Below, piece after piece: positions 1 through 64,000 of a stretch of DNA of 64,000 bases. The number at the start of each line of letters is the position of its first letter. Position 1 is the first letter of the stretch. The translations under genes were made by a program, and so were the position numbers. Source of the DNA: Streptomyces sp. NBC_00234 (GTDB lineage Bacteria > Actinomycetota > Actinomycetes > Streptomycetales > Streptomycetaceae); assembly GCF_036195325.1 (NCBI RefSeq), contig NZ_CP108101.1, positions 7,440,001 to 7,504,000 on the forward strand, in the 5' to 3' direction. A model generated the notes under the pieces. The model was not told the origin of the DNA and did no database searches. It worked only from the letters and a program-made list of their open reading frames with translations.

Positions 1-2403
1 AGCGGTACGTCCATGGCCACCCCGCACGTCGCGGGCGTGGCGGCGCTGCTCGCCGAGAAGCACCCCGACTGGAGCGGACAGCAGCTCAAGGACGGGCTGA
101 TGAGCACGTCCCAGCGGATCAGCGGCACGTCGTACGAGGTGGGTGCGGGCCGCGTGGACGTCCCGTCCGCGATCGCCGCGCAGATCACCGCGACCGGCAG
201 CGCCGACCTCGGCTTCACCCGCTGGCCCTACGAGGCGAACCAGCCGGTCACGAAGACACTGACCTACACCAACGCCTCCGACCAGCCGGTCACCCTGGAG
301 TTGACCGCCGAGGGCGCTCCCGCCGGCGTGGTCACCCTCGCCGACTCCACCCTGACCGTGCCCGCGCACGGCACCGCGCAGACCACGGTCACCGGTGACG
401 GCACCGCCGCACCCGTCGGCGCCACCTCCGGCCGGATCGTCGCCAAGGACGGCGGCACAGTGGTGGCGCACACGGCCTTCGGCCTGAGCAAGGAGGAGGA
501 GCGCTACACCCTCACCGTCCACGTCAAGGACCGCGACGGTGCCGCATCCGCCGCATACGTGGCTGTCAAGCAGCTGGCCAAGGACACGTCGGTCATCCCG
601 GCCTCGGTCGGCGAATCCGGCACGCTCAAGCTGCGCGTGAAGCCGGGCCTGTACTCCCTGTCCAGCTTCCTCGACGTGCACGGCAGCAAGGGCGAGGACT
701 CGCTCGGCCTCGGTCTGCTCACCGAGCCCGAGGTCACCATGGACCGTGACCGCGAAGTCACCCTCGACGGGACGAAGTTGCGGGAGATCCGGGCCGAGGT
801 GGACCAGCGGACCCAGACCCGTCAGCTGATCATGAGGTTCAACCGGGCCGCGAACGGCGCGTCCTTCACGGGGGGCGCGCAGGTCCCGCCGACGTACGAC
901 AGCATCTTCGCCGCGCCGACCCGCAAGCCCGCCACGGGCACCTTCGAGTACCGGACCGTCTGGCGGCTCGGCAAACCGCAACTCGATGTCGAAGCAGGCG
1001 GCCGGCGGCTGGGCGAGACGGCCGTCCAGTACGGATCGGACCTGTTCACCGGGCAGAAGCGGATGTCCCTGGTGGACGCGGGCACCGGAAGCCCCGCCGA
1101 CTACGACGGCAAGGACGTGACGGGCAACGCGGTCGTCGTGCGCCGCACCGACGCGATCACGCCCGCCGAGCTGGCCCAGAACGCGCAGGACGCGGGCGCC
1201 AAGGCCCTGTTCGTCACCGACGAGGTTCCGGGGCGGCTGATGGCCAACTTCAGCGGGGCCGGCGGGGCGACACGTCCGCTGTACATCGCGACGGTGAACG
1301 CGGCGGACGGGGCGCGACTGATCGAGGCCGCTCGGCTCGACCGGGGCGTGGAACTGACCGGCACCAGGTTCACGCCGTTCGTCTACGACCTCACCGAGGG
1401 GTACCCGGGGGCGATCCCCGCTGATGTGACGTACCGGCCGGAGAGGAGCGAACTGGCCGTCGTCAAGAACAAGTTCCACGCGACGAAGGCCGCCGACGGC
1501 GGCGAGTTCCGCTACTCGATCACCGATGCGTTCCCTGTCGGCCTGGGCTTCCAGGAGAAGATCAGGTTCCCCGCGGAGCGCACCGACTACATCAGCTCCG
1601 GTCCCGGCAAGCGCTGGCACGAGTCCATGTCCAACGGCCCGGGAGCCATGGAGGAGCGCAGTGGCGTCGTGCACTACCGTGCCGGCATGCGCTCCGGGGT
1701 CGACTGGTTCAAGCCGGTCTGGCACCCGTGGCTGGGCACCGGCCTCGGCTGGGGCCAGCAGCGAGCGGGCAACAACCTGCAGTTCAACACGCCCGGCTGG
1801 GGCGACTCAGGACCGGACCACACCGGGTTCGGCTATGTGTGGGATCACACCTCGATGACCCAGTTCACCGAGGTGTACGTGGATGGGGTGCGGGTTGACC
1901 GGCAGACCAGCTCGGGTGCGCACGCCCGGAACGTCAAGCCGACCGAGCAGGACTTCAAGGTCGTCACCGACACCACGCTGGACCCGGACGTCTGGCGGCT
2001 GGCCACGAAGGGCCACTCCGAATGGACCCTCAAGTCGTCCGCCACGCCGGCCGACCGGTGGACGTATCTGCCCATGCTCAACCTCGGATTCGACGTCGAC
2101 ACCGATCTGCACGGTGATGTGCGGGCCGGAATGCGGCTGGATCTCGGGATCTTCTCCGAGTACGTGAAGGGCGCGGCGGACACCGGGAAGATCACCGGCT
2201 CCACGCTGGAGGTCTCGTTCGACGACGGCGCGACGTGGACGTCCGTCGAACTCGACGGGGTACGCGGCAAGTCGGCGGCCTGGGGCGGCTCCGTGTGGGT
2301 GCCGAACGACGCACGGTACATCTCCGTACGGGCCTCTGCCGCCGACGACAAGGGTGGCTCGGTCCAACAGGAGATCATCCGCGCGGTCGGCGTGCGGAAG
2401 TAG
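1..2403 (+). CDS. Secreted S8 (subtilisin-like) serine protease, C-terminal part
   Basis: The window opens inside the gene, at the catalytic serine motif GTSMATPHVAG (codons 2-12 of the visible part). The Asp and His parts of the triad, the signal peptide and the start are outside the window. About 790 residues follow the Ser: an Ig-like beta region, a PA-like insert near residues 360-440 (PADYDGKDVTGNAVVVRR), and a long beta-rich tail. The same layout is seen in the complete protease at 29778-33167. The family cleaves peptides outside the cell. The stop is TAG at 2401-2403, followed by a hairpin at 2411-2446. The family call is firm; the substrate is unknown. Confidence 0.93.
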   Translation, partial: SGTSMATPHVAGVAALLAEKHPDWSGQQLKDGLMSTSQRISGTSYEVGAGRVDVPSAIAAQITATGSADLGFTRWPYEANQPVTKTLTYTNASDQPVTLELTAEGAPAGVVTLADSTLTVPAHGTAQTTVTGDGTAAPVGATSGRIVAKDGGTVVAHTAFGLSKEEERYTLTVHVKDRDGAASAAYVAVKQLAKDTSVIPASVGESGTLKLRVKPGLYSLSSFLDVHGSKGEDSLGLGLLTEPEVTMDRDREVTLDGTKLREIRAEVDQRTQTRQLIMRFNRAANGASFTGGAQVPPTYDSIFAAPTRKPATGTFEYRTVWRLGKPQLDVEAGGRRLGETAVQYGSDLFTGQKRMSLVDAGTGSPADYDGKDVTGNAVVVRRTDAITPAELAQNAQDAGAKALFVTDEVPGRLMANFSGAGGATRPLYIATVNAADGARLIEAARLDRGVELTGTRFTPFVYDLTEGYPGAIPADVTYRPERSELAVVKNKFHATKAADGGEFRYSITDAFPVGLGFQEKIRFPAERTDYISSGPGKRWHESMSNGPGAMEERSGVVHYRAGMRSGVDWFKPVWHPWLGTGLGWGQQRAGNNLQFNTPGWGDSGPDHTGFGYVWDHTSMTQFTEVYVDGVRVDRQTSSGAHARNVKPTEQDFKVVTDTTLDPDVWRLATKGHSEWTLKSSATPADRWTYLPMLNLGFDVDTDLHGDVRAGMRLDLGIFSEYVKGAADTGKITGSTLEVSFDDGATWTSVELDGVRGKSAAWGGSVWVPNDARYISVRASAADDKGGSVQQEIIRAVGVRK

Positions 2404-2410
2404 CCCTCCG

Positions 2411-2446
2411 GGTGGGAGCCGGGCCGTCGGAGGCCCGGTTCCCACC
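2411..2446 (+). terminator. Hairpin terminator after the S8 protease
   Basis: The arms 2411-2425 and 2432-2446 pair over 15 positions with one G-U pair and a 6-base loop, starting 8 bases after the stop codon. There is no U-run, which is usual for Streptomyces terminators. Confidence 0.6.
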
Positions 2447-2498
2447 TGCCGTGTACGGGATGCGGAGCGGCCTGTGCCTGGCATTCGTCGTCCACGGC

Positions 2499-2518
2499 GT
2501 GTACCGGGTCGTGATCAA
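2499..2518 (+). repeat. Left copy of a 20-bp inverted repeat pair
   Basis: GTGTACCGGGTCGTGATCAA matches the reverse complement of 4691-4710 at 18 of 20 positions. Weaker similarity continues on both sides. The pair brackets the TetR/DUF1772/DUF4267 genes. It may be a degenerate mobile-element end or a dispersed repeat. Confidence 0.5.
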
Positions 2519-2618
2519 AGAGCGTCGCAGCCTCCGGGGTGGGTTCCCCGTTCGAGGCGCGGGAGCCCGGCGAGCTGCGGCTGCGCCGTGTGGATGCCGA
2601 GTGACCGGAAGCGTTGCC

Positions 2619-2650
<32 letters not shown>

Positions 2651-2696
2651 CGGCGGGGGCCGAGGGCCCCAACTGCGTGCCCGCCGCGACGGTGTG

Positions 2697-3275
2697 TCAG
2701 ACCATGGCGAGCCGGTCCACCAACAGCTCCACCCTCGGCTCAGCGTCCTCGGGCAGCAGGCGGCCCGCTCGGGTCAGGGTCGCCAGGCCGTGCAGGGCCG
2801 CCCAGAACACCTCGGTGAACATTCCCGGGTGGACGCCGTCGCCGGCGACCTCGGTGAGGCACTCGAGCAGTGCGGCGAAGGCGTCCTTCAGCGGCTCGGG
2901 GGTGTCCTCCTGCGCGTACGCCAGGCCGCCGTCGAGCTGGAACAAGGCGTCGTAGACCGCCGGATGGCGCTCGGCGAAGTCGAGGTAGGCGCGGGCCAGG
3001 GCGGCGACCCGCTCGCGCGGTCCGTCCGCCGCGGAGGTCGCGGCACGCACCGCCGCGGCCAGCTCGGCGGCGCCCTCCAGGGCGACGGCGCCGATGATCT
3101 CGCGCTTGCCGCGGAAGTGGCTGTAGAGGACGGGCTGGCTGTATTCGATGCGCTCGGCGAGCCGGCGGGTGGTGACTGCGTCCCAGCCCTGCTGCTCGGC
3201 GAGTTCGCGGGCCGTCGCCACGATGAGGCGCTCGCGCTCCGCCCGTTCGCGCTCCTTGCGTTCCTTTACCGACAT
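2697..3275 (-). CDS. TetR/AcrR-family transcriptional repressor
   Basis: This 192-residue protein has a TetR N-terminal helix-turn-helix (RRLAERIEYSQPVLYSHF, about residues 37-54) after a charged start rich in Arg and Glu. The C-terminal half looks like the WHG ligand-binding type. It is divergent from the DUF1772 membrane gene at 3366. The 90-bp gap holds repeated CTAGC...GCTAG sites, so it probably represses itself and that neighbour. The ATG at 3273-3275 begins MSVKERKERERAER. The ligand is unknown. Confidence 0.87.
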   Translation of the reverse strand: MSVKERKERERAERERLIVATARELAEQQGWDAVTTRRLAERIEYSQPVLYSHFRGKREIIGAVALEGAAELAAAVRAATSAADGPRERVAALARAYLDFAERHPAVYDALFQLDGGLAYAQEDTPEPLKDAFAALLECLTEVAGDGVHPGMFTEVFWAALHGLATLTRAGRLLPEDAEPRVELLVDRLAMV

Positions 3276-3284
3276 GCATCGATC

Positions 3285-3348
3285 CTAGCACCGCTAGACA
3301 ACCGAGCGGCAGTAGTACTAGCGTTGCCTTATCAGCTAGCAACGCTAG
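3285..3348. promoter_or_regulatory. Probable TetR operator cluster
   Basis: Two near-identical palindromes, CTAGCACCGCTAG (3285-3297) and CTAGCAACGCTAG (3336-3348), and a half-site CTAGCGTTGC (3318-3327) lie between the divergent TetR and DUF1772 genes. Spacing and symmetry fit dimer binding. That the neighbouring TetR binds here is inference. Confidence 0.65.
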
Positions 3349-3365
3349 ATCCTGGAGGGGTCATC

Positions 3366-3812
3366 ATGCTCAACGCGCTCGAGGTCTTCACCACCGTGGT
3401 CGTCGGCCTGATGGTGGGGGTGGAGTTCTCCGTCGCCTTCGTCATGAACCGGATTCTGGACGCGCTTCCCGAGGACAGCGGCCAGCTCGGCCACGCCCAC
3501 GGCGGCCGGATGCTCGGCGCCCTGATGCCGTTCTGGTACATAGGCTCGCTCGTCCTCAGCGCGATCTGGGCCGTCGCCCGATGGCACCACCACGGCGCCG
3601 GACTCGTCGTCACCGCCGCCGGACTGCTCATCCTCAGCGTGGTCATGTCGATCCTGCTGCTCGTCCCGATCAACAACCGAAACAAGACCTGGACCCCCGA
3701 GAACCGGCCCGCCGACTGGAAGGAGCAGCTGGACCGCTGGAACCGCTTCCACTACATCCGCGTCGCCGTCCTCGTCGCCGCGTTCACCCTGCTGGTCGCC
3801 GCCCTCGCCTGA
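3366..3812 (+). CDS. DUF1772 (anthrone-oxygenase-like) membrane protein
   Basis: This 148-residue protein has four predicted membrane helices, near residues 5-25, 52-72, 76-98 and 129-147. It carries the family-type stretch VPINNRNKTW before the last helix. The family is similar to anthrone oxygenases, but most bacterial members have no proven reaction. An AGGAGGGG-like site (GGAGGGG, 3354-3360) precedes ATG 3366, which sets the start. It is divergent from the TetR gene at 2697 and shares its repeated palindromes, so it is likely TetR-repressed. Confidence 0.85.
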   Translation: MLNALEVFTTVVVGLMVGVEFSVAFVMNRILDALPEDSGQLGHAHGGRMLGALMPFWYIGSLVLSAIWAVARWHHHGAGLVVTAAGLLILSVVMSILLLVPINNRNKTWTPENRPADWKEQLDRWNRFHYIRVAVLVAAFTLLVAALA

Positions 3813-4136
3813 TGCCACGACTGCCCCGGCATGCACTGGTTCGCCCCTGTATGCCGACGGCTTCTGCCCCGTCGGGGTGAGCCGGAGAGGGCATCGGATT
3901 TCTGACCCCGCGGGCCGGGGCCGCGCCGGTGGCGCCATCCCCCCACGCCGCGGGGGCGTCTGACCACCGAAAACCCGACAGTCGGGAATGCGGCTGTCGC
4001 TCAGATCCCACAACTGCGATCCCGGCGAGCCGCGCCCCTCGATCGGCCGCGTTCACGCGGCCCGATCAGGCCCCACACGACTCGCCAAGCTCCACGAAGC
4101 TCACCAAGCTGACGACGATTCGCATGGAGAAGAACA
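3813..4136. other. Intergenic, one imperfect hairpin
   Basis: No gene is supported. GATCGGCCGCG (4041-4051) pairs with CGCGGCCCGATC (4056-4067) with one bulged base. It could end the DUF1772 transcript or regulate the next gene. Confidence 0.35.
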
Positions 4137-4562
4137 ATGTCGCTGAAGAAGATCAACACCGTCCTGGCCGCCGCCTTCATCCTCTTCATCCTCTGGTTCG
4201 GTACGGAGTACATCCTTAGCCCGGAGACGACGGCACCGGGCTACGGCCTGCCGAGTTGGCCGTCCGGCGACGGCGACGGCTTCCTGATCATCAAGGGAAT
4301 CCGCGACGTCGTCATGGCCCTGGTTCTGGGCATCCTGCTGGTGACGGGGCACCGCCGGGCGCTGGGCTGGGTGCTGCTGGTGGAAGCACTCGCCGCGTAC
4401 GGCGACATGGCCAACGTGCTGGCCCACCACGGCTCCGTGGCCACCGCGCTCGGCGTCCACTGCCTGACCGCGACACTGATGGTGGTCAACGGCCTGCTGA
4501 TCATGCGCGAGACCCGCGACGTCGCGGCAGTTCCGGCAACGCCCGCCCCGCAGCCCGCCTAG
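4137..4562 (+). CDS. DUF4267-like small membrane protein
   Basis: This 141-residue protein has four hydrophobic segments (about 8-24, 50-75, 80-98, 105-122). It has the pattern of small DUF4267 membrane proteins: a GxxYILSPE stretch after helix 1 and KGIRDVVMALVLG in helix 2. The family often sits beside TetR genes; its function is unknown. GGAGAAG (4124-4130) is well placed before ATG 4137. It is 324 bp downstream of the DUF1772 gene and probably has its own promoter. Confidence 0.8.
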   Translation: MSLKKINTVLAAAFILFILWFGTEYILSPETTAPGYGLPSWPSGDGDGFLIIKGIRDVVMALVLGILLVTGHRRALGWVLLVEALAAYGDMANVLAHHGSVATALGVHCLTATLMVVNGLLIMRETRDVAAVPATPAPQPA

Positions 4563-4690
4563 CGCGGATCGGGCCGTGATCAATCCGTGGGCTTCGCCCC
4601 GTTCCAGGCCCTGGCCCGGTACAGCTACCTCGCCGGCCTTCACCTGCGCGCCTCGATGATCTGGATCAAAGACCTCACCGGAGCGACTGA

Positions 4691-4710
4691 TTGATCACGA
4701 CCCGATACGC
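4691..4710 (-). repeat. Right copy of a 20-bp inverted repeat pair
   Basis: TTGATCACGACCCGATACGC is the inverted partner of 2499-2518 (18 of 20). Just before it, 4590-4692 reads as a short open stretch ending in TGA that could be a protein remnant, which I could not identify. Confidence 0.5.
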
Positions 4711-4738
4711 GCCCGGGCGTCGAGGTCTTGCTTGGACG

Positions 4739-5224
4739 TCAGTCCCATGAGTTGAAGAGCAGTCCGCCCAATGTGGTGATGCCGTACAAGCGAACTTCGC
4801 GCCATTCGCCCTGGGTGAGGACCGAGGTGTCGATGTCCGAGAGCGGAAGAGTGAGCCGCGCGCGGTCAAGCAGGACAAACCCCAGGTCGGCAAAGGCATG
4901 GGCCCATGGTGGCGGTGCGAGGAACTCGTCGGTGTACCAGTCCCGGCGTCGCTGAGCGAATGCGATCCAGGGATGGTGGGCGTGACACAGGATGACGCAC
5001 TCGCCTGTGCCCTCGATGACCGTCGCGGTGTGAAACGTACGGGGATACGTCTGTTCCTCTGTCTCGCCCACATGGCCTTTGGCCACCCGGGCGGCTGCAT
5101 ACAGCGCTGCCCGGAACGTCCGCTGGTCGGTTTCCGGTAGCGGCCCGTCCTTCGGCCGGAAGAAGCCCGTGGCGCCTCGGGGCAGTGTGAACGCTGTGTC
5201 CTTGTCTACGGCCATGTGGCTCAT
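4739..5224 (-). CDS. Hypothetical protein
   Basis: This 161-residue soluble protein has ordinary Streptomyces codon use. I do not recognise the family. It has no signal peptide or membrane helix. A central run (ECVILCHAHHPWIAFAQRR, about residues 73-91) and the C-terminal TTLGGLLFNSWD look conserved-like. The start could be ATG 5224 or the in-frame ATG at 5215 (MAVDKD); neither has a strong ribosome site. It ends close to the inverted repeat at 4691-4710 and stands alone. Confidence 0.62.
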   Translation of the reverse strand: MSHMAVDKDTAFTLPRGATGFFRPKDGPLPETDQRTFRAALYAAARVAKGHVGETEEQTYPRTFHTATVIEGTGECVILCHAHHPWIAFAQRRRDWYTDEFLAPPPWAHAFADLGFVLLDRARLTLPLSDIDTSVLTQGEWREVRLYGITTLGGLLFNSWD

Positions 5225-5788
5225 TCTGCCGAGGAGAAGCCCTGGCGACGTCTCACCTGTGCTGTGAGCGGCTGCTTCGTGCAGTTCGCCGAGGCTTCCT
5301 CCCTTTCTTGTGGTGGGACGGGCGAGTACGGGCCTCGCCCGTGGCGAGGACCCGGCCCCGCATGGTGACGGATGGCCAGGCGGCGGTTCTTCGAGCCGGG
5401 TGGCCGCCCCGGACAGGGGCGCGTCGGTTTGGGTGCACCGGCTGGGGAGCCGGTCTTCGTACGGAGGTGCCTGAACCCCCGCCGCACGCGGGCGGGTGTG
5501 AGACCGTCCGGTCGGCTGGCCTATCCCGCAGGACGCCCTGATACGCGAGACTCACGACGTGTGTCGTGCCAGGCGGTGGCATACGGACCGGCGGTTGGGT
5601 AAGCGCCTGGCGGCCGTGCAGGGCGGGGTGGCGGCTCCGAGCCAACGGCGGGAGTCGAGGGGGCTGTGGCACTTGGGTGTGGCCCGGCCGGCGCAACGCC
5701 CTCGTATGCGTCATCGGGGCCTGCAGCGCGACCGCGGGGCTGCCCGCATACGTCGCGCGAGGCGAGTCGCTTCCGGTCGCGCTCAGGA
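5225..5788. other. Intergenic, no supported gene
   Basis: Open frames exist on both strands, but their composition is Arg/Pro-rich, typical of spurious high-GC frames. I see no ribosome site, domain or clear repeat. Confidence 0.5.
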
Positions 5789-6901
5789 TCACGACAGCGT
5801 GGGTGGGCGCTCGATCGCGATCATGGCGGCGTCGTCACCCAAGCGTCCGCCGACGTGGTCGAGCAGATCGCCCCGAAGGCGGCGGAGGAATGCGTCGGGG
5901 TTGCTCTCGGTCCACCCCGTGATGCGCTCGATGAGCCGATAGAAGGCACCGGAGGAGTCGCGGGCCTCGATTACTCCGTCGGTGTAGAGCAGCAGGAAGT
6001 CCCCTGCCTCGAAGGAGAAGGTGTCGACGCGGTAGCTGGGGCGTGTCAGTTCACCGAGGCCCAGCGGAGGAGCCGGCTGGGAGGCATCGATCGTCCGGGC
6101 TCGACCGTTGCGCAGCACGATCGGCGGAGGGTGCCCGCAGCTGATCATGTGGACCTCGTCGCCCCGGTCGGGGATGTCCAGAACGGCGGCGGTGATGAAG
6201 GTTTCTCCGGTCCGGTCCGTCTCTCCCGGTTCGGACAGGCCCCAGCACACGCTTCCATCGAGATAGGTGACGAGTTCGGCCAGAGTTGCCTGGCGGTGGG
6301 CGGCGGCCCGGAACGCCCCGAGCAGCAGGGCGGCGTCACCGACGGCGGTCATGCCTTTGCCCCGAACGTCACCGATGATCAGCCGGGTGCCGGAGCCGGC
6401 GCGTACGGCCGCATACAAATCACCGCCGATCTGCGCCTCGGCCTCGGCGGCGAGATAGGCAGAGGCGACCTTCAGCGGTCCGATCCGCGTGGGCAGTGGC
6501 CGGAGAACGACGCGCTGAGCGGTCTCGGCCACGTATCTCACTTGCATGAGTTCATTCGCACGGCGCTCCCGCAGTACGCAGAAGACCACGAGGCTCGATC
6601 CGACCAGGACCAGGGCGGCGATCTGCGCCTGGTGGTTCGCCGAGAACAGGTTGTCCCGATCGCGCAGCACCGCGATGACCCCCTGGGCCACCACCGCGAG
6701 GGCGGCGACCAGCCCCGTCCCCCAGGGGCCGGCGAACGATGCGGTGACCGCCGGTGCTGCGACCAGCAAAGGACCCAGGTGGATATCGGGCGGCGCGAGA
6801 ACGTCGACCACGACAACAGCCACCATCAGCGCGATCGGGACGGCCGCCAGCCCACGACTCCCTTTGAACCATCGTCGAGGACCGGCGAAGCGATGCGACA
6901 C
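5789..6901 (-). CDS. Membrane PP2C (SpoIIE-type) serine phosphatase
   Basis: This 370-residue protein has about four N-terminal membrane helices (residues 18-115) and then a SpoIIE/PP2C phosphatase domain (about 135-365). Metal-binding acidic motifs are visible: IGGDLYAAV, IGDVRGKGMTAVGDAA, LLLYTDGVIEARD and GDDAAMIAI. The family removes phosphate from Ser on anti-anti-sigma or other proteins. No anti-sigma or STAS gene is adjacent, so its partner is elsewhere. A second phosphatase with similar layout is at 28298-29443. Confidence 0.9.
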   Translation of the reverse strand: MSHRFAGPRRWFKGSRGLAAVPIALMVAVVVVDVLAPPDIHLGPLLVAAPAVTASFAGPWGTGLVAALAVVAQGVIAVLRDRDNLFSANHQAQIAALVLVGSSLVVFCVLRERRANELMQVRYVAETAQRVVLRPLPTRIGPLKVASAYLAAEAEAQIGGDLYAAVRAGSGTRLIIGDVRGKGMTAVGDAALLLGAFRAAAHRQATLAELVTYLDGSVCWGLSEPGETDRTGETFITAAVLDIPDRGDEVHMISCGHPPPIVLRNGRARTIDASQPAPPLGLGELTRPSYRVDTFSFEAGDFLLLYTDGVIEARDSSGAFYRLIERITGWTESNPDAFLRRLRGDLLDHVGGRLGDDAAMIAIERPPTLS

Positions 6902-7140
6902 CCCTCCTCTCTACACCTGTCCTTACCGACGCGCATGAGCAGGCAAAGAGACCGGTGCGAGGGAGGGGGGCCTTCAGCAGAGCCTTGAAGACGCCCGACA
7001 GCTGACGACCGCCTCACGGCTGGGCATCGAGCGGCACGTCGAAGTGTCCCCCCCTGTGGAGTCGGCGGACGTGTGCTGCGCGCCACCGCCTGTGCAGTTG
7101 CGGGAGAATCCTTGGCCCATTATTTACCTTGGGCATTAGC

Positions 7141-8094
7141 CTCGCGCTTTCACGCGGCTGGGTGTCCGATGCATGATCGGAAACGCGAAGAGTGCTCCTG
7201 ACCTGTAACGATGGGACTTGTCTAGGGTCCGGGTCGTCGCGTGAAAGAAGCACTCCTCAGGTGAAGAAGCGTATCGGGTCCTATCCGCGTGTCCGCATCG
7301 AGGGCGGTGGCCGGGCGGTGGTCTCCCAGGCCGGAGGGGTGCTTCTGGTCGAGACGGTCCGCAAGGGCGGCCTGGACGCCGCGATATCGGCGGCGCTCGC
7401 GCCGTCGCGGCGGCCTCGGGCGGTGCATGGTCCGGGGAAGATCCTGCTGGACGTGGCCCTGGCGGTCGCGCTGGGCGGGGACTGCCTCGCGGATGTCGCG
7501 ATGCTGCGGGCCGAACGGCCGTGTTCGGGCCGGTGGCCTCCGACCCGACCGTCTCCCGGCTCATCGACAAGCTCGCCGTGGGCGGGCCGAAGACTCTGAC
7601 CGCGATCCGGTCGGCGCGGGCCGAAGTGCGAGAGCGGGTCTGGAAGTTGGCTGGCTCCTCGTCGCCGGACGCGGGCGGTCAGGTGATCGTGGACCTGGAC
7701 GGGGTGCTGGTCCTGGCTCACTCCGACAAGCAGGACGCGGCCGCTACCTGGAAGAAGTCCTACGGACATCATCCGCTGATGGGTTTCGTCGACCACGGAC
7801 GCGGCGGCACCGGGGAGCCGGTGGCCGCGCTGCTACGGCCCGGGAACGCGGGCAGCAACACCGCATTCAGCAGTCACTGGCCCTGGACCGACGTGATCAC
7901 AGGCGCGATCCAGCGACTCGACGCACTCCCGAATCCTGGATGACCAGCAGCAACGGCCCGTCCCGACGAACTCGAACCACTCACCGGAGCCGTGGAACCC
8001 GACGCGACAGCCGGGTCATCGTCCTACCCGTCACCGACCCGACAAGCCGAAACGGACCGCCGGAGAATCCGACGGCCCGGCACGAAAGATCGAG
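7141..8094 (+). mobile_element. IS1380-type element, copy 1, internally deleted
   Basis: This 954-bp element is nearly identical to copy 2 (13799-15455) at both ends, but lacks 692 bp (copy 2 positions 14523-15214; junction at 7864/7865). It also lacks 11 bp near the right end. Ends are CTCGCGCTTTC and its imperfect inverse GAAAGATCGAG. Flanks ATTAGC and GCTAGT share only TAG, so there is no clean target duplication. It keeps both ends and could only move with transposase supplied in trans. Confidence 0.87.
7261..7943 (+). pseudogene. IS1380-type DDE transposase, frameshifted and internally deleted
   Basis: The frame starts at GTG 7261 (VKKRIGSYPRVRIEGGG). A one-base loss near 7514-7520 shifts it: reading resumes at 7521 with FGPVASDPTVSRLIDKLA. 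It continues through VIVDLDGVLVLAHS, which holds the first catalytic Asp. After GNAGSNTA the gene jumps to its last 28 residues. About 230 codons, including the second Asp and Glu regions, are gone. The same frameshift is in copy 2. No active enzyme can be made. Confidence 0.85.
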
Positions 8095-8325
8095 GCTAGT
8101 AGAGCGTGGCCACCTCATCACACGCCTCTGACATCACTATCGGTGAGATCCCCACAGAGAGTGGACCAGAGCCGGCAGTCGTGGACAAAGCCACTGCAGC
8201 CCTCGTCGGCGTGGGTGTGGTCGCACAGGCAGGTGCACCGCTTGTGGTCGACTTCCCAGCCCAGTCCGGTAGGGCCGTCGCCCAGGAGCCGGATCAGGTC
8301 GGGACACGGGGGCCGGGTTGGTTTC

Positions 8326-10398
8326 TCAGGGTTCGGTGCCGTCCCCGTCTCTGCCCCCGTCCCCGTCCCAGTCCCGCAGTTGGCGCAGCGCGAGGCCGGT
8401 TGCCGACTTGCACAGGAACTCTGCGCGCTCGTAGGACAGTCGCCCTCGGCCGCTCTGCGGGCAGACGTCGGCCGCGCCCAGGATGCCTGCCCGCGCCGGA
8501 CCCGGGCGTCGGTCGGTGAGGAACACCGGGCCCTGGGTCCGGCCGTCCAGGAGTTCGGACAGGAGCGCGGCCGTTTTCGATCGCCAGGTGATCCACGCGC
8601 CACGCCGGTCCGACCGCCGGTCCGCGAGGCAGGCTCGTCGCTCCGGCAGGTCCAGGTCCTGGACGTTGAGGGCCAGCAAGGCCGTGACGGTGGAGCCCGA
8701 CTCGTGCAGCAGCGTCCACAAGGTGCGCTCCCGCAACGAGGCTTCCACCTCTCCCGGCCACGCAGTTCCTGGCGGGACCGGGGCGGGTACGGGCGCCGGT
8801 GCGCGGCAGCGCCGGGGCATCCGCTGGGGGATGGCCGCGTCAAGGTCCGGGGTGTCCGTCCACGCACCGAACGCCCTCACAGCGGCGCGGTGCCGGTTCC
8901 ACGTGGACGCCGCCACGCCGCCCCACGAGAGGCGGAAGGCACCGGCAATCTGATCGGCCGTCAGTGAGGTGAGCGGCATCCCCACTCCCAGAGCCAGCCG
9001 CAGTCGCCACAACGTCTGTCCGTACGAGCGGGCCGTCGCCGGTGCGAGCCGGTCCTGGGCCAGGAACGCGTCGATGGCCTCCCCGAACGTCGGCGTGGAT
9101 GCGTCCCCGACCGGGATCGCCTCGGCACGCCGCGTCAGGTACGCGCTTTCGGCGGCGTTCCGGGTCAGCAGCGCCGCACGCTCGAACTCGCGGCGGGCTT
9201 CTTCGCCGCGCCCCAGGCGCAGCAGCAGGTCGCCGCGCACGCCGGGGAGCAGGTGGTAGTCGCGGAGCGCAGGGTCGGGGGCGAGCGTGTCGACGAGGGC
9301 GAGGCCGGCTGCGGGGCCGTCCGCCATGCCCACCGCGACCGCCTGGTTGAGCCGCACCACGGCGGTGGGTAGGAGGCGGGCGAGGGCGGCGTACAGTCCG
9401 GAAATCCGTGCCCAGTCGGTCTCCTCGGCGGTGCGTGCCTGGGCGTGGCAGATGGCGATCGCGGCCTGCAGTACGTAGGGACCTGGCTGGCCGGGTGTAC
9501 CGGCCGCGCGAGCCCGCAGCATCGCCGCGAAGCCGCGACGGATGAGCAAGGGGTCCCAGCGTCCCCGGTTCTGCATGTGCAGCGGAACCGGTTCGCCGGC
9601 GGGGCCGGTGCGGGCCGCCGTGCGGGAGGCATGGACCTCCATGAGCGCCACCAGGCCGTGTACTTCCGCCTCGTCGGGTACCGACCGGGCGAGCAGGCGT
9701 CCCAGCCGCAGCGCCTCCAGGCACAGGCCGGGCCGCATCAGGTCGTCGCCCGAGGTCGCCGAGTAGCCCTCGTTGAAGATCAGGTAGACGACCTCCAGGA
9801 CGGAGGCGAGGCGTTCGGTCAGCTCGGCGCCGTCCGGTAGTTCGAACGGCACCCGCTCCTCGGCGAGTGTGCGCTTCGCCGTGGCGATGCGGCGGGCGAT
9901 CAGCGGCTCGGCGGTGAGGAACGCGCGGGCGATCTCGGACGCGGTGAGTCCGCCGAGCAGCCGCAGGGTCAGGGCGACGCGTGCCTCGGTCGGTAGGACC
10001 GAGTGGCAGGAGACGAACATCAGCCGTAGCACGTCGTCCTGCTCTGAGGCGGGATCGGCGGACTCGGCGGACTCAAGATCGTGGTCGACGCCGCCGTCGC
10101 CATCACCGTCGAGCCGCTGCTGCTCGGCCAGTTCGTGCGCGAGCGTCTCGCCGTGCTCGGCCAACCGCCGGTCGCGGCGGATGTGGTCGACAGCGCGGCG
10201 CTTGGCGACGGTGGTGAGCCAGGCGCCCGGATTGTCCGGGATTCCAGACTCGGGCCACCGTTCCAGCGCCGCGACCAGCGCGTCCTGTGCCAATTCCTCG
10301 GCCACGCCGACGTCGCGCACCATGCGGGTGAGCGCGGCGACGATACGGGCCGACTCCATCTTCCAGATCGCGTCGACCGTGCGGTGGACGTCCGTCAC
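8326..10398 (-). CDS. ECF42-type sigma factor fused to a degenerate tyrosine-recombinase domain
   Basis: This 690-residue protein has three parts. Residues 1-185 carry sigma region 2 (EELAQDALVAALERWPESG, NPGAWLTTVAKRRAVDHIRR) and region 4 (RLLGGLTASEIARAFL). Residues 190-425 are the TPR-like C-terminal extension of the ECF42 group (IFNEGYSATSGDDLMRPGLC). Residues 434-676 look like a phage integrase: SAM-like core-binding domain (ATARSYGQTLWRLRLALG) and catalytic domain (LALNVQDLDL, GPVFLTDRRPGPARA, GRGRLSYERAE). The integrase lacks key residues: the Arg I position reads SGSTVT, the HxxR motif reads RQLR, and the Tyr box is missing. ECF42 proteins normally end near residue 425. The GTG start overlaps the YCII stop (GTGA), so the two are translationally coupled. 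Confidence 0.85.
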   Translation of the reverse strand: MTDVHRTVDAIWKMESARIVAALTRMVRDVGVAEELAQDALVAALERWPESGIPDNPGAWLTTVAKRRAVDHIRRDRRLAEHGETLAHELAEQQRLDGDGDGGVDHDLESAESADPASEQDDVLRLMFVSCHSVLPTEARVALTLRLLGGLTASEIARAFLTAEPLIARRIATAKRTLAEERVPFELPDGAELTERLASVLEVVYLIFNEGYSATSGDDLMRPGLCLEALRLGRLLARSVPDEAEVHGLVALMEVHASRTAARTGPAGEPVPLHMQNRGRWDPLLIRRGFAAMLRARAAGTPGQPGPYVLQAAIAICHAQARTAEETDWARISGLYAALARLLPTAVVRLNQAVAVGMADGPAAGLALVDTLAPDPALRDYHLLPGVRGDLLLRLGRGEEARREFERAALLTRNAAESAYLTRRAEAIPVGDASTPTFGEAIDAFLAQDRLAPATARSYGQTLWRLRLALGVGMPLTSLTADQIAGAFRLSWGGVAASTWNRHRAAVRAFGAWTDTPDLDAAIPQRMPRRCRAPAPVPAPVPPGTAWPGEVEASLRERTLWTLLHESGSTVTALLALNVQDLDLPERRACLADRRSDRRGAWITWRSKTAALLSELLDGRTQGPVFLTDRRPGPARAGILGAADVCPQSGRGRLSYERAEFLCKSATGLALRQLRDWDGDGGRDGDGTEP

Positions 10399-10724
10399 GG
10401 ACCGAAGACCTGCTGGATCATGCTCTCGCCGTCACCGACGATCTTCCGGAACCGGCGGCCCAGTTCCACCGCCTCCTCCTGGGAGCGGACCTCGATGAGG
10501 GCGAAGCCGACGACGGCCTCCTTCGACTCGGCGAACGGGCCGTCCGTGACGGTGATGACGCCGCCCTCGGAGACCAGCCGGACACCTCCCGGTTCGAGCC
10601 CGCCGGTGGCCAGCAGCGCACCTGCGGCGCTCAGCTCCTCGATGAAGGCGCCCATCTCGGCGAAGAGCTTCTCGTCGGGGACCTTCGCCGTCTCCGAGGC
10701 CTTGGTCGTCATCAAGTAGCGCAT
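10395..10724 (-). CDS. YCII/DGPF-domain protein, ECF42 partner
   Basis: This 109-residue single-domain protein begins MRYLMTTKAS and contains the VTDGPFAESKE signature (about residues 59-69) of DGPF/YCII proteins. Such genes typically accompany ECF42 sigma factors and are common targets of them. The stop overlaps the sigma-factor start by four bases (GTGA). ATG 10724 was chosen because homologues begin MRYL/MKYL; a longer open frame upstream lacks support. The biochemical role is unproven. Confidence 0.92.
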   Translation of the reverse strand: MRYLMTTKASETAKVPDEKLFAEMGAFIEELSAAGALLATGGLEPGGVRLVSEGGVITVTDGPFAESKEAVVGFALIEVRSQEEAVELGRRFRKIVGDGESMIQQVFGP

Positions 10725-10794
10725 GGTGTCTCTCCGGTTTCGTCCTGCCCGGCCGGATCGCCGGGGCGTACTGACACGTCGTACCGACGATGTG

Positions 10795-10818
10795 ACAGGG
10801 AATTCGCTGATTCCCTGT
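10795..10818. promoter_or_regulatory. Inverted repeat in the YCII/DUF998 divergent promoter region
   Basis: ACAGGGAAT (10795-10803) and ATTCCCTGT (10810-10818) form a perfect 9-bp inverted repeat with a 6-base spacer. A second one, CGTCG-TAC-CGACG, is at 10777-10789. Both lie between the divergent YCII and DUF998 genes. The binding protein is unknown. Confidence 0.45.
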
Positions 10819-10894
10819 TGTATCAGCGGATCGACGTCGGTGTGAGCCCCACGGAAGAAGTCCGAGGCCCGCCCGCCCCTCGAAGGAGCCCGTC

Positions 10895-11611
10895 GTGACC
10901 ACCAGCACCCGCTTCCCGCACGCCACAGCCACAGCCACCACAGCGGCAGCGGCCGCCGACCAGGCTCGCCCCGCTGCCCGGCGCGGCTCGGTCGGCACCC
11001 GTCGGCTGCTCGCCTGCGCTGCCGTCGCCGGTCCACTGTGGGTGGCCGTGTCGGTCGCCCAGGCACTCACCCGCGAGGGGTTCGAGCCGACCCGGCACGC
11101 GCTCAGCCAGCTGGCCACCGGATCGCTCGGCTGGCTGCAGATCACCAACTTCGTGATCGCCGGGATCCTGGCCACGGTGGGCGCGGCCGGACTGCGCCGG
11201 GTCATGCAGGGGACGGCCGGTGGTGTCGCGGTGCCGCGGCTGGTCCGGGTGGTCGGGGTCGGCATGGTCGCCGCCGGGCTGCTCACGATGGACCCGGCGG
11301 ACGCCTTTCCGGTGGGCACGCCGGAGGGCATCCCGCAGTCGATGAGCTGGCACGCGTACGGACACATGGCCGCCGGGTCGATCACCTTCGCCTCGCTGAT
11401 CGCCGCGGGCTACCTGTTCGGTCGGCACTTCTCCCGGCTCGGCAACCGGCGGCTCGCGGTGGTCTCCCGCGTCTCCGCCACGGTGATGCTGGCCGGCGAC
11501 GCCTGGTCGATGAGCGGTGGTAAGGCGGGCGCGCTGACCATGGCCATTGGCACGACCGTCATGTTCACGCTGCTCGCGTACGTGGCCGCGCACTACCGGC
11601 GTACTGCCTGA
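10895..11611 (+). CDS. DUF998 family membrane protein
   Basis: This 238-residue protein has an Ala/Thr-rich cytoplasmic start and about six membrane helices from residue 38 on. DUF998 features are present: EGFEPTRHALSQLATGSLGWLQ after helix 1 and a central segment (about 130-150) ending near HAYGHM. The function is unknown; members often sit beside ECF or TetR stress regulators. AAGGAG (10882-10887) lies before GTG 10895. Being divergent from the YCII/ECF42 pair, it may belong to the same regulon. Confidence 0.85.
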   Translation: MTTSTRFPHATATATTAAAAADQARPAARRGSVGTRRLLACAAVAGPLWVAVSVAQALTREGFEPTRHALSQLATGSLGWLQITNFVIAGILATVGAAGLRRVMQGTAGGVAVPRLVRVVGVGMVAAGLLTMDPADAFPVGTPEGIPQSMSWHAYGHMAAGSITFASLIAAGYLFGRHFSRLGNRRLAVVSRVSATVMLAGDAWSMSGGKAGALTMAIGTTVMFTLLAYVAAHYRRTA

Positions 11612-11632
11612 GGGCCACCGCCAAAGGTCTCC

Positions 11633-11692
11633 ATGACCAGCAACCAAGTCACCAGCAACTAAATGACCAGCAACCAAATCATCAGCAACCCA
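11633..11692 (+). repeat. Four 15-bp tandem repeats upstream of the reductase gene
   Basis: The units are ATGACCAGCAACCAA (11633), GTCACCAGCAACTAA (11648), ATGACCAGCAACCAA (11663) and ATCATCAGCAACCCA (11678). They contain two tiny frames: MTSNQVTSN-stop (11633-11662) and a 20-codon frame from 11663 whose TGA (11723-11725) overlaps the reductase start at 11713. This may be a translated leader or just a repeat. Confidence 0.85.
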
Positions 11693-11712
11693 CGAGGAAG
11701 CGAGACAGTTCG

Positions 11713-12309
11713 ATGCGCATTGTGATGGGTGAATTCGTCAGCCTGGACGGCGTCATGCAGGCCCCTGGCGGCCCCGACGAGGACACCGACGGAGGGTTCG
11801 CCCACGGCGGCTGGACGCACCCGTTCTTCGACCCGCAGGTGATGGGCGGCGCCCTCGCCGAGTGGGCCGCCGACACCGACGGGCTGCTCTTCGGACGCCG
11901 CACGTGGCAGACCATGGCCGCGGCGTGGCCGGAGCGGGCCGGTGACCCCTTCGCCGACCACATGAACTCGGTAGCCAAGTACGTCGTCTCCAGCACCCTG
12001 GGCGAAGCCGACCTGACGTGGAACAACACCACCCGCATACCCGGCGACCAGGCACTCGACCAGATCCGGAAGCTGCGTGACACCGAGGGCCGGGACCTGG
12101 TGGTGATGGGCAGCCTTACGCTCGCCCGCACCCTCCTGAGCGAAGGGCTGGTCGACGAACTGCGGCTCATGATCATGCCGGTGCTGCTCGGCGGCGGAAA
12201 GACGATCTACCCGGCCGACGGCGCGCTGCGCACGCTTGAGCTGATCTCGACCGTGGTCAGCAGCACGGGCGTGCACGTGTGCACCTACCGACCGGCGGCC
12301 GCAGGGTAG
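11713..12309 (+). CDS. Dihydrofolate-reductase-like (RibD C-terminal) protein
   Basis: This 198-residue protein has the RibD_C/DHFR fold signature: start MRIVMGEFVSLDGVMQAPGG, LLFGRRTWQTM (about 56-66), KYVVSST (about 90-96), and DLVVMGSLTLARTLL for nucleotide binding (about 126-140). Such stand-alone proteins are probable NADPH-dependent reductases of unknown substrate, often near YCII/ECF42 genes as here. A second member is at 37136-37690. GAGGAAGCGAGAC (11692-11704) may serve as ribosome site. Confidence 0.88.
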   Translation: MRIVMGEFVSLDGVMQAPGGPDEDTDGGFAHGGWTHPFFDPQVMGGALAEWAADTDGLLFGRRTWQTMAAAWPERAGDPFADHMNSVAKYVVSSTLGEADLTWNNTTRIPGDQALDQIRKLRDTEGRDLVVMGSLTLARTLLSEGLVDELRLMIMPVLLGGGKTIYPADGALRTLELISTVVSSTGVHVCTYRPAAAG

Positions 12310-12332
12310 CCCGCGCCCGGGATGGGGTTCTC

Positions 12333-12366
12333 ACCGCGCGGCCGGGTACGCACCCGGCCGCGCGGT
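12333..12366 (+). terminator. Perfect 15-bp hairpin terminator after the reductase
   Basis: ACCGCGCGGCCGGGT (12333-12347) pairs perfectly with ACCCGGCCGCGCGGT (12352-12366) with a 4-base loop, 24 bases after the stop at 12309. Confidence 0.8.
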
Positions 12367-13019
12367 GGCCCACCCGAGCGGCCTGGTGGGCATCAACTCT
12401 CTCCATCGAATCGGCCGTGAGACGCTGCAGGCCATGGGAATCGTGGACGGGCTGTCATCGCCTGCCGGTCGAGCTCACAACCTGCGTGCCCATGCGACTC
12501 CGTCACCAAGGACCACTCGTCCAGCTCGCCTTGCGGAAGCCGCCCGCACCACAGTCCCGTACCAGGCACGACCGCTGACCCGCATGGGCCCCGACCGCAG
12601 AGCGGTCGGGGCCCATGCGGGTGCCTCCAGTGGCCCGCGGTGTCCAGGGACAAGTCCGCAGGGGCGTGCGTTCGCCGATGACGAGCTCATGATTGATCTT
12701 CCACTGGTGTCCAGTCGGCTGGCCGGGCTGCCGCGTGAGGCGCGTGGCTATCCGGTTTCTGCGGAGAACGGCAGGGTACGGGCCAAGCCGCAGCTGGCGC
12801 TCCAGCTGCTACCGACTCGCGCAGACCCGGGCCCGGGCCCAACAAGCAGCGATGGTCTGACTGTGGATGATCACGTCATTCCCCAGGAGCTGGCCAATGG
12901 GCCTTCGGGCGGAGTGTCCATTCTGCGTGCATGGGAAAACCTTTCGACGAGCCGGGCCGGACCGACCATGATCCGCACTCGTGACGGTGCACAAGCAGTT
13001 CCTGGTCCGGGCCGCGGCT
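12367..13019. other. Non-coding or decayed stretch with a strong hairpin
   Basis: An open frame crosses this region, but its composition and lack of motifs argue against a gene. It contains the hairpin at 12578-12622 and precedes the phage-type pseudogene. Confidence 0.4.
12578..12622. terminator. Perfect 20-bp hairpin, probable bidirectional terminator
   Basis: The arms 12578-12597 and 12603-12622 pair without mismatch around loop CAGAG. It lies about 210 bp past the first terminator, with no gene between. It could mark the border of a former insertion. Confidence 0.6.
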
Positions 13020-13696
13020 CCGTACGAGAGTGGAGCGACCCCTGCGACGAGGAGAGCCCCGGCGACGAATCGCCCGGCTCGCCGCCGCAGAAGGAGTTCT
13101 GCGGCCCCGCCCTTGAGTACGCCGTCCCGTTGACCGTGTACGCCGGGGCGGAATGTTCCACGCTCGGCTGGTCGTACGGCGCAGCGCCCTGGCACACCGA
13201 GGCCACCATGGGCCTCGGCGAGCAGCAAGCCTTCGAAGCGGCCTTCTGGCGTACGACATCGACCTCACCCCAGTCGCCGAACCTGTCACCGTCCCCCCCA
13301 GGGCGTGGCCGTACGGGGGCTCGCCGAGGGGTACGGCGGCGTCGGCACCCTGCACGTCCCGGCCGGCGTTGCCGCGCTGCTCGGCTGCTGCAACGTCGTA
13401 CAAGAAGACCCCGCCACGGGAGCTCTGCGCACTCTCGCCGGGAACTGCGCGGTGATCGGAGCCGGTTACTCCGCCATGAACACCGGCACCCCCGCCGAGC
13501 CCGGCACTGCCTGGCTCTACATCACCGGCTCGCTCGTCATCCGCCGAGGACCTCTGCTGACCGCCCCGACCAGGCCGGGGCGTCGGTCAAGTACTGCACG
13601 AACGACCACCGCATCCTCGTTGAGCGGACCTACGTCGTTGGCACGACCTGCACCGTGTGCGCGATCCAGATCAAGGTGGCGAACTGCTGTGACTGA
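13020..13696 (+). pseudogene. Frameshifted gene, probably of phage origin
   Basis: Protein-like sequence runs in sequence through three frames: FCGPALEYAVPLTVYAG and GLGEQQAFEAAFW (to about 13250), AYDIDLTPVAEPVTVPP (to about 13300), VAVRGLAEGYGGVGTLHVP through AWLYITGSLVIRRG (to about 13555), then CTNDHRILVERTYVVG to the stop at 13694-13696. Each piece continues the last, so I read one gene with at least three frameshifts. Its style and the adjacent fragment resemble structural-region genes of actinobacterial prophages; that assignment is inference. Confidence 0.5.
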
Positions 13697-13792
13697 CCTG
13701 ATCCACGTCCAACCCGCCCCGAACGCCGCACGGACTTCGCCCGCTGGGCGGTCGCTCAGAATCCCAAGCTGGATACCGTGGGCCCGAACACC
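13689..13792 (+). pseudogene. 5' part of a second phage-type gene, frameshifted and cut by IS copy 2
   Basis: GTG 13689 overlaps the end of the previous pseudogene and reads VTDLIHVQPAP. A frameshift near 13721 leads to RTDFARWAVAQNPKLDTVGPNTF, where the IS1380-type element is inserted. Joining the flanks across the element would end the frame after about 13 more codons (a TAG at 15495-15497). The gene was already frameshifted, so the insertion hit a dead gene. Confidence 0.45.
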
Positions 13793-13798
13793 TTTAGC
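13793..13798. repeat. Target-site duplication, left (TTTAGC)
   Basis: TTTAGC lies just outside the left end of IS copy 2 and is repeated at 15456-15461. The true duplication may be 4-6 bp. Confidence 0.7.
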
Positions 13799-15455
13799 CT
13801 CGCGCTTTCACGCGGCTGGGTGTCCGATGCATGATCGGAAACGCGAAGAGTGCTCCTGACCTGTAACGATGGGACTTGTCTAGGGTCCGGGTCGTCGCGT
13901 GAAAGAAGCACTCCTCAGGTGAAGAAGCGTATCGGGTCCTATCCGCGTGTCCGCATCGAGGGCGGTGGCCGGGCGGTGGTCTCCCAGGCCGGAGGGGTGC
14001 TTCTGGTCGAGACGGTCCGCAAGAGCGGCCTGGACGCCGCGATATCGGCGGCGCTCGCGCCGTCGCGGCGGCCTCGGGCGGTGCATGATCCGGGGAAGAT
14101 CCTGCTGGACGTGGCCCTGGCGGTCGCGCTGGGCGGGGACTGCCTCGCGGATGTCGCGATGCTGCGGGCCGAACGGCCGTGTTCGGGCCGGTGGCCTCCG
14201 ACCCGACCGTCTCCCGGCTCATCGACAAGCTCGCCGTGGGCGGGCTGAAGACTCTGACCGCGATCCGGTCGGCGCGGGCCGAAGTGCGAGAGCGGGTCTG
14301 GAAGTTGGCTGGCTCCTCGTCGCCGGACGCGGGCGGTCAGGTGATCGTGGACCTGGACGGGGTGCTGGTCCTGGCTCACTCCGACAAGCAGGACGCGGCC
14401 GCTACCTGGAAGGAGTCCTACGGACATCATCCGCTGATGGGTTTCGTCGACCACGGACGCGGCGGCACCGGGGAGCCGGTGGCCGCGCTGCTACGGCCCG
14501 GGAACGCGGGCAGCAACACCGCTGCCGACCACATCACCGCCACCCAACTCGCCCTGGCCCAGCTCCCAAAACGTCACCGGTGAGGCCGGTCCAGACTGAT
14601 TCGTACGGACTCCGCGGGCGGCACCCACGAGTTCGTCGCTTGGCTCTCGAAGCGGGGCCGGTGGCTGTCGTACTCGGTCGGGATGACCATCACCGACACC
14701 ATTCACCAGGCCGTCCTGAAGGTCCCCGCCTCCGCCTGGACGCCCGCCGTCGAGCCCGGCGGCGAGATCCGCGACGGCGCCTGGACCGCCGAGCTCGACG
14801 GCGACGTCCTGAAGGGATGGCCGGGAGGGATGCGGCTGATCGTCCGCAAGGAACGGCGCACCCCGGCGCCCAGTTGCGGTTCACCGACGCCGACGGACTG
14901 CGGCTGACCTGCTTCGCCACCAACACCACCGACGTCCCGATCGCCGCCCTGGAACTGCGGCACCGCCAGCGCGCGCGGGCCGAGGACCGCATCCGCAATG
15001 CGCGCGCCACCGGCTTGCGCAACCTGCCCCTGCACGACACCGCGCAAAACCAGATCTGGCTGGAGATCGTCCAGCTCGCCCTCGACCTGCTGGCCTGGCT
15101 GCCGATGCTCGCCCTGACCGGCAAGCCGAGGCTCTGGGAGCCCCGCCGCCTGCGGCTGCGACTGTTCTCCGCCGCCGCCCAGCTCGTCACCACCGCCCGC
15201 CGCCGGCACCTGAGATTCAGCAGTCACTGGCCCTGGACCGACGTGATCACAGGCGCGATCCAGCGACTCGACGCACTCCCGAATCCTGGATGACCAGCAG
15301 CAACGGCCCGTCCCGACGAACTCGAACCGCTCACCGGAGCCGTGGAACCCGGCGCACACCCGACGCGACAGCCGGGTCATCGTCCTACCCGTCACCGACC
15401 CGACAAGCCGAAACGGACCGCCGGAGAATCCGACGGCCCGGCACGAAAGATCGAG
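13799..15455 (+). mobile_element. IS1380-type element, copy 2, full length
   Basis: This 1657-bp element is bounded by imperfect inverted ends CTCGCGCTTTCACGC and GC(n)CGAAAGATCGAG and flanked by TTTAGC repeats. The length fits the IS1380 family (about 1.65 kb). Before the transposase there is a leader with GAGTGCTCCTGACCTG. The transposase is broken at three places, so it needs help to move. The perfect direct repeats suggest a fairly recent insertion. Confidence 0.88.
13919..15293 (+). pseudogene. IS1380-type DDE transposase, multiply disrupted
   Basis: It starts at GTG 13919. Three lesions are seen: the one-base loss near 14172-14178 shared with copy 1, an in-frame TGA at 14581-14583 (after QLPKRHR, with LIRTDSAGGTHEFVAWLSKR continuing in the same frame), and a further frameshift near 14851-14865. 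After that FTDADGLRLTCFATN and the C-terminal YREK-like region resume in the first frame, ending at 15293. All catalytic segments are present but cannot be joined. Confidence 0.87.
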
Positions 15456-15461
15456 TTTAGC
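15456..15461. repeat. Target-site duplication, right (TTTAGC)
   Basis: Direct repeat of 13793-13798 at the right end of IS copy 2. Confidence 0.7.
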
Positions 15462-15849
15462 TCGTACGTCGGGTGGCGCTTGGAGGCGTTGAAATAGCCC
15501 CAGACTCATTCGTGATGTCTGCGATAAAACGCGCAAATCAGATGGAATAGCTTTTGTTCCTGGACGCTTTTGGTGCGGATATGGCCCCTTTAGGGAGAGG
15601 CTCTACCGGGCTGCATGTCCAAAGTGGGAGTGGATTTGCAGACCATGTTGAGGCCGCCATGCCGAACGACTGCGCATGGCCTTGTTCTCGTCATGTCGGG
15701 GACGTGCGTTTTTGGACACGTCGTGACTTGAATTCGTCGGTGGCGGCGCCGACGGTCGGCTGCCTGCCAAAAAATGGCTCTTCTCATTCGTCGCTCGCAA
15801 AGCTAATGTTGCGCGAGTCAGTGGATGGAATGAGAGAAAGCGTGTTGAT
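15462..15849. other. Lower-GC intergenic region upstream of the I36-like gene
   Basis: No gene is supported. GC is clearly lower than in most of the window, with runs such as GATAAAACGCGCAAATC. It should contain the promoter of the gene at 15850. Confidence 0.5.
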
Positions 15850-16302
15850 ATGCGAGCGGGAAGACTTACGGCGGTGGGCGCAGCACTGGGAGCGTTCGCG
15901 GCAACCGGACTCCTCATGGCGGCGCCGGCGAGTGCATCGTCCGACCCCGTTGCGAGTTGCCGCAATTTGACATTCAATGGGCAATGTCTGGTTCTGTACT
16001 ACAACAGCGGGTTGGGGGGATCCAGCCTCACGTATGAAGGCACGACGAGCGTCGCCGACATGGCGGGAGACAAGTTCCTCACCTCCGGTTCCGGTCAGGG
16101 GCAGTACGTCAAGAACAATGCGGCCTCGGCCAAGAATATGACCTCGCAAGGATTTTGGGTCAGCATCTACTTCAACTCGTACCAGGATGGTCCTTGCGAC
16201 ACCATCGCACCGAACAAGAGCACTTCGCAGCTGAGGAACACGTACAACGAGAACGCCTCTGCCCATTCGGGCAAGGGATCGGGTTGCTACGTCTTTAACT
16301 GA
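15850..16302 (+). CDS. Secreted peptidase-inhibitor I36/crystallin-like protein
   Basis: This 150-residue protein has a signal peptide (residues 1-30, cleavage after APASASS or nearby). The mature part resembles the I36/beta-gamma-crystallin fold: CLVLYYNSGLGGSS, then YVKNNAASAKN (about 96-106). Four Cys (residues 37, 45, 116, 147 approx.) could form disulphides. I36 members inhibit metalloproteases, but many homologues are untested. A strong terminator follows. Codon use is more AT-rich than in neighbours, suggesting transfer. Confidence 0.75.
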   Translation: MRAGRLTAVGAALGAFAATGLLMAAPASASSDPVASCRNLTFNGQCLVLYYNSGLGGSSLTYEGTTSVADMAGDKFLTSGSGQGQYVKNNAASAKNMTSQGFWVSIYFNSYQDGPCDTIAPNKSTSQLRNTYNENASAHSGKGSGCYVFN

Positions 16303-16325
16303 TCGTTTCTGTTGTTGATCGATGT

Positions 16326-16353
16326 GACGGAGGGGCTCTGGGGCCCCTCCGTC
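16326..16353 (+). terminator. Hairpin terminator after the I36-like gene
   Basis: GACGGAGGGGC (16326-16336) pairs with GCCCCTCCGTC (16343-16353), an 11-bp perfect stem with a 6-base loop, 24 bases past the stop. Confidence 0.8.
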
Positions 16354-16399
16354 GCGTGTGCACGTACCGAAGGTCTGTGGCGTGGATAGGTTTTGCCGA

Positions 16400-17299
16400 A
16401 TGCAATCCTGGATCAGAAACTCCGTGATCGTAGCGATCTCCGGCGGCCTGCTCGTCGCTCTATCCGGATGTGCCTCCGGGGAAGAGCCTCATGCAGAGCA
16501 GCAGGAAAGTTCGAGTAGCGCACCCAAGCACCGGACTCGTGAGGCGAACCGCGGGCCGAGTGCGCGACTTCCCATTGCGCGCTACAGCCTTACGGACGAG
16601 GAAGCCGTGCTGCTCTCGAGGGCCGAGCGCCGACTCATCGGTGCATGCATGAAGAGGTACGGCTTGCCCTATGAAGAGGCCACCGTGGATCCTCCAGGAC
16701 TCTCCGATCGTAGATATGGCCTCGCTGACAGGGTGGAGGCTCAGAATTCCGGATATCACCCTCCTGAATTCACCGGGAATGAGACCGTGAAACAGGCGCA
16801 GGAATCCATGCCAGTCCTGATGGGGCAGGTTTCCTCGTACCAGGGGAAGCCTGTTCCGTCAGGCGGTTGCGTAGAGGAAGCCGGTAGGCGTGTCCAAGGT
16901 GCCCCTGCTCCTCAGGATGCGGTGCAGGCCGCCACCGAAATATCACGCAGTAGTTTCGAGGAATCGCGTTCGGATCCAGGGGTTCGGAAAGTCGTATCCG
17001 CGTGGTCTCAGTGCATGAAGAGCAAGGGGTATTCCTACCCGTCTCCAGCTGATTCAGCGGCGGCCTTCGTCGAGAAGGCCGAAGTGACACGCGAGGAGAA
17101 GAGGGCTGCCACCGCTGATGTCTCCTGCAAGGACGAAACGGGACTCATCGACATATGGCTGCGGGTGGAGACGCGAATCCAGGAGGAAGAACTGATGCCT
17201 AGGCGTGAGCTGCTCTCCGTGCTGGAAAAGCGTCACCGGCAACAAGTCGAAGGAGCTACTGCAATCCTTTCGAGCACCGAATCACCCAACGGTTCTTGA
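16400..17299 (+). CDS. Secreted lipoprotein of unknown function
   Basis: This 299-residue protein starts MQSWIRNSVIVAISGG and has lipobox LSGC near residue 24, so it should be lipid-anchored outside the membrane. A Ser/Glu-rich linker follows. The body is helical and has two Cys-containing stretches of a recurrent Streptomyces lipoprotein type: IGACMKRYGLPY and VVSAWSQCMKSKGY. The role is unknown. A start at GTG 16382 is possible, but the 16400 ATG gives the best signal. It shares the lower-GC composition of the gene before it. Confidence 0.77.
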   Translation: MQSWIRNSVIVAISGGLLVALSGCASGEEPHAEQQESSSSAPKHRTREANRGPSARLPIARYSLTDEEAVLLSRAERRLIGACMKRYGLPYEEATVDPPGLSDRRYGLADRVEAQNSGYHPPEFTGNETVKQAQESMPVLMGQVSSYQGKPVPSGGCVEEAGRRVQGAPAPQDAVQAATEISRSSFEESRSDPGVRKVVSAWSQCMKSKGYSYPSPADSAAAFVEKAEVTREEKRAATADVSCKDETGLIDIWLRVETRIQEEELMPRRELLSVLEKRHRQQVEGATAILSSTESPNGS

Positions 17300-17658
17300 T
17301 GAGGGTGAGCCTTCTCGGTAGCCAGAAGGCGAGTGGCATCGGGCCGGTAGGGAGCGCCCGGCCCAACCCGACGGGTCAGGCACGACGTGCAGGGGCGGCG
17401 CGCAGGGTGCCGCGTCAGGGATCCCCGGGCGGTAGTGGGCGTATTCGGCAGCGGGTGTTCCGAACCGCTGCCGGCCCGGCTACAGGCCCAGCAGGGGTTC
17501 CCGGACGCCTAGCGCCTGACGTACGCCTGCGATGTCAGCACCTCGTGCGCTACCTGACGGAGGTGCAGGTGCGGTACCGGTGAAGCAGTGCCTCATCAGG
17601 GAGGAAGGCAAACGGCGGTCTACGTAGCAGCCGTTGCAGAGTCGGTTAATGTCCGAGC
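17300..17658. other. Intergenic, no supported gene
   Basis: No motif-bearing frame is seen. TAATGT at 17647-17652 could be a -10 element for a leaderless transcript starting at ATG 17659. Confidence 0.4.
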
Positions 17659-18069
17659 ATGGCAAAGAAGGACGTACTCGGGGCAGCGCCAGACGACCCT
17701 GTGGCAGCCAAGTGGCAGGTCGTGCGGGACATGGACGCGAACCTCATCGACACGGCCCTGGTAGAGGCGGCATACGCAATCCCTGCCCTCCGGGCTCTGT
17801 TTCCGCTGGTCAGCCATGGATCGCTGCAGTTCAGCCGGTGCACCTGCTTCCCTTGGTCGCAAGACCTGCCCTCGATCTTCCCCCACGGCGAACGGCACTT
17901 CCGGGTTCTTTGGCCGCATGAGCCGCGCGGTTCGGGGCGGGAGCAGGGCGGTGGCGCTGTTACTGCCGATGAGGCCGTGGAACTCGTAGCCTCGCACCTC
18001 CCTCCGGGCTGTGGTCCTGCCCTTGACGGCACGCCCGACGACCTCGAATCGCTCGGCCGAGTCGAATAG
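17659..18069 (+). CDS. DUF6193-like small protein
   Basis: This 136-residue soluble protein has the stretch ALVEAAYAIPALRALFPLVS, a SHGSLQFSRCT core and the C-terminal VASHLPPGCGPALDGT. These resemble the C-terminal part of DUF6193 proteins, which are annotated near natural-product genes without a proven reaction. It may be a short member or a fragment; no Walker or catalytic motif is seen. No strong ribosome site precedes ATG 17659. Confidence 0.6.
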   Translation: MAKKDVLGAAPDDPVAAKWQVVRDMDANLIDTALVEAAYAIPALRALFPLVSHGSLQFSRCTCFPWSQDLPSIFPHGERHFRVLWPHEPRGSGREQGGGAVTADEAVELVASHLPPGCGPALDGTPDDLESLGRVE

Positions 18070-18270
18070 CGTGTCCGGCTGCGGTGCGTACGAGCGGGTG
18101 CGGCCCGGCTCACTTTCGGCGGAACGCCGATCAGCAGATCAGTGGCTGGTCGACTTTAGGTGCGTCGCCTGAGCTCGCTGCCGACACCAAGGACGACTGC
18201 CAAGCGCAGGCCGCCGCCCTGCAGCCACCCGGCCGGGAACCAGTCGTCGTGCATGCACGTCAGGTTCGGT

Positions 18271-18927
18271 TCAGTCCCCCACCCGGCCGGTGTCGTACGC
18301 CCACATCGCGATCTCGACCCTGTTTCGGGCGCCGATTTTGGTCAGCAGGCTGGCGACGTGGGTCTTGGCGGTCGTCAAGCCGATGAATAGCTCGGCGGCG
18401 ATCTCGGCGTTCGTGCGGCCACGGGCGACCAGCGTCAGTACCTCCTCCTCGCGTTCGGTGAGCGGCTCGATCGGTTGGGTCCGTCGGCTCGACGGTTCCC
18501 TGGCGGCGAGGGTGGCTAGCAGCCGCCGGGTGATGTTCGGCGCGATCAGGGCATCGCCGACGGCGGCGGCATGGACGGCCTGGACGAGCAGCGCCGGCCC
18601 GGCGTCCTTGAGCAGAAAGCCTCGGGCGCCGGCCCGGAGCGCGCCGTGGACGTACTCGTCGAGGTCGAATGTCGTGATCACCACTACCGCGATCGGGTCC
18701 GGGACGCCCCGCCCTGCGAGGAGCTCGGTCACCTCGATGCCGTCGAGCCCGGGCATCTGGATGTCGACCAGGCACACGTCGGGGCGGAGCCGATGCGCCA
18801 GCTCGACGGCGGCGTGGCCGTCGGCGGCCTGGCCGACGACCTCGATGTCGGGCTGCGCGTCAAGGATCATCGACAGGCCGGTGCGCACCAGATCTTGGTC
18901 GTCGGCCACCAGCACGCGCACCGTCAT
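18271..18927 (-). CDS. NarL/LuxR-type response regulator
   Basis: This 218-residue protein has a receiver domain (1-120) with acidic pocket DD (9-10), phospho-acceptor Asp55 (VDIQMPG) and Lys near 105 (LLKDAG). A LuxR helix-turn-helix follows near 150-210 (LTEREEEVLTLVARGRTNAE, KTHVASLLTKIGARNR). ATG 18927 overlaps the kinase stop (ATGA), giving translational coupling. The likely target includes the divergent membrane gene at 20226, but no operator was found. Confidence 0.94.
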   Translation of the reverse strand: MTVRVLVADDQDLVRTGLSMILDAQPDIEVVGQAADGHAAVELAHRLRPDVCLVDIQMPGLDGIEVTELLAGRGVPDPIAVVVITTFDLDEYVHGALRAGARGFLLKDAGPALLVQAVHAAAVGDALIAPNITRRLLATLAAREPSSRRTQPIEPLTEREEEVLTLVARGRTNAEIAAELFIGLTTAKTHVASLLTKIGARNRVEIAMWAYDTGRVGD

Positions 18928-20063
18928 CGGCGTACCTTCGTCGGCAGTTCGGCGTCGACCGTCCACCCGCCCTCGGGCGCCGGCCCGGCACGCAGCGTGC
19001 CGCCGAGCAGCTGCACGCGCTCGGTCATCCCCAGCAGCCCGAAGCCGTGGTTCACCGACCGTGCCGGGTCGATCTGTCCGTCGTCGGTCACGCGTAGTCG
19101 CAGCCTTCCCGCGCCCCCGACGACCCGGATCTCCACACGCGAGGCGTTGCGGGCGTGCCGCAGGGCGTTGGTCAGCGCCTCTTGCGCCAGCCGGTAGACC
19201 GCCGCGTCGACCCGGGGCGGAAGTTCGTCCAGGTCATCTGGCAACTCTACGTCGACGACCGGGACCGGGGCGCGTCGGGCGAGGGACACCAGGTCGGCAA
19301 CGCCGGGCTGGGGGGCGTACTCCGCCGGCGCTCCGTCGCGCAGCACCCGGACCATCGCCCGCATCTCCGCGAGTGTCCGCGACGCTTCCCCTTCGATGAC
19401 CGCCAGCGCCTCGAGCGCCGCTTCAGGTCGCTGCCCGGCCATCGCCCGGCCCGCCTGCGCCTGCACAGCGATCGCCGAGACGTGGTGGGCGACCATGTCG
19501 TGCAGCTCGCGCGCGAGGCCGACCCGCTCCTCGCTGCGGCTCTGGTCCAACGCCCGGCGCCAGCTCTCGGCGCGGTAGCGGAACGCCGCTCCGTCCGCCG
19601 CCGCCGCCAGGACGGCGAACCCGCCGATGACGTCGGCCGGCCCGGTGTAGTCGGCGACCGTACCGATTCCCGCAGCGACCGCCACCACCGCCAGGCCGAT
19701 GACGATCTCGCGCCCTGAGCCCCAGCGGACCAGCGCGTAGACGAGCACCAGGATGTAGATCATCGTGTCGAGGCCCACGCTCGGGGCCCCGCCCAGCAGG
19801 CTGGCCAGTCCCAACGCCATCACGGTGCCGAAGGCCACCACGACACAGGCCAACGGGTGGGTACGCCGCCACAGCAGCACCGGCGCAAGTCCGACCGCCA
19901 CGATCGTCGCGAACGGCCGCCAGGCGACGTCGTCCCGGAGGACTCCCTCGAGCAGCGCCGTCACCATCAACACCCCGACCAGCACCCAGTCGCGCGACAC
20001 CCGTTCGGGTGCGTCCGTGGCGCGGGGCTCGGCCCACAGCGAACTCAGGGCATTGGTAGTCAC
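18924..20063 (-). CDS. NarL-type sensor histidine kinase
   Basis: This 379-residue protein has about five membrane helices (30-160), then a HisKA_3 dimerisation domain with His188 in ARELHDMVAHHVSAIAVQA. An HATPase domain follows with N-box LAQEALTNALRHA and G-box GFGLLGM. It belongs to the HPK7 class of actinobacteria with no extracytoplasmic sensor domain, so it may sense the membrane or a partner membrane protein. It phosphorylates the coupled regulator at 18271-18927. Confidence 0.94.
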   Translation of the reverse strand: MTTNALSSLWAEPRATDAPERVSRDWVLVGVLMVTALLEGVLRDDVAWRPFATIVAVGLAPVLLWRRTHPLACVVVAFGTVMALGLASLLGGAPSVGLDTMIYILVLVYALVRWGSGREIVIGLAVVAVAAGIGTVADYTGPADVIGGFAVLAAAADGAAFRYRAESWRRALDQSRSEERVGLARELHDMVAHHVSAIAVQAQAGRAMAGQRPEAALEALAVIEGEASRTLAEMRAMVRVLRDGAPAEYAPQPGVADLVSLARRAPVPVVDVELPDDLDELPPRVDAAVYRLAQEALTNALRHARNASRVEIRVVGGAGRLRLRVTDDGQIDPARSVNHGFGLLGMTERVQLLGGTLRAGPAPEGGWTVDAELPTKVRR

Positions 20064-20225
20064 ACACTCAGCCTAGGGACCGCCGAGGCGTCGGGGACCG
20101 ACCGAAAGAACGAGACGCCGCTCCTCCCAACGGCCGAGGCGTGTCCGGCCTCGACACTGATGTGCCCGCCGCCGGGCTCAGCGATCGTGGACCTACCGAT
20201 TCTCACCACAACAACGGAGCCTACG

Positions 20226-20690
20226 ATGAGAACACGTCAACCCACCGCCACCGCACTGGAAGACCCGCGGATCCCGGTGAGAGCCAAGCTCGCCGCAGCG
20301 TGGACAAGCTTCACGTTCCTGTACGTCTACGTGGACATTCTCGCCTTCTTCAAGCCCGGCGTCATCGAGGACATCGAGGGCGGCGTCGTCTGGGAGTTCG
20401 ACATCAGCCAGACGTTGTTGACCGCCTTCCTCGCGCTCATGGCGATCCCGATCCTCATGGTCGTGCTGTCGATGACGCTGCCCGCCCGGGCGAACCGCAT
20501 CACGAACCTCATCGTGGCCTCGGTACAGGTCCCCTTCGCGGCATTCAACGCGGTGGGCGAGTCCTGGACGTACTTCTACGGCCTTGGCGTCGCACTGGAA
20601 GTGATCGTTCTCGCCCTCATCCTGCGGTACGCCTGGACCTGGCCCCGCACCACACCGTCGGCGACCATGGCGACCAGCCCGGGACCGTGA
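20226..20690 (+). CDS. DUF6326-like membrane protein
   Basis: This 154-residue protein has four membrane helices (about 22-40, 66-85, 97-112, 118-137). It has a conserved-looking YVYVDILAFFKPGVIEDI after helix 1. It matches the small DUF6326 family, which is of unknown function. It is divergent from the two-component pair, so it may be its target or its sensory partner. The start ATG 20226 is supported by the compact family length. Confidence 0.8.
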   Translation: MRTRQPTATALEDPRIPVRAKLAAAWTSFTFLYVYVDILAFFKPGVIEDIEGGVVWEFDISQTLLTAFLALMAIPILMVVLSMTLPARANRITNLIVASVQVPFAAFNAVGESWTYFYGLGVALEVIVLALILRYAWTWPRTTPSATMATSPGP

Positions 20691-20965
20691 AACCGTTCGC
20701 GCCCAGCAGCAAGCGTGAACCCAAGAGCAGTCCCCGTCCTGTTCGGAGCCAACTGCCTCGGTGCCGCGGTGTGGGCCTCCTGGCGGTGGGACACCAACTA
20801 CCACTGGGACGTCGCGTGGGGGCCTTCCAAGGCCCCTACCGGCAGGTCAGGTCATCGGAAGCGCACACAGGCCCACCGCATCGTCGACACCGACCCCAAG
20901 CGCGGCAACGTCACTGGCACCCGCCACGACGAGCCGACGTATCAGGTCCGAGTCCCCACCGAACC

Positions 20966-21361
20966 ATGCGGTTGATCATGGGACTGGACCGGCCGACTTC
21001 GGGCACCGTCACGGTCAACGGCAAGCCCTACGGGCAGCACCGTTCCCCGCTGCGGGAGGTCGGCGCCCTGCTCGACGCCAAGGCCGTGCACCCCGGCCGC
21101 AGCGCCCGCTCGCACCTGCGCACGATGGCCGCCACCCACAACATCAAGACCTCCCGCGTCAGCGAGGTCATCGAGATGACTGGCCTGGCCGGGGCCGCGA
21201 CCAAGCGCGTCGGCGGGTTCTCCCTCGGCATGAGCCAACGCCTGGGCATCGCCGCCGCACTCTTGCGTGACCCCCGAACGCTCATCCTCGACGAGCCGGT
21301 CAACGGGCTCGACCCCGAGGGCGTGCACTGGGTTCGCCGGCTGGCGCGCGACCTGGCCGCC
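20966..21361 (+). pseudogene. ABC transporter ATP-binding subunit, truncated at both ends
   Basis: The frame reads MRLIMGLDRPTSGTVTVNGK, then the signature FSLGMSQRLGIAAALL (with SLGMSQR in place of LSGGQ), Walker B TLILDEP and GLDPEGVHWVRRL. The Walker A region before MRLIMGLD is missing, and the D-loop/H-loop end is replaced near 21361 by transposase sequence. It resembles drug-efflux ABC ATPases. It cannot bind ATP normally. Confidence 0.82.
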
Positions 21362-21560
21362 GAGCCAAGAGAAGGTGCGCTCGATCGCCCACCGCTTGGG
21401 CTGGACCTGGAAGCCGCGCTGGCCCCGGTCTTTACAAGAGACGTCCAGCTCGCGGCCGAGGATCTGAGCGGTCCAATCGACCAGGCGGCCGGCGAAGCTC
21501 AGGTCCGCCTAGATCTTCTTCACACCCGGGTGGTCGAGGCGGGCCCACAGGTCCTGGAAG
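21362..21560 (-). pseudogene. IS5-type transposase, C-terminal fragment
   Basis: On the minus strand HPGVKKI-stop-ADLSFAGRLVDW is followed by QPKRWAIERTFSWLG. These are the IWAD...FAG and RRWVVERTFAWL blocks of IS5/DDE_Tnp_4 transposases, with the catalytic Glu. A TAG at 21509-21511 replaces the expected Trp. The fragment stops where the ABC remnant starts, so the element was cut there. Confidence 0.68.
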
Positions 21561-21591
21561 TCGTCCGTGACGGTTTCCCTGGAGTCCCTGG

Positions 21592-21809
21592 CTGGCCCAG
21601 ATCCGGACCCCGTTCGGAGGGACCGCGGTCCGCTGGTGCGGTGACCAAGACGCGGCGCCGGGCACGTACCACGTCGAGTGGACGGTCGACGAGGACATCG
21701 TCTGGGCGCGGAACGCGAAGCCGGCTGTCGACGTCGGACCGGTGCCGGCACGTGGGTCGAGCTCTTCCCTGAGCGCGAGAAGATCGCTCTCCACCCGTAC
21801 GAACTGTGA
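21592..21809 (+). pseudogene. Unidentified gene fragment with a frameshift
   Basis: LAQIRTPFGGTAVRWCGDQD through GTYHVEWTVDEDIVWARN reads well to about 21755, then a shift leads to GTWVELFPEREKIALHPYEL and TGA at 21807-21809. No start is visible. I do not recognise the family. Confidence 0.4.
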
Positions 21810-21869
21810 CCAGAGCTGACCGGTGTGGCCGGACCTGTCCACCGACGTCGGATGCGAGGCCCGCAGTTG

Positions 21870-22346
21870 CTATCCCATGACCGCTCGGGCCGCGTCGAGA
21901 AAGGCCAGCCTGTTGTCCTCCAGGTAGTCGCGCACGCTCTCACCGTCGGGCAAGCCTTCCCATACGGTCCGGTTGAGGTCGAGGAAGTACTGACGCGCCG
22001 CATCGTGCACGGCCAGCGGAAACTGGACACGGATCAGCCGTTCCGCGACCCAGAGCCTGTTCATGGAATCTCGGGTCGTGAGGAACCATGGAGTCGTGTC
22101 GTCCCACTCGTCCGGCCGGCTGAAGGCCGCACGCTCCGCCTCGGCCCCCACCTCGACGAACCGTTCCAGCAGCGTGAGTCGCTCCGCGCGCCGGGCTTCC
22201 GACAGCTCGGTCTGCTGTCGGCGCTGCTCCGTCCGCTCAGCCGACCGCTGTGTCGCGAACTGGACGAGGAAGGACAGCGCGCCCCCGAGCGCGACGCCGC
22301 CCAACGATATGAGTGACACCCAGACTTGACCTGACATGGCAGCCAT
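21870..22346 (-). CDS. Membrane-anchored coiled-coil protein
   Basis: This 158-residue protein has one N-terminal helix (LISLGGVALGGALSFLV, about 12-28) and then a charged coiled coil (ATQRSAERTEQRRQQTELSE, about 31-50). A helical C-terminal domain follows (YFLDLNRTVWEGLPDGESVR). The type is common in Streptomyces with no known role. Starts at 22346 (MAAMSG) or 22337 (MSGQVW) are both possible. It is divergent from the VWA gene. Confidence 0.75.
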   Translation of the reverse strand: MAAMSGQVWVSLISLGGVALGGALSFLVQFATQRSAERTEQRRQQTELSEARRAERLTLLERFVEVGAEAERAAFSRPDEWDDTTPWFLTTRDSMNRLWVAERLIRVQFPLAVHDAARQYFLDLNRTVWEGLPDGESVRDYLEDNRLAFLDAARAVMG

Positions 22347-22641
22347 CGTTCCACGGTGTTCGATCTGTAGGCGCTGCCTTTCAGATGATCTCCGAGGTGC
22401 TGCGGACACGGTCGGTCGCGGCGTCCCTCCAGGTCGGTTCTGAGTGAGCGACCCCGCCCCTGCCGTGCTCGGTCGGCTGCCATGGACGTTCGTAGGAGCC
22501 GGCGTCCGTGGGCTCCGGATCGGCTTCGTGATGCCCGTCCGGGCGCCTGGCGCAGGAGGGTGATCGTTCGTCAAAGGCCGTTGTCAGTGCCTCCCCATAG
22601 ATTGAAAGCATCACTCGGGGAGCCTCGGAGAGGGAGCAAAC

Positions 22642-23700
22642 GTGGCCGCCAACAGGATCCAACACAAGGTGAATCACGTCGCGCTGGTAGTGGACTGTTC
22701 GGGTTCCATGCGCCAGCACGAGAACCAGCTCATCCGCGTCGTCGACGAGTTCGTCGCGGGACTGAAGGCCGAGTCGGACAGTCTCGGTCATGAGACCCGT
22801 ATCAGCCTCTACTCCTTCGACCACAAGGTGGAGAACCTGGTCTGGGACATGGACGTGAAGCATCTGCCGTCCATGAGGGGTCTGTACAAGGTCAACAACG
22901 GTGCAACGGCCCTCATCGAGGCGTCGCTGAAGTCCCTGGACGACCTGGGCCACATCTGGGAGGAGTACGGAGAGCACAGCTTCCTCCAGATCGTGGTGAC
23001 GGACGGCGAGGAGAACGCCTCCGGTGGCGACAGGCGGCACGACGGCGACATGACGATCCTCGGCCCCTGGCTCGACAAGATCGCGGCGAAGATGGGCAGG
23101 CTTCCGGGCCACTGGACTTCCGCGATCCTCGTTCCGAACTCCCTGGCGAAGCGAACCGCCCAGAACTACGGTTTTCCGGCCGGCAACATCGCCATCTGGG
23201 ATGCGGACTCCCAGGAGGGTGTCGAGGAAGCGATCGGCACCGTGCGCGCCGCTGCGACCAGCTTCCTTCGGGGCCGCGAACAGGGAGTGCGCGGCACGAA
23301 GAACCTGTTCGCCGTCGGCCAGGACATATCGGTCGACGACGTGCGGACGAACCTCGAACCGATCCCGGCCGACAGGTACCGGCTCTTGAAGGTCGACAAG
23401 GAGATGGAGATTCGCCCCTTCGTTGATTCGCACCCGGGCGTGACGTATCAACGCGGTTCTTGCTACTACCAGTTGGGCACCCGGGCTCAGGTCCAGCCGA
23501 ACAAGGAAGTCATCGTGGTCGAGAAGGACACCGACCGCGCCTACACGGGCGACGCGGCGCGCAGTCTCCTGTTCGGTACGGGCATCCGGGGGACCGTCTC
23601 CGTGAAGGCGGGTAGCAATCCCACGTTGGAGGTCTATGTGCAGAGCCTTTCGGTGAACAGGAAGCTCAAGCCGGACACACGTCTGCTCATCATGCTCTGA
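22642..23700 (+). CDS. VWA-domain protein
   Basis: This 352-residue protein begins with a von Willebrand A domain (about 10-215). MIDAS motif DCSGS is at 18-22, with Thr in NNGATAL (about 93) and Asp in VVTDGEEN (about 121). The C-terminal 140 residues (YQRGSCYYQLGTRAQVQPNK) form a second, unrecognised domain. VWA domains bind partners through a metal ion. No MoxR ATPase is adjacent. GTG 22642 follows GAGGGAGC (22630-22637), a good ribosome site. Similar proteins occur in actinobacterial accessory and phage regions. Confidence 0.86.
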   Translation: MAANRIQHKVNHVALVVDCSGSMRQHENQLIRVVDEFVAGLKAESDSLGHETRISLYSFDHKVENLVWDMDVKHLPSMRGLYKVNNGATALIEASLKSLDDLGHIWEEYGEHSFLQIVVTDGEENASGGDRRHDGDMTILGPWLDKIAAKMGRLPGHWTSAILVPNSLAKRTAQNYGFPAGNIAIWDADSQEGVEEAIGTVRAAATSFLRGREQGVRGTKNLFAVGQDISVDDVRTNLEPIPADRYRLLKVDKEMEIRPFVDSHPGVTYQRGSCYYQLGTRAQVQPNKEVIVVEKDTDRAYTGDAARSLLFGTGIRGTVSVKAGSNPTLEVYVQSLSVNRKLKPDTRLLIML

Positions 23701-24044
23701 GATACAGGACAAGGGTGACGAGCGCGGGGGCGGGGCTCGGTCACTCAGTCTCAGCCGGAGTCGTGGACTTGAACCGATGCCGGCTCGGCGAGCGCAGGCG
23801 TGCACACCCCGGCTGCTGCCCTGGCGGATCTGTCTTGACGTCTGGACGTCGTGACCAGGAATGGCGTTCGCTCAGTGGTGGGCTGGCGCTGTCACGTCGG
23901 AAGAGCGAGAGGCAGCCACGGACTACGAGATCTGGTGGGAACCAGATGCGCTCGTGCTCCCTATGGGGGAGACCTCTTGGACGTGGCTGCTGTACAGGCG
24001 AGAGCCTGGTCCTGCGAGCACCTGAGTACCTCGGCAACCATTCC

Positions 24045-24085
24045 GGCCCCGTGCGGGTCCCCCATACCGGGGCCCGCACGGGGCC
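24045..24085. terminator. Long GC-rich hairpin in the 23701-24113 gap
   Basis: The arms 24045-24057 and 24073-24085 pair perfectly (13 bp) with further inner pairing. It lies about 345 bp after the VWA stop and 28 bp before the next start, so it may be a terminator or an attenuator. The rest of the gap shows no gene. Confidence 0.5.
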
Positions 24086-24113
24086 GCGGTATGCGCGAGG
24101 ACGGAGGAGCGCC

Positions 24114-24452
24114 GTGGGGGTCCGCAAGGTGGCAAAGGGCATCGGGGAGTTCCTGAAGGAGACGGTCGGGGAAGCCGTCGCTGAGGCGTTGCTCGGGCTG
24201 CTTGCCTGTGCCCTGCTCGCCTGCCTGGTTCTTGTCGCCTACCTGAGCTGGTCCTTCAGCCCGCGCTTGGCCTTCGTGGGTGCTGCACTGCTCAGCCTCT
24301 TCCTCGCCCACGGTGCCTGGGGGACCTTTCGGGACCCCGCGAAGGGACGCCGCCGTCGGGGCGTCGCCTCCGTGACCATGACCGGATTCACCCTGACCGC
24401 GGCGACGGCCATCTTCCTGCTGTTCTACGCCTCGGGCTGCGACTGCCTGTGA
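24114..24452 (+). CDS. Small membrane protein
   Basis: The 112-residue product has an amphipathic start (VAKGIGEFLKETVGEAVAEA) and three hydrophobic segments (about 22-42, 48-62, 90-108), ending GCDCL. GGAGGAG (24103-24109) precedes GTG 24114. I do not know the family. It lies between the VWA and TOPRIM genes. Confidence 0.6.
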   Translation: MGVRKVAKGIGEFLKETVGEAVAEALLGLLACALLACLVLVAYLSWSFSPRLAFVGAALLSLFLAHGAWGTFRDPAKGRRRRGVASVTMTGFTLTAATAIFLLFYASGCDCL

Positions 24453-24606
24453 ATGCCGATCGCGGCTGTGTGGCTCCGCAGTGTGCCGACTGACCGGCTC
24501 TTCCCCTTGTCAGCCGGCGAGGGTGAAGTTGTGCAGGCGCGCGATGTCCAGCAAGGCCGGCACCAACCACACCGCAGTGACGACGATGGCGAGGTGTCGG
24601 CCGTTG

Positions 24607-25260
24607 TCATACGTGGGTGAGCAGGCGCTCCAACGGACGAGGAACGCGCTCAAGGTCCAGGTGCGCGATGAGTGCCCGCGCGTAGAGTGCCTTGCGACCG
24701 CTGTGCGTGCCCATGAAACGGCGCAGTTGGTGCTCCACAGGCCGTTCCCGCTGTGCCGGCTGGCCCTGAAAGGTGTGGAAGGGGCGCATCTCGCCCTGAG
24801 CCTCGATCACCTGCTGCACGCCGTCGGCCCCGAGAGCGCGGATCAGCTCGTCCTCCAGGTCGGCGACGCACACGTGGAACCCGAGTGTCTCCAGTCCGGC
24901 GTGCGTGAGGCCGGACCCGAGCCCGACCCGTTGCAGGTGATGCCGGAAATGCCGTTCCTCGCCGATGTCGCAGAGACCGGCCAGCGGAAGGTCGAGGCCG
25001 GGTGGACCGCACGCGTCCAGGAAACGTCCGATGCTCGTCGCACCTCCGAGAGGCACCACCGCGATGCCTTCCTCACCGAGATCGCGGCCGTAACGGGTGG
25101 CCAGCGCTTCGAGTGCGACCTGATCGCTGCTCCCCTCGACGAGCACGATGGTCCGCACATCGCCGGCCAGCCGGCGCGCCTCTGCGGCGGCCCCCTGTGC
25201 CCCGGCGCCACCGGCAGCCCACGCGACCAGCGCCTGGCGGAATGGCCTCAACTCGTCCAC
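24607..25260 (-). CDS. TOPRIM (OLD-like) nuclease-domain protein
   Basis: This 217-residue protein has a TOPRIM core: TIVLVEGSSDQVALEALATR with the key Glu, VVPLGGATSIGRFLDACG, and GLCDIGEERHF with an Asp. A C-terminal helical part (ADLEDELIRALGADGVQQV, HSGRKALYARALIAHLD) matches the tail of OLD-family proteins. There is no ATPase domain, unlike full OLD nucleases. Start GTG 25260 follows GCGAGG; a longer frame to 25311 is less likely. Its role may be DNA cleavage in repair or defence, by inference. Confidence 0.75.
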   Translation of the reverse strand: MDELRPFRQALVAWAAGGAGAQGAAAEARRLAGDVRTIVLVEGSSDQVALEALATRYGRDLGEEGIAVVPLGGATSIGRFLDACGPPGLDLPLAGLCDIGEERHFRHHLQRVGLGSGLTHAGLETLGFHVCVADLEDELIRALGADGVQQVIEAQGEMRPFHTFQGQPAQRERPVEHQLRRFMGTHSGRKALYARALIAHLDLERVPRPLERLLTHV

Positions 25261-25453
25261 AAGACCTCGCTTTCCGACGCCATCCTGGCACGGTCGAGTT
25301 CCCGTACGCACGCCTGTTTTCCTGCGGCTATGGCTTCAAGAAGACGGAGGTCTCCGGCCAACTGGACTGTCTGCTGGCTTCCCACTACCGGCTTCCCGGC
25401 GCGAAGCCCGGGCTGCAGCCGATGGCCCCCACCCTGCTCGGGACTCATGTGCC

Positions 25454-25459
25454 TAGGAT
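25454..25459 (+). promoter_or_regulatory. Likely -10 box of a leaderless transcript
   Basis: TAGGAT ends 6 bases before GTG 25466 and no ribosome site is present, a pattern typical of leaderless Streptomyces mRNAs. No convincing -35 box was seen. Confidence 0.45.
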
Positions 25460-25465
25460 TCGGTC

Positions 25466-25996
25466 GTGAACGACAGCACACCCGACGTACGGATCAGGTC
25501 GGCCGGCCCGGCCGACGTACCAGCCATTCTCGACATGCTCGACTCCGCCGTGGCCTGGATGAACGATCGCGGCAACACCGAGCAGTGGGGCACGACACCG
25601 TATTCGCAGAAGCCCGGCGGGCCGGCGCGGGTCGAGCGGTACGTGATCGAGAACGACCCGTACATAGCGGAGTTGGACGGACTATCTGTCGGAGCCCTCG
25701 TGCTGGATGACGGGCCCAGTCCGCAGATGCCGATCGCACCGGCCGAGGAACCTGAGCGGTACGTACGGCTGTTGGTCTCGGACCGACGGTATGCCGGCCT
25801 GGGCATCGGAGCGGCGCTCCTGGCCCATGCCGCAGACGAGACCCGGCGGGCGGGCGTGGAGTTGCTGCGGGTCGACTGCTGGGCTGGTGGCGGGAGCGAA
25901 CTGGTCGCGTTCTACGAGCGCAACGGGTTCACCGCCACCGACCGCTTCCAGTCCGGTGTCTGGCCGGGACAGGTGCTGGCCAGGCGGGTCTGCTGA
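25466..25996 (+). CDS. GNAT-family N-acetyltransferase
   Basis: This 176-residue protein has acetyl-CoA binding motif A (VRLLVSDRRYAGLGIGAALL, about 105-124) and motif B-like YERNGFTATDRF near 155-166. It transfers acetyl groups to an amine; the substrate is unknown. GTG 25466 is probably read from a leaderless mRNA. It is monocistronic, facing away from the TOPRIM gene. Confidence 0.87.
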   Translation: MNDSTPDVRIRSAGPADVPAILDMLDSAVAWMNDRGNTEQWGTTPYSQKPGGPARVERYVIENDPYIAELDGLSVGALVLDDGPSPQMPIAPAEEPERYVRLLVSDRRYAGLGIGAALLAHAADETRRAGVELLRVDCWAGGGSELVAFYERNGFTATDRFQSGVWPGQVLARRVC

Positions 25997-26393
25997 CGGC
26001 GCGGCCATGTACACGTAGTTCTCGTTGTGGTGGTCCGGATCGGCGGGCACTGGCATCCCGCTTCGTGATGGCGGCGTGGGCGCGGACATCTGCGGCAGTG
26101 ACGTCCGGGCGTCCCCGCTCGCTGTGCGTCGTACGCGGGCCTGCCGAGTGACATGTGTCGACTCGGCGACCGCACTGCGTCCCGCGGCGAGCGGGGCAGT
26201 GATCCTGCGGTCACGTTCCTCGAAGACGAGGGCGTCCACCGCTTCGAAGTCCGCCGACCATGCCAGCCACCAAGTGCAGGGCAGCGTGATCGTCGCTGCG
26301 ACGTCACCTGGTGGAACAAGCACGCTGTGAAGTTCGCTTGCGTGACTTCGTCGCTTGGGCCAACGTGGCCTGACATCGCAAGAAGGCAGGAAG
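25997..26393. other. Intergenic, no supported gene
   Basis: Short open frames are present on both strands, but none has a ribosome site or a motif I trust. Confidence 0.45.
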
Positions 26394-26831
26394 ATGACCA
26401 CGCAGACGCACCCCGTCGACCACCAGCTCATCCAGGCCGCGGCCCACGTCGCGCGCACGCGCTGCCGGGGCGACAACCACACGATGGCTGCCGCAGCCCG
26501 CGCCCGGGACGGCCGAATCGTTACGGCCGTGAACGCCTACCACTTCACCGGAGGACCCTGCGCCGAGCTGGTCCTCATCGGCACGGCCGCCACCCAGGGC
26601 GTCTACGAGCTCGACACGATCGTCGCCGTGGGTGATCGCGACCGGGGGGTGGTTCCCCCGTGCGGCCGGTGCCGCCAAGTGCTCCTCGACTACTTCCCGG
26701 ACGTGAAGGTCATCGTCGGTTCGGGCGACCGCATCCGAACCGTTCCCATCAGTGACTTGCTTCCCGAGACCTATGTCTGGGCCGACCACCAGCTCGACGC
26801 CGAGGGAACCGCGTCGCCCGGCGCGACCTGA
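26394..26831 (+). CDS. Cytidine/blasticidin-S deaminase-like protein
   Basis: This 145-residue protein has zinc-deaminase motifs: C56-A-E58 in GGPCAELVLIG, with Glu as proton carrier, and PPC90GRC93RQVLLDYF. Length and motif order fit cytidine deaminase or its blasticidin-S-deaminase branch. It hydrolyses an aminopyrimidine to the keto form with release of ammonia. It could serve nucleoside salvage or drug resistance; the sequence alone does not decide. AAGGCAGGAAG (26383-26393) precedes ATG 26394. Confidence 0.9.
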   Translation: MTTQTHPVDHQLIQAAAHVARTRCRGDNHTMAAAARARDGRIVTAVNAYHFTGGPCAELVLIGTAATQGVYELDTIVAVGDRDRGVVPPCGRCRQVLLDYFPDVKVIVGSGDRIRTVPISDLLPETYVWADHQLDAEGTASPGAT

Positions 26832-26965
26832 CCCGTCGGCCGCCAACAGGGCCAGCGAACGTTGCCTGATGCGGCACTGGAACGCTCACGGGCCGACAAC
26901 GCGCTGACGCGAGACCTGCCAGAACGGATCAGGCCGTGGAAAACCGCTGAAGCAGCACCGGGGGG

Positions 26966-27406
26966 TTACGAGGGACGAAGAACGGGATCGATTGGTGCCA
27001 GGCTCTCGTGCAGCCGACGGGCCCCCCGGGCAACACGGTCGTCGGTGTCGTCCGACATCTCCTCGCAGAGCCGTAGCGCCTCGTCCAGGTCGGCCGAGAA
27101 GATGCTGAAGACATCGACGATCGCGGTGTGGATCCAGTCGGCGTGATTGTCGTTGGCGACTGCCAGGGCGGACGCGACTATCGCCAGTCCGGCCCTGTCC
27201 TTTCGCCGAAGCAGGCCCTCCGCGGTCCGCCGGGTGACGAAGGTGTCACCCGGGTCGAGCACAAGCCCGAGCAGCGGCTCCACGGCCTCCCGCATCTCGG
27301 CGAACCCCGCCAGGCTGTGACCGGCATCCGCTCGGTCACGCCAGTCGTCGCTTCGCCCGAGTTCGCCAAGCGTCTTGACGACCGCACGCCGCAGGTCACT
27401 GTCCAT
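26966..27406 (-). CDS. HEAT-repeat-like protein
   Basis: This 146-residue all-helical protein has repeated helix pairs: RRAVVKTLGELGRSDDWRDR, AGFAEMREAVEPLLGLVLDP, and ATRRTAEGLL-like turns at TFVTRRTAEGLLRRKD. These give a HEAT/armadillo pattern often used for protein contacts. The start is set at MDSDLRR (27406) rather than the upstream ATG. The partner is unknown. Confidence 0.68.
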   Translation of the reverse strand: MDSDLRRAVVKTLGELGRSDDWRDRADAGHSLAGFAEMREAVEPLLGLVLDPGDTFVTRRTAEGLLRRKDRAGLAIVASALAVANDNHADWIHTAIVDVFSIFSADLDEALRLCEEMSDDTDDRVARGARRLHESLAPIDPVLRPS

Positions 27407-27508
27407 GTATCCCACCCCTCCCACGATTCCGCTCGACAGGTCATCGAGTCGCCCTACAGGATGATCGCCAGGAGATGCCCTGGCCGCCTGGCAGCCGTGA
27501 CCGTGTGG

Positions 27509-28132
27509 TCAGGCGCCGAGGTGCGAACCGTCGCCGGTGCCCAAGAGGGGGACCCTGAGTCGGCGTTCGACGGCGTTGGGCAGTGACCACAGTTCGGTAC
27601 GCAGCCTCCGGTCCTGCTCGCCCCGGAGGTCGGCCCGGCGGATCCCGGGCACGGCGACGGCCAGGGCGGCCAGGGACGCGGCCAGCCCTGCGCCGAGGAG
27701 GGCACCGGCGAGTGCGGCGCCGTCCGCCAGGGCGAACGGAAACGCGACCCCGAGGCAGAAGGCGCAGAGGCCGCCGAGGATCGCCACCATCCACCACAGC
27801 GGGGTGAGCGGGTGTTCGTCGCCCAGGTGGTCGATCAGCTGCCGGTCCACGGGACGTCGCCGGGCATACTCTTCGGCGGCGGCGAACAGTTCGGACCGCC
27901 CGCGCAGCGCCCACACGGCGCGTACGCCGACCCATACGACGGGCAGCACGAACAGCGTCACGAGCACCAGGCTCACCTGAACCGCCCGCGGCACCGGCAC
28001 CCAGCCGGAAGCGTCGGACACCACGGATGCCACGGTGGCTCCCACGAGTACGGCACCTGCCGCGGTCGTGGCCACCAGCAGGCCCCGGGCCCGGCGCACC
28101 CGAGGGCTGAGGGGGAACTCGACCGCGTCCAA
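27509..28132 (-). CDS. Four-helix membrane protein, unknown function
   Basis: The 207-residue protein has hydrophobic helices near 18-40, 48-72, 112-132 and 138-163. There is a charged loop (SELFAAAEEYARRRPVDRQL) and a cytoplasmic Arg-rich tail. I do not recognise the family. It lies between the HEAT and phosphatase genes on the same strand, with gaps of 100-165 bp, so co-transcription is possible. Confidence 0.72.
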   Translation of the reverse strand: MDAVEFPLSPRVRRARGLLVATTAAGAVLVGATVASVVSDASGWVPVPRAVQVSLVLVTLFVLPVVWVGVRAVWALRGRSELFAAAEEYARRRPVDRQLIDHLGDEHPLTPLWWMVAILGGLCAFCLGVAFPFALADGAALAGALLGAGLAASLAALAVAVPGIRRADLRGEQDRRLRTELWSLPNAVERRLRVPLLGTGDGSHLGA

Positions 28133-28297
28133 CGTCTTCTCCGTTCGATGACCGCAGGTACTCTACGCAGCCGGTCCAGGAATGTGCACCAGCTCCTCGA
28201 CGCCGAGGATCCTGGGCGCCGACGCAGGCCCGTAGCGCGAGGCGCCGTCACCTCCTCGCCGCCCGCCGGAGTGGCTGGGCGGCCGCGGGCACCGGCG

Positions 28298-29443
28298 CTA
28301 CGGCATCTGGTGCGGGGAGCGGCGGACCGCAAGGACCGCCAGGTCGTCCTGTTGTGTTCCTGCGGTGAACTCACGCATGTCGTCGACGAGCGACCCGATG
28401 AGCCGGCCGGCGGTGACGTCGACGCGGCCGCCCAGGCGCGTTTCCAGCGGATAGAAGGTGCCCTCCGGTGAACGGGCCTCGGTCAGCCCGTCGGTGCACA
28501 GCAACAGCGTGGCCCCGGCAGGGAACGCGAACCAATCGACGGTACGCGGCTCGTCCACCAGGTTCGCCAAGCCGAGCGGTACGTGTTCGTTCCCCGCACC
28601 GACAACGCCGACGGCGCCGTCGTGCAGCAGGTACGGCGGGATGTGGCCGCAGGACACGACCTGGGTCTCGGTGCCCGTGTCCACTCCCAGGACGAGGGCG
28701 GTGACGAACCGTTCCGGCTCGCCGCGCTGTGCGGAGTAGTCGTTGTGGCGCACGACCGCCGCCTCGAGCGCGTCGACGAGCGCGGTCACCGTGGGCTCGC
28801 GGTGGGCGGCTTCACGGAAGGCGCCCACCACGTCGATGGCCATGCCGATGGCGGGCAGCCCCTTCCCCTGGACGTCCCCGATCAGCACCCGGGTGCCCCA
28901 CGGGGTGGCCACCACGTCGTAGATGTCACCTCCGACGAGCTTGTCCTCCTGCAGCGGCTCGTACACGCCGTCCACCAGGACATCGTCGGTGAGCAGGGGG
29001 AGGGGGCGCAGGATCTGCCTCTGCATCGCGGCTGCGGTCGACCGCAGCCGTAGCAAAGCGGACTCGCGCGTGATCCGCACCCTGGCGCCGTAGACGGCCA
29101 ACACACCGAAGCCGACGGCGAACAGGGCCAGGATCACCCGGTCGAGGAGATCCTCCCCGGACCGGAAGACCACGGGTGCGATGACGACAGCGCTCACCCA
29201 GACGGAGACCATCGCCGTCTGACGCGGGCTGCACAGCGAGGCGGCGAACGCCGGCAGGAACACCAGTAGGCCCAGAAGGAGGACGGCGGACCCGGTCAGC
29301 ATGCCAAGGGCGACCACTACCGCTGTCGTTGCCAAGGTCGCCCCTACGACACTGCGCGTGGGAGGCGTGCGGATGGCGGTGACTTCGTCGCTGTCCGCCA
29401 AGCGCTGCGCCGAGGGCAGCGCTCCTCGCAACAAACGGAACAT
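28298..29443 (-). CDS. Membrane PP2C (SpoIIE-type) serine phosphatase
   Basis: This 381-residue protein has about four membrane helices (residues 30-125) and a SpoIIE/PP2C domain (about 150-375). Motifs are KLVGGDIYDVV, LIGDVQGKGLPAIGMA, LLLCTDGLTEARSPEG and TQQDDLAVLAV. It dephosphorylates Ser/Thr proteins, commonly STAS-domain antagonists, but none is adjacent. Start ATG 29443 (MFRLLRG) has GGAGG 7 bases before it; a longer frame to 29587 is rejected. It is a paralogue-like twin of the 5789-6901 protein. Confidence 0.91.
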   Translation of the reverse strand: MFRLLRGALPSAQRLADSDEVTAIRTPPTRSVVGATLATTAVVVALGMLTGSAVLLLGLLVFLPAFAASLCSPRQTAMVSVWVSAVVIAPVVFRSGEDLLDRVILALFAVGFGVLAVYGARVRITRESALLRLRSTAAAMQRQILRPLPLLTDDVLVDGVYEPLQEDKLVGGDIYDVVATPWGTRVLIGDVQGKGLPAIGMAIDVVGAFREAAHREPTVTALVDALEAAVVRHNDYSAQRGEPERFVTALVLGVDTGTETQVVSCGHIPPYLLHDGAVGVVGAGNEHVPLGLANLVDEPRTVDWFAFPAGATLLLCTDGLTEARSPEGTFYPLETRLGGRVDVTAGRLIGSLVDDMREFTAGTQQDDLAVLAVRRSPHQMP

Positions 29444-29730
29444 GCGGGCGTCCTCCAGCGGCGACGACGTCAGGCCAGTGCGAGTGCCGCACGCGGCAGC
29501 AGACAGGCGGCCTCGATCATCCATCCCGGCCGAGGGCCCGGAGGGAGGCTGGCCGGAGCCGTACCGAAGTGCGTCCGTACGGGGCACGGGCGCTGGGGAT
29601 GCCCGCCGCGGGCCGCGCCCCAGCCGTGGCCCGGCTCGCTTGACCGGTGCACCGAGAGATGGGGCGGGTGCCAGGGCACGGAGCAGGTACGCGGTCCGTC
29701 GGCATCGAAGTCATCGCGCGGATGGCCGAA

Positions 29731-29763
29731 CGGGCGGCCCCCCCCGGTGAGGGAGACCGCCCG
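29731..29763 (-). terminator. Hairpin terminator of the S8 protease
   Basis: CGGGCGG (29731-29737) pairs with CCGCCCG (29757-29763), with inner G/C pairing, 15 bp after the stop of the minus-strand protease. The rest of 29444-29777 shows no gene. Confidence 0.55.
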
Positions 29764-29777
29764 ATCGGACTGTGTGG

Positions 29778-32700
29778 TTACCGGACGTCGTAGGCGCGGG
29801 TGACGGTCTGGGTGACCGCGTTGCCCTTGGAGTCGGTGAGGCCGAGCTTCAGCATGACCTGCTTGCCGGTGGCACCGGTGTGGTCGAGGACTGCCGTCCA
29901 CTTGCCGTCCTGCTGCGTGGCCGGCGCCTCGGTCCAGCTGGCGCCGCCGTCGTAGGAGTAGGACAGCGTGGCTTCGGTGATGGTGCCGGGGGTGTACCCG
30001 GCGTGACCCTCGGCCGAGAGGCCGACCCGGAGACCGCTCTGCGCGGGCAGCGTGTTCATACCGTCCACCGGCAGGTCGTACGCCGGGAAGAGGATCGGCA
30101 GGCCGCGGGAGTAGACGTCGGGCTCCAGGTGGGAGCGGAAGCTCCAGGTGGTGGTGACAGCGGTGGAGCGCAGCCAGTTCCGGTCCGAGGTGTCGATCTT
30201 GGCCAGGTTCTGGGTGAGCTCGTACGCGGAGTCCTCGGCCGGGACGTCGAACGCGTCGTACGGATAGGTGCTGGTGGCGATCTGCTCACCGTTGCGCTTC
30301 AGGACCAGGTTGCCGAGGTCACCGAACGACCCGCCGTAGGACCAGTGGTCACCGGAGGCGTCGAGCCAGAGCGCGCTCTGGAAGCCGATCCGGTCGCCCT
30401 GCCGCTCGGCGGCCAGCACCGGCTTCCCGTCGGAGTCGCGCGGTGCCGCCGGCCGCAGGGCACCGCGGTACCACTCCTCGGTACGCCGGTCTCCGGGCTG
30501 GTAGGTGCGGTACTGGTCGCTCATGAACGCGGCGAACGGGAAGCTGGTCATCGCGCCGTGGTACCAGGCGTCGTCACCGGTCGTGTAGTACGCGGTGCGG
30601 GTGCCCGGCACATGGACCGGGGAGAGCAGGGTCACCGGGATGGCGGTGTTCCTGTTCCAGGGGGGAAGGATGAACAGCCCGTCGAGGTAGTCGCTTTCCT
30701 TGCCGAGGGCGTTCCACTTCTCGGTGACCTGCGCCAGCTTGGAGTCGCTCGGCCGGTAGACGCGGTCGGACTGCAGCGGGCCCTCGGTCGGGAACGTGAG
30801 GTTGTAGACGTAGGGCGAGCCGTCCTGGGAACCGGTCGCGCGCCAGGTGGGCCGGAACTCGAAGAAGCCCTTGTCGGCGCGCCCGTCGACGGAGGCGTAG
30901 AACTTCTGCACGGCGCTGCCGGCCGTGAGCGTTCCGTTCAGCTGCCAGGTGTCGTCCCACGTACGGCCGTAGCTGAAGGTGGTGTTGACGATCTTCGAGG
31001 GGCGGTCGGTGCGGGGGCTCAGCCGGTGGGCCTTGCGGGCGTCGAGGACGACGGTGCTGTCACCGGTGATGTGCAGCTCCGGTCGCCCGAGGTAGCCGAT
31101 GGATTCGGCAGCGTTGTTCGCATCGTAGGTGGCCACGAAACTGGAGAGGGCGTAGTCGCCCGGGCGCACGTTGTACACCTGCTCGCTCGCGCCCTGGTTG
31201 CTGCGGCGCTCGCCCTTGTCGGTGTCGAGGCTGACCAGATCCAGGGAGGAGGCGCCGGTCGCGGGCTTGCCGTTGCGGTCGATGACCTTGACCCGGAGGG
31301 CGACCGTTTCCGGCTGGACGTAGAGGGCGACCGGCACGGAGACATGCACGTTGCCGCCGGTGGCCAGGAGTCGCCCGGTGACGGCACCGTACTGGGACTT
31401 CTGGAGATGGGCGGTGGGGTCGATACGGAGCGGCACCTGGACGGTGGCCCCCGCGGGAACGGTCACCTTGTCGGTCGCCGGCTTGATGATGCCGGAGGTG
31501 ACTTCGCTGCCGTCGTTGCCGCGCACACCGCTGACCGTCAGCCGCAGGGTGACGTCGGTGGCGCCGGTGTTGGTGAAGGGAACCTGCACGGTGGTGCGGT
31601 CCGAGGTGTCCTGCGGCCAGGTGTAGTCGCCGCCTTGGACCGCGGGTGCGGAGAGCACCTTCTGATGCACCGCCGCGGACACGTCGAGCACGCCGGCACC
31701 GGTCTGGTCCGCGCCGGCGACCTGGCCGCCCGTGCGGGCGGACGAGACCAAGGACGCCTTGATCTGCTGGGCGGTCCAGTCCGGGTGGGCCTGGCGGACG
31801 ACGGCCGCCGCACCCGCGACGTGCGGGGTCGCCATCGAGGTGCCCGACATCGCCTGGTAGGCGTAGACGCCGCGTCCACCCGCGCTGGCCGCGGAGATGC
31901 CGACGCCGGGGGCGGCGATCTCGGGCTTGAGCGTGTGGGTGACGGCCACCGGACCGCGACTCGAGAACCACGCGGTGGTGTCGTCACGGTCGACGGCGCC
32001 GACGGTCAGCACGCCGGGTGCGCAGCCGGGCGAGGAGACGGTCTCGATGGCCGAGCCGGCGTTGCCTGCGGCGATGACGAAGAGGCTGTGTGTGTTCTTC
32101 GACAGCTGCTTCGCGGCCTCGGCCACCGGGTCGGAACAGTCGCCGACCGCGGGGTTGCCCAGGCTCATGGAGACGACATCGGCCTGCTGGTCGACGGCCC
32201 ACTGCATGCCCGCGATGACCCAGGAGCTCTGGCCGGAACCCGCGTCGTTGAGAACCTTGCCGACGAGCAGGGAGGTCCCGGGGGCGACACCCTTCTTACG
32301 GCCGTCGCTCGCCGCCCCGGACCCGCCGACCGTCGACGCGGTATGGGTTCCGTGCCCCTGCCGGTCGTCGGTGTCGCGGGAGTCCGTGAAGTTCTTGGAA
32401 GTGGCGATCCTGTTGACCAGGTCCGGGTGCTCGGCATCCGCGCCGGTGTCCAGCACGGCGACCTTGGTGCCCTTGCCGTCGTATCCCTCGGCCCACGCCT
32501 CCGGTGCGTGCACCTGCTTGGTGGACTCCTCCAAGGTGGCCTCGACCTTGGCGTCCAGCCACAGCTTCTTCAGCGTGGAGGCAGATCGTGAGCGGGTGTC
32601 GGTGACGTCCTGCCAGAAGGCGGTGGCCGTGTCCTTGCCGGCCTTGAGCGCGACACCGTTCACGGCCGGGAGGCTCAGGCCCCGCTCCGTCCCGCGAGGG

Positions 32701-33167
32701 GCGGCCGGTGCGCTGTCGAGGACGTCCACACGGTTCTCATAGGTGGCGATGAGCGGCAGCGTGTCGGTGCTCTCGTCGTCGTATCCCTGGCGGATGAGCC
32801 CGGAGACGTTGAACAGCTCCTCGTCGACCTTGCCCTCGGCGATAGCCCGGGAGGCATCCTCCGGGTAGACGTAGAGGTCCTTGCCCAACTGGAAAGTCTG
32901 CACAATCGGCTGCGTGCCGTCCTCGCGCGGCAGAACGGCCGCCGAGCTGCTGCCCGACCGCTCCGTGGTCACCAGCACCTTGTCGCCGGTGACGAGCGTG
33001 ACCGTGGCCTGCTTGCTGCCGGTCCCCGCGGCCCCACTACCGACCACGGGCCTCTTCCCCGAGGCACCGCCGGGGGGCGTGTCCGCCGCCCCGGAAGGCG
33101 CGACCGCAGTGACGGCCAGGACGGCGGCGGTCGCCGCGCCCAAGGCTGTACGCGCTATTGAATGCAT
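29778..33167 (-). CDS. Secreted S8 subtilisin-like protease, complete
   Basis: This 1129-residue protein has a signal peptide (1-28, ...VAPSGAADT), a pro-region to about 220 and an S8 catalytic domain with Asp240 (VAVLDTGAD), His272 (GHGTHTAST) and Ser444 (GTSMATPHVAG). A tail of about 680 residues is rich in beta strands and includes Ig-like pieces. It degrades proteins outside the cell after loss of the pro-region. GGGAG precedes ATG 33167, which gives the proper signal peptide; the longer frame to 33509 is spurious. The regulator gene at 33609 lies directly upstream on the same strand. Confidence 0.95.
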   Translation of the reverse strand: MHSIARTALGAATAAVLAVTAVAPSGAADTPPGGASGKRPVVGSGAAGTGSKQATVTLVTGDKVLVTTERSGSSSAAVLPREDGTQPIVQTFQLGKDLYVYPEDASRAIAEGKVDEELFNVSGLIRQGYDDESTDTLPLIATYENRVDVLDSAPAAPRGTERGLSLPAVNGVALKAGKDTATAFWQDVTDTRSRSASTLKKLWLDAKVEATLEESTKQVHAPEAWAEGYDGKGTKVAVLDTGADAEHPDLVNRIATSKNFTDSRDTDDRQGHGTHTASTVGGSGAASDGRKKGVAPGTSLLVGKVLNDAGSGQSSWVIAGMQWAVDQQADVVSMSLGNPAVGDCSDPVAEAAKQLSKNTHSLFVIAAGNAGSAIETVSSPGCAPGVLTVGAVDRDDTTAWFSSRGPVAVTHTLKPEIAAPGVGISAASAGGRGVYAYQAMSGTSMATPHVAGAAAVVRQAHPDWTAQQIKASLVSSARTGGQVAGADQTGAGVLDVSAAVHQKVLSAPAVQGGDYTWPQDTSDRTTVQVPFTNTGATDVTLRLTVSGVRGNDGSEVTSGIIKPATDKVTVPAGATVQVPLRIDPTAHLQKSQYGAVTGRLLATGGNVHVSVPVALYVQPETVALRVKVIDRNGKPATGASSLDLVSLDTDKGERRSNQGASEQVYNVRPGDYALSSFVATYDANNAAESIGYLGRPELHITGDSTVVLDARKAHRLSPRTDRPSKIVNTTFSYGRTWDDTWQLNGTLTAGSAVQKFYASVDGRADKGFFEFRPTWRATGSQDGSPYVYNLTFPTEGPLQSDRVYRPSDSKLAQVTEKWNALGKESDYLDGLFILPPWNRNTAIPVTLLSPVHVPGTRTAYYTTGDDAWYHGAMTSFPFAAFMSDQYRTYQPGDRRTEEWYRGALRPAAPRDSDGKPVLAAERQGDRIGFQSALWLDASGDHWSYGGSFGDLGNLVLKRNGEQIATSTYPYDAFDVPAEDSAYELTQNLAKIDTSDRNWLRSTAVTTTWSFRSHLEPDVYSRGLPILFPAYDLPVDGMNTLPAQSGLRVGLSAEGHAGYTPGTITEATLSYSYDGGASWTEAPATQQDGKWTAVLDHTGATGKQVMLKLGLTDSKGNAVTQTVTRAYDVR

Positions 33168-33487
33168 GACTCTCCCTATTCGAAGCCGTGAACGTTCCAG
33201 GCTGCGGCTGCATCCTGGCAGGGTTACGGATCGCTCAGGGGCGTCAGGGGGTGACGGGTTCCCCACGTGGCGGGACTCCGTCACGCGGTCCCTCCACGGG
33301 CACATCCAGTGGGGGCGTCGGATCTTGATCTCCGGACCGTGCGGTCCGGATCCAGGAGAGGGAGGCATGCGCTGCGCGCCGATTCCCGCCGAGGCGCGCA
33401 TGCCGGTTCTCGGCCGGATTGAGGTTGCCGGGATTGTGGACATCGGACAATTCGCGCGGCGGGCCGACACCGGGAGTCCTCGGCTCC

Positions 33488-33529
33488 CAGGTCCCGGAGC
33501 ACGGCTCACAGGTCCCGGAAAACGGCTGA
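33488..33529. repeat. 21-bp direct repeat pair
   Basis: CAGGTCCCGGAGCACGGCTCA (33488-33508) is followed at once by a copy with three changes (33509-33529). It lies between the regulator stop and the protease start. Confidence 0.8.
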
Positions 33530-33541
33530 CAGCCGTGAGGT

Positions 33542-33597
33542 CACAGCTCTGGTCTCACAGCTCTGGGCGCAAAGCTCTGAGCTCACCGCTCAGAGTT
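33542..33597. repeat. Four 14-bp tandem repeats
   Basis: CACAGCTCTGGTCT, CACAGCTCTGGGCG, CAAAGCTCTGAGCT and CACCGCTCAGAGTT follow without gaps. A 14-bp step does not match one helical turn. They may be regulator sites or repeat debris. Confidence 0.8.
33575..33595 (-). terminator. Inverted repeat after the regulator stop
   Basis: CTCTGAGC and GCTCAGAG pair over 8 bp with a 5-base loop, 14 bp past the stop of the minus-strand regulator. It could be a weak terminator or an operator. Confidence 0.4.
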
Positions 33598-33608
33598 CCG
33601 AGAGGAGA

Positions 33609-34634
33609 TCAGATCCAGCCCGCGCGTGCGGCGTGCCATCCGAGTTGCAGGCGCGACTCCACTCCGGCCAGGTCCATGAGGTGACGTACTCGCCGCTCCA
33701 CGGTGCGTATGGAGAGGCCGAGTTGCGATGCCGCTCGCCGGTCGGAGATCCCGACCAGGAGAAGGGCGAGTACTTCCAGCTCCTCCTCGGTGGGCAGCCC
33801 GTCGAGTGCCGGCTCCTCTGCCGCACCCGCCGTGGTGAACATCGGCCGGGCCTGGGCCCATTCCTTCTCGAAGAGATGGACCAGGGCCGTCAGCAGGCCG
33901 CTGCGGTGCACCACGATGGCGCTCGGCTCACCTCCGGAATCCGTCATGTCGAGGGGTACCATGGCGCGTTCCCTGTCCGAGACGACCATCTTCAGCGGGA
34001 GCGAGTCGACCAGACGGAGCTCCATGCCCGCGCTGACGGCCTCCCGCACGGCCTGCACGATCTCGTGGCTGTCGAGATAGTCCTTGGCGGCCACGACCCG
34101 GAAGTCGACTCCACGGTCCAGCGCGGAACTCTCCGAGGTGTCGGTGTCCTCGCGCGGTACCGCGATGGGTGCGCCGACGAGAAAGGTGAGCAGCTCCTTC
34201 TGGGCGCCGGACTGCAGCTGGCGGAACCGGTGTGCGACCTGTTCCACGCCGACGACCACTTCCACGACACCGCTCGCAGTCTGTGCGGCGGTGTGGCGGT
34301 ACTGCTCGGTCAGCTTCGAGAACGCGGTCTCCGCCAGGTGCAGCGCGTTGCGCTGCTCGACGAGGAGCGGGGTCAGCGCCACCGAGGGCGGTGTGAGCCG
34401 GTAGCGGGTGGGACGGAGGCCGGGCCTGCGGTCGGCCGGGTCCGGTGTCCCGGTCGCGGCCTCGGTGGCGAGGGCCACCAGGCCGCGCGCCACGAGGTCG
34501 AGCAGAATCCGGTCGCTCTCGGCCTCGCCGAGTCCGGTCTGCAGGGCGAGATCCTGCGCGGTGGCTGTCGGGCGAGCCAGCAACGCCGTGTAGATGGCCT
34601 CTTCGGAGGGGCCCAGCCCCAGCGCCTGCAACAT
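33609..34634 (-). CDS. TrmB/LuxR-type transcriptional regulator
   Basis: This 341-residue protein has a TrmB-like winged helix at the N-terminus (MLQALGLGPSEEAIYTALL, residues 1-60). A middle effector domain has HKD-like patterns (GVDFRVVAAKDYLDSHEIVQ). A C-terminal LuxR helix-turn-helix lies near 277-335 (LPTEEELEVLALLLVGISDR, LGLSIRTVERRVRHLMDLAG). This design is common in Streptomyces beside secreted-protease genes. It lies 442 bp upstream of the S8 protease on the same strand and is a good candidate for its regulator; this is inference. Confidence 0.9.
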   Translation of the reverse strand: MLQALGLGPSEEAIYTALLARPTATAQDLALQTGLGEAESDRILLDLVARGLVALATEAATGTPDPADRRPGLRPTRYRLTPPSVALTPLLVEQRNALHLAETAFSKLTEQYRHTAAQTASGVVEVVVGVEQVAHRFRQLQSGAQKELLTFLVGAPIAVPREDTDTSESSALDRGVDFRVVAAKDYLDSHEIVQAVREAVSAGMELRLVDSLPLKMVVSDRERAMVPLDMTDSGGEPSAIVVHRSGLLTALVHLFEKEWAQARPMFTTAGAAEEPALDGLPTEEELEVLALLLVGISDRRAASQLGLSIRTVERRVRHLMDLAGVESRLQLGWHAARAGWI

Positions 34635-34935
34635 CCGGCTCCTCCTCGGGCGGTCACGGTTCCGGCCCTGGTACAGCTTGTGTACACCGAGCGAATTCTT
34701 CTTGGCGGAACCCTATCTCGCGTCGTGGATGTTGCCGTTTGCCACCTCTGCGGAGGGTACGTCGGCGCCGGGGCGCCGATCTCCAGCGGGCGGTCCGTCC
34801 GGGAGCACGGCGACACCGAGGGCGCCGCGCACTCCACCCCGTCGTCGTCGAACAAGCACGGTAGCCTCAGCGGCGGGCCGGGGTTCAGGGAGCGCGTTGC
34901 CGCGGGCCGGCAGGCCGGGTGGGCCAGGTTGCAGC

Positions 34936-36672
34936 TCAGGCCTCGGAGCCAGACCTCGCGCCAGGAATGTCGCTCTCCTTGTCCGCCTCGATGGGGATGC
35001 AGCGCCGCCGCTGAAGCTCATCGCGTTCAATGTCCGGGATCGTCATCGACTCGGCAAGCACGGCGGCGAGCGCGTCCACGTGAGGGGTGTCGATGTCGGC
35101 GTGGAAGAGCCACCGGGTGTTCTCGTCGCGCGTGATGAGGTCGATGGCCAAACGCGCGCCTTTGTCCTGGGTGGTTGCCGCTCGGACATATCGCACCCGG
35201 TCGATCGGGATGTCCTGACGGATCTCGCCCTGCTCGAGGAATGCGTTCGTCCTGGCCGTGATGATGCGGCGATCCGTGACGGCGAGCAGTGTCTTTGCCA
35301 CCGCCTTGTCCCTAGCTGCCGCCAGCTTCTCCTTCGCTCCGCCGAGGATCGCGGACATCGGACCGAGGGCATCGAGCTGGTCGGGGAAGCCGAGGGCCCG
35401 TAGCGTCTCACCGTCCTCGAGGAACCATCGCAGGATGCGAAGGTGCGGCTCGAAATCCATCGATTTGGGTGCGCAGACGATGCCCGGAGCCTCCAGCGGA
35501 GGGGCCGGCGGATGAAGGGCGTCGGCAAGAGGCTGGATCGCCTCCAGAAGACGGGCAGAGGTCTGGCGGGCCGCCTTCGAGTCCTTCCGCTTCCCCGGAA
35601 GCTGCAGTGTGTCGCGTCCGGGGAGCTCGGCGATGATGCGTAGCTCCCGCGTCAGCGCGTCGACGAGGCCCGTCGTCTCCGCGAGAGCGGAGTCGAGCTC
35701 CGTGCGGGTGTCGCGTGCAATGACATCGACGAGCCGTGCCTCGTCGGCGTCTTCGCGTCCAGCGGCTCTCGCCCTCGCGGCCCGGAGAGCCTGATAGCCG
35801 GTCCATGCCTTGACGGAGGACAGGAGGGCGTAGGCGTCGAAGAGGAGTGCCTCGGCGTTCGTCTGCAGGTACTCACGGCGGCGCGTGTCGGGCTGATCGA
35901 TCTGCCCGACGTGGCCGCGGACGTTCAGTCGGTAGAGGTCGAGCTGCTTACGCAGCGACGCTTCACTACCCGCGACGCTGTCCCACAAGGAGGTGGGGAC
36001 CGATCCGACCTCTCGCGCCTGGTCGACTGCGCGATCGACGGTGGCGACGAGCCCCGTCAGTTCGGACCACTGCTCGTTGCGGATGACGGTGAGTACCTGG
36101 CTCGTCAGTGCGATGTTGGTCCTGACAAGGCCCGAGATCTCACTCAACTGCATCTGAAGGGCGATCATGGCCAGCGCCGGTCCGACCGAGGCCGCGAGCT
36201 GCGCCGCGCTCACCGCGGTCACGGGGATGAAGCGGGCCTGATGGACGATCTTGCCGTTGAGGAACACGGCTCCGAGGTTCGCGCCGTCCTTGACGGCGAG
36301 CGTTCCACCGGCCTTCAGTACGGCCTGTGCCGTGTTGCCGATCCTGTAGAGCCCCTGCGCGCCGGCGAACGCGTTTCCGAGGTTGCCGGCCACGGTCGCC
36401 GTGTTTCCGATCGAGGCGAGGACTGCGGAGATCTCCGTACGGTCGGCGGCCGACACGAGCCCGAAGTCGAGCAGATCCGGCTTGAGTTCCGCCGGGACCT
36501 TTCCGAGGACGACAGCAACCCCTGGGAGTACCTCCGCCAGGACCGTCGATGCCGTCGTCGAGTCGACGTCCGAGGTGGGCGCCGGATCGTCCACCACAGG
36601 TGAGTCGGCGTTATTGCTGTGGCCGTTCTCCTCAGGCTCGGCGGTCTCCATCGAGTCCGAAGGGTCCTGCAT
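34936..36672 (-). CDS. Large unknown protein with a C-terminal PH-like domain
   Basis: This 578-residue protein has an acidic start and an N-terminal half with Gly/Ala-rich helices (FIPVTAVSAAQLAASVGPAL, about 152-171) that may touch membranes. A long helical middle follows. The C-terminal domain (about 455-550: LLAVTDRRIITARTNAFLEQ, RVRYVRAATTQDKGARLAI) resembles bacterial PH/SHOCT-linked domains. I do not know the family. GGGGAGG (36678-36684 region) precedes ATG 36672, which fixes the start. It is monocistronic. Confidence 0.75.
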   Translation of the reverse strand: MQDPSDSMETAEPEENGHSNNADSPVVDDPAPTSDVDSTTASTVLAEVLPGVAVVLGKVPAELKPDLLDFGLVSAADRTEISAVLASIGNTATVAGNLGNAFAGAQGLYRIGNTAQAVLKAGGTLAVKDGANLGAVFLNGKIVHQARFIPVTAVSAAQLAASVGPALAMIALQMQLSEISGLVRTNIALTSQVLTVIRNEQWSELTGLVATVDRAVDQAREVGSVPTSLWDSVAGSEASLRKQLDLYRLNVRGHVGQIDQPDTRRREYLQTNAEALLFDAYALLSSVKAWTGYQALRAARARAAGREDADEARLVDVIARDTRTELDSALAETTGLVDALTRELRIIAELPGRDTLQLPGKRKDSKAARQTSARLLEAIQPLADALHPPAPPLEAPGIVCAPKSMDFEPHLRILRWFLEDGETLRALGFPDQLDALGPMSAILGGAKEKLAAARDKAVAKTLLAVTDRRIITARTNAFLEQGEIRQDIPIDRVRYVRAATTQDKGARLAIDLITRDENTRWLFHADIDTPHVDALAAVLAESMTIPDIERDELQRRRCIPIEADKESDIPGARSGSEA

Positions 36673-37135
36673 GCGATTTCCTCCCCGCAACGGCGCGCAA
36701 CGGCCAGACGTCGTCGGCGTTCACTGCCGAAGTCTACGGCTCGACACCCCACGGTTCGGGCCGAGTTCACCGGGTTCGTTCCGGACCGGCCTCGATTCGT
36801 CAGTGGCTTCCACTCGGTGATGGTCTCGGAGGTTCGCCTGTGATGTTCCGGTTGCGTTCGAGCCGGATCGAGGAGGACGCAGCCGGACGGAGACGGGCGG
36901 CCAGGTCCGTCGTTTCGGCAACTTCGCAGGTGGGAGGCGTCACGTGTATGAGTTCGGTACTCACGGCCGCTCCGCGTTCGTCGAGGGCCTCGCGCACCTG
37001 GACGCGTACCGGTGGCACCGCCGGGGACGTGCTCGTGGTGCAACGCCGCCCGCCCGGTGCCGCGGTACATCGGCCGGGCGCCAACCCGGCCACCGAGGAG
37101 CGCGAGGTCGACGTCCTCGCCCGGTTGGCGCCGGC
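36673..37135. other. Intergenic, no supported gene
   Basis: Short frames on both strands overlap here; none has a ribosome site or recognised motif. A frame ending at 37154 (TGGTAGDVLVVQRRPPGAA) could be a gene remnant. Confidence 0.4.
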
Positions 37136-37690
37136 TCAGCGCACCGGGCGGTAGGTTGCGATGATCACCCCGCTGCTGGTCGGCTGGGCGCTCACCAGCT
37201 TGAGCTTCTTCAGCGTGGCGTCATCGGCGAACAGCTTCGTGCGACCCTCGCCCGCCACCACCGGGTGGATGAGCAGCACCAGTTCGTCCAGCAGGTCCTG
37301 CTCCAGCAGCGAGCGCACCAGTGTCGGGCTGCCCGCGACGGTGATGTCCTTGCCCTCGCCCGCCTTGAGTTCGTTGACCGCGGTTGCCAGATCGCCCTTG
37401 ACCAGGGTGCTGTTCGCCCAGTCGTCGACGCTGTCCAGCGTCGAGGAGACGACGTACTTGGGCGAGTCGTTGATCCACTTCGCGAAACCGGCGTCCTCAC
37501 CACTGGTCACCGTCGGCCAGTAACCGGCCCACTCGCTGAATGTCACCCGGCCCAGCAGGATGGTGTCCGCCGACTCCAGCGTCTTGCCCAGCGCCGCCCC
37601 CATCTCCTCGTCGAACTCGAACTGCCATTCGTTCGGCGACTGGGCGACACCGTCGAGCGAGACGAACAGACCGGAAACGACCTTGCGCAT
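37136..37690 (-). CDS. Dihydrofolate-reductase-like (RibD C-terminal) protein
   Basis: This 184-residue protein has family marks: MRKVVSGLFVSLDGVAQSPN, TILLGRVTFSEWAGYWP (about 44-60), SPKYVVSSTLDSV (about 76-88), DITVAGSPTLVRSLLEQDLL and the C-terminal VIIATYRPVR. It is probably an NADPH-dependent reductase of unknown substrate. The neighbour is an AraC regulator upstream on the same strand, 113 bp away, which may control it. It is a second copy of the family seen at 11713-12309, but only distantly similar. Confidence 0.9.
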   Translation of the reverse strand: MRKVVSGLFVSLDGVAQSPNEWQFEFDEEMGAALGKTLESADTILLGRVTFSEWAGYWPTVTSGEDAGFAKWINDSPKYVVSSTLDSVDDWANSTLVKGDLATAVNELKAGEGKDITVAGSPTLVRSLLEQDLLDELVLLIHPVVAGEGRTKLFADDATLKKLKLVSAQPTSSGVIIATYRPVR

Positions 37691-37803
37691 GATTCCTCCA
37701 CGATGAGTCCAGGGCTTTCCGCCCGCACTGGTCCGGGCGGCCCTCGGGCCGGAACGAGCCGGCCCCGTTGGCTACGTCCCGAACAGTAGGCGGGCGCCGG
37801 GGC

Positions 37804-38520
37804 TCAGGTCTTGTACAGAAGCGACAGCGGCTGTGTCGTGTCCCGGGCACCGAGCTGAGTGGCGGTCCGCCCCACGTACCGGCTCAGGGACCGTGCCAGG
37901 TGCGGCTGGTCGAAATACCCCAGCCGGTGTACGACCTCCTGGGCCGGCACCCCCTCCTGGACCAGCACCGCCGCCTGGCGGGCGCGGTGGATCTGCCGGA
38001 TGGCCCCCTGGGTCAGGCCGGTCGCCGCGACGAAGCGACGCTGCAGGGTGCGCTCGGAGACGTCCGGGCAGGCGCCGTCGAGCACGGCGGGTACGACCGG
38101 GTCCAGGTCCACGATGCCTTCGCGCACCATCCGCAGGACGAACGCCTCGGCGTTGTCGTAGTCGGGAACGTGCCAGGCAGACCCCTTCAGCCACAACGAA
38201 CGCCGCGTCACGTCGGGAATCTCGGCATTGCCCCCCACCAGCCGGCTCACCGGGATGTGCGGCATCGACGTGCCCAGCGCGAAACTGATCCCGAAGAAGA
38301 CGGCGTCACCGGGCACCGGTGCCTGGGACGCCCGCGGCTCCGGACCCAGCACGGCCGCCTGCATCCGACCGCTCTGCTCCCAGAACACCAGCTCCCAGTG
38401 CGACGTCGCGACCGACATCATGCGGCCGACGTCCTCGCTACTGCTGCGCCACACGCGCTCGATGTACTGCAGCTCCGACGGCCGGCTCTCGATCACCAGA
38501 CTCAACCCGGTCTCCCTCAC
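37804..38520 (-). CDS. AraC-family transcriptional regulator
   Basis: This 238-residue protein has a C-terminal AraC double helix-turn-helix (about 150-235). Motifs are DVSERTLQRRFVAATGLTQG, QAAVLVQEGVPAQEVVHRLG and FDQPHLARSLSRYVGRT. The N-terminal domain (ATSHWELVFWEQSGRM) is a cupin-like effector part. GTG 38520 has GGAG nearby and begins VRETGLSLV; an upstream ATG at 38619 is less likely. It lies upstream of the reductase at 37136 on the same strand. Confidence 0.89.
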   Translation of the reverse strand: MRETGLSLVIESRPSELQYIERVWRSSSEDVGRMMSVATSHWELVFWEQSGRMQAAVLGPEPRASQAPVPGDAVFFGISFALGTSMPHIPVSRLVGGNAEIPDVTRRSLWLKGSAWHVPDYDNAEAFVLRMVREGIVDLDPVVPAVLDGACPDVSERTLQRRFVAATGLTQGAIRQIHRARQAAVLVQEGVPAQEVVHRLGYFDQPHLARSLSRYVGRTATQLGARDTTQPLSLLYKT

Positions 38521-38662
38521 ACCCCGCTCCGGACCGCCAGTCTGACACCTCGTCGGACGAGGCCAACGGCGCCTGCCTGGTCGCGTCCCGCACCCCCGCC
38601 TCGCACCGTCCTGCGGCACGGGGGCGCGTCGCGCGCGTCACGACCAGGCTCGGGGCGCGGGG

Positions 38663-39649
38663 TCAGCCGTCGTCCTCGGGAGCGAGGTCCGGGCGTAGCC
38701 GGTGCCAGGAGGGGTGGCGCAGGCGCCCGGCCCGGGTCCGGGTCGCGTAGCGGACCTCGCCGACGAGACGTGGCAGCACCCACCGGGCCCCCGCCACCGG
38801 CGGCACATCGAGGAAGGGGCAGTCCTCGATCGCTGCGGCCCGGAGAAGGTCGGCCAAGGTGGCGCGCTCGGTATCGCTCCAGCCGGTGCCGACGCTCCCG
38901 GCATACCTCAGCCCGTCCTTCTGCTGCTCACCGACGAGCAGTGCGCCGGGCAGACCGGCGAGACGGCCGTGCCCGGGCACCCAGCCACCGACGATGACGT
39001 CCAGGGTCCGGACATGACGGATCTTGATCCACTCCCGGGAGCGCACTCCCGCCTCGTACACCGACGTGAGCCGCTTCGCCACGAGCCCTTCCAAGCCCGC
39101 CGCCTTCGTCATCTCCAGGGCCTGGGTCCCATGGCCGACGACCGACGCGGGGGTCGACCAGTGCGAACCCGTGAGCCCGAGACCGTCGAGCACCGCGCGC
39201 CGCTCGACGTAGGGAGCCCTCGTCAGAGGACCTGCATCGAGGAAGACCACGTCGAAGAGGATCAGGTGGGCAGGCACCCGCTGCGCCATCCGGGCCGCCC
39301 TCGCGGGTGATCCGGACAGCCCCATCCGCGACTGCAACTTCTCGAAATCGCTGCGCCCCTGATCGTCGAAGGCGACGATCTCACCGTCCAGGACGGCGGG
39401 CCGACCCAGGGCGGAGCCCAGGGCTTCGAGTTCGGGGTACGCCGCGGTGATGTCCGCCCCGGATCGCGAACGCAGCACCACGGTCCCGTCGCCGGGCAGG
39501 TAGATCACGGCCCGCTGGCCGTCCTGCTTGACCTCGAACCCGAACGTCTCCTGGAGAGCCGGGGGCGGGAGGGCGCCTGGGGTGGCGAGCATCGGGGCGA
39601 TGTGGGGGAGGGGCACGTGGGGGAGGGGCACCGCTGCGTCAGGAGGCAC
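38663..39649 (-). CDS. ATP-dependent DNA ligase
   Basis: This 328-residue protein has the nucleotidyltransferase motifs of ATP-dependent ligases: motif I EVKQDGQR with Lys41 as AMP carrier, DGEIVAFDDQGR, FDVVFLD, EGLVAKRLTSVYEAG and motif V-like EWIKIRH. An OB-fold C-terminal part (LDVIVGGWVPGHGR, GSVGTGWSD) follows. The size matches the LigC/LigD ligase-domain class of actinobacteria used in end joining. No Ku or polymerase gene is adjacent. Motif I has Gln where Trp or Tyr is common. Confidence 0.9.
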   Translation of the reverse strand: MPPDAAVPLPHVPLPHIAPMLATPGALPPPALQETFGFEVKQDGQRAVIYLPGDGTVVLRSRSGADITAAYPELEALGSALGRPAVLDGEIVAFDDQGRSDFEKLQSRMGLSGSPARAARMAQRVPAHLILFDVVFLDAGPLTRAPYVERRAVLDGLGLTGSHWSTPASVVGHGTQALEMTKAAGLEGLVAKRLTSVYEAGVRSREWIKIRHVRTLDVIVGGWVPGHGRLAGLPGALLVGEQQKDGLRYAGSVGTGWSDTERATLADLLRAAAIEDCPFLDVPPVAGARWVLPRLVGEVRYATRTRAGRLRHPSWHRLRPDLAPEDDG

Positions 39650-39879
39650 TGCGTTCCTTCGCCGCCGTCATCGTTCCCGTGGCTTCTGCACGGTCCCGGG
39701 CGTGGTCGTGTATGCCGCTGCCCTGGTGGGGTTGGTCTTGTTCCGGGTGCGGATACGGTCCATGCCCATGTCCTCCAGGCCGTCCTGGCGCCGTGAGTCG
39801 GAAGAGGGCCGGAGGCGTCAGGCATACGGGCGTGGCCGCGCCACCGCCCGCAGAACGATCCTCTCGCCGCCCGGACCGG

Positions 39880-40005
39880 CCCGCATCCCGACTGGCCCCC
39901 ACATCCGGCGCGGCCCGCATCCCGACTGGCCCCCGCATCCGGCGCGGACCGTATCCGGACTCGCCCCCGCATCCGGAGCGGACCGTATCCGGATGCGGGC
40001 CCGCG
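39880..40005. repeat. 34-bp tandem repeats, about 3.7 units
   Basis: Units start at 39880, 39914, 39948 and 39982. The first two differ at one base; each has the frame CCCGCATC(n)GACTGGCCCCCGCATCCGGCGCGG with changes, kept here to short pieces. They fill the gap between the ligase and the EamA gene (39650-40079), where no gene is supported. Confidence 0.85.
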
Positions 40006-40079
40006 CCCGATACGGATCGCTGTCGGAGAGAACCGTCACCGTCCCGCTCGGTGGGCGAATCGCACCCGTCACGAGCGCG

Positions 40080-41105
40080 TCAGATGGCGGATGAGCGTTC
40101 CGCATCGCCGGTCTGAGCCCGCGAGGGAGCCGCCTGCGGCGCACCGCCGGCACCGCCTCCCGGAACCGGCCCGGCATGCCGCTGCCGCCGGCGAGTGGCG
40201 GGTACGGGGGTGGTGAGGACGGCGAGGCAGGCGATGACGAGTGCGATGCCGGTCCAGCCGGTGGCGGGAAGGCGTTCTCCGACGATCAGGACGGCGAGCA
40301 GGGCCGCGACGGCCGGTTCGAGCAGAGACAGCGTGGTGGCGGTGCTGGCGGGCACGTGTGCGAGGCCCCAGCCGAACAGGACGTAGCCGACGCACATGGG
40401 TATCAGGGCCATATAGATGCCGACGGCCGCGTTGGACCAGGAGTCGGCGAGCGGTGCGCCGGTGGCAAGAAGGACGGGCAGGAGAAGCAGTCCGCCGAGC
40501 CCGAAGACGGAGCCCATCGCCGTTCGGGAGGGGATCCGGTGGGTGATGAGCCGGTGGGCCGACCAGGAGTAGAGGGCGTACGTCGCGGCGGCCACGAGGC
40601 CGAGGCCCACGCCGAGCAGCGTGCCGGCGGAGGATCCCTGGTCCGCATCGTCGGTGGCTTCGGCGACGCACAGCAGGATGGTGCCGAGGAGGCCGAGCGA
40701 GGCCGCGGCCATCCAGCGCCGCGTGAGCCGGCGGCCGTCCACGACCCGTTCGATCAGGGCGGAGGCCAGCGGGGCGGTGCCGATCGACACGACGGTGCCC
40801 ACGGCAACTCCGGCCAGGTGCATGGAGCTGTAGAACGCCAGGGGATAGATCGCCACCGAGGCCGCGCCGAGCAGCACAGTGCCGCGATGCTCGCGCAGGC
40901 GGTGGGCATGACGGCCGAGCTGCGGTGCCGCGAGGAGGGCCTGGAGCAGGCCGCCCAGCCCCATGGCGACGGCGCCGATGGCGAGCGGGCCCACGCCGGG
41001 GGCGAACGTGGCGGCCGTGCCCGTCGTGCCCCAGAGGACGGAGGCCGCCAGCACGCACAGCGCCCCTGTCCCCGCAGACCGGGCGTGGCCCACGGGCCGC
41101 GTCAC
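40080..41105 (-). CDS. EamA-family (DMT) transporter
   Basis: This 341-residue protein has ten hydrophobic helices in two EamA repeats: GALCVLAASVLWGTTGTAAT at 14-33, and the second repeat starting near LLGVGLGLVAAATYALYSW (about 163-181). The pattern LLEPAVAALLAVLIVGERL near helix 9 is typical. It exports or imports small metabolites; the substrate is unknown. GTG 41105 overlaps the stop of the TetR gene (GTGA), so the pair is one operon. The long Gly/Ala/Arg tail is unstructured. Confidence 0.9.
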   Translation of the reverse strand: MTRPVGHARSAGTGALCVLAASVLWGTTGTAATFAPGVGPLAIGAVAMGLGGLLQALLAAPQLGRHAHRLREHRGTVLLGAASVAIYPLAFYSSMHLAGVAVGTVVSIGTAPLASALIERVVDGRRLTRRWMAAASLGLLGTILLCVAEATDDADQGSSAGTLLGVGLGLVAAATYALYSWSAHRLITHRIPSRTAMGSVFGLGGLLLLPVLLATGAPLADSWSNAAVGIYMALIPMCVGYVLFGWGLAHVPASTATTLSLLEPAVAALLAVLIVGERLPATGWTGIALVIACLAVLTTPVPATRRRQRHAGPVPGGGAGGAPQAAPSRAQTGDAERSSAI

Positions 41106-41710
41106 AGCCGGTCCAGCAGGGCCGCCGCCATCGAGCGGGCGTGCTGGACGCGGTCGCCGTCGCCCTCCAGACCGGCACGAGCCATCGCGCCTTCCAGCAG
41201 GAAGGCGAGGTGCTCGGCCGTCGTGCGGGCCTCGTCGGGGCGCTCGGGCAGCAGTTCCTCCACGTGGGCGCCGATCAGGCGCTCGACCTCTTCCTTGTGG
41301 GCGCGCACGACCTCCCGCCCCTCGTCACCGGCCGGGAGCTCGGCGGCGGCGTTGAGCAGGCCGCACCCGCGGAATCCGTGCTCGTAGGCGAACGCCGCGT
41401 GATCGGCGTACGCGTCGAACACCGCGAGAACCCGGCCGCGCGGGTCCGTGGTCTCCTTCAGCCGGGCCCGGTAGAGGCCGAGCCATTCCTCGTGGCGGGC
41501 GTCGAGGTAGGCCCTGACCAGGTCGGCCTTGGAGGAGAAGTTGTTGTAGAGGCTCATCTTCGCCACGCCGGCCTCGGCGGTGATCGTGTCGATGCCGGTC
41601 GCCGCCACCCCATCGGCGTAGAAGCGGCGGGCCGCGGCTGCCAGCAGCCGTTCCCGAGCAGGGCGCCGCCTGCCGCTCCCCGTCGCGCTCACGTCGGTCT
41701 CGCTCATCAC
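41102..41710 (-). CDS. TetR-family transcriptional regulator
   Basis: This 202-residue protein has a TetR N-terminal helix-turn-helix (GIDTITAEAGVAKMSLYNNF, about 39-58) and a C-terminal domain with RGCGLLNAAAELP, as in the LmrA/YxaF-like group. It starts MMSETDVS at 41710 or 41707. It is co-transcribed with the EamA exporter, which it probably represses. A 22-bp inverted repeat lies 9 bp before the start and is a likely operator. Confidence 0.91.
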   Translation of the reverse strand: MMSETDVSATGSGRRRPARERLLAAAARRFYADGVAATGIDTITAEAGVAKMSLYNNFSSKADLVRAYLDARHEEWLGLYRARLKETTDPRGRVLAVFDAYADHAAFAYEHGFRGCGLLNAAAELPAGDEGREVVRAHKEEVERLIGAHVEELLPERPDEARTTAEHLAFLLEGAMARAGLEGDGDRVQHARSMAAALLDRL

Positions 41711-41718
41711 AGTCCAAA

Positions 41719-41740
41719 CTAGGTAGGTAGGTCTACCTAG
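41719..41740. promoter_or_regulatory. Probable TetR operator
   Basis: CTAGGTAG (41719-41726) and CTACCTAG (41733-41740) form a perfect inverted repeat with spacer GTAGGT, just upstream of the TetR-EamA operon. TAGGTAGG-type sites are typical for this TetR group; binding by this protein is inferred. Confidence 0.65.
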
Positions 41741-41998
41741 CGTACGCAGAGAACGGTGAACGAGGAAGCCGGGCCGTACGAGGGCGGCGCCTGGCGGGCC
41801 GACCCCGGTGCCCGGCCCTGGGCGTTTCGTGTGCCGGAGATGTCCGTCTCTTGACAGTCGACGACAGCTCGGCGCAGCTCAGTCAGGCGGTCCCGTAGGC
41901 GTCTTCGTAGGCGGCGACGTCACTGCGCGGCCCCGTCGACGCGTCGTGCGGGAAGCCGCGGGCCTGACCGGAGGGAGCCGGGTCGCCGGTGTGTGCCG

Positions 41999-42766
41999 TC
42001 AGGCGCGGCAACGCAGCATCTCCAGCGGAGGGTTGGAGAGGAAGTCCGCCCAGAAGTCGGCCCCGAAGGCGCGCAGGCCGGCGCCGGACACCTCCAGCGG
42101 TACCCAGGTCACCTCGCTGAACCCGGCCGCCCTCAGGCATCCTTCGTAGACCTCGCGGCGAGGGCAGGTGCTGACGAACGTGATCGGCGGGTCGAGGAGT
42201 GCCGTGGTCCGGACGCGCGGCCCGGCCTCCGCCTCCTCGCCGGTCAGTTCGGTGAGAAAGCCGTACTTGCCCAGGGGCGGCCCGTCGAAGCGGTAGTCGG
42301 GTGTCTGGGCGAGTACGAAGAACTCGGCCCCTGGCGCCAGGTTCTGGTGCACGTTGCGGCACATCCGCTCCATGGCGGCCACGTCATCCGCGTAGTTGAG
42401 CAGCTGGACCGCCGTGGCTACGTCGAAGTGTCGCCCGAGGGGCCTGAGTTCGGACACGTCGCCCCTCGCGTACCGCACGCCCAGCGGATCCCGGTCCTCG
42501 AACTCCCTTGCCGCTGCGACCATTTCGCCGGAGATGTCGACTCCGAACACGTCCTCGGCGCCGCGCCGCTTGAACTCCCTGCTGTAGAAGCCGGTGCCGG
42601 AAGCCAGGTCGAGGACCGACTTTCCGCGCACGTCCCCGACCAGGGCGAGGAAGCTCGGAACCTCTGCGTAGTGCGCCAGCGGAAGGGCCTTGAAGCCCTC
42701 GAACGCCTCGCCGATCTCGTCGTACTGCTGCATGCTCACCGTGCTGCCATCCCCACACTTCGTCAT
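41999..42766 (-). CDS. Class I SAM-dependent methyltransferase
   Basis: This 255-residue protein has SAM motif I SVLDLASGTGFYSREF (about 50-65), acidic motif II FGVDISGEMV and motif III-like HFDVATAVQLLNYADD. It methylates an unknown small molecule. The start may be ATG 42766 (MTKCGDG) or ATG 42733 (MQQYDEIGEAFEG); the second is nearer the usual family start. It is monocistronic on the minus strand. Confidence 0.87.
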   Translation of the reverse strand: MTKCGDGSTVSMQQYDEIGEAFEGFKALPLAHYAEVPSFLALVGDVRGKSVLDLASGTGFYSREFKRRGAEDVFGVDISGEMVAAAREFEDRDPLGVRYARGDVSELRPLGRHFDVATAVQLLNYADDVAAMERMCRNVHQNLAPGAEFFVLAQTPDYRFDGPPLGKYGFLTELTGEEAEAGPRVRTTALLDPPITFVSTCPRREVYEGCLRAAGFSEVTWVPLEVSGAGLRAFGADFWADFLSNPPLEMLRCRA

Positions 42767-43369
42767 GTCCTCGGCCGCGGGTCGCTCCCGTCCCTGTCCC
42801 CGCCCCCCCCAGGAGCCGCAGCCGCTGGCGGGAAGTCTCCTGCACCCTGGGCACACCCACGTACTGGCGGAAGCCACAAAGATGCGGGCATCGGCGTCGG
42901 CGAGAATCCCGTAGCCGGAGATCAGTGTGAGTCGGTTACCAGCGGAGAACTGCGGCTGTTCCGGTGGGGCGGTGATGTGGTGCAGGAGTCGGGGAACTTC
43001 GCGACTGCTGGGGAGGGTTGGTACCGCGTCCGGGTGCGGGCCCGCGGACGGGACGAGGGCGCGGCGCATGAGGGCGACGACCCTGTCGAGGAGCATTCCC
43101 TGAGCGTGTGGCCGGCGCCTCCGCAGCCTGACGTCGTCCACAGCGCAGATGATGCCTTCGCCCGGATGCACTATGACCCGGCCCGGCCTCCGGCGGAGCC
43201 CATCCAGCCGTGAGCACGTCCGCCTACGTTGCGGCCCGAGCCCCCGATTTCCGGAACAGACGGGCCGGGCGGTCACGGAAGAGTTGGCGATGCGTCCGTG
43301 CAGCTCCACGGGTACCACTCGCCGGCTGAGCTGTACGGGCACCTCGCGCGCAGGTGCCCATCAGGGGAA
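42767..43369. other. Intergenic, no supported gene
   Basis: Six-hundred bases with only Arg/Pro-rich or short frames. I see no ribosome site tied to a coding pattern and no clear repeat. Confidence 0.45.
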
Positions 43370-43768
43370 TCAGTCGGCGACGGACAGCCTGTGCCACCAG
43401 TGCCCGCAGCCGTCGGAGCAGAAGCGCTCGCGGCGCCGTTCGTCGGCGATCGCGAGCACGGCGATCAGCAGCCGGAACGCCTTGCGGCGTTCGTCGAGGG
43501 GAGCGAGGGAGGCGATCTTGCTCAGCTGGTCGTCTATCCGGCCCCGTGCGATCAGCACCGAGGGAGTGTGCGTCGGGCGCAGACCGGCGCGACTGATGCT
43601 CTCCGGACCGTCTTCCGGAGTGGCGCGAGCTTGGAGACAGTGATGGGAGAGGTAGCGCAGTATCTCGGACTGCTGCTCGGCGCCGAGTGCGTCGAACCAT
43701 TCGATGCCCTCTGGCATCGGGCGCAGTCCTTGGGCAAGTTCGTTGAGAATGACGTCGCGCTCGGTCAT
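43370..43768 (-). CDS. DUF5958 family protein
   Basis: This 132-residue protein starts MTERDVILNELAQGLRPMPE and has EGIEWFDALGAEQQSEILRY (about 20-39), a Cys/His pair in SHHCLQARATPED and the C-terminal CSDGCGHWWHRLS. This matches the small DUF5958 family common in Streptomyces; its function is unknown. The Cys/His residues could bind a metal. It stands alone. Confidence 0.78.
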   Translation of the reverse strand: MTERDVILNELAQGLRPMPEGIEWFDALGAEQQSEILRYLSHHCLQARATPEDGPESISRAGLRPTHTPSVLIARGRIDDQLSKIASLAPLDERRKAFRLLIAVLAIADERRRERFCSDGCGHWWHRLSVAD

Positions 43769-44127
43769 GACACCGGTCTCCCGTGAGGCAGAGCTTTCGC
43801 TGAGGATCGGGGTCGGAGGGCTGGTCTTCTCCGCCGCCTGCTCTCGGATTCGTGTGGAGGAATGGTCTGTTTCACGCCGGTCGGTGACGTCGAAGACGGC
43901 CTCGGTGACCTGCGTGGTGTTGCACGTGATCAGGCACCACCCATGCGGTGCGGCACTGCCCCTGGAGGGGCAATGCCGCGCGTGGAGCAGCTACTTCCTC
44001 CGAAGCGAACCCGCCGTGCGGTCACCGGAACGGCTCGCCGCTTCCCCGGTGTCCCCGACCGGAGCAGCCGCGGGTCGCGCAGCACGTTCCGGAGCCGCCG
44101 GCACGGACCGTTCGCCGGGTGGGCGGG
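43769..44127. other. Intergenic, no supported gene
   Basis: It contains a short inverted stretch CCCTGGAGGGG-like near 43960-43975 but no coding signal. Confidence 0.4.
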
Positions 44128-44580
44128 TCAGCTCACCGCCCGCTTGACGAGCGCGCTGATCTGCGCCTCCACCTCGGGTGTCACCTCGGTCAGGGCGAAC
44201 CCGGCTGCCCACATCGTGCCCTCGTCCAGCTTCGCCTGGTCGCTGAAGCCGAGGGTTGCGTAGCGTGCCTTGAACTTCTCCGCGCTCTGGAAGAAGCAGA
44301 CGACCTTGCCGTCCAGTGCGTAGGCGGGCATGCCGTACCAGAGCTTCGGTGCGAGGACCGGGGCTCCGGCTGTGATGACGGCGTGGACCCGCTCGGCCAT
44401 GATCCGGTCCGAGTCCTGCATTTCGGCGATCTTGGCGAGCACGTCCTGCTCCGCCTGTGCCGCCTTGTCCGCCTGCGAGCTGCGGCGCGCTGCCGCCTTC
44501 TGCTCTTTGGCGTGGTCCTTCATCGCGGCCCGTTCCTCGGCCGTGAATCCTTCGTACGCGCTGCCCTCGGTGTTGCTCAT
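44128..44580 (-). CDS. DUF1801/YdhG-like protein
   Basis: This 150-residue protein has a charged N-terminal coiled part (MKDHAKEQKAAARRSSQADK) and a DUF1801 domain from about 70: LAPKLWYGMPAYALDGKVVC, FFQSAEKFKARYATLGFSD and DEGTMWAAGFALTEVT. The family is related to frataxin-like YdhG iron-binding proteins. AGGGGGAA before ATG 44580 fixes the start; the frame to 44703 is spurious. The substrate is unknown. Confidence 0.84.
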   Translation of the reverse strand: MSNTEGSAYEGFTAEERAAMKDHAKEQKAAARRSSQADKAAQAEQDVLAKIAEMQDSDRIMAERVHAVITAGAPVLAPKLWYGMPAYALDGKVVCFFQSAEKFKARYATLGFSDQAKLDEGTMWAAGFALTEVTPEVEAQISALVKRAVS

Positions 44581-44727
44581 GGCGGAATTCCCCCTGCGGA
44601 TCTCGATGTGCCGGATCTTGAAAGGGACCGTATCCCAGCGCACCCGCACTGTGCCGTCCATCTGGCGAGAGCGACGTCGTCCGGTCGACGACGGCGCGTT
44701 CACCGGTGAGTCGCCGCATCGGGTGCT

Positions 44728-47700
44728 CTATGCGGAGGGGTGACCGCCCCCGACACCGCTCAGCCCGTCGCGTGCCATGGCGTACTGCTGCGGGTGGTCA
44801 CCGGCTCCGGGAAGGGACAGGGCGGTCTCGAACTCCTGCTGTGCCTCGGCGCGGCGGCCCACTGCCGCGTAGGTGCTGCCGAGACGGACGCGGACCTCCA
44901 TCTCCATCCACGTGCTCGTGTGCTCGGTGAGCGTGGCCAGGGCCCTGTGATGGGTGTCGACGGCGGCGTGCAGTCGGCCCTGGACGTGCTCCGCGGTGGC
45001 GAGCCGCGACAGGGTCGCCGTGCGCAGGGGCGGGTCTTCGGCCTCGAGGGCCAGCTCTGCCGCCCGCCGGAGCAGGTCCGTGGCTTCGGTGTACCGGCCG
45101 AGGGTCAGGTGGGCGTCGGCTACGAAGCACAGGGCGTTGCTGATCGTCCTGGGGCGGCCGTTCTTCTCGGCGATGGCGAGGGCGGTGGTGTAGTACTCGA
45201 GTGCTTGCTCGTGCCGTCCCTGCTGGGAGCGGATCGCGCCGAGGTTGCAGGTCGTTATCCCGGTCAGCCAGTCGTCGCCGAGGCGGGCTGCCAGCTCTGC
45301 CGCCTCGCTCAGGTGGGCCATCGCATCCTCGGTGCTGCCCAGTATCGACTCCGTGATGCCTGTCCCGGCGATCGCCCGGGCGCGGTCCCGCAGACCGTCC
45401 TCGCCGCAGCTGTGGCGCAGCGCTTCCGCGAACCAGGTGTGCGCCTGCGGGAACCGCCCCTGGTAGACGTCGACCATGCCCATGCAGTTGCGCAACGAGG
45501 AGGGCATGCGCCGGTCCATGGCCACGTCCGCGCAGGGCAGCGCATGTTCCAGGGCGGTACGGCACTCGTGGAAATGCCCCTGGCGGACCAGATGATCGAC
45601 CAGGGCTTCGGCGATCCAGCACGCGTGGTCGAACCGGTCGGCGGCGGCCGCATAGGCCACGACGTCGACCAGCTCTCCGCCCTGAGCGTTCAGCCACGTC
45701 GAGGCCTCCCGCCAACTACCAAAGGGGGAACCGGCGATGGCGGAACCGGTCGAGAAGCCCTCGGGTCCCCAGTCGCTGGCGATGCGGCAGGCGGCCGTAT
45801 AGAGGTCCAGGACAGCGGTGAGGTCGGCGGCGGCCTCCTCGGGCGCTTCGGTGGCGAGGCGCCGTGCATGGGCCCGTACGAGATCGTGCAGCCGGTAGCG
45901 GCCGGGCAGCGGCTGCTGCAGAAGACTCGCGTCGACCAGGCTCTCCAGGAGGTCCTCGGCATCCTCCGTCGAACCGCCCAGCATGGCGGCGAGGGCCACC
46001 CCGTCGAAGCGAGCGGTCGGGATCCGGCCCAATGCACGGAAACAACGCCGTAGTTCGGGCGCGAGCTGGTCGTACGACAGCCTGATGGCGGCCTCCACGC
46101 TGCGGTCCTCGGCCCGAAGCTCGCCGAGGGCACCTGCGTCGTCCGACATCCGGCCGGCGAGAAAGGCCAGGGTCCAGGACGGGCGGTTCTGCAGGCGGGC
46201 ACCCGCGATGCGCAAGGCGAGAGGCAGGCCGCCGCAGCGTCGGGCGAGTTCGAGCGCGGCCTCGGGCTCGCGATCCGCCCGGGCCTCCCCGAGGAGCTCC
46301 CGGAGCAGACCGATGCCATCGCCCGTGCCCAGTGGCTCCACGGTGAGCCGCAGGTCGGCGTCCAGGCCGGGCAGGCGCTGCCGGCCCGCCACCAGGACCC
46401 GGCTCCCCGGTCCGGCGGGCAGCAGCGGACGCACCTGCTCGGCGCTCCGGGCGTCGTCCACGATTAGCAGCAGGCGGAGCCCACTCGTCGCCGCACGCCA
46501 GGCCGTCACCAGGTCCGCCACGTCATCCAGGCCGTCGGGAAACTCGTCACCGCTGCCGCGGACTGCGCGCAGCAGCCGGCGCAGGGCACGCTGCGGGCTC
46601 ACACTCTCCTGGAGGGGGCCGTGCGCCTGCAGATCCACGAACAGGCAACCGTCGGGATAGTCGTCACCGAGCGCCCAGGCGGCGCGTACGACCAGGGCGG
46701 TCTTGCCGACGCCCGCCGCGCCGTCGACGGCCACCACGGATACCGCTGCCGGGGACACGGGACCGGTGAGCAGGGCGAGTTCGTTCTCGCGGCCCACCAG
46801 ACAGGAGGTGTCGCCGGGGAGTTCGTTCCGGCGCCGGCCGAAGCGGGACGTGGGCGCGGGAAGAGTGCTGGGGCTGCCGGGGTGGTCGGACTCGTCGGAA
46901 CGGTGCGATTCGGGTCGGGAGCTCTCGGCTTGCGTGTTCTTGGGGGCGAAGGTGTCGGCCGTATGCCGCCTCGCCACCCGGCCGAGCAGCAGTTGGTCGT
47001 CCCGGCGCAGGACGGCCTGATGTACGCGGCGCAGCTCCTCGCCGGGCTCCAGGCCCAGTTCGTCCAGGAGCCGGCGTCGCATCTCCTGGTAGGCGGAGAG
47101 CGCCTCGGCCTGTCGGCCGCTGCCGTACAGCGCCCGCATCTGCAAGGCGGCGAGCGGCTCGTCGTGTTGCTGGGCCAGGGGTGCGGACATGAGGTCGTCC
47201 AGGGCGTCCTGGTAGCGACCGAGCAGCACCAGGCACTCGGCCCGGTCCTGATGCAACGCGCGCCGCTGTCGGGTGAGGCGCTGCCGTTCGGCCTCGGCGA
47301 GCGGCCCCGGCAGGCCGGGCAGAGGCTGGCCGCGAAACAGCGCGAGCGCCCGGCTGTCGTGTTCGAGCGCGGCGTCGAGGTCACCGGTGGACTTGGCGCG
47401 CTGGGCGCGGGTGGTCAGTCGGGTGAGCTCGGCGAGGTCGGTTTCCGCGCCCTCGGGCACGAAGCGGTAGCCGCCGCGCCCACCGTGAATCACCGACCGT
47501 GCAGGCCCGGCACCCGCCGGGTCCAGCGTTTTGCGCAGGGGATAGACATAGCTCGGCAGGACCCGGTGACCCGTACCCGGAGGGTCTGTTCCCCATACGT
47601 CGTCGAGGAGTTGCTGGTACGTCACCAAGGCCGGTGAACGTAGAACAAGGGAGGCGAGGACCGCCTGTCGGCGTACCGGGCCGAGTGCGAGCGGCGCACC

Positions 47701-47742
47701 GCCCCGGCGGGCCCGGACGGGCCCGAGCAGGTCGATGCTCAC
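44728..47742 (-). CDS. AfsR/SARP-type regulator with BTAD, NB-ARC and TPR domains
   Basis: This 1004-residue protein (from GTG 47742) has an OmpR-like DNA-binding domain (1-95, DLLGPVRARRGG, GGRGGYRFV) and a BTAD helical domain (100-250). An NB-ARC ATPase domain has Walker A GAAGVGKTA (341-349), Walker B LLLIVDD (424-430) and CGGLPLALRIAG. C-terminal TPR repeats run from about 700 to 990. Such proteins activate secondary-metabolite or development genes. GAGGGAG lies just before GTG 47742; the alternative ATG 47859 adds 39 residues without a good ribosome site. It is divergent from the membrane gene at 48023. Confidence 0.94.
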   Translation of the reverse strand: MSIDLLGPVRARRGGAPLALGPVRRQAVLASLVLRSPALVTYQQLLDDVWGTDPPGTGHRVLPSYVYPLRKTLDPAGAGPARSVIHGGRGGYRFVPEGAETDLAELTRLTTRAQRAKSTGDLDAALEHDSRALALFRGQPLPGLPGPLAEAERQRLTRQRRALHQDRAECLVLLGRYQDALDDLMSAPLAQQHDEPLAALQMRALYGSGRQAEALSAYQEMRRRLLDELGLEPGEELRRVHQAVLRRDDQLLLGRVARRHTADTFAPKNTQAESSRPESHRSDESDHPGSPSTLPAPTSRFGRRRNELPGDTSCLVGRENELALLTGPVSPAAVSVVAVDGAAGVGKTALVVRAAWALGDDYPDGCLFVDLQAHGPLQESVSPQRALRRLLRAVRGSGDEFPDGLDDVADLVTAWRAATSGLRLLLIVDDARSAEQVRPLLPAGPGSRVLVAGRQRLPGLDADLRLTVEPLGTGDGIGLLRELLGEARADREPEAALELARRCGGLPLALRIAGARLQNRPSWTLAFLAGRMSDDAGALGELRAEDRSVEAAIRLSYDQLAPELRRCFRALGRIPTARFDGVALAAMLGGSTEDAEDLLESLVDASLLQQPLPGRYRLHDLVRAHARRLATEAPEEAAADLTAVLDLYTAACRIASDWGPEGFSTGSAIAGSPFGSWREASTWLNAQGGELVDVVAYAAAADRFDHACWIAEALVDHLVRQGHFHECRTALEHALPCADVAMDRRMPSSLRNCMGMVDVYQGRFPQAHTWFAEALRHSCGEDGLRDRARAIAGTGITESILGSTEDAMAHLSEAAELAARLGDDWLTGITTCNLGAIRSQQGRHEQALEYYTTALAIAEKNGRPRTISNALCFVADAHLTLGRYTEATDLLRRAAELALEAEDPPLRTATLSRLATAEHVQGRLHAAVDTHHRALATLTEHTSTWMEMEVRVRLGSTYAAVGRRAEAQQEFETALSLPGAGDHPQQYAMARDGLSGVGGGHPSA

Positions 47743-48022
47743 CGGCTCCCTCGCCTCGGCCGGACTCCCGCCCGAACCCTCTGAATCCACGCCCACGTCC
47801 AAGTCCCCACGTCCACTGAGTGCCCAGTGCCCGCACAGTCTCTCAAATCTGTGCTCCATCGGGATTTCATCGGGCTTGCAGCACGTCACGACAGAGTCTG
47901 CCGAGGTGCGTCCGCGACGGACGCTGCTGCTCCGTCCCGCACTTCTGCGGCGAGGAAGCGCGACCACCGCCATGCGGTCGGCGCGAACCATCCAACACGT
48001 AGTCGAGAGAGGTGACTTCGCT

Positions 48023-48583
48023 ATGTCGCAGGTCAATCGGGCGCCCGGAGCGGGCCCCACCCGCCGCGGTGCGCGATGGGAGCGATACCGGGTCACTCAC
48101 CCGTTCTCCGCCCAGGACCACGCGGGCCTGTGGGGAGCGATCGTGGGTGTCGTGGGGCTCGCCCTGCTGCTCGGCTGGGCGCTCGACATGAAGGGCGGTG
48201 TGATCATTGTCGCGGCGGCCCCGTTCATCGTCGCCTGGCTGGAGAAGCGCCGCACGGCGTTCCAGTTCGACGCAGCCGGCGCCCGGTTCGGCAACGTGCT
48301 GCTGCCGTGGGCCGACGTCACCCAGTTCGTCGTGGCCACCCCGCCGGACGGCCGGCAGGCGCTGATCGGCGCGCGGCTGCGGCCCGGCGCGGTCCTGCCG
48401 GCCGGCGCAGTCGTCCCGCCGCAGAACCCGGCCATGCCCGCACCCATCCATGTCGCCGTACTGCCCCACAAGTTCGACCTCGCGAAGATGGTCGGCAAGG
48501 CGCGCAAGTACGCCCCGCCGCACATCCAGATCGTGGTGGCCGATCCGTCCGGTGAACGGGTCGCGGACCAGCGTGATCGTTGA
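48023..48583 (+). CDS. Membrane protein, PH-like domain type
   Basis: This 186-residue protein has two membrane helices (about 36-55 and 58-70, AGLWGAIVGVVGLALLLGWA) and then a beta-rich part (FQFDAAGARFGNVLLPWADV) of the bacterial PH-like type. GAGAGAGG before ATG 48023 is a good ribosome site. It is divergent from the SARP gene and 161 bp before the beta-propeller gene on the same strand. The function is unknown. Confidence 0.78.
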   Translation: MSQVNRAPGAGPTRRGARWERYRVTHPFSAQDHAGLWGAIVGVVGLALLLGWALDMKGGVIIVAAAPFIVAWLEKRRTAFQFDAAGARFGNVLLPWADVTQFVVATPPDGRQALIGARLRPGAVLPAGAVVPPQNPAMPAPIHVAVLPHKFDLAKMVGKARKYAPPHIQIVVADPSGERVADQRDR

Positions 48584-48744
48584 ACGTGGACACTGCGCAT
48601 GCGTGAGAGAAGGAAGCACGTGACGCTCCGAACGGGGTTGCGGTGTCCGGCCGTACGGAAGCGGGCGGCGTCGAAGACAGGCTCCAGGGAGACGTCAACC
48701 ACGATCCCTGCCGGATCCGTAACGCCGGCAGGAGGGGGAGAGTG

Positions 48745-50292
48745 ATGTCGCGCGAGCCGCAGCCGTGGTACCTGCCACGCCCACCGCAGCAGCCGGTCCC
48801 GGACAACCCGTACGCCCCGGAGGGCTACTCTCCGCCGGGGCAGGGGGCCCGCCGCGGGCGCTTCGGCAACGGCCCGGTGATCGCCACGGTCGTCGTCCTC
48901 CTGCTCCTGGTGACAGGTGGAGGGGTGTACGCCCTCACCGACGGCCGGCAAAGCGGGCCCGCGGAGCCCGTGGCGGGGAAGACGCCCGGCCCCGCCCGGA
49001 CGCCGACCGCTTCCCGTACCCCTGCCGTCCGTACGCCCGAGCCGAAGCGGATCCCGACGTCGGAGGAGATCAACGCGGGGCACGAGCCGGGTGACGCGAA
49101 GGCGTGGGTCGTCGATGACCGGACCGATCTGCCCCGGCGCAGTATCAAGGTCTACGACTTGTGGGTCGTCGGCGACACCGTCGTACAGGCCGTCTACAAG
49201 AAGGTCACCGCCCGCCGCCTCTCCGACGGTGCCGAGGTGTGGAGCCTCCCGTTGCCCGCCCCTGTCTGCGAGACACCGGTCAACCCGACTCCCGACGGCA
49301 AGGTCGTCCTGGTGTACAAGAGCAGCGCGGCCCGCAGCGGGAACCGTTGCAACCAACTCCAGATGATCGACCTCCGGACCGGGAAGGTCGGATGGCACAA
49401 GGAGCTCGCCGAGACCGGATCCATGGACGACACGATCATCGTGAACAGCGCCATCAGCGGCGACGTCCTCGCGATGACGCAGTCCATGAGAGCCGCCGCG
49501 TACCGGGTCGGTGACGGATCCAAGCTCTACGACATCCCCATGGAGAATCCCGGGAAGTGCTACCCCGACGACGTGGCGGGCGGCACCCGGCTGCTGGTGA
49601 GCTCCGACTGTGCGATCAACGTCGATCGCACCAAGAGCTACAGCCAACTCCGCGAGATCGACCCGCGTACGGGCAAGGTCCTCCGGCGCTTCCGGACCGA
49701 GCCGGGCTGGGTGGTCGGCAAGGTGCTCTCCGTCGACCCTGTCGTCTTCACCACGCTCCACGCCGAGGAACGCACCGACAACTGGCGGATCGTCGCGCTG
49801 AGGGCCGACGGAAAGGTCCGCACCACGATCGATGCCAGGCCGAAGGGCTTCAAGTACTGCGCCGACACAGGGGATTCGGGCGAGAACATCCAGAACTGCA
49901 AGGGGACCTTCGCCGAGGGGAACGCCGTCTATCTGGGGGGAACCGACCAGGTGGGGGCCTACGACCTGGATACGGGGAAGCTCGCCTGGGGCGTGAAGTC
50001 CGAGGACAGTACGCTGCACCCTCTGCGCGCGGCGGGCGGCACGTCCGCGTTCGTCTACGAGGCGGCCTCGTGGAGCCGGCCGGGCGGGATCTTCCGCTTC
50101 GGCCCTGGTGGTGTGGACACGAAGAAGCAGGTGCTGCGGCACCCCGCATCCGCCCGGGCCACGGAGTCCGGAATGTTTGCCGGATACCTGGCCTACGTGA
50201 ACGACCGGATCGTCATCACGCCATCGGGCGTGAGCGGCGACGACGCGACGCACGAAGCCGCCATGCTGTCATTCTCCCCTGGAGCCCCCTGA
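48745..50292 (+). CDS. Membrane-anchored PQQ-type beta-propeller protein
   Basis: This 515-residue protein has a Pro/Tyr-rich cytoplasmic start, one membrane helix (about 43-64) and an extracellular domain of PQQ-like repeats: LQMIDLRTGKVGWHKELAE, LREIDPRTGKVLRRFRTE and VGAYDLDTGKLAWGVKSED. No catalytic motif is seen, so a scaffold or sensor role is likely. AGGAGGGGGAGAG before ATG 48745 sets the start, not ATG 48643. It may be co-transcribed with the gene at 48023. Confidence 0.88.
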   Translation: MSREPQPWYLPRPPQQPVPDNPYAPEGYSPPGQGARRGRFGNGPVIATVVVLLLLVTGGGVYALTDGRQSGPAEPVAGKTPGPARTPTASRTPAVRTPEPKRIPTSEEINAGHEPGDAKAWVVDDRTDLPRRSIKVYDLWVVGDTVVQAVYKKVTARRLSDGAEVWSLPLPAPVCETPVNPTPDGKVVLVYKSSAARSGNRCNQLQMIDLRTGKVGWHKELAETGSMDDTIIVNSAISGDVLAMTQSMRAAAYRVGDGSKLYDIPMENPGKCYPDDVAGGTRLLVSSDCAINVDRTKSYSQLREIDPRTGKVLRRFRTEPGWVVGKVLSVDPVVFTTLHAEERTDNWRIVALRADGKVRTTIDARPKGFKYCADTGDSGENIQNCKGTFAEGNAVYLGGTDQVGAYDLDTGKLAWGVKSEDSTLHPLRAAGGTSAFVYEAASWSRPGGIFRFGPGGVDTKKQVLRHPASARATESGMFAGYLAYVNDRIVITPSGVSGDDATHEAAMLSFSPGAP

Positions 50293-50549
50293 GACCTCTG
50301 AGATCCCCTGAGCGCACACCGGATCACGTGACCATGCAATCCCGGGAGGCGCGACCTCGCGCCACGGCAACGAGCGTGTGAGCCACACGACTTCACCCGC
50401 CGTCCTCCGTCGAGACGTGATCCCGCTGTACCCGAGCTTCTCAAGGACACGGAGCGACGGTGTGTTCCACGCGCCGACGGTCGACCGGAGCCGTGTCCGT
50501 CCGGTCGCAGCAGCGGCGTCGACTACCGCTGGAGCACTAGGCTCCGTTC

Positions 50550-50966
50550 ATGACTGCTCAGTGGTATGTCCTCATCGAGGAGGACACCCGCGTGACTCGA
50601 CGCGCCGACGGGGTCGACCTGAAACTGCACCGCTGGGCACTGGTGGCCAGTCACCCCGTCAGCGGCACGGAGGCCCAGGCGCGCGCCGCGACCGAGGACG
50701 CGGCCTTGCACTACGTGCCGAACGTCCTGGCCCGTCATGCCCGACCGGGTGACGCCCCGGCCCGCAGCGCTTTCCTCACCTCCGACGGCGCCTGGCTGGT
50801 CCGGCTCAACCAACACCACCGCGAGTGCCACATACGCGTGACCGCTGCCCGCCTCGTACACACGCAGGAGGAGAAGAAGGCCCCGCCGAAGACCCTCAAG
50901 GAGAAGGTCCGCCAGGCTCTGGAGGGACCCGCGCCTTCAGAGAACCCGTGGGCTCCCAGAGGCTAG
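50550..50966 (+). CDS. Hypothetical protein
   Basis: This 138-residue soluble protein starts MTAQWYVLIEEDTRVTRRAD, has an alpha/beta body (HRWALVASHPVSGTEAQARA) and a basic C-terminal tail (EKKAPPKTLKEKVRQALEG). I do not recognise the family, though similar short proteins occur in Streptomyces. No membrane segment or metal motif is seen. The gap 50293-50549 before it has no gene. Confidence 0.68.
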   Translation: MTAQWYVLIEEDTRVTRRADGVDLKLHRWALVASHPVSGTEAQARAATEDAALHYVPNVLARHARPGDAPARSAFLTSDGAWLVRLNQHHRECHIRVTAARLVHTQEEKKAPPKTLKEKVRQALEGPAPSENPWAPRG

Positions 50967-51055
50967 GGTCTTTCGTCCGGAAAGGCCGGATCAGGGAGCG
51001 GGGCCTGGTGTGGGCGCCAGGGCACGCGAGCCCGGCATGATCCAAACGAGAAGCC

Positions 51056-52138
51056 CTAGGTGTGTCGGGACGTGCTGGTGACCGTGCCAGAGGGATCGTG
51101 CGACTCCTCGTTCCGAGTGGGGGTGGAAGCCGCTGCGAACGTGACGACAGCGATGAATCCCGCCATCAGGGCACAGACGACCCGGGTGAGGATGCGCATA
51201 CGTCGGTCGCTGCCGGCGCGGGTGGACCGGGCGCTGGGGAGGGTCGCCGAGGCACCCTCGGTCACGAGTGTGCGCAGCGTCTGCTTCAACGCCTCGATGT
51301 CGTGGCCGAGTTCGGGAACGTGCTGCCCGATGGCGACGCGTGCGCGCACCAACCGGTCTCTGGTGACTGCCGTGCTCGTCTCCGTTTCGGCGGCTGCCTG
51401 GGAGACGGTGAGCCCCAGTCCGTCGCTGAGCAGGGCGATTCGGCGACATGCCGCAGGCAAGGCGAGCAGGGCCTGGAGGAGCGGATCGGCCGGCTCGGGT
51501 TCGGCGTGTCTGAGCGCGGGACGGAAGCGGTGCCACGGGGACAACGCGTACTCATACGCCTGAGCGCGCACCCAGCCGACGGGGTCGGGGTCGACGGCGA
51601 CCTCGGGCCAGTGCTCCCAGGCATAGTGGAAGGCATGCTCGACGGCTTCGAAGGCGAACCCGCGGCGTCCGGTGAGCAGGCGGATCTGGTGAACAAGTCC
51701 TGGCGCGGCGTAGGCGTAGAGCTCGTCGAAGGCGTCGTCCGGGGTCGCGGCCGATCGGAACGACGGCCTGTTCTCCCAAGCACGGTCGCGATCCGGGGGT
51801 TCGGCAACAGGTCGCTGCCGGCGCCCGTCGGGGCGCGTCGAAACGTACCCGCTGCCGGGTGTGTGCGGGAGCCGGGGTGGCCTGGTCGGGCTCCGCCCAT
51901 GGGCGGGGGCCGAGGGCGGAGCGCTCCCGCCCGGTCGCGTGTGGGTGTGAGCCGGTGCGTCACCTGGCCCGTACGCGGAGAGGCTTGCGTACCCTTGGCG
52001 GCTCAGTGAGCCGCGCGTCGTGTCGAGGGTATGGATGACCGGATTCCCTCCCGAACCGCGGGCTATGTGTGGCGAGCCTCCTCGGCCGGCTGAGGGCGGG
52101 ACGTCGCGGGCGGGTCGATCCGTTGTGCTGTGACTCAT
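51056..52138 (-). CDS. Sigma-70-like protein with a C-terminal membrane anchor
   Basis: This 360-residue protein has a long disordered N-terminal part (1-125) and a region-2-like domain (DDAFDELYAYAAPGLVHQIR, about 127-146, and GFAFEAVEHAFHYAWEHWPE). A region-4-like helix-turn-helix follows (GLTVSQAAAETETSTAVTRD, about 260-279). A single hydrophobic helix lies near the C-terminus (VVCALMAGFIAVVTFAAAST). The ECF pattern is degenerate, so it may bind RNA polymerase poorly or not at all. ATG 52138 is preferred over 52177. It is upstream-adjacent to no anti-sigma gene. Confidence 0.72.
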   Translation of the reverse strand: MSHSTTDRPARDVPPSAGRGGSPHIARGSGGNPVIHTLDTTRGSLSRQGYASLSAYGPGDAPAHTHTRPGGSAPPSAPAHGRSPTRPPRLPHTPGSGYVSTRPDGRRQRPVAEPPDRDRAWENRPSFRSAATPDDAFDELYAYAAPGLVHQIRLLTGRRGFAFEAVEHAFHYAWEHWPEVAVDPDPVGWVRAQAYEYALSPWHRFRPALRHAEPEPADPLLQALLALPAACRRIALLSDGLGLTVSQAAAETETSTAVTRDRLVRARVAIGQHVPELGHDIEALKQTLRTLVTEGASATLPSARSTRAGSDRRMRILTRVVCALMAGFIAVVTFAAASTPTRNEESHDPSGTVTSTSRHT

Positions 52139-52494
52139 CGGTGCGCGGCGCCGCTCTGGGTGGAGGTACACATGCACGCATCTTGGGCGAGGCAGGAAGC
52201 TTTCTCCTAATGCGTTACGGACACGTACGGTCTTGGTGATTTCTTCTCCGCCAATGATCGGGATCGATCTTTACTGTGGATATGAGGTCATGGTGAGAGA
52301 TCGCCGCGCGGGCAAGTGGTGGAGGCGTGTCGTGCCGCGAGCTGGTGGGCCGGTCGGCGAACCGCCAGGAGTGGCTCGGCTCCGCCGGGCCGCATCCGTG
52401 TTGCGTGCTTCAGGCCGCCTCGTCGGCAAGCGGTCGAGGGGCGCGAGAGTCCCGTCGCCGACGTGCCCGCCGGCGGCCCCGGTGCGGCCTCGGA
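52139..52494. other. Intergenic, no supported gene
   Basis: No coding signal. The 52190-52300 part is relatively AT-rich (CTTTCTCCTAATGCGTTACG) and may hold the promoter of the sigma-like gene. Confidence 0.45.
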
Positions 52495-53742
52495 TCAATT
52501 TCGCACCTGTGGCCTGTAGTGCTCCAGATGAGTGCGGACTCGGGTCAAGTACGGCTGGATTGAGCGAAGTTGTGCACCCTGCTGCTGCACGACCCACGTG
52601 GCTGTCCGATACGCGGCGGCGAGGTGGAGGGCCGGGTCACCCGGGACACCCACGAGGTCGGGGGCGATGGCGCAGAGCATTCTGCCCAGTGCGGAGATGG
52701 AGTCCTCTGGGCTGAAAGGGGGCCTGGGTACGGCGTTCTGCCGCTCGGGCGGGAGGTAGTAGCGCAGTACGCGTGGCGTCCAGCGGGCGATTCCGTACTC
52801 GTCCTTCGCCGGGTCGCTGAGGGTCGGATCGAAGTCGCTTTCCGCCTTGAGGATGGCGGCCACCAGGGCGGGCGTGATCTCCGCGGTGTCGCACAGCGTG
52901 CCCGCCTCGATGATGAGGTGGCGGTATGCGCGGGGGATACCGGCGTCGGTCCGGAGCAGATGTGCGCCGTCATGGAATACCGCGGGCGTCGTGGTGCGAG
53001 CCGGTTTCCCGGAGCCCTCCGGGCCGGCATCGGCGTGCGTAGCGCCCCTGTCGCCCAGGCGGAACACCCCGACGGTGAGCAGTACGGCAGCGAGGACGAT
53101 CAGTGCGGTCAGGCCGGCCGTCCGCAGTCGTGCTGCGCGCATACGGCCGGAGATGAGGCGGTCGGGCCGGCCCGATCGACCGGACCGACCGGGGGGCGGT
53201 GTCACGGAGTCCGGCGCCGCGCCTGGTGCGGGCGCCGGATCCGGCACTGCGGAGTGCGGTTCCGCGGCCGAGTCCCCTGGCGCCGAAGCGGTGCTGCGGA
53301 TCGGTTCGGAGATCTCCTCGGGCGGAGTGGCCCGCGACGGGGTGACGGTCACCGAGGCCCGTGACGCTGGGAGACGTGCCAGGGCAGCGAGGTCCGCGGC
53401 CTGGTCCGGGGTGCCTGCCGAGTACCCCGGTGTGCCATCGCCCGGGGGCGCCTCGGGAGGCAGCGGCGGAGGGCTGGTGATCAGCCGGTGTGTGCGGACC
53501 CTGCGCTGCTCCCACTCCGCCGGATCGCCGCCGCAGGCGGTGACGAAGGCGGCCAGTACGGTGGCGCTCGGCAGCCGCCGGCCGGCTGCCGCGGCGGCCA
53601 GGGTGGAGGCCGAGTAGTGGGCCCGGGCGGCGAGTCGCCGGTAGGGCGGGCTGCCCGCCCGGCGTCTCAACTCCCTGAGTTCGTAGGCGAATCGGGCCAC
53701 GGGGCCCTGGTCGAGATCGAGCGGCTGTTCCTGGCGTCCCAC
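52495..53742 (-). CDS. XRE helix-turn-helix, membrane helix and transglycosylase-like domain protein
   Basis: The 415-residue protein has an XRE-type DNA-binding domain at the N-terminus (YRRLAARAHYSASTLAAAAA, about 33-52), a Pro-rich linker and a membrane helix near 215-235 (LTALIVLAAVLLTVGVFRLG). A C-terminal SLT-like domain (about 265-410) has the probable catalytic Glu in AAILKAESDFDP and YGIARWTP. GGGAGGT 7 bases before GTG 53742 fixes the start. It may link a cytoplasmic DNA-binding part with a wall enzyme outside. Confidence 0.8.
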   Translation of the reverse strand: MGRQEQPLDLDQGPVARFAYELRELRRRAGSPPYRRLAARAHYSASTLAAAAAGRRLPSATVLAAFVTACGGDPAEWEQRRVRTHRLITSPPPLPPEAPPGDGTPGYSAGTPDQAADLAALARLPASRASVTVTPSRATPPEEISEPIRSTASAPGDSAAEPHSAVPDPAPAPGAAPDSVTPPPGRSGRSGRPDRLISGRMRAARLRTAGLTALIVLAAVLLTVGVFRLGDRGATHADAGPEGSGKPARTTTPAVFHDGAHLLRTDAGIPRAYRHLIIEAGTLCDTAEITPALVAAILKAESDFDPTLSDPAKDEYGIARWTPRVLRYYLPPERQNAVPRPPFSPEDSISALGRMLCAIAPDLVGVPGDPALHLAAAYRTATWVVQQQGAQLRSIQPYLTRVRTHLEHYRPQVRN

Positions 53743-53758
53743 CCTGCGTACCTCCCTG

Positions 53759-54202
53759 TCATGAATGGCCCGGCTCGTCTGGGGTGACGGTCTGTCCGTC
53801 GTGAGGAGGGGCGCGATGTCCGGCGTTTGTCCGGCGTCTGTCCAACGGGCCCGCAGAGGTGGGAGACGGGGCGCGGGGGCGGTATGAATGTGCCCGGCAC
53901 TCGGGGCACTCCTGACACAGGGGAGCCCCGCCACGCGGGAGGTCGGGGGGCGCAGCATCCGCGGACGTGCCCCGACGCCGTTCGGCCGCCGTGTCCGCGG
54001 TGACGTCCCAGCCGTCGCCCCGCACCACGCAGAGGAAGGAACGTGCGTGCTCCCACGACCAGCGGACCACCGCCTCTGGCCGGGCTTCCGGGGAGGCACG
54101 GAGCGGTCCGGTCCGCTCCGCTGCCGGCGGCGGGTGGCCGGGCGCCTCTGCGGCGCGGCGGGGAGGGAGAGGCCACTCCGACCGTGACGTCCATGGACCC
54201 AT
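53759..54202 (-). CDS. Hypothetical protein, doubtful
   Basis: A 147-residue frame with GAGG before ATG 54202. It has VVRWSWEHARSFLCVVRGDG in the middle and a possible metal cluster LCQECPEC near 101-108. Much of it is Pro/Arg-rich, so it may be spurious. If real, it precedes the XRE-transglycosylase gene by 16 bp and would form an operon with it. Confidence 0.35.
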   Translation of the reverse strand: MGPWTSRSEWPLPPRRAAEAPGHPPPAAERTGPLRASPEARPEAVVRWSWEHARSFLCVVRGDGWDVTADTAAERRRGTSADAAPPDLPRGGAPLCQECPECRAHSYRPRAPSPTSAGPLDRRRTNAGHRAPPHDGQTVTPDEPGHS

Positions 54203-54567
54203 CAAACCGCCTCGACGCACGGAGGGGCGCGGGTTTCGGCCGCCGTATGCCTGGGCGGGATTCCATGCGGGATTCCACGGCCCCTGAATGACCGCGGCTC
54301 CGCCTCCGGAGTGCGGGAGCCGTGCTCCCGCGTCACCGGCCCACAGTGCCCGGGTCTCTCAGCGAAGGAGACTTCCCACCGCTACGAGACTCCCCACCGC
54401 TTCCCGCCACTCTCGTCGACTGCATGCCCCGAAGGGAAGCCGCGTTCGTCACGGCCGGCTGAGCGGTCGTTCCACCACCCCTGGCCGGTGGATTCCCCCG
54501 CACCTCCCAGGCACTTCCCAGGCCCCCCTTGGAAACCCATCGTTCCCACAGCAAAGGAACCATCCGT
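54203..54567. other. Intergenic promoter region
   Basis: No gene. It separates the minus-strand XRE gene group from the secreted lysozyme-like gene and should hold promoters for both. Confidence 0.4.
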
Positions 54568-55608
54568 ATGCCCCTCCTCACCACCGGACGTGCGAGAACG
54601 TCACGCACGGGCTTACGAGTCACCGTCCTGTTCGTCGCCACCGTCCTTGCGGCCCTGTCCGGCCCGGCCTGGGCCACGGACGCGAAGGACGTCCCCGGCC
54701 CCCTCGGCAACCGGGCCCCTGCCACGGCGTACTGCGACATCCCCGCCCACCGGGATCTCGCCGCGACCCGAAAGGTCTACGAGGTCGGGCAGCGCCTGAA
54801 CGTCTCCCCGAAGGTGATGCTCGCCGCCTTCGAGACCGGTTGGGTCGAGTCCCGTATGAACAACCTCAACTGCGGCGACCGCGACTCGCTCGGCGTCTTC
54901 CAGCAGCGGCCGTCGCAGGGCTGGGGCACGCCCGAGCAGATCCTCGACGTCGACTACTCCGCAGGGAAGTTCTTCGAGGTCGCCCTCCGGATGGAGCCGC
55001 AGATGGAGGGCAGCACCGCCGGCCAGCTCGCGCAGGCGGTCCAGCGTTCGGCGTACCCGCTGCGGTACGACGAGGCCGAGGGCATCGCCGTGTCGATGCG
55101 TGACGAGGCGTTCCAGCCCTACGGCACGATCGGCGTGAAGTATGCGGAGCTCGGAGGCCCGGGAGGCCACCTCGGCCGGCCGGTCCGTGCCGAGGAGGCC
55201 GCTTCGCTCGGCGGACGCTTCCAACTCTTCCAGAACGGCATCATCCTCTGGCGCTGGGACGAGGCCCACGCGGTCCACGGGGACATCCTGACGAAGTTCT
55301 GGGCGACGGACGCGGAGCGACGTTGGGGTTTCCCGACGATGGACGAGGCGGAGGCTTCGGCCGCTCCTGATGGGACGCGCGGGCGCTACCAGTACTTCGA
55401 GCGCGGGCTGTTCCTGTGGTCGCCGCAGACGGGGGCGCACGTCGTGCACGGCGCGATCCTCGAAGCCTTCAGTGCGGGCGGCCGGGAGAAGGAACTCGGC
55501 TACCCGGTCACCGACGAGTACGACGAGGCGGGCGGAAGGGCCCAGGCGTTCCAGGGCTCCACCATCCACTGGCACCCCGACCGGGGCACCTGGATCACCG
55601 CGAACTGA
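54568..55608 (+). CDS. Secreted lysozyme-like protein with LGFP repeats
   Basis: This 346-residue protein has a signal peptide (1-37, ...ALSGPAWATD) and a lysozyme/transglycosylase-like domain (40-190) with a probable catalytic Glu in AAFETGWVESRMNN and DSLGVFQQRPSQGWG. Three LGFP-type repeats follow (about 200-340): HLGRPVRAEEAASLGGRFQL, WGFPTMDEAEA and ELGYPVTDEYDEAGG. LGFP repeats anchor proteins to the wall or bind mycolate-like layers. GGAA before ATG 54568 is the ribosome site. It is followed 97 bp later by the esterase gene. Confidence 0.87.
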   Translation: MPLLTTGRARTSRTGLRVTVLFVATVLAALSGPAWATDAKDVPGPLGNRAPATAYCDIPAHRDLAATRKVYEVGQRLNVSPKVMLAAFETGWVESRMNNLNCGDRDSLGVFQQRPSQGWGTPEQILDVDYSAGKFFEVALRMEPQMEGSTAGQLAQAVQRSAYPLRYDEAEGIAVSMRDEAFQPYGTIGVKYAELGGPGGHLGRPVRAEEAASLGGRFQLFQNGIILWRWDEAHAVHGDILTKFWATDAERRWGFPTMDEAEASAAPDGTRGRYQYFERGLFLWSPQTGAHVVHGAILEAFSAGGREKELGYPVTDEYDEAGGRAQAFQGSTIHWHPDRGTWITAN

Positions 55609-55705
55609 ACCGTCCGCAGCGGGTCACCACGAGCTGACCCGCCCGCAGTCGAGTCACGACAACTGATCCGCCCGCAGGCAGATCACCGAGCAGGAGGAAC
55701 AGAGA

Positions 55706-56701
55706 ATGAGCGAACTGAAATCCACCCGCAGGAGCATCCTCAAGGCCGCCGGCGGGTTCTCCGCGGCCATGGCCCTCGGTGGGGCCGGCGTCCTCGCGTC
55801 CGCCACTCCGGCCGGCGCCGTGGGCGACGGTTCCGGGCTGCACATCGTGGACCGTAACGAGGACGACCACCGCATGTGGTACTACCGGCTCCAGACCGCC
55901 GCGGTCGGCTGGAACCCGGGCGTCGGCGTCAACATCCTGCTCCCGGACGACTACCACACCAGCGGGCGCACCTACCCGGTCCTCTACCTCTTCCACGGCG
56001 GTGGTCCGGACGCGGACTTCATCCAGTTCGACCGGGCCGGGATCCGGCAGTGGACGGCGGGCAAGCCCATCATCGTGGTGATGCCCGACGGCGGTCACAC
56101 CGGCTGGTACTCCAACCCCGTCACTTCCAACGTCGGTCCCCGCAACTGGGAGACCTTCCACATGTCCCAGCTCCTCCCGTGGGTGGAGTCGAACTTCCGC
56201 ACCTTCGCCGAGTACGACGGCCGGGCCGTTTCGGGATTCTCCATGGGCGGTTTCGGCGCCCTCAAGTACGCGGCCAAGTACTACGGACACTTCGCCTCGG
56301 TCAGTTCCCACTCCGGACCGGCCAGCATGCGTCGGGACTTCGGCCTGGTGACCCACTGGGCGAACACCTCCTCCGCTGCCCTGGACCTGGCCGGCGGCAC
56401 GATCTACGGCGCACCTCTCTGGAACGAGGCCCGGGTCACGGCAGACAACCCGGTCCAGAACATCGAGCGCTACCGCAACAAGCGCGTGTTCCTCGTCGCC
56501 GGCACCGGCGCTGGCTCGGTGGACTGGTTCAACCAGGTACAGGAAGGTCAAGTGCTCGCCGGACAGCGGGAGTTCCGCTCCCTGCTGGACGGCGCGGGCA
56601 TCGGCCACGAGTCGCACGAGCGGCCGGGGGACCACTGGATCCGCGGGGACATGTTCGTCCGCGACATCGACGGCATCATCGCCCGGCTCCGCAAGGCGTA
56701 G
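55706..56701 (+). CDS. Tat-exported alpha/beta-hydrolase esterase
   Basis: This 331-residue protein has a Tat signal (TRRSILKAAGGFSAA, 7-21, cleavage after TPAGA) and a CE1/esterase-D-type domain. The nucleophile is Ser179 in GFSMGG; an oxyanion-type LFHGGG lies at 95-100, and a His in GDHWIRGD near 310. It resembles Streptomyces esterases and Ag85-like mycolyl esterases that act on acyl or feruloyl esters outside the cell. GGAGGA (55692-55697) precedes ATG 55706. A strong terminator follows. Confidence 0.9.
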   Translation: MSELKSTRRSILKAAGGFSAAMALGGAGVLASATPAGAVGDGSGLHIVDRNEDDHRMWYYRLQTAAVGWNPGVGVNILLPDDYHTSGRTYPVLYLFHGGGPDADFIQFDRAGIRQWTAGKPIIVVMPDGGHTGWYSNPVTSNVGPRNWETFHMSQLLPWVESNFRTFAEYDGRAVSGFSMGGFGALKYAAKYYGHFASVSSHSGPASMRRDFGLVTHWANTSSAALDLAGGTIYGAPLWNEARVTADNPVQNIERYRNKRVFLVAGTGAGSVDWFNQVQEGQVLAGQREFRSLLDGAGIGHESHERPGDHWIRGDMFVRDIDGIIARLRKA

Positions 56702-56819
56702 GCACGGGCGAGGGCTTCCAGGGCGAGGGGAACGGCCCCGCGCGGACGGCCGCTGCCGCCACCCCGCGGATGCGTCGGGACGGCAGCCGCCGGAAACAGC
56801 GGGGGCACCCACCGGTGCG

Positions 56820-56857
56820 CGCCGGGGCGGGACCGTTCGGACGGTCCCGCCCCGGCG
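56820..56857 (+). terminator. Perfect 17-bp hairpin terminator after the esterase
   Basis: The arms 56820-56836 and 56841-56857 are fully complementary with loop TCGG, 119 bp past the esterase stop. Confidence 0.8.
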
Positions 56858-56880
56858 TTCGACGTGCGGCCCTCTGCCGG

Positions 56881-57321
56881 GAGAGCTCCGACGCCACGAA
56901 GCTGGGTCACTCCTGCTTCTACCAGCCGGACCAGCGGTTGCTCTTCTCCGGCGATCACGTGCTGCCGCGGATCACCCCGCAGGTCTCGGTCTCCGTGCTG
57001 GATCCGGACGCCGATCCACTGGCGGACTTCCTCGACTCCGTCGCACGCCTTGATCAGTTCGCCGTCGACGTGGTGCTGCCCGCCCGAGAACCGCTTCCGT
57101 GGCCTCGACCACCGGCTGGCCCACATGGCCGCGCACCACGCGCAGCGCCTCACCGAACTGTGTGGGGCCGTCGGGGCCCATCCCGGCTCGACTGCCTACG
57201 AGCTGTCCGCTCGGTTGACGTGGTCCCGGCCCTGGGACTCCTTCGACGCCGTCAGCCGCCGGTTCGCTCTGGGGGAGACGGTGGCCCACCTCGTACGACT
57301 GGCCGGGCGGGGCGACATCCG
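56881..57321 (+). pseudogene. MBL-fold metallo-hydrolase, truncated and frameshifted
   Basis: FSGDHVLPRITPQVSVSVLD and DPLADFLDSVARL run to about 57090. Then a shift leads to NRFRGLDHRLAHMAAHHAQR and SARLTWSRPWDSFDAVSRRF. These are the C-terminal blocks of metallo-beta-lactamase-fold hydrolases. The N-terminal HxHxDH metal site is missing. The start follows directly after the esterase terminator. Confidence 0.75.
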
Positions 57322-57438
57322 TCATGGCGCGGGCCCGCCGCGGCGGCGGTATCCCGGCTCCGGTACCGGTGAGCTCGGGCAACCAGCTGCCACGGCCGCT
57401 CCCTCACGGGACGGTCGGCGAGATTATTGTTGGGTCGC

Positions 57439-58353
57439 ATGACCCACACCAAGATCGACGTCACCGCGGATCTGGTCCGGGATCTGCTGCGCGACCAGCA
57501 CCCCGACCTGGCCGATCTCCCTCTGAGCTTCGGTGCGCGTGGCTGGGACAGTCAGATGTGGCGGCTCGGCGACGACCTCGCCGTCCGGCTGCCCTGGGCG
57601 ACGGAGTCCGCGGACGCGCTGCTGCTCAAGGAGCACGCCTGGCTGCCTGCCCTCGCCCCGCACCTTCCTCTGCAGGTCCCCGTCCCGCAGCGCCTCGGTG
57701 AGCCCTCCGAGCGGTTTCCGCGCTCCTGGATCGTGACCACCTGGGTGCCGGGCGAGCCCGCCGACCGCGCCCCCGCCACACGCGCCGCGGAGGCGGCCGA
57801 CTCCTTGGCCGCCTTCCTGACGGCTCTCCACCGACCGGCTCCCGCCGGGGCGCCCGCCGGTCGTGACCGCGGGGGGCCGCTGTCCGAAGGTGCCGAGGCG
57901 TTCGCCCAGCAGCTCGCCTCGGCCACCGAGCTGGGGCTGATCCCCGACCCGGACGCAGTCCGCGCGGTCTGGGAGGACGCCGCCGCCGCGCCCGAATGGG
58001 CGGGCCCGGCCCTGTGGCTCCACGGAGACCTGCACCCGGCCAACGTCCTCACCGCGGACGGAACCTTCTGCGGCGTGATCGACTTCGGAGACCTCTTCGC
58101 AGGCGATCCGGCCTGCGACCTGGCTGCCCCTTGGGTACTGCTGCCGGACGGCGCCGCCGACCGCTTCTACCGGGCCTACCGGCCGACCCCGGACGCGGCG
58201 ACCTTGCGCCGCGCCCGCGGCTGGGCCGTGATGCGTGCCCTTGCCTGCATCCTCATCGGAGACGCCGGCGACCACGGCCGCCCCGGAGGCAAGCCCACCT
58301 GGGGCCCACCCGCCCACGCCACCCTTCGACGCCTCGTCGCGACGGCCCGCTGA
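57439..58353 (+). CDS. Aminoglycoside phosphotransferase-like kinase
   Basis: This 304-residue protein has the APH/choline kinase fold: LAVRLPW for nucleotide binding, catalytic loop LHGDLHPANVL (about 194-204) and metal site VIDFGDLFAG (about 213-222). It phosphorylates an unknown hydroxyl substrate and may give antibiotic resistance. It starts MTHTKIDVTADLV at 57439. TATTGT at 57425-57430 may be a -10 box for a leaderless transcript. It converges with the minus-strand sugar operon. Confidence 0.88.
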   Translation: MTHTKIDVTADLVRDLLRDQHPDLADLPLSFGARGWDSQMWRLGDDLAVRLPWATESADALLLKEHAWLPALAPHLPLQVPVPQRLGEPSERFPRSWIVTTWVPGEPADRAPATRAAEAADSLAAFLTALHRPAPAGAPAGRDRGGPLSEGAEAFAQQLASATELGLIPDPDAVRAVWEDAAAAPEWAGPALWLHGDLHPANVLTADGTFCGVIDFGDLFAGDPACDLAAPWVLLPDGAADRFYRAYRPTPDAATLRRARGWAVMRALACILIGDAGDHGRPGGKPTWGPPAHATLRRLVATAR

Positions 58354-58401
58354 ACGACCGGGCCGGGCACGCCGAGCCGGTGTTCCTGCGGCCCCCGCGT
58401 G

Positions 58402-58971
58402 TCAGTGCCGATGGGTGGCGTCGGCGTGGCGGGGGTCGGCGGGGTGCTCGAAGCCGGGGTGCAGGGTGACCGTCGTCGCGTGGCGGTGTTCCAGCCAGAG
58501 CGCGAAGTGACGGTCCGCTGCCGCTCGCCGCAGATCTCGGGCGATGGCCGGGCCGGCCTCCTCGTACGGGACGGGGTGCTCGTCCCGGTTGCGGTCGTAA
58601 TAGGCCCGCACCTCCGAAGGAGGGACGGTGACGTCGGCGGTGACGCGGTCGTACACGGCCGCGGCGACAGGGAGCGAAGCCAGGACGGCTGCGGTGACGC
58701 CTCCCGTACTCAGCGCGGAGGACAGGCTGAACTCCCTTGGCCGGTACGTCCGTTCTGCCGAAAGGTCCATGCCGGCCGCCGCGTCCTCGATCACCGCCTC
58801 GTACGTCAGCAGCTGGACCACCCAGCGGCGGAGATTACGGGCGTCCGCCGTGCCCGGGCGGGGTAGCCGGGTGGCCAGCCGGCCCCGGCGCAGTGCCGTG
58901 ACCCTGGCCTCCACCGCCTCCTCGGTGACCGTGCGCGCCCCCACGTGAGCGGCGACGCCCGACCCGGTCAC
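58402..58971 (-). CDS. SurA/PpiC-like (DUF7158-type) protein
   Basis: This 189-residue protein has a helical body with RLATRLPRPGTADARNLRRW, VVQLLTYEAVIEDAAAG and DVTVPPSEVRAYYDRNRDEH, as in SurA-N/PpiC-like proteins, but the parvulin domain itself is not seen. Its GTG 58971 overlaps the stop of the GH38 gene (GTGA), so it is the last gene of the sugar operon. A chaperone role for the secreted or large enzyme is only a guess. Confidence 0.7.
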   Translation of the reverse strand: MTGSGVAAHVGARTVTEEAVEARVTALRRGRLATRLPRPGTADARNLRRWVVQLLTYEAVIEDAAAGMDLSAERTYRPREFSLSSALSTGGVTAAVLASLPVAAAVYDRVTADVTVPPSEVRAYYDRNRDEHPVPYEEAGPAIARDLRRAAADRHFALWLEHRHATTVTLHPGFEHPADPRHADATHRH

Positions 58972-61900
58972 CGGGTCACCTCGATCTCGACCGCCTCCGT
59001 GTAGTGCAGCCAGCCCGCTGCCGCCAGCTTGACCACGGCCCACCAGCGGCCGGGGCGCGTCCCCGCCGGGACGGTGACGGGGAAGCGGATCACGGAGGCA
59101 CCGTGTGCCGGCACCTCCGTGCCCGTGTTCCAGGTGGGGAAGAGCTCGAACGTCCCCCAGGGGCTGATCAGTTGGGCCTGGACGGACACGGCGGTGCTCA
59201 CCTGGGAGGTGAGTGTGACCTCCACGGTCCCCGACCCGCCCGGAGGCAGCCGCACGCCGGTCGTTCCCGGTGTCGCCACCGGTTCGGCGGCCGGGTCGTC
59301 GCCGATCACCACGCGCGTCACGTCCTCGAACACCTGGCCGTCATGGGTCGTCCTGGCCCGCACCCAGTACGTGCCGGCCCCGGCCGAGGCGGGTGGGGTG
59401 ATCCGGACCGTTCGGGAGGTGTGGGCGCCGGGTTGCAGGTCGTACGGGAGGAGACCGGTCGGGATCGGCCAGCCCTCGGGAAGGACGAACTCGACCTCCC
59501 CCGTGGCGTGCCGGTCGGCGAGGGCCGAGGCAACGGTCACCGTGAGCTCGCCGCCGGCCCCGCGCAGCACGGGCGGTTCGACGTGGAGAGCGAGCGGCAT
59601 GTTGCCGGTCGGGGCGGGGCCGGTGTTGTGGAGCCAGTAGCGGGTGAAGACGGGCTGGTGCGGCTCCCGGCCGGGAGCGGGGCCGCCGACCGGGCCGGTC
59701 AGCGGAGTGACAACGGTGGCGATGTCCATGCCGCAGAGGTCCAGGGTGAGGTCCGGGAGCGGAGCCCCCGGCCGTTCCAGCAGGTCCGCCCGGTACGCCT
59801 CGGCCACCGGGAGGTCCGTGGTGATGACGGCCCGCGTGTCCCGGCCGGCCGCCTCGTGCCAGCGCATCGTGAGGCTCTCGACCTGATCGGGCGTGTGGCC
59901 GTCGGACAGGTGGTTGCCCGTGGGTTTGAGGGCAGTGAGGACCACCTGTCCGGCCGGTTCCACCGAGAGGTACGAGCGCTGCTCCGGCTGGCCCCTGCGC
60001 TCTCCCCTCGACGCACGCAGCGGGTGATTGATGTCGTGCGCGAGCGGTACGACGCCGCGCGCCCGCCAGTCCCCGGCGCCCGCGAGGAGCGTGTAGTCGA
60101 AGGAGTGGGTCCAGTGCTGCTGCTGGAAGGCGGACCCGTCGGGCGTGGTGCGGTGCGGTGGGTCGATCCAGATGCCCGACGGCCAGCCCGTGCAGGAGCG
60201 CATCAGCGACAGGTGCAGCGCGCCGCCGGTGTCCACGGCGAAGCCCGGAACGCCCTGGTTGACGAGGGCGACCGTGTAGTCGTCGAGCGGCGGCTCGGTG
60301 AGTGCACCGCCCTCGGCGACCTCGATCACGGCGTCGTCGAGGTCCGCCACGAGTGCGTCCACCGCGCCCTCACCGGCGACGACCAGCACCGGCAGCGCAC
60401 GGGCGCCCCGCAGATCGGCGCCCGGTACCCACACCTTCTCCAGCGCACTGTCCGCCGGAATCCACAAGCGCACCCGCCCGGTCGCCGCCAGTTGCTCCGC
60501 GAACGCGTCGGCGTACGCACCGCTCAGCACCTCCGCGGTGAACGGGTTCTCCTCGGGGCCGCCGATCGTGATGCGTACGTCGGGCAGATTGGAGTCGATG
60601 GCCAGATCCCCGTAGCGGGCGCCCGGCGCCGCCGAACAGGTGCTGGTCACACCGGCCTTGACCAGCGCCACCGCAAGGTCGCGCGCCCCGCCTCCGTCCG
60701 GAGTGACGATCTCCGCGATACCGATCGCCCGTGCTCCGCCCGGCAGTTCCACGCGCGCCGTCGACGACAGTGCGAACCAGTTGCCCGCCGGATTGTCCAG
60801 AGTCCACGGATGTTCCCCGGAGTCGACGTCGATGAGCCCGAATCCGCGCCCGATCACCGCGTCGGCCACCTCGCTCACCGGCAGCGCCCCCGGCACGTGC
60901 ACCGGCCAGCGCAGTCGCAGCAGCTGATCGGCCCCGTCGAAGGCGTCGACATGGGTGACTCCGTCGAGCCGGTCCAGCCCGTGCCACAGAGTGAGCGTCT
61001 GGGTGTACGCGACCGGGCCGACCGCGCCCGTCACGGTGATCCGCTCGCCGAGGGGGCTCGTCTCGACCGTCACCGACTCGGCGGGACGGGAGGCGGAGCC
61101 GGTCACCGGCCCGCTGGGGACCAGATGCCAGGGGCCCTCGTGGTAGCGCGGATGCGCCGGATACTCCTCGTACACCAGCAGTTCGTTGCCGACCCGCCCC
61201 GCCTGGAGCAGCTCGCGGCCCTCGACGGTCAGCCGCGAGACGCAACCGCCGCGCCCCGGGTCGACCTCCAACGTGTGCGTGGCCGTGCTGATCCGGCGGC
61301 CTTCGGCCCGCGTCCAGCCGGCACCCGTACGCGAGGGGCGCGGCCGGTAGACGCGGTAGCCGAGCGAGGGGACGTCACGGGCGAGGAAGACGAGGTCGGC
61401 CTCCGCGAGCGAACCGTCCTCGTGGTGGACGGGGTTCTCCACGAGGACCGGTGTGCCGTCCGCCAGCTCCCAGCCGTGAAAGCCGGGAGGAAGCGTCATA
61501 CGGGTGCGGACGAGATCCGTCCGTGGCCACGAGGACGGGTTGAACACGCTGATCGCGTCCTCGGCCCCCAGCCGCCGCAACGACGCGGCCAGCACGTCGC
61601 GCCCCGTGTCGTACGCCTCCCGCCAACTCGTCACCAGGTCCAGATACACCTGGTCGGACTCCGAGCCGGTGATCGCGTCGTGGTGCGCGCCGTACGCGAG
61701 CTGCCGCCACGCCTTGTCGATCCGCGCGTACGGATAGGCCGCCCCGGTCTCCACGGCGGCGAGCGTCGCGAACTTCTCCGCGTCGGTGAGCAGACTCTCG
61801 GCGGCGCGCTGCGCCTGCTTGGTATCGATGAAGGAGACGTCCTTGCCCGTGTAGACGGGGTTCATGTCCCGGGTCTGCGGCAAGGGCGCGGGCAGTTCGG

Positions 61901-63032
61901 CGCGGACCGCCGCGAAGAAGTCGCGGGGCAGCGCGCACACCAGGCGGGGCCAGGTGTAACGGGCGGCGAAGTCGCGGTGGATCCGGGTGACCCAGCGGTT
62001 GGGCGGCGTGTAGTCGGTCCCCACGGGAAGCAGGATGTTGCGCGTCGCGGACACCTTCCGCATCAGCCGGTACAGCTCCAGGACCGCGTCCTGCGCCTCC
62101 TCCGCCGTCGTCGCGCTGTCCATCCACCAGCCCGCGCTGTAGTGCGCAGGCATGTAGTGGGTCAGCACCCCGCGCCCGCTGGGCGAGAGCCACTCGAACT
62201 CGGCCGGGAACTGCATCCCCGACGGGTCGCCCCAGCCGTCCTGCTCCCGGTCGCGGTCGGTGAGCATCGGTCCCCACTGGTGGTACGGGCCCCGTGCCCA
62301 CGACGAGGAGGTCAGCCCGGCGTCGGCGACCAGGCCGGGGAACTGCGGGTCGTGGCCGAAGACGTCCAGCTGCCAGGCGGTCTGCGGGTCACCGCCCATC
62401 ACGCCACGCTGGAAGCCGATCCCGTAGATCAGGTTGCGGACGGTGGATTCGGCGGAGGTGAGGTTGGTGTTCGGCTCGTTGTACGTGCCGCCCATCAGCT
62501 CGATCCGCCCCTCGGCGAGAAGCCGGCGCAACAGGGTGCGATCGCCGGGATGAGCATCCCAGTACGGCTTGAGGTAGTCGATCTCCGCCAGGACGAACCG
62601 GTAGTCGGGGTCCTGGCGGGCGGTCCGCAGATGCAGGCGCATCAACTCGAAGCCGGTCTGCTGGAAGTCGATCCGGAACTGCTGGGCGGTGTCGCCGGAC
62701 GCGTCCCAGGTCGTGGTGTACGCGGCCTGGGTGTTCCACCACACCGGGTCGTAGTGGAAGTGCGGCACCATCCACACCGTCCACCCCGGTTCGGCGACGG
62801 TGAGCTGCGCCTCCGCCCGCGCGTCGCCTGCCCGGACGGTGATGGGCAGGACCGTGCCGGGTGGGGCGGACTCGACCCGCACGCCGATCTCGCCCGGCAT
62901 CCCCTCCCCGTGCACCCCGGGTCCGGTGATGACGACCGGGGCGGGTTCGCTCAGCGCGACCCGAACGACCTGCAGCGGATCGCCCGCCGCTCCGACGAAC
63001 AGGTCGGTCGGCTCGACCTCGATGATGCGCAC
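58968..63032 (-). CDS. GH38 alpha-mannosidase
   Basis: This 1354-residue protein has an N-terminal extra domain (1-85) and then the GH38 catalytic domain: zinc ligands in VPHFHYDPVWW (His91/His93, Asp95), nucleophile Asp223 in WQLDVFGHDPQFPG, and HHDAITGS (450-457). Middle and C-terminal beta domains follow, with NEW3-like sandwich repeats (SAGAGTYWVRARTTHDG). It hydrolyses alpha-mannosides, probably with metal ion. There is no signal peptide, so it acts inside on imported sugars or is exported another way. GTG 63032 starts 4 bp after the permease stop. Confidence 0.95.
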   Translation of the reverse strand: MRIIEVEPTDLFVGAAGDPLQVVRVALSEPAPVVITGPGVHGEGMPGEIGVRVESAPPGTVLPITVRAGDARAEAQLTVAEPGWTVWMVPHFHYDPVWWNTQAAYTTTWDASGDTAQQFRIDFQQTGFELMRLHLRTARQDPDYRFVLAEIDYLKPYWDAHPGDRTLLRRLLAEGRIELMGGTYNEPNTNLTSAESTVRNLIYGIGFQRGVMGGDPQTAWQLDVFGHDPQFPGLVADAGLTSSSWARGPYHQWGPMLTDRDREQDGWGDPSGMQFPAEFEWLSPSGRGVLTHYMPAHYSAGWWMDSATTAEEAQDAVLELYRLMRKVSATRNILLPVGTDYTPPNRWVTRIHRDFAARYTWPRLVCALPRDFFAAVRAELPAPLPQTRDMNPVYTGKDVSFIDTKQAQRAAESLLTDAEKFATLAAVETGAAYPYARIDKAWRQLAYGAHHDAITGSESDQVYLDLVTSWREAYDTGRDVLAASLRRLGAEDAISVFNPSSWPRTDLVRTRMTLPPGFHGWELADGTPVLVENPVHHEDGSLAEADLVFLARDVPSLGYRVYRPRPSRTGAGWTRAEGRRISTATHTLEVDPGRGGCVSRLTVEGRELLQAGRVGNELLVYEEYPAHPRYHEGPWHLVPSGPVTGSASRPAESVTVETSPLGERITVTGAVGPVAYTQTLTLWHGLDRLDGVTHVDAFDGADQLLRLRWPVHVPGALPVSEVADAVIGRGFGLIDVDSGEHPWTLDNPAGNWFALSSTARVELPGGARAIGIAEIVTPDGGGARDLAVALVKAGVTSTCSAAPGARYGDLAIDSNLPDVRITIGGPEENPFTAEVLSGAYADAFAEQLAATGRVRLWIPADSALEKVWVPGADLRGARALPVLVVAGEGAVDALVADLDDAVIEVAEGGALTEPPLDDYTVALVNQGVPGFAVDTGGALHLSLMRSCTGWPSGIWIDPPHRTTPDGSAFQQQHWTHSFDYTLLAGAGDWRARGVVPLAHDINHPLRASRGERRGQPEQRSYLSVEPAGQVVLTALKPTGNHLSDGHTPDQVESLTMRWHEAAGRDTRAVITTDLPVAEAYRADLLERPGAPLPDLTLDLCGMDIATVVTPLTGPVGGPAPGREPHQPVFTRYWLHNTGPAPTGNMPLALHVEPPVLRGAGGELTVTVASALADRHATGEVEFVLPEGWPIPTGLLPYDLQPGAHTSRTVRITPPASAGAGTYWVRARTTHDGQVFEDVTRVVIGDDPAAEPVATPGTTGVRLPPGGSGTVEVTLTSQVSTAVSVQAQLISPWGTFELFPTWNTGTEVPAHGASVIRFPVTVPAGTRPGRWWAVVKLAAAGWLHYTEAVEIEVTR

Positions 63033-63036
63033 CGTA

Positions 63037-63858
63037 TTAACCCTTCACCGAGCCGGCCATGTTGAACGAGCCGGAGAGGTACTTGTTGACCGCGACGTAG
63101 AGCAGGACAGCGGGGGTGGTGTAGATGACGGAGAACGCGGCGAGCTGCCCGTAGGCGACGCGCCCGTACTGGGAGAAGAACGTGTAGATGGTGACGGCGG
63201 CCGGCTGCTCCTCGGGGGAGTCGAGCAGCACGAACGGGACGAAGAAGTTGCCCCACTGGCCGACGAACACGAAGATCGCGACGACCGCGATGCCCGGGGC
63301 CATCAGCGGGGCGACGACGAACCGCAGCGACTTCATCCAGCCCGCTCCGTCCACCCAGGCGGCCTCTTCGAGGCTGATGGGCACGCCGTCCATGAAGTTC
63401 TTCATCATCCAGATCGAGAACGGCAGCGAACTCGCCGTCAGGAAGAGGACCATCGCGGGCACGGAGCCGTACAGGCTGAAGCGGAAGAACATGGCGTAGA
63501 CGGGGACCATGATCGCGGTCAGCGGGAGCCCGGTGGAGAAGAGCAGGGTGAGCATGAAGTGGCGCTTGAACCGGAGCCGGTAGCGGGAGAGCGGATAGGC
63601 GGCGAGACCGGCCACGACGACGGTGAGGACGGCGGTCCCGCCGGAGATGACGACGGAGTTGAGCAGCGGACCGTACACGGTCTCGTAGGTGAGGACCGCC
63701 GCGAAGTTGTCGAGCGAGAAGGAGAACGAGGGCTCGGCGGCGGGGGAGGAGCCGGGCTGGACGGAGGAGAGCAGCACCCACACGAAGGGGCCGAGAAAGG
63801 ACAGGGTGATCAGCGCGAGTACGGCGTGGGCCGACCAGCGCGTGCCCCAGCGGGTCAT
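63037..63858 (-). CDS. Carbohydrate ABC transporter permease, MalG type
   Basis: This 273-residue protein has six membrane helices and the EAA loop MDGVPISLEEAAWVDGAG (about 155-172) that contacts the ATPase. It is the second permease of a CUT1 sugar importer. ATG 63858 overlaps the stop of the upstream permease (TGATG), and the mannosidase follows 4 bp after its stop. The operon suggests uptake of mannose-containing oligosaccharides. The ATPase is likely the shared MsiK type elsewhere. Confidence 0.95.
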   Translation of the reverse strand: MTRWGTRWSAHAVLALITLSFLGPFVWVLLSSVQPGSSPAAEPSFSFSLDNFAAVLTYETVYGPLLNSVVISGGTAVLTVVVAGLAAYPLSRYRLRFKRHFMLTLLFSTGLPLTAIMVPVYAMFFRFSLYGSVPAMVLFLTASSLPFSIWMMKNFMDGVPISLEEAAWVDGAGWMKSLRFVVAPLMAPGIAVVAIFVFVGQWGNFFVPFVLLDSPEEQPAAVTIYTFFSQYGRVAYGQLAAFSVIYTTPAVLLYVAVNKYLSGSFNMAGSVKG

Positions 63859-64000
63859 CAGGACTCCACCTTGATCAGTCGCAGGTAGACCAGCGAGAAG
63901 AGGGCGCCGACGACCAGCATCACCAGGGCCATGGCACTGCCGTAGCCGATCTCGAAGTACCGGAACGCCTGCTCGTACATGTACAGCGGGGTGGTCTGGC
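63858..64000 (-). CDS. Carbohydrate ABC transporter permease, MalF type (3' end only)
   Basis: The last 46 codons read QTTPLYMYEQAFRYFEIG, YGSAMALVMLVVGALFSLVY and RLIKVES, the C-terminal helix of MalF-like permeases. The TGA at 63858-63860 overlaps the next start. The rest lies beyond the window. Confidence 0.85.
   Translation of the reverse strand, partial: QTTPLYMYEQAFRYFEIGYGSAMALVMLVVGALFSLVYLRLIKVES

Follow-up and report, generated by a model that had tools for sequence, protein, structure and literature searches.

The window, by which we mean the whole stretch of 64,000 nucleotides from Streptomyces sp. NBC_00234 that was analyzed, carries on its minus strand a single GTG-started open reading frame of 690 codons without any internal stop, in which an ECF42 sigma factor runs in frame into a dead, truncated tyrosine recombinase (hereafter the Int part). 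The single frame, and an ECF42 sigma factor with a TPR-like extension in its first part, had been proposed in an initial annotation made from the letters alone, and both were upheld by Pfam (sigma-2, sigma-4 and DUF6596) and by homology of residues 300-425. A YCII/DGPF-family gene lies upstream of the fusion gene and overlaps it by four bases, and a DUF998 gene diverges from this pair. The features of the locus, in window positions, are the following.

8326-10398, minus strand: fusion gene, ECF42 sigma factor plus dead, truncated tyrosine recombinase, 690 aa (open reading frame, Pfam, conserved junction).
10165-10347, minus strand: sigma region 2, residues 18-78 (Pfam Sigma70_r2, PF04542).
9865-10020, minus strand: sigma region 4, residues 127-178, with a recognition helix that has degenerated in comparison with non-fused ECF42 (Pfam Sigma70_r4_2, PF08281, and column comparison).
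9511-9813, minus strand: DUF6596, part of the ECF42 C-terminal extension, residues 196-296 (Pfam PF20239).
9124-9501, minus strand: remaining ECF42 extension, TPR-like, residues 300-425 (homology to the C-terminal end of non-fused ECF42; TPR matches under the Pfam cut-off).
8860-9090, minus strand: recombinase core-binding (SAM-like) domain, residues 437-513 (Pfam Phage_int_SAM_1, PF02899; AlphaFold2; Foldseek).
8374-8736, minus strand: truncated remnant of the catalytic domain, residues 555-675 (alignment to standalone relatives).
10395-10724, minus strand: YCII/DGPF-family gene, first gene of the operon, 109 aa (Pfam PF03795).
10895-11611, plus strand: DUF998 gene, divergent (Pfam PF06197).
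10777-10802, minus strand: proposed promoter of the YCII-fusion operon, half-site TTCCCTGTCACAT (10790-10802) and -10-like CGACG (10777-10781) (pattern match).
10811-10836, plus strand: TTCCCTGTTGTATCAGCGGATCGACG, a mirrored and partly degenerate half-site and -10 oriented toward the divergent DUF998 gene (sequence comparison).
10789-10824, no strand: inverted repeat of the recombinase core-site type, 14-bp arms (the left one degenerate in the window) and an 8-bp spacer at 10803-10810 (alignment of loci).

The presence of both sigma-2 and sigma-4 meets the criterion for an ECF42 protein, and the long C-terminal extension of the ECF42 type is present, with DUF6596 matched at an E-value of 2.5e-34 and TPR matches remaining below the curated cut-off. 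Residues 1-425 share 62% identity with a non-fused ECF42-like protein encoded by the same genome. This genome, a single contig of 8.27 Mb, contains three further proteins of the ECF42-type sigma family, none of which bears an Int part. The nearest named kin of the window fusion are found in Embleya and Streptomyces records.

We describe the remainder of the protein in the standard tyrosine-recombinase terms of core-binding domain, Arg box and HxxR. An integrase with core-binding and catalytic domains had been placed at residues 434-676; the core-binding domain stands, with a Pfam Phage_int_SAM_1 match above the cut-off at residues 448-513, a structural model and weak fold matches, whereas the catalytic domain is only partial, being truncated at the would-be HxxR box. 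No Pfam Phage_integrase catalytic match was obtained in the window fusion, and its catalytic part was recognizable through alignment to relatives. This alignment agreed with the earlier reading of SGSTVT at the Arg box, RQLR for HxxR (His lost, last Arg kept) and an absent Tyr; the Lys hairpin is also gone, and the second His/Trp is missing together with the Tyr and the C-terminus. The residue set of an active tyrosine recombinase (Arg box, Lys, HxxR, His/Trp and Tyr) is not met in the window copy.

AlphaFold2 predicted the core-binding domain with a pLDDT of 80-91 in its blocks. The best Foldseek matches of this model were recombinases and integrase core-binding domains (3lys, 2oxo) at high probability, and SroF, a phage repressor of the tyrosine-recombinase fold, appeared among the weak matches. 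A folded DNA clamp of the Int part was nevertheless not demonstrated by the models, because the model of the Int piece covers the core-binding domain only (residues 95-196 of the piece fall below pLDDT 50), no Foldseek match of the core-binding model reached E <= 0.001, and the full-length fusion model, from a three-row alignment, was unusable at a mean pLDDT of 44.7. Against solved structures, the Int profile gave a single match at an E-value limit of 1, namely to a response regulator that is unrelated (E 0.64). No relative turned up when viral_contigs was scanned with the Int alignment, and a viral origin of the Int part was rejected on that account.

We found the same fusion in 10 of 199 genomes of a genus sample, the window genome included, and in 21 of 150 genomes of a family sample (22 loci, one of them, L099 in genome G320, frameshifted inside Int). 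A class-wide search of 394 genomes added at least 12 fusions in another family: the 16 regions read from the matches listed comprised 12 fusions, two standalone genes without ECF42 (L202, L203) and two live recombinases (L210, L215). With the two family-sample fusion genomes that also sit in the genus sample counted once, the total came to at least 42 fused loci from whole genomes, spanning several genera of two actinobacterial families, and at all 42 the reading frame carries through from the ECF42 part to the Int part. Six named records, two Embleya and three Streptomyces anulatus strains among them, also bear the fusion; they are counted beside the 42 loci, and an overlap with the sampled genomes is not excluded. 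Relatives in which the two parts are always separate genes, an outcome that would have refuted the fusion, were not found. The same in-frame junction occurs in nine other genomes of the genus, in two Embleya records and at many further loci, and because it recurs in this way a sequencing error or frameshift near 9100 is excluded; the initial annotation had called for a check near 9111. Four public plasmid records, three of them from S. anulatus strains, annotate the fusion as one coding sequence of 659-676 aa, preceded by a YciI gene and accompanied by a divergent DUF998, and name it merely RNA polymerase sigma factor, which makes the class easy to overlook; the two Embleya records have no annotation at the locus.

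Nei-Gojobori estimates for 11 close pairs, some of which share a member, gave a dN/dS of 0.18-0.53 for the Int part, below 1 in every pair, and lower values of 0.13-0.21 for the sigma part. The initial annotation had left it between a co-opted and a decaying integrase. Because the fusion is conserved over at least 42 loci with an Int dN/dS below 1, co-option is supported, and plain decay was rejected.

In a careful tree of the sigma part (60 rows), 36 fusions formed one clade with a bootstrap of 100 and an SH-aLRT of 98, hereafter the main clade, with L199 and L201 outside it; a first quick tree (52 rows) had placed 30 fusions on one side with a support of 72. The careful tree requires two changes, a single clade of all 38 fusions was not rejected (p-AU 0.274), and the trees do not resolve whether there were one or two fusion events. 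A clade test on the Int tree (p 0.0021) is void, as L170, L171, L172 and L179, which had entered it as standalone genes, are fusions. The frameshifted L099 was left out of the Int alignment and tree, and L211-L214 are in no tree and outside the table of 38 loci.

All 35 readable main-clade fusions end at the HxxR position and all are without the Arg, the His remaining in L093. In five fusions from the other family (L201, L211-L214), HxxR and the second His region remain but the Arg box and the Tyr are gone, and these proteins look less reduced than the main-clade fusions. The standalone kin L101, L168 and L210 present the full set of Arg box, Lys hairpin, HxxR, second His and Tyr.

A YCII/DGPF gene is typically linked to ECF42; all 38 fused loci of the table, the one in the window among them, have a YCII match ahead of the sigma part, and such a match is found at 20 of 22 non-fused loci. 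We take TGTCGA...CGACG to be the ECF42 promoter motif, on the basis of the non-fused loci of this analysis and of general knowledge. Within 250 bp ahead of YCII, TGTCGA...CG was present at 19 of the 20 non-fused loci (L115 and L124, where the YCII match is absent, were left out of this count). By contrast, the canonical pattern was found at only one of 30 fused loci, L046, where its distance is atypical, and the window operon does not meet it, having retained the -10 part, CGACG. Judging from sequence, the fused genes have a promoter of their own in place of the canonical ECF42 one.

At the fused loci the upstream region contains the inverted repeat GATGTGACAGGGAA-N-TTCCCTGTCACATC, of which both arms are clear in 23 of 36 main-clade loci, with a spacer of 8 bp (14 loci), 9 bp (six loci) or 10, 16 and 22 bp (one locus each). 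The distance from the half-site to the end of CGACG is 26 bp at eight loci and 27 bp at 26, together 34 of the 38, under a pattern that permitted 20-28 bp; the four unmatched loci are L085, with one mismatch, the frameshifted L099, and L199 and L201, whose half-sites lie farther upstream. DUF998 is the divergent neighbor at 27 of 38 fused loci, and a mirrored arm with CGACG on the opposite strand was seen at 26 of 38, namely at 22 of the 25 main-clade loci with divergent DUF998 and at 4 of the 11 without it. Both promoters share the repeat in their -35 regions. An inverted-repeat core site near the gene, as expected of a TnpI-type arrangement, is present in the window, where it now lies within the promoter of the operon and its mirrored arm is degenerate; its nature as a recombination site is inferred. 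At L046, L094, L095, L097, L098 and L100 the YCII-side half-site has no mirror partner, and in L194 the same base is altered in both arms. At L043 (genome G004), the repeat and DUF998 are situated about 2.9 kb from the YCII-fusion pair, with genes in between.

The contacts of sigma-4 to the -35 element lie in its recognition helix. Recognition residues 164, 166, 169 and 173 read ETQR in all 20 non-fused proteins and in none of the 36 main-clade fusions, one of which reads EAQR and three of which retain R173. The mean column entropy of sigma-4 was 0.83 bits in the fused versus 0.34 bits in the non-fused proteins, with corresponding values of 0.70 and 0.65 for sigma-2, 0.44 and 0.50 for DUF6596, and 0.70 and 0.71 for the TPR part. 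Positions 164, 166 and 173 reached 1.8-2.7 bits in the fusions, and the half-site is nearly invariant at the same loci. The distant L003 and L004 were left out of this comparison; the 20 non-fused proteins are best matches, and the set may be narrow. Among the six fusions with upstream half-sites, L199 reads ETQR and L201 and L211-L214 read EAQR; the canonical TGTCGA promoter was matched by pattern in three of the six, L201 has TGTCTG at the canonical place (by eye), and L211 and L213 gave no pattern match. Such a pairing of sigma-4 state with half-site placement is what would be expected if the reading of the -35 had moved from sigma-4 to Int. The earlier suggestion that an added DNA-binding domain could change promoter choice is therefore supported by sequence, in that the canonical promoter is lost, a recombinase-type inverted repeat occupies its place and the sigma-4 helix is degenerate; there are no binding or transcription data.

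We scanned both genome samples with the pattern TTCCCTGTCAYA-N4-12-CGACG. Matches in fusion genomes are expected, because the pattern was composed from fused loci of the same samples, and the information lies in its absence elsewhere. The pattern occurred in 10 of 10 fusion genomes versus 1 of 189 others in the genus sample (199 genomes; Fisher 5e-16) and in 20 of 21 fusion genomes versus 0 of 129 others in the family sample (150 genomes; Fisher 6e-24), both without correction for relatedness. The sole non-fusion match in the genus, in genome G097 (L138, G097:C40), is an isolated half-site with CGACG that lacks the mirrored partner; standalone kin of Int are present in this genome, and the fusion was not found there. 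The fusion genome of the family sample without a match is G320, which holds the frameshifted copy. A reversed control pattern was found in no genus genome and in 6 of 150 family genomes, once each, four of them with the fusion.

In the window genome, the strict full pattern had one exact match, at the YCII-fusion promoter, and allowing up to three mismatches gave seven places (the two halves of the fusion locus and five others with three mismatches), with none for the control. The target in this genome appears, from pattern matching, to be one locus, the YCII-fusion operon together with DUF998 via the mirrored half-site. In the other family, whose loci were found by protein alone, TTCCCTGTCA was present in five of six main-clade fusions and the sixth has TTCCCTGCCA, which differs by one base. 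Among the non-fused loci (22), the 10-mer TTCCCTGTCA occurred once, which is taken as chance. The site is present in five of the six named records at a spacing of 26-27 bp. L218 (Embleya sp. NBC_00896) has the fusion and no site; judged by eye, its upstream DNA does not look related to the corresponding stretch of L219, a close relative.

Among the matches listed, L210 is the live standalone recombinase nearest to the fusions, with 55% identity to a fused Int. A repeat, GATGTGACAGGGAA-TAGCCAA-TTCCCTGTCACATC, lies at 11110-11144 of this locus, 0.9 kb before the recombinase gene, with another small frame in between; its 14-bp arms are identical to the fused consensus, and its spacer, at 7 bp, is shorter than those of the fused loci. 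The more distant live kin L168 carries TGTGACAGAGAA-N7-TTCTCTGTCACA 160 bp before the gene, with TTCTCTGTCACAC core arms and, besides these, a third half-site, TTCTCTGTCACAT. The L210 contig also bears a Tn3 transposase, and the standalone kin L101 and L103 adjoin Tn3 transposases; no Tn3 transposase was noted among the frames examined near the window fusion, although no systematic Tn3 search lies behind this. By our search rule, repeats were found near standalone recombinases at 6 of 9 loci and at 11 of 30 in a second set that includes some fusions; no shuffle control underlies these counts, and several of the repeats may be due to chance. Among the standalone repeats found, only those of L210 and L168 closely resemble the fused site, the L101 arm matching the fused arm at about 9 of 14 positions, to which we give little weight.

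In the excerpt of PMC7157771 available, the irs sites of the Tn3-family transposons Tn4430 and Tn5401 are described as an inverted-repeat core with extra half-sites near the gene, and TnpI of Tn5401 is reported to modulate promoters within its site. The fused Int is, similarly, kin to recombinases located beside Tn3 transposases (L101, L103), and the repeat core with extra half-sites near the gene is laid out like irs. Unlike TnpI, the fused copies are without catalytic residues and C-terminus, and their repeat serves a promoter. Given the match to the L210 and L168 repeats and the irs-like layout, the fused promoter element is most simply read as the recombinase's own site; that the L210 repeat is a recombination site is itself inferred. 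Genome G916 holds both L210, with its live recombinase and repeat, and L200, a fusion with nearly the same promoter repeat, and the live enzyme might act on the L200 promoter. A gene for a group II intron reverse transcriptase adjoins the live recombinase (L210:13604-14866), and two different tyrosine recombinase genes lie in tandem at L016:1480-3744.

The accepted view is that ECF sigma factors recognize their promoters through sigma-2 and sigma-4. We consider it probable that in the fusion a domesticated recombinase domain reads an old half-site as the -35 in place of sigma-4, with binding inferred. An ECF42 sigma factor would have acquired, fused in frame to its C-terminal end, a tyrosine recombinase such as Tn3-type elements carry, which then lost catalysis and kept DNA recognition. 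The old recombination half-site TTCCCTGTCACAT would now stand at the -35 of the promoter from which the sigma factor itself is expressed. The -10 (CGACG) would still be read by sigma region 2, sigma region 4 of the main clade would no longer read any -35, and the holoenzyme would be brought to this promoter by the recombinase domain. An activating rather than a blocking effect of the binding is likewise an inference, preferred because sigma-4 seems relaxed, and so is the dispensability of sigma-4. With marginally less assurance, but still as a likely account, we propose that these sigma factors make up a class whose -35 recognition was handed from sigma-4 to a domesticated recombinase domain of transposon type; by inference, this domain reads the half-site at which it once recombined, and the result is a private and often bidirectional promoter; the upstream-site fusions (L199, L201, L211-L214), with a sigma-4 helix that is intact or nearly so, would be a plausible first step with tethering only.

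The promoter repeat could instead serve as a lock: the Int part may bind it as an autorepressor of the divergent promoter, with transcription relying on sigma-2 and the -10 or on another sigma factor. The overlap of the repeat with the -35 region of both promoters fits this idea, and precedents exist, since MrpR, a dead tyrosine recombinase, represses SPbeta according to the part of PMC10516654 available, and TnpI of Tn5401 is said in the accessible part of PMC7157771 to modulate expression by binding its own site. However, a pure repressor would leave sigma-4 indispensable, whereas the canonical -35 has disappeared and degeneration of the sigma-4 helix is seen where the half-site takes the -35 position, less so where half-sites lie upstream; the YCII-side half-site also survives without its mirror at the six loci listed above. 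We regard autorepression as unlikely, though it deserves to be kept in view. A good deal less credible is that sigma-4 itself gained a new -35 specificity (TTCCCTGT...), with Int in another role such as protein contact. The half-site does begin within 1-2 bp of the canonical -35 start (26-27 versus 28 bp to the end of CGACG), but it hardly varies, in contrast to the sigma-4 recognition positions of the same proteins (1.8-2.7 bits at 164, 166 and 173), and the same sequence builds an inverted repeat near the live recombinase L210. Least of all can we credit a decaying fusion, that is, a truncated mobile-element gene read through by chance with a repeat left from its insertion. Catalytic residues and C-terminus are indeed lost in all main-clade copies read, and L099 is frameshifted; against this stand the spread of at least 42 loci over several genera of two families, an Int dN/dS that stays under 1 in all 11 pairs, the fixed spacing from half-site to -10 and the absence of the site from the genome with the broken copy (G320). 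The reading of the half-site as a -35 by the recombinase domain remains the one we prefer.

The ECF42 group has been described in PMC8999054, PMC9023288 and PMC6180224, insofar as the available portions of these papers show. Like its members (Sven_0747 and others; P. putida ECF-10), the fusion has sigma-2, sigma-4, a long TPR-like C-terminal extension and a small gene upstream; it differs in the added recombinase part, the other -35 region and, in the main clade, the degenerate sigma-4 helix. MrpR (YopR), the SPbeta repressor, is presented in the accessible text of PMC10516654 as a DNA-binding regulator with a tyrosine-recombinase fold and no recombination. The fusion shares with it a recombinase-fold part without recombination, its DNA binding being inferred, whereas MrpR is a separate phage repressor outside any sigma factor. 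In SigJ/ECF41 with SnoaL_2, a C-terminal extension is reported to modulate promoter recognition (known to us from a title cited in PMC8103513), but the domain there is of the SnoaL type and not a relic of a DNA-binding enzyme. The initial annotation knew of no described fusion of this kind, and our search of open-licence papers likewise found none on an ECF42-recombinase fusion; as far as that literature goes, the class appears new.

Collectively, the sequence record suggests that a sigma factor could acquire a new promoter when it takes in a protein from a mobile element along with the DNA site of that protein, and that the borrowed recombinase part helps decide which genes are switched on. 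The loci resemble stages before and after a hand-over of the -35, so that the rewiring of promoter specificity becomes testable, and the fusion with its half-site promoter offers a natural, nearly unique promoter-sigma pair for Streptomyces work.

Two further observations concern the DNA downstream of the fusion gene. At 7192-7943 on the plus strand, two overlapping frames match successive parts of the DDE_Tnp_1_4 transposase profile, and this stretch is, to judge from those matches, a frameshifted insertion-sequence remnant. A gene for a SpoIIE-type phosphatase lies at 5789-6901 on the minus strand.
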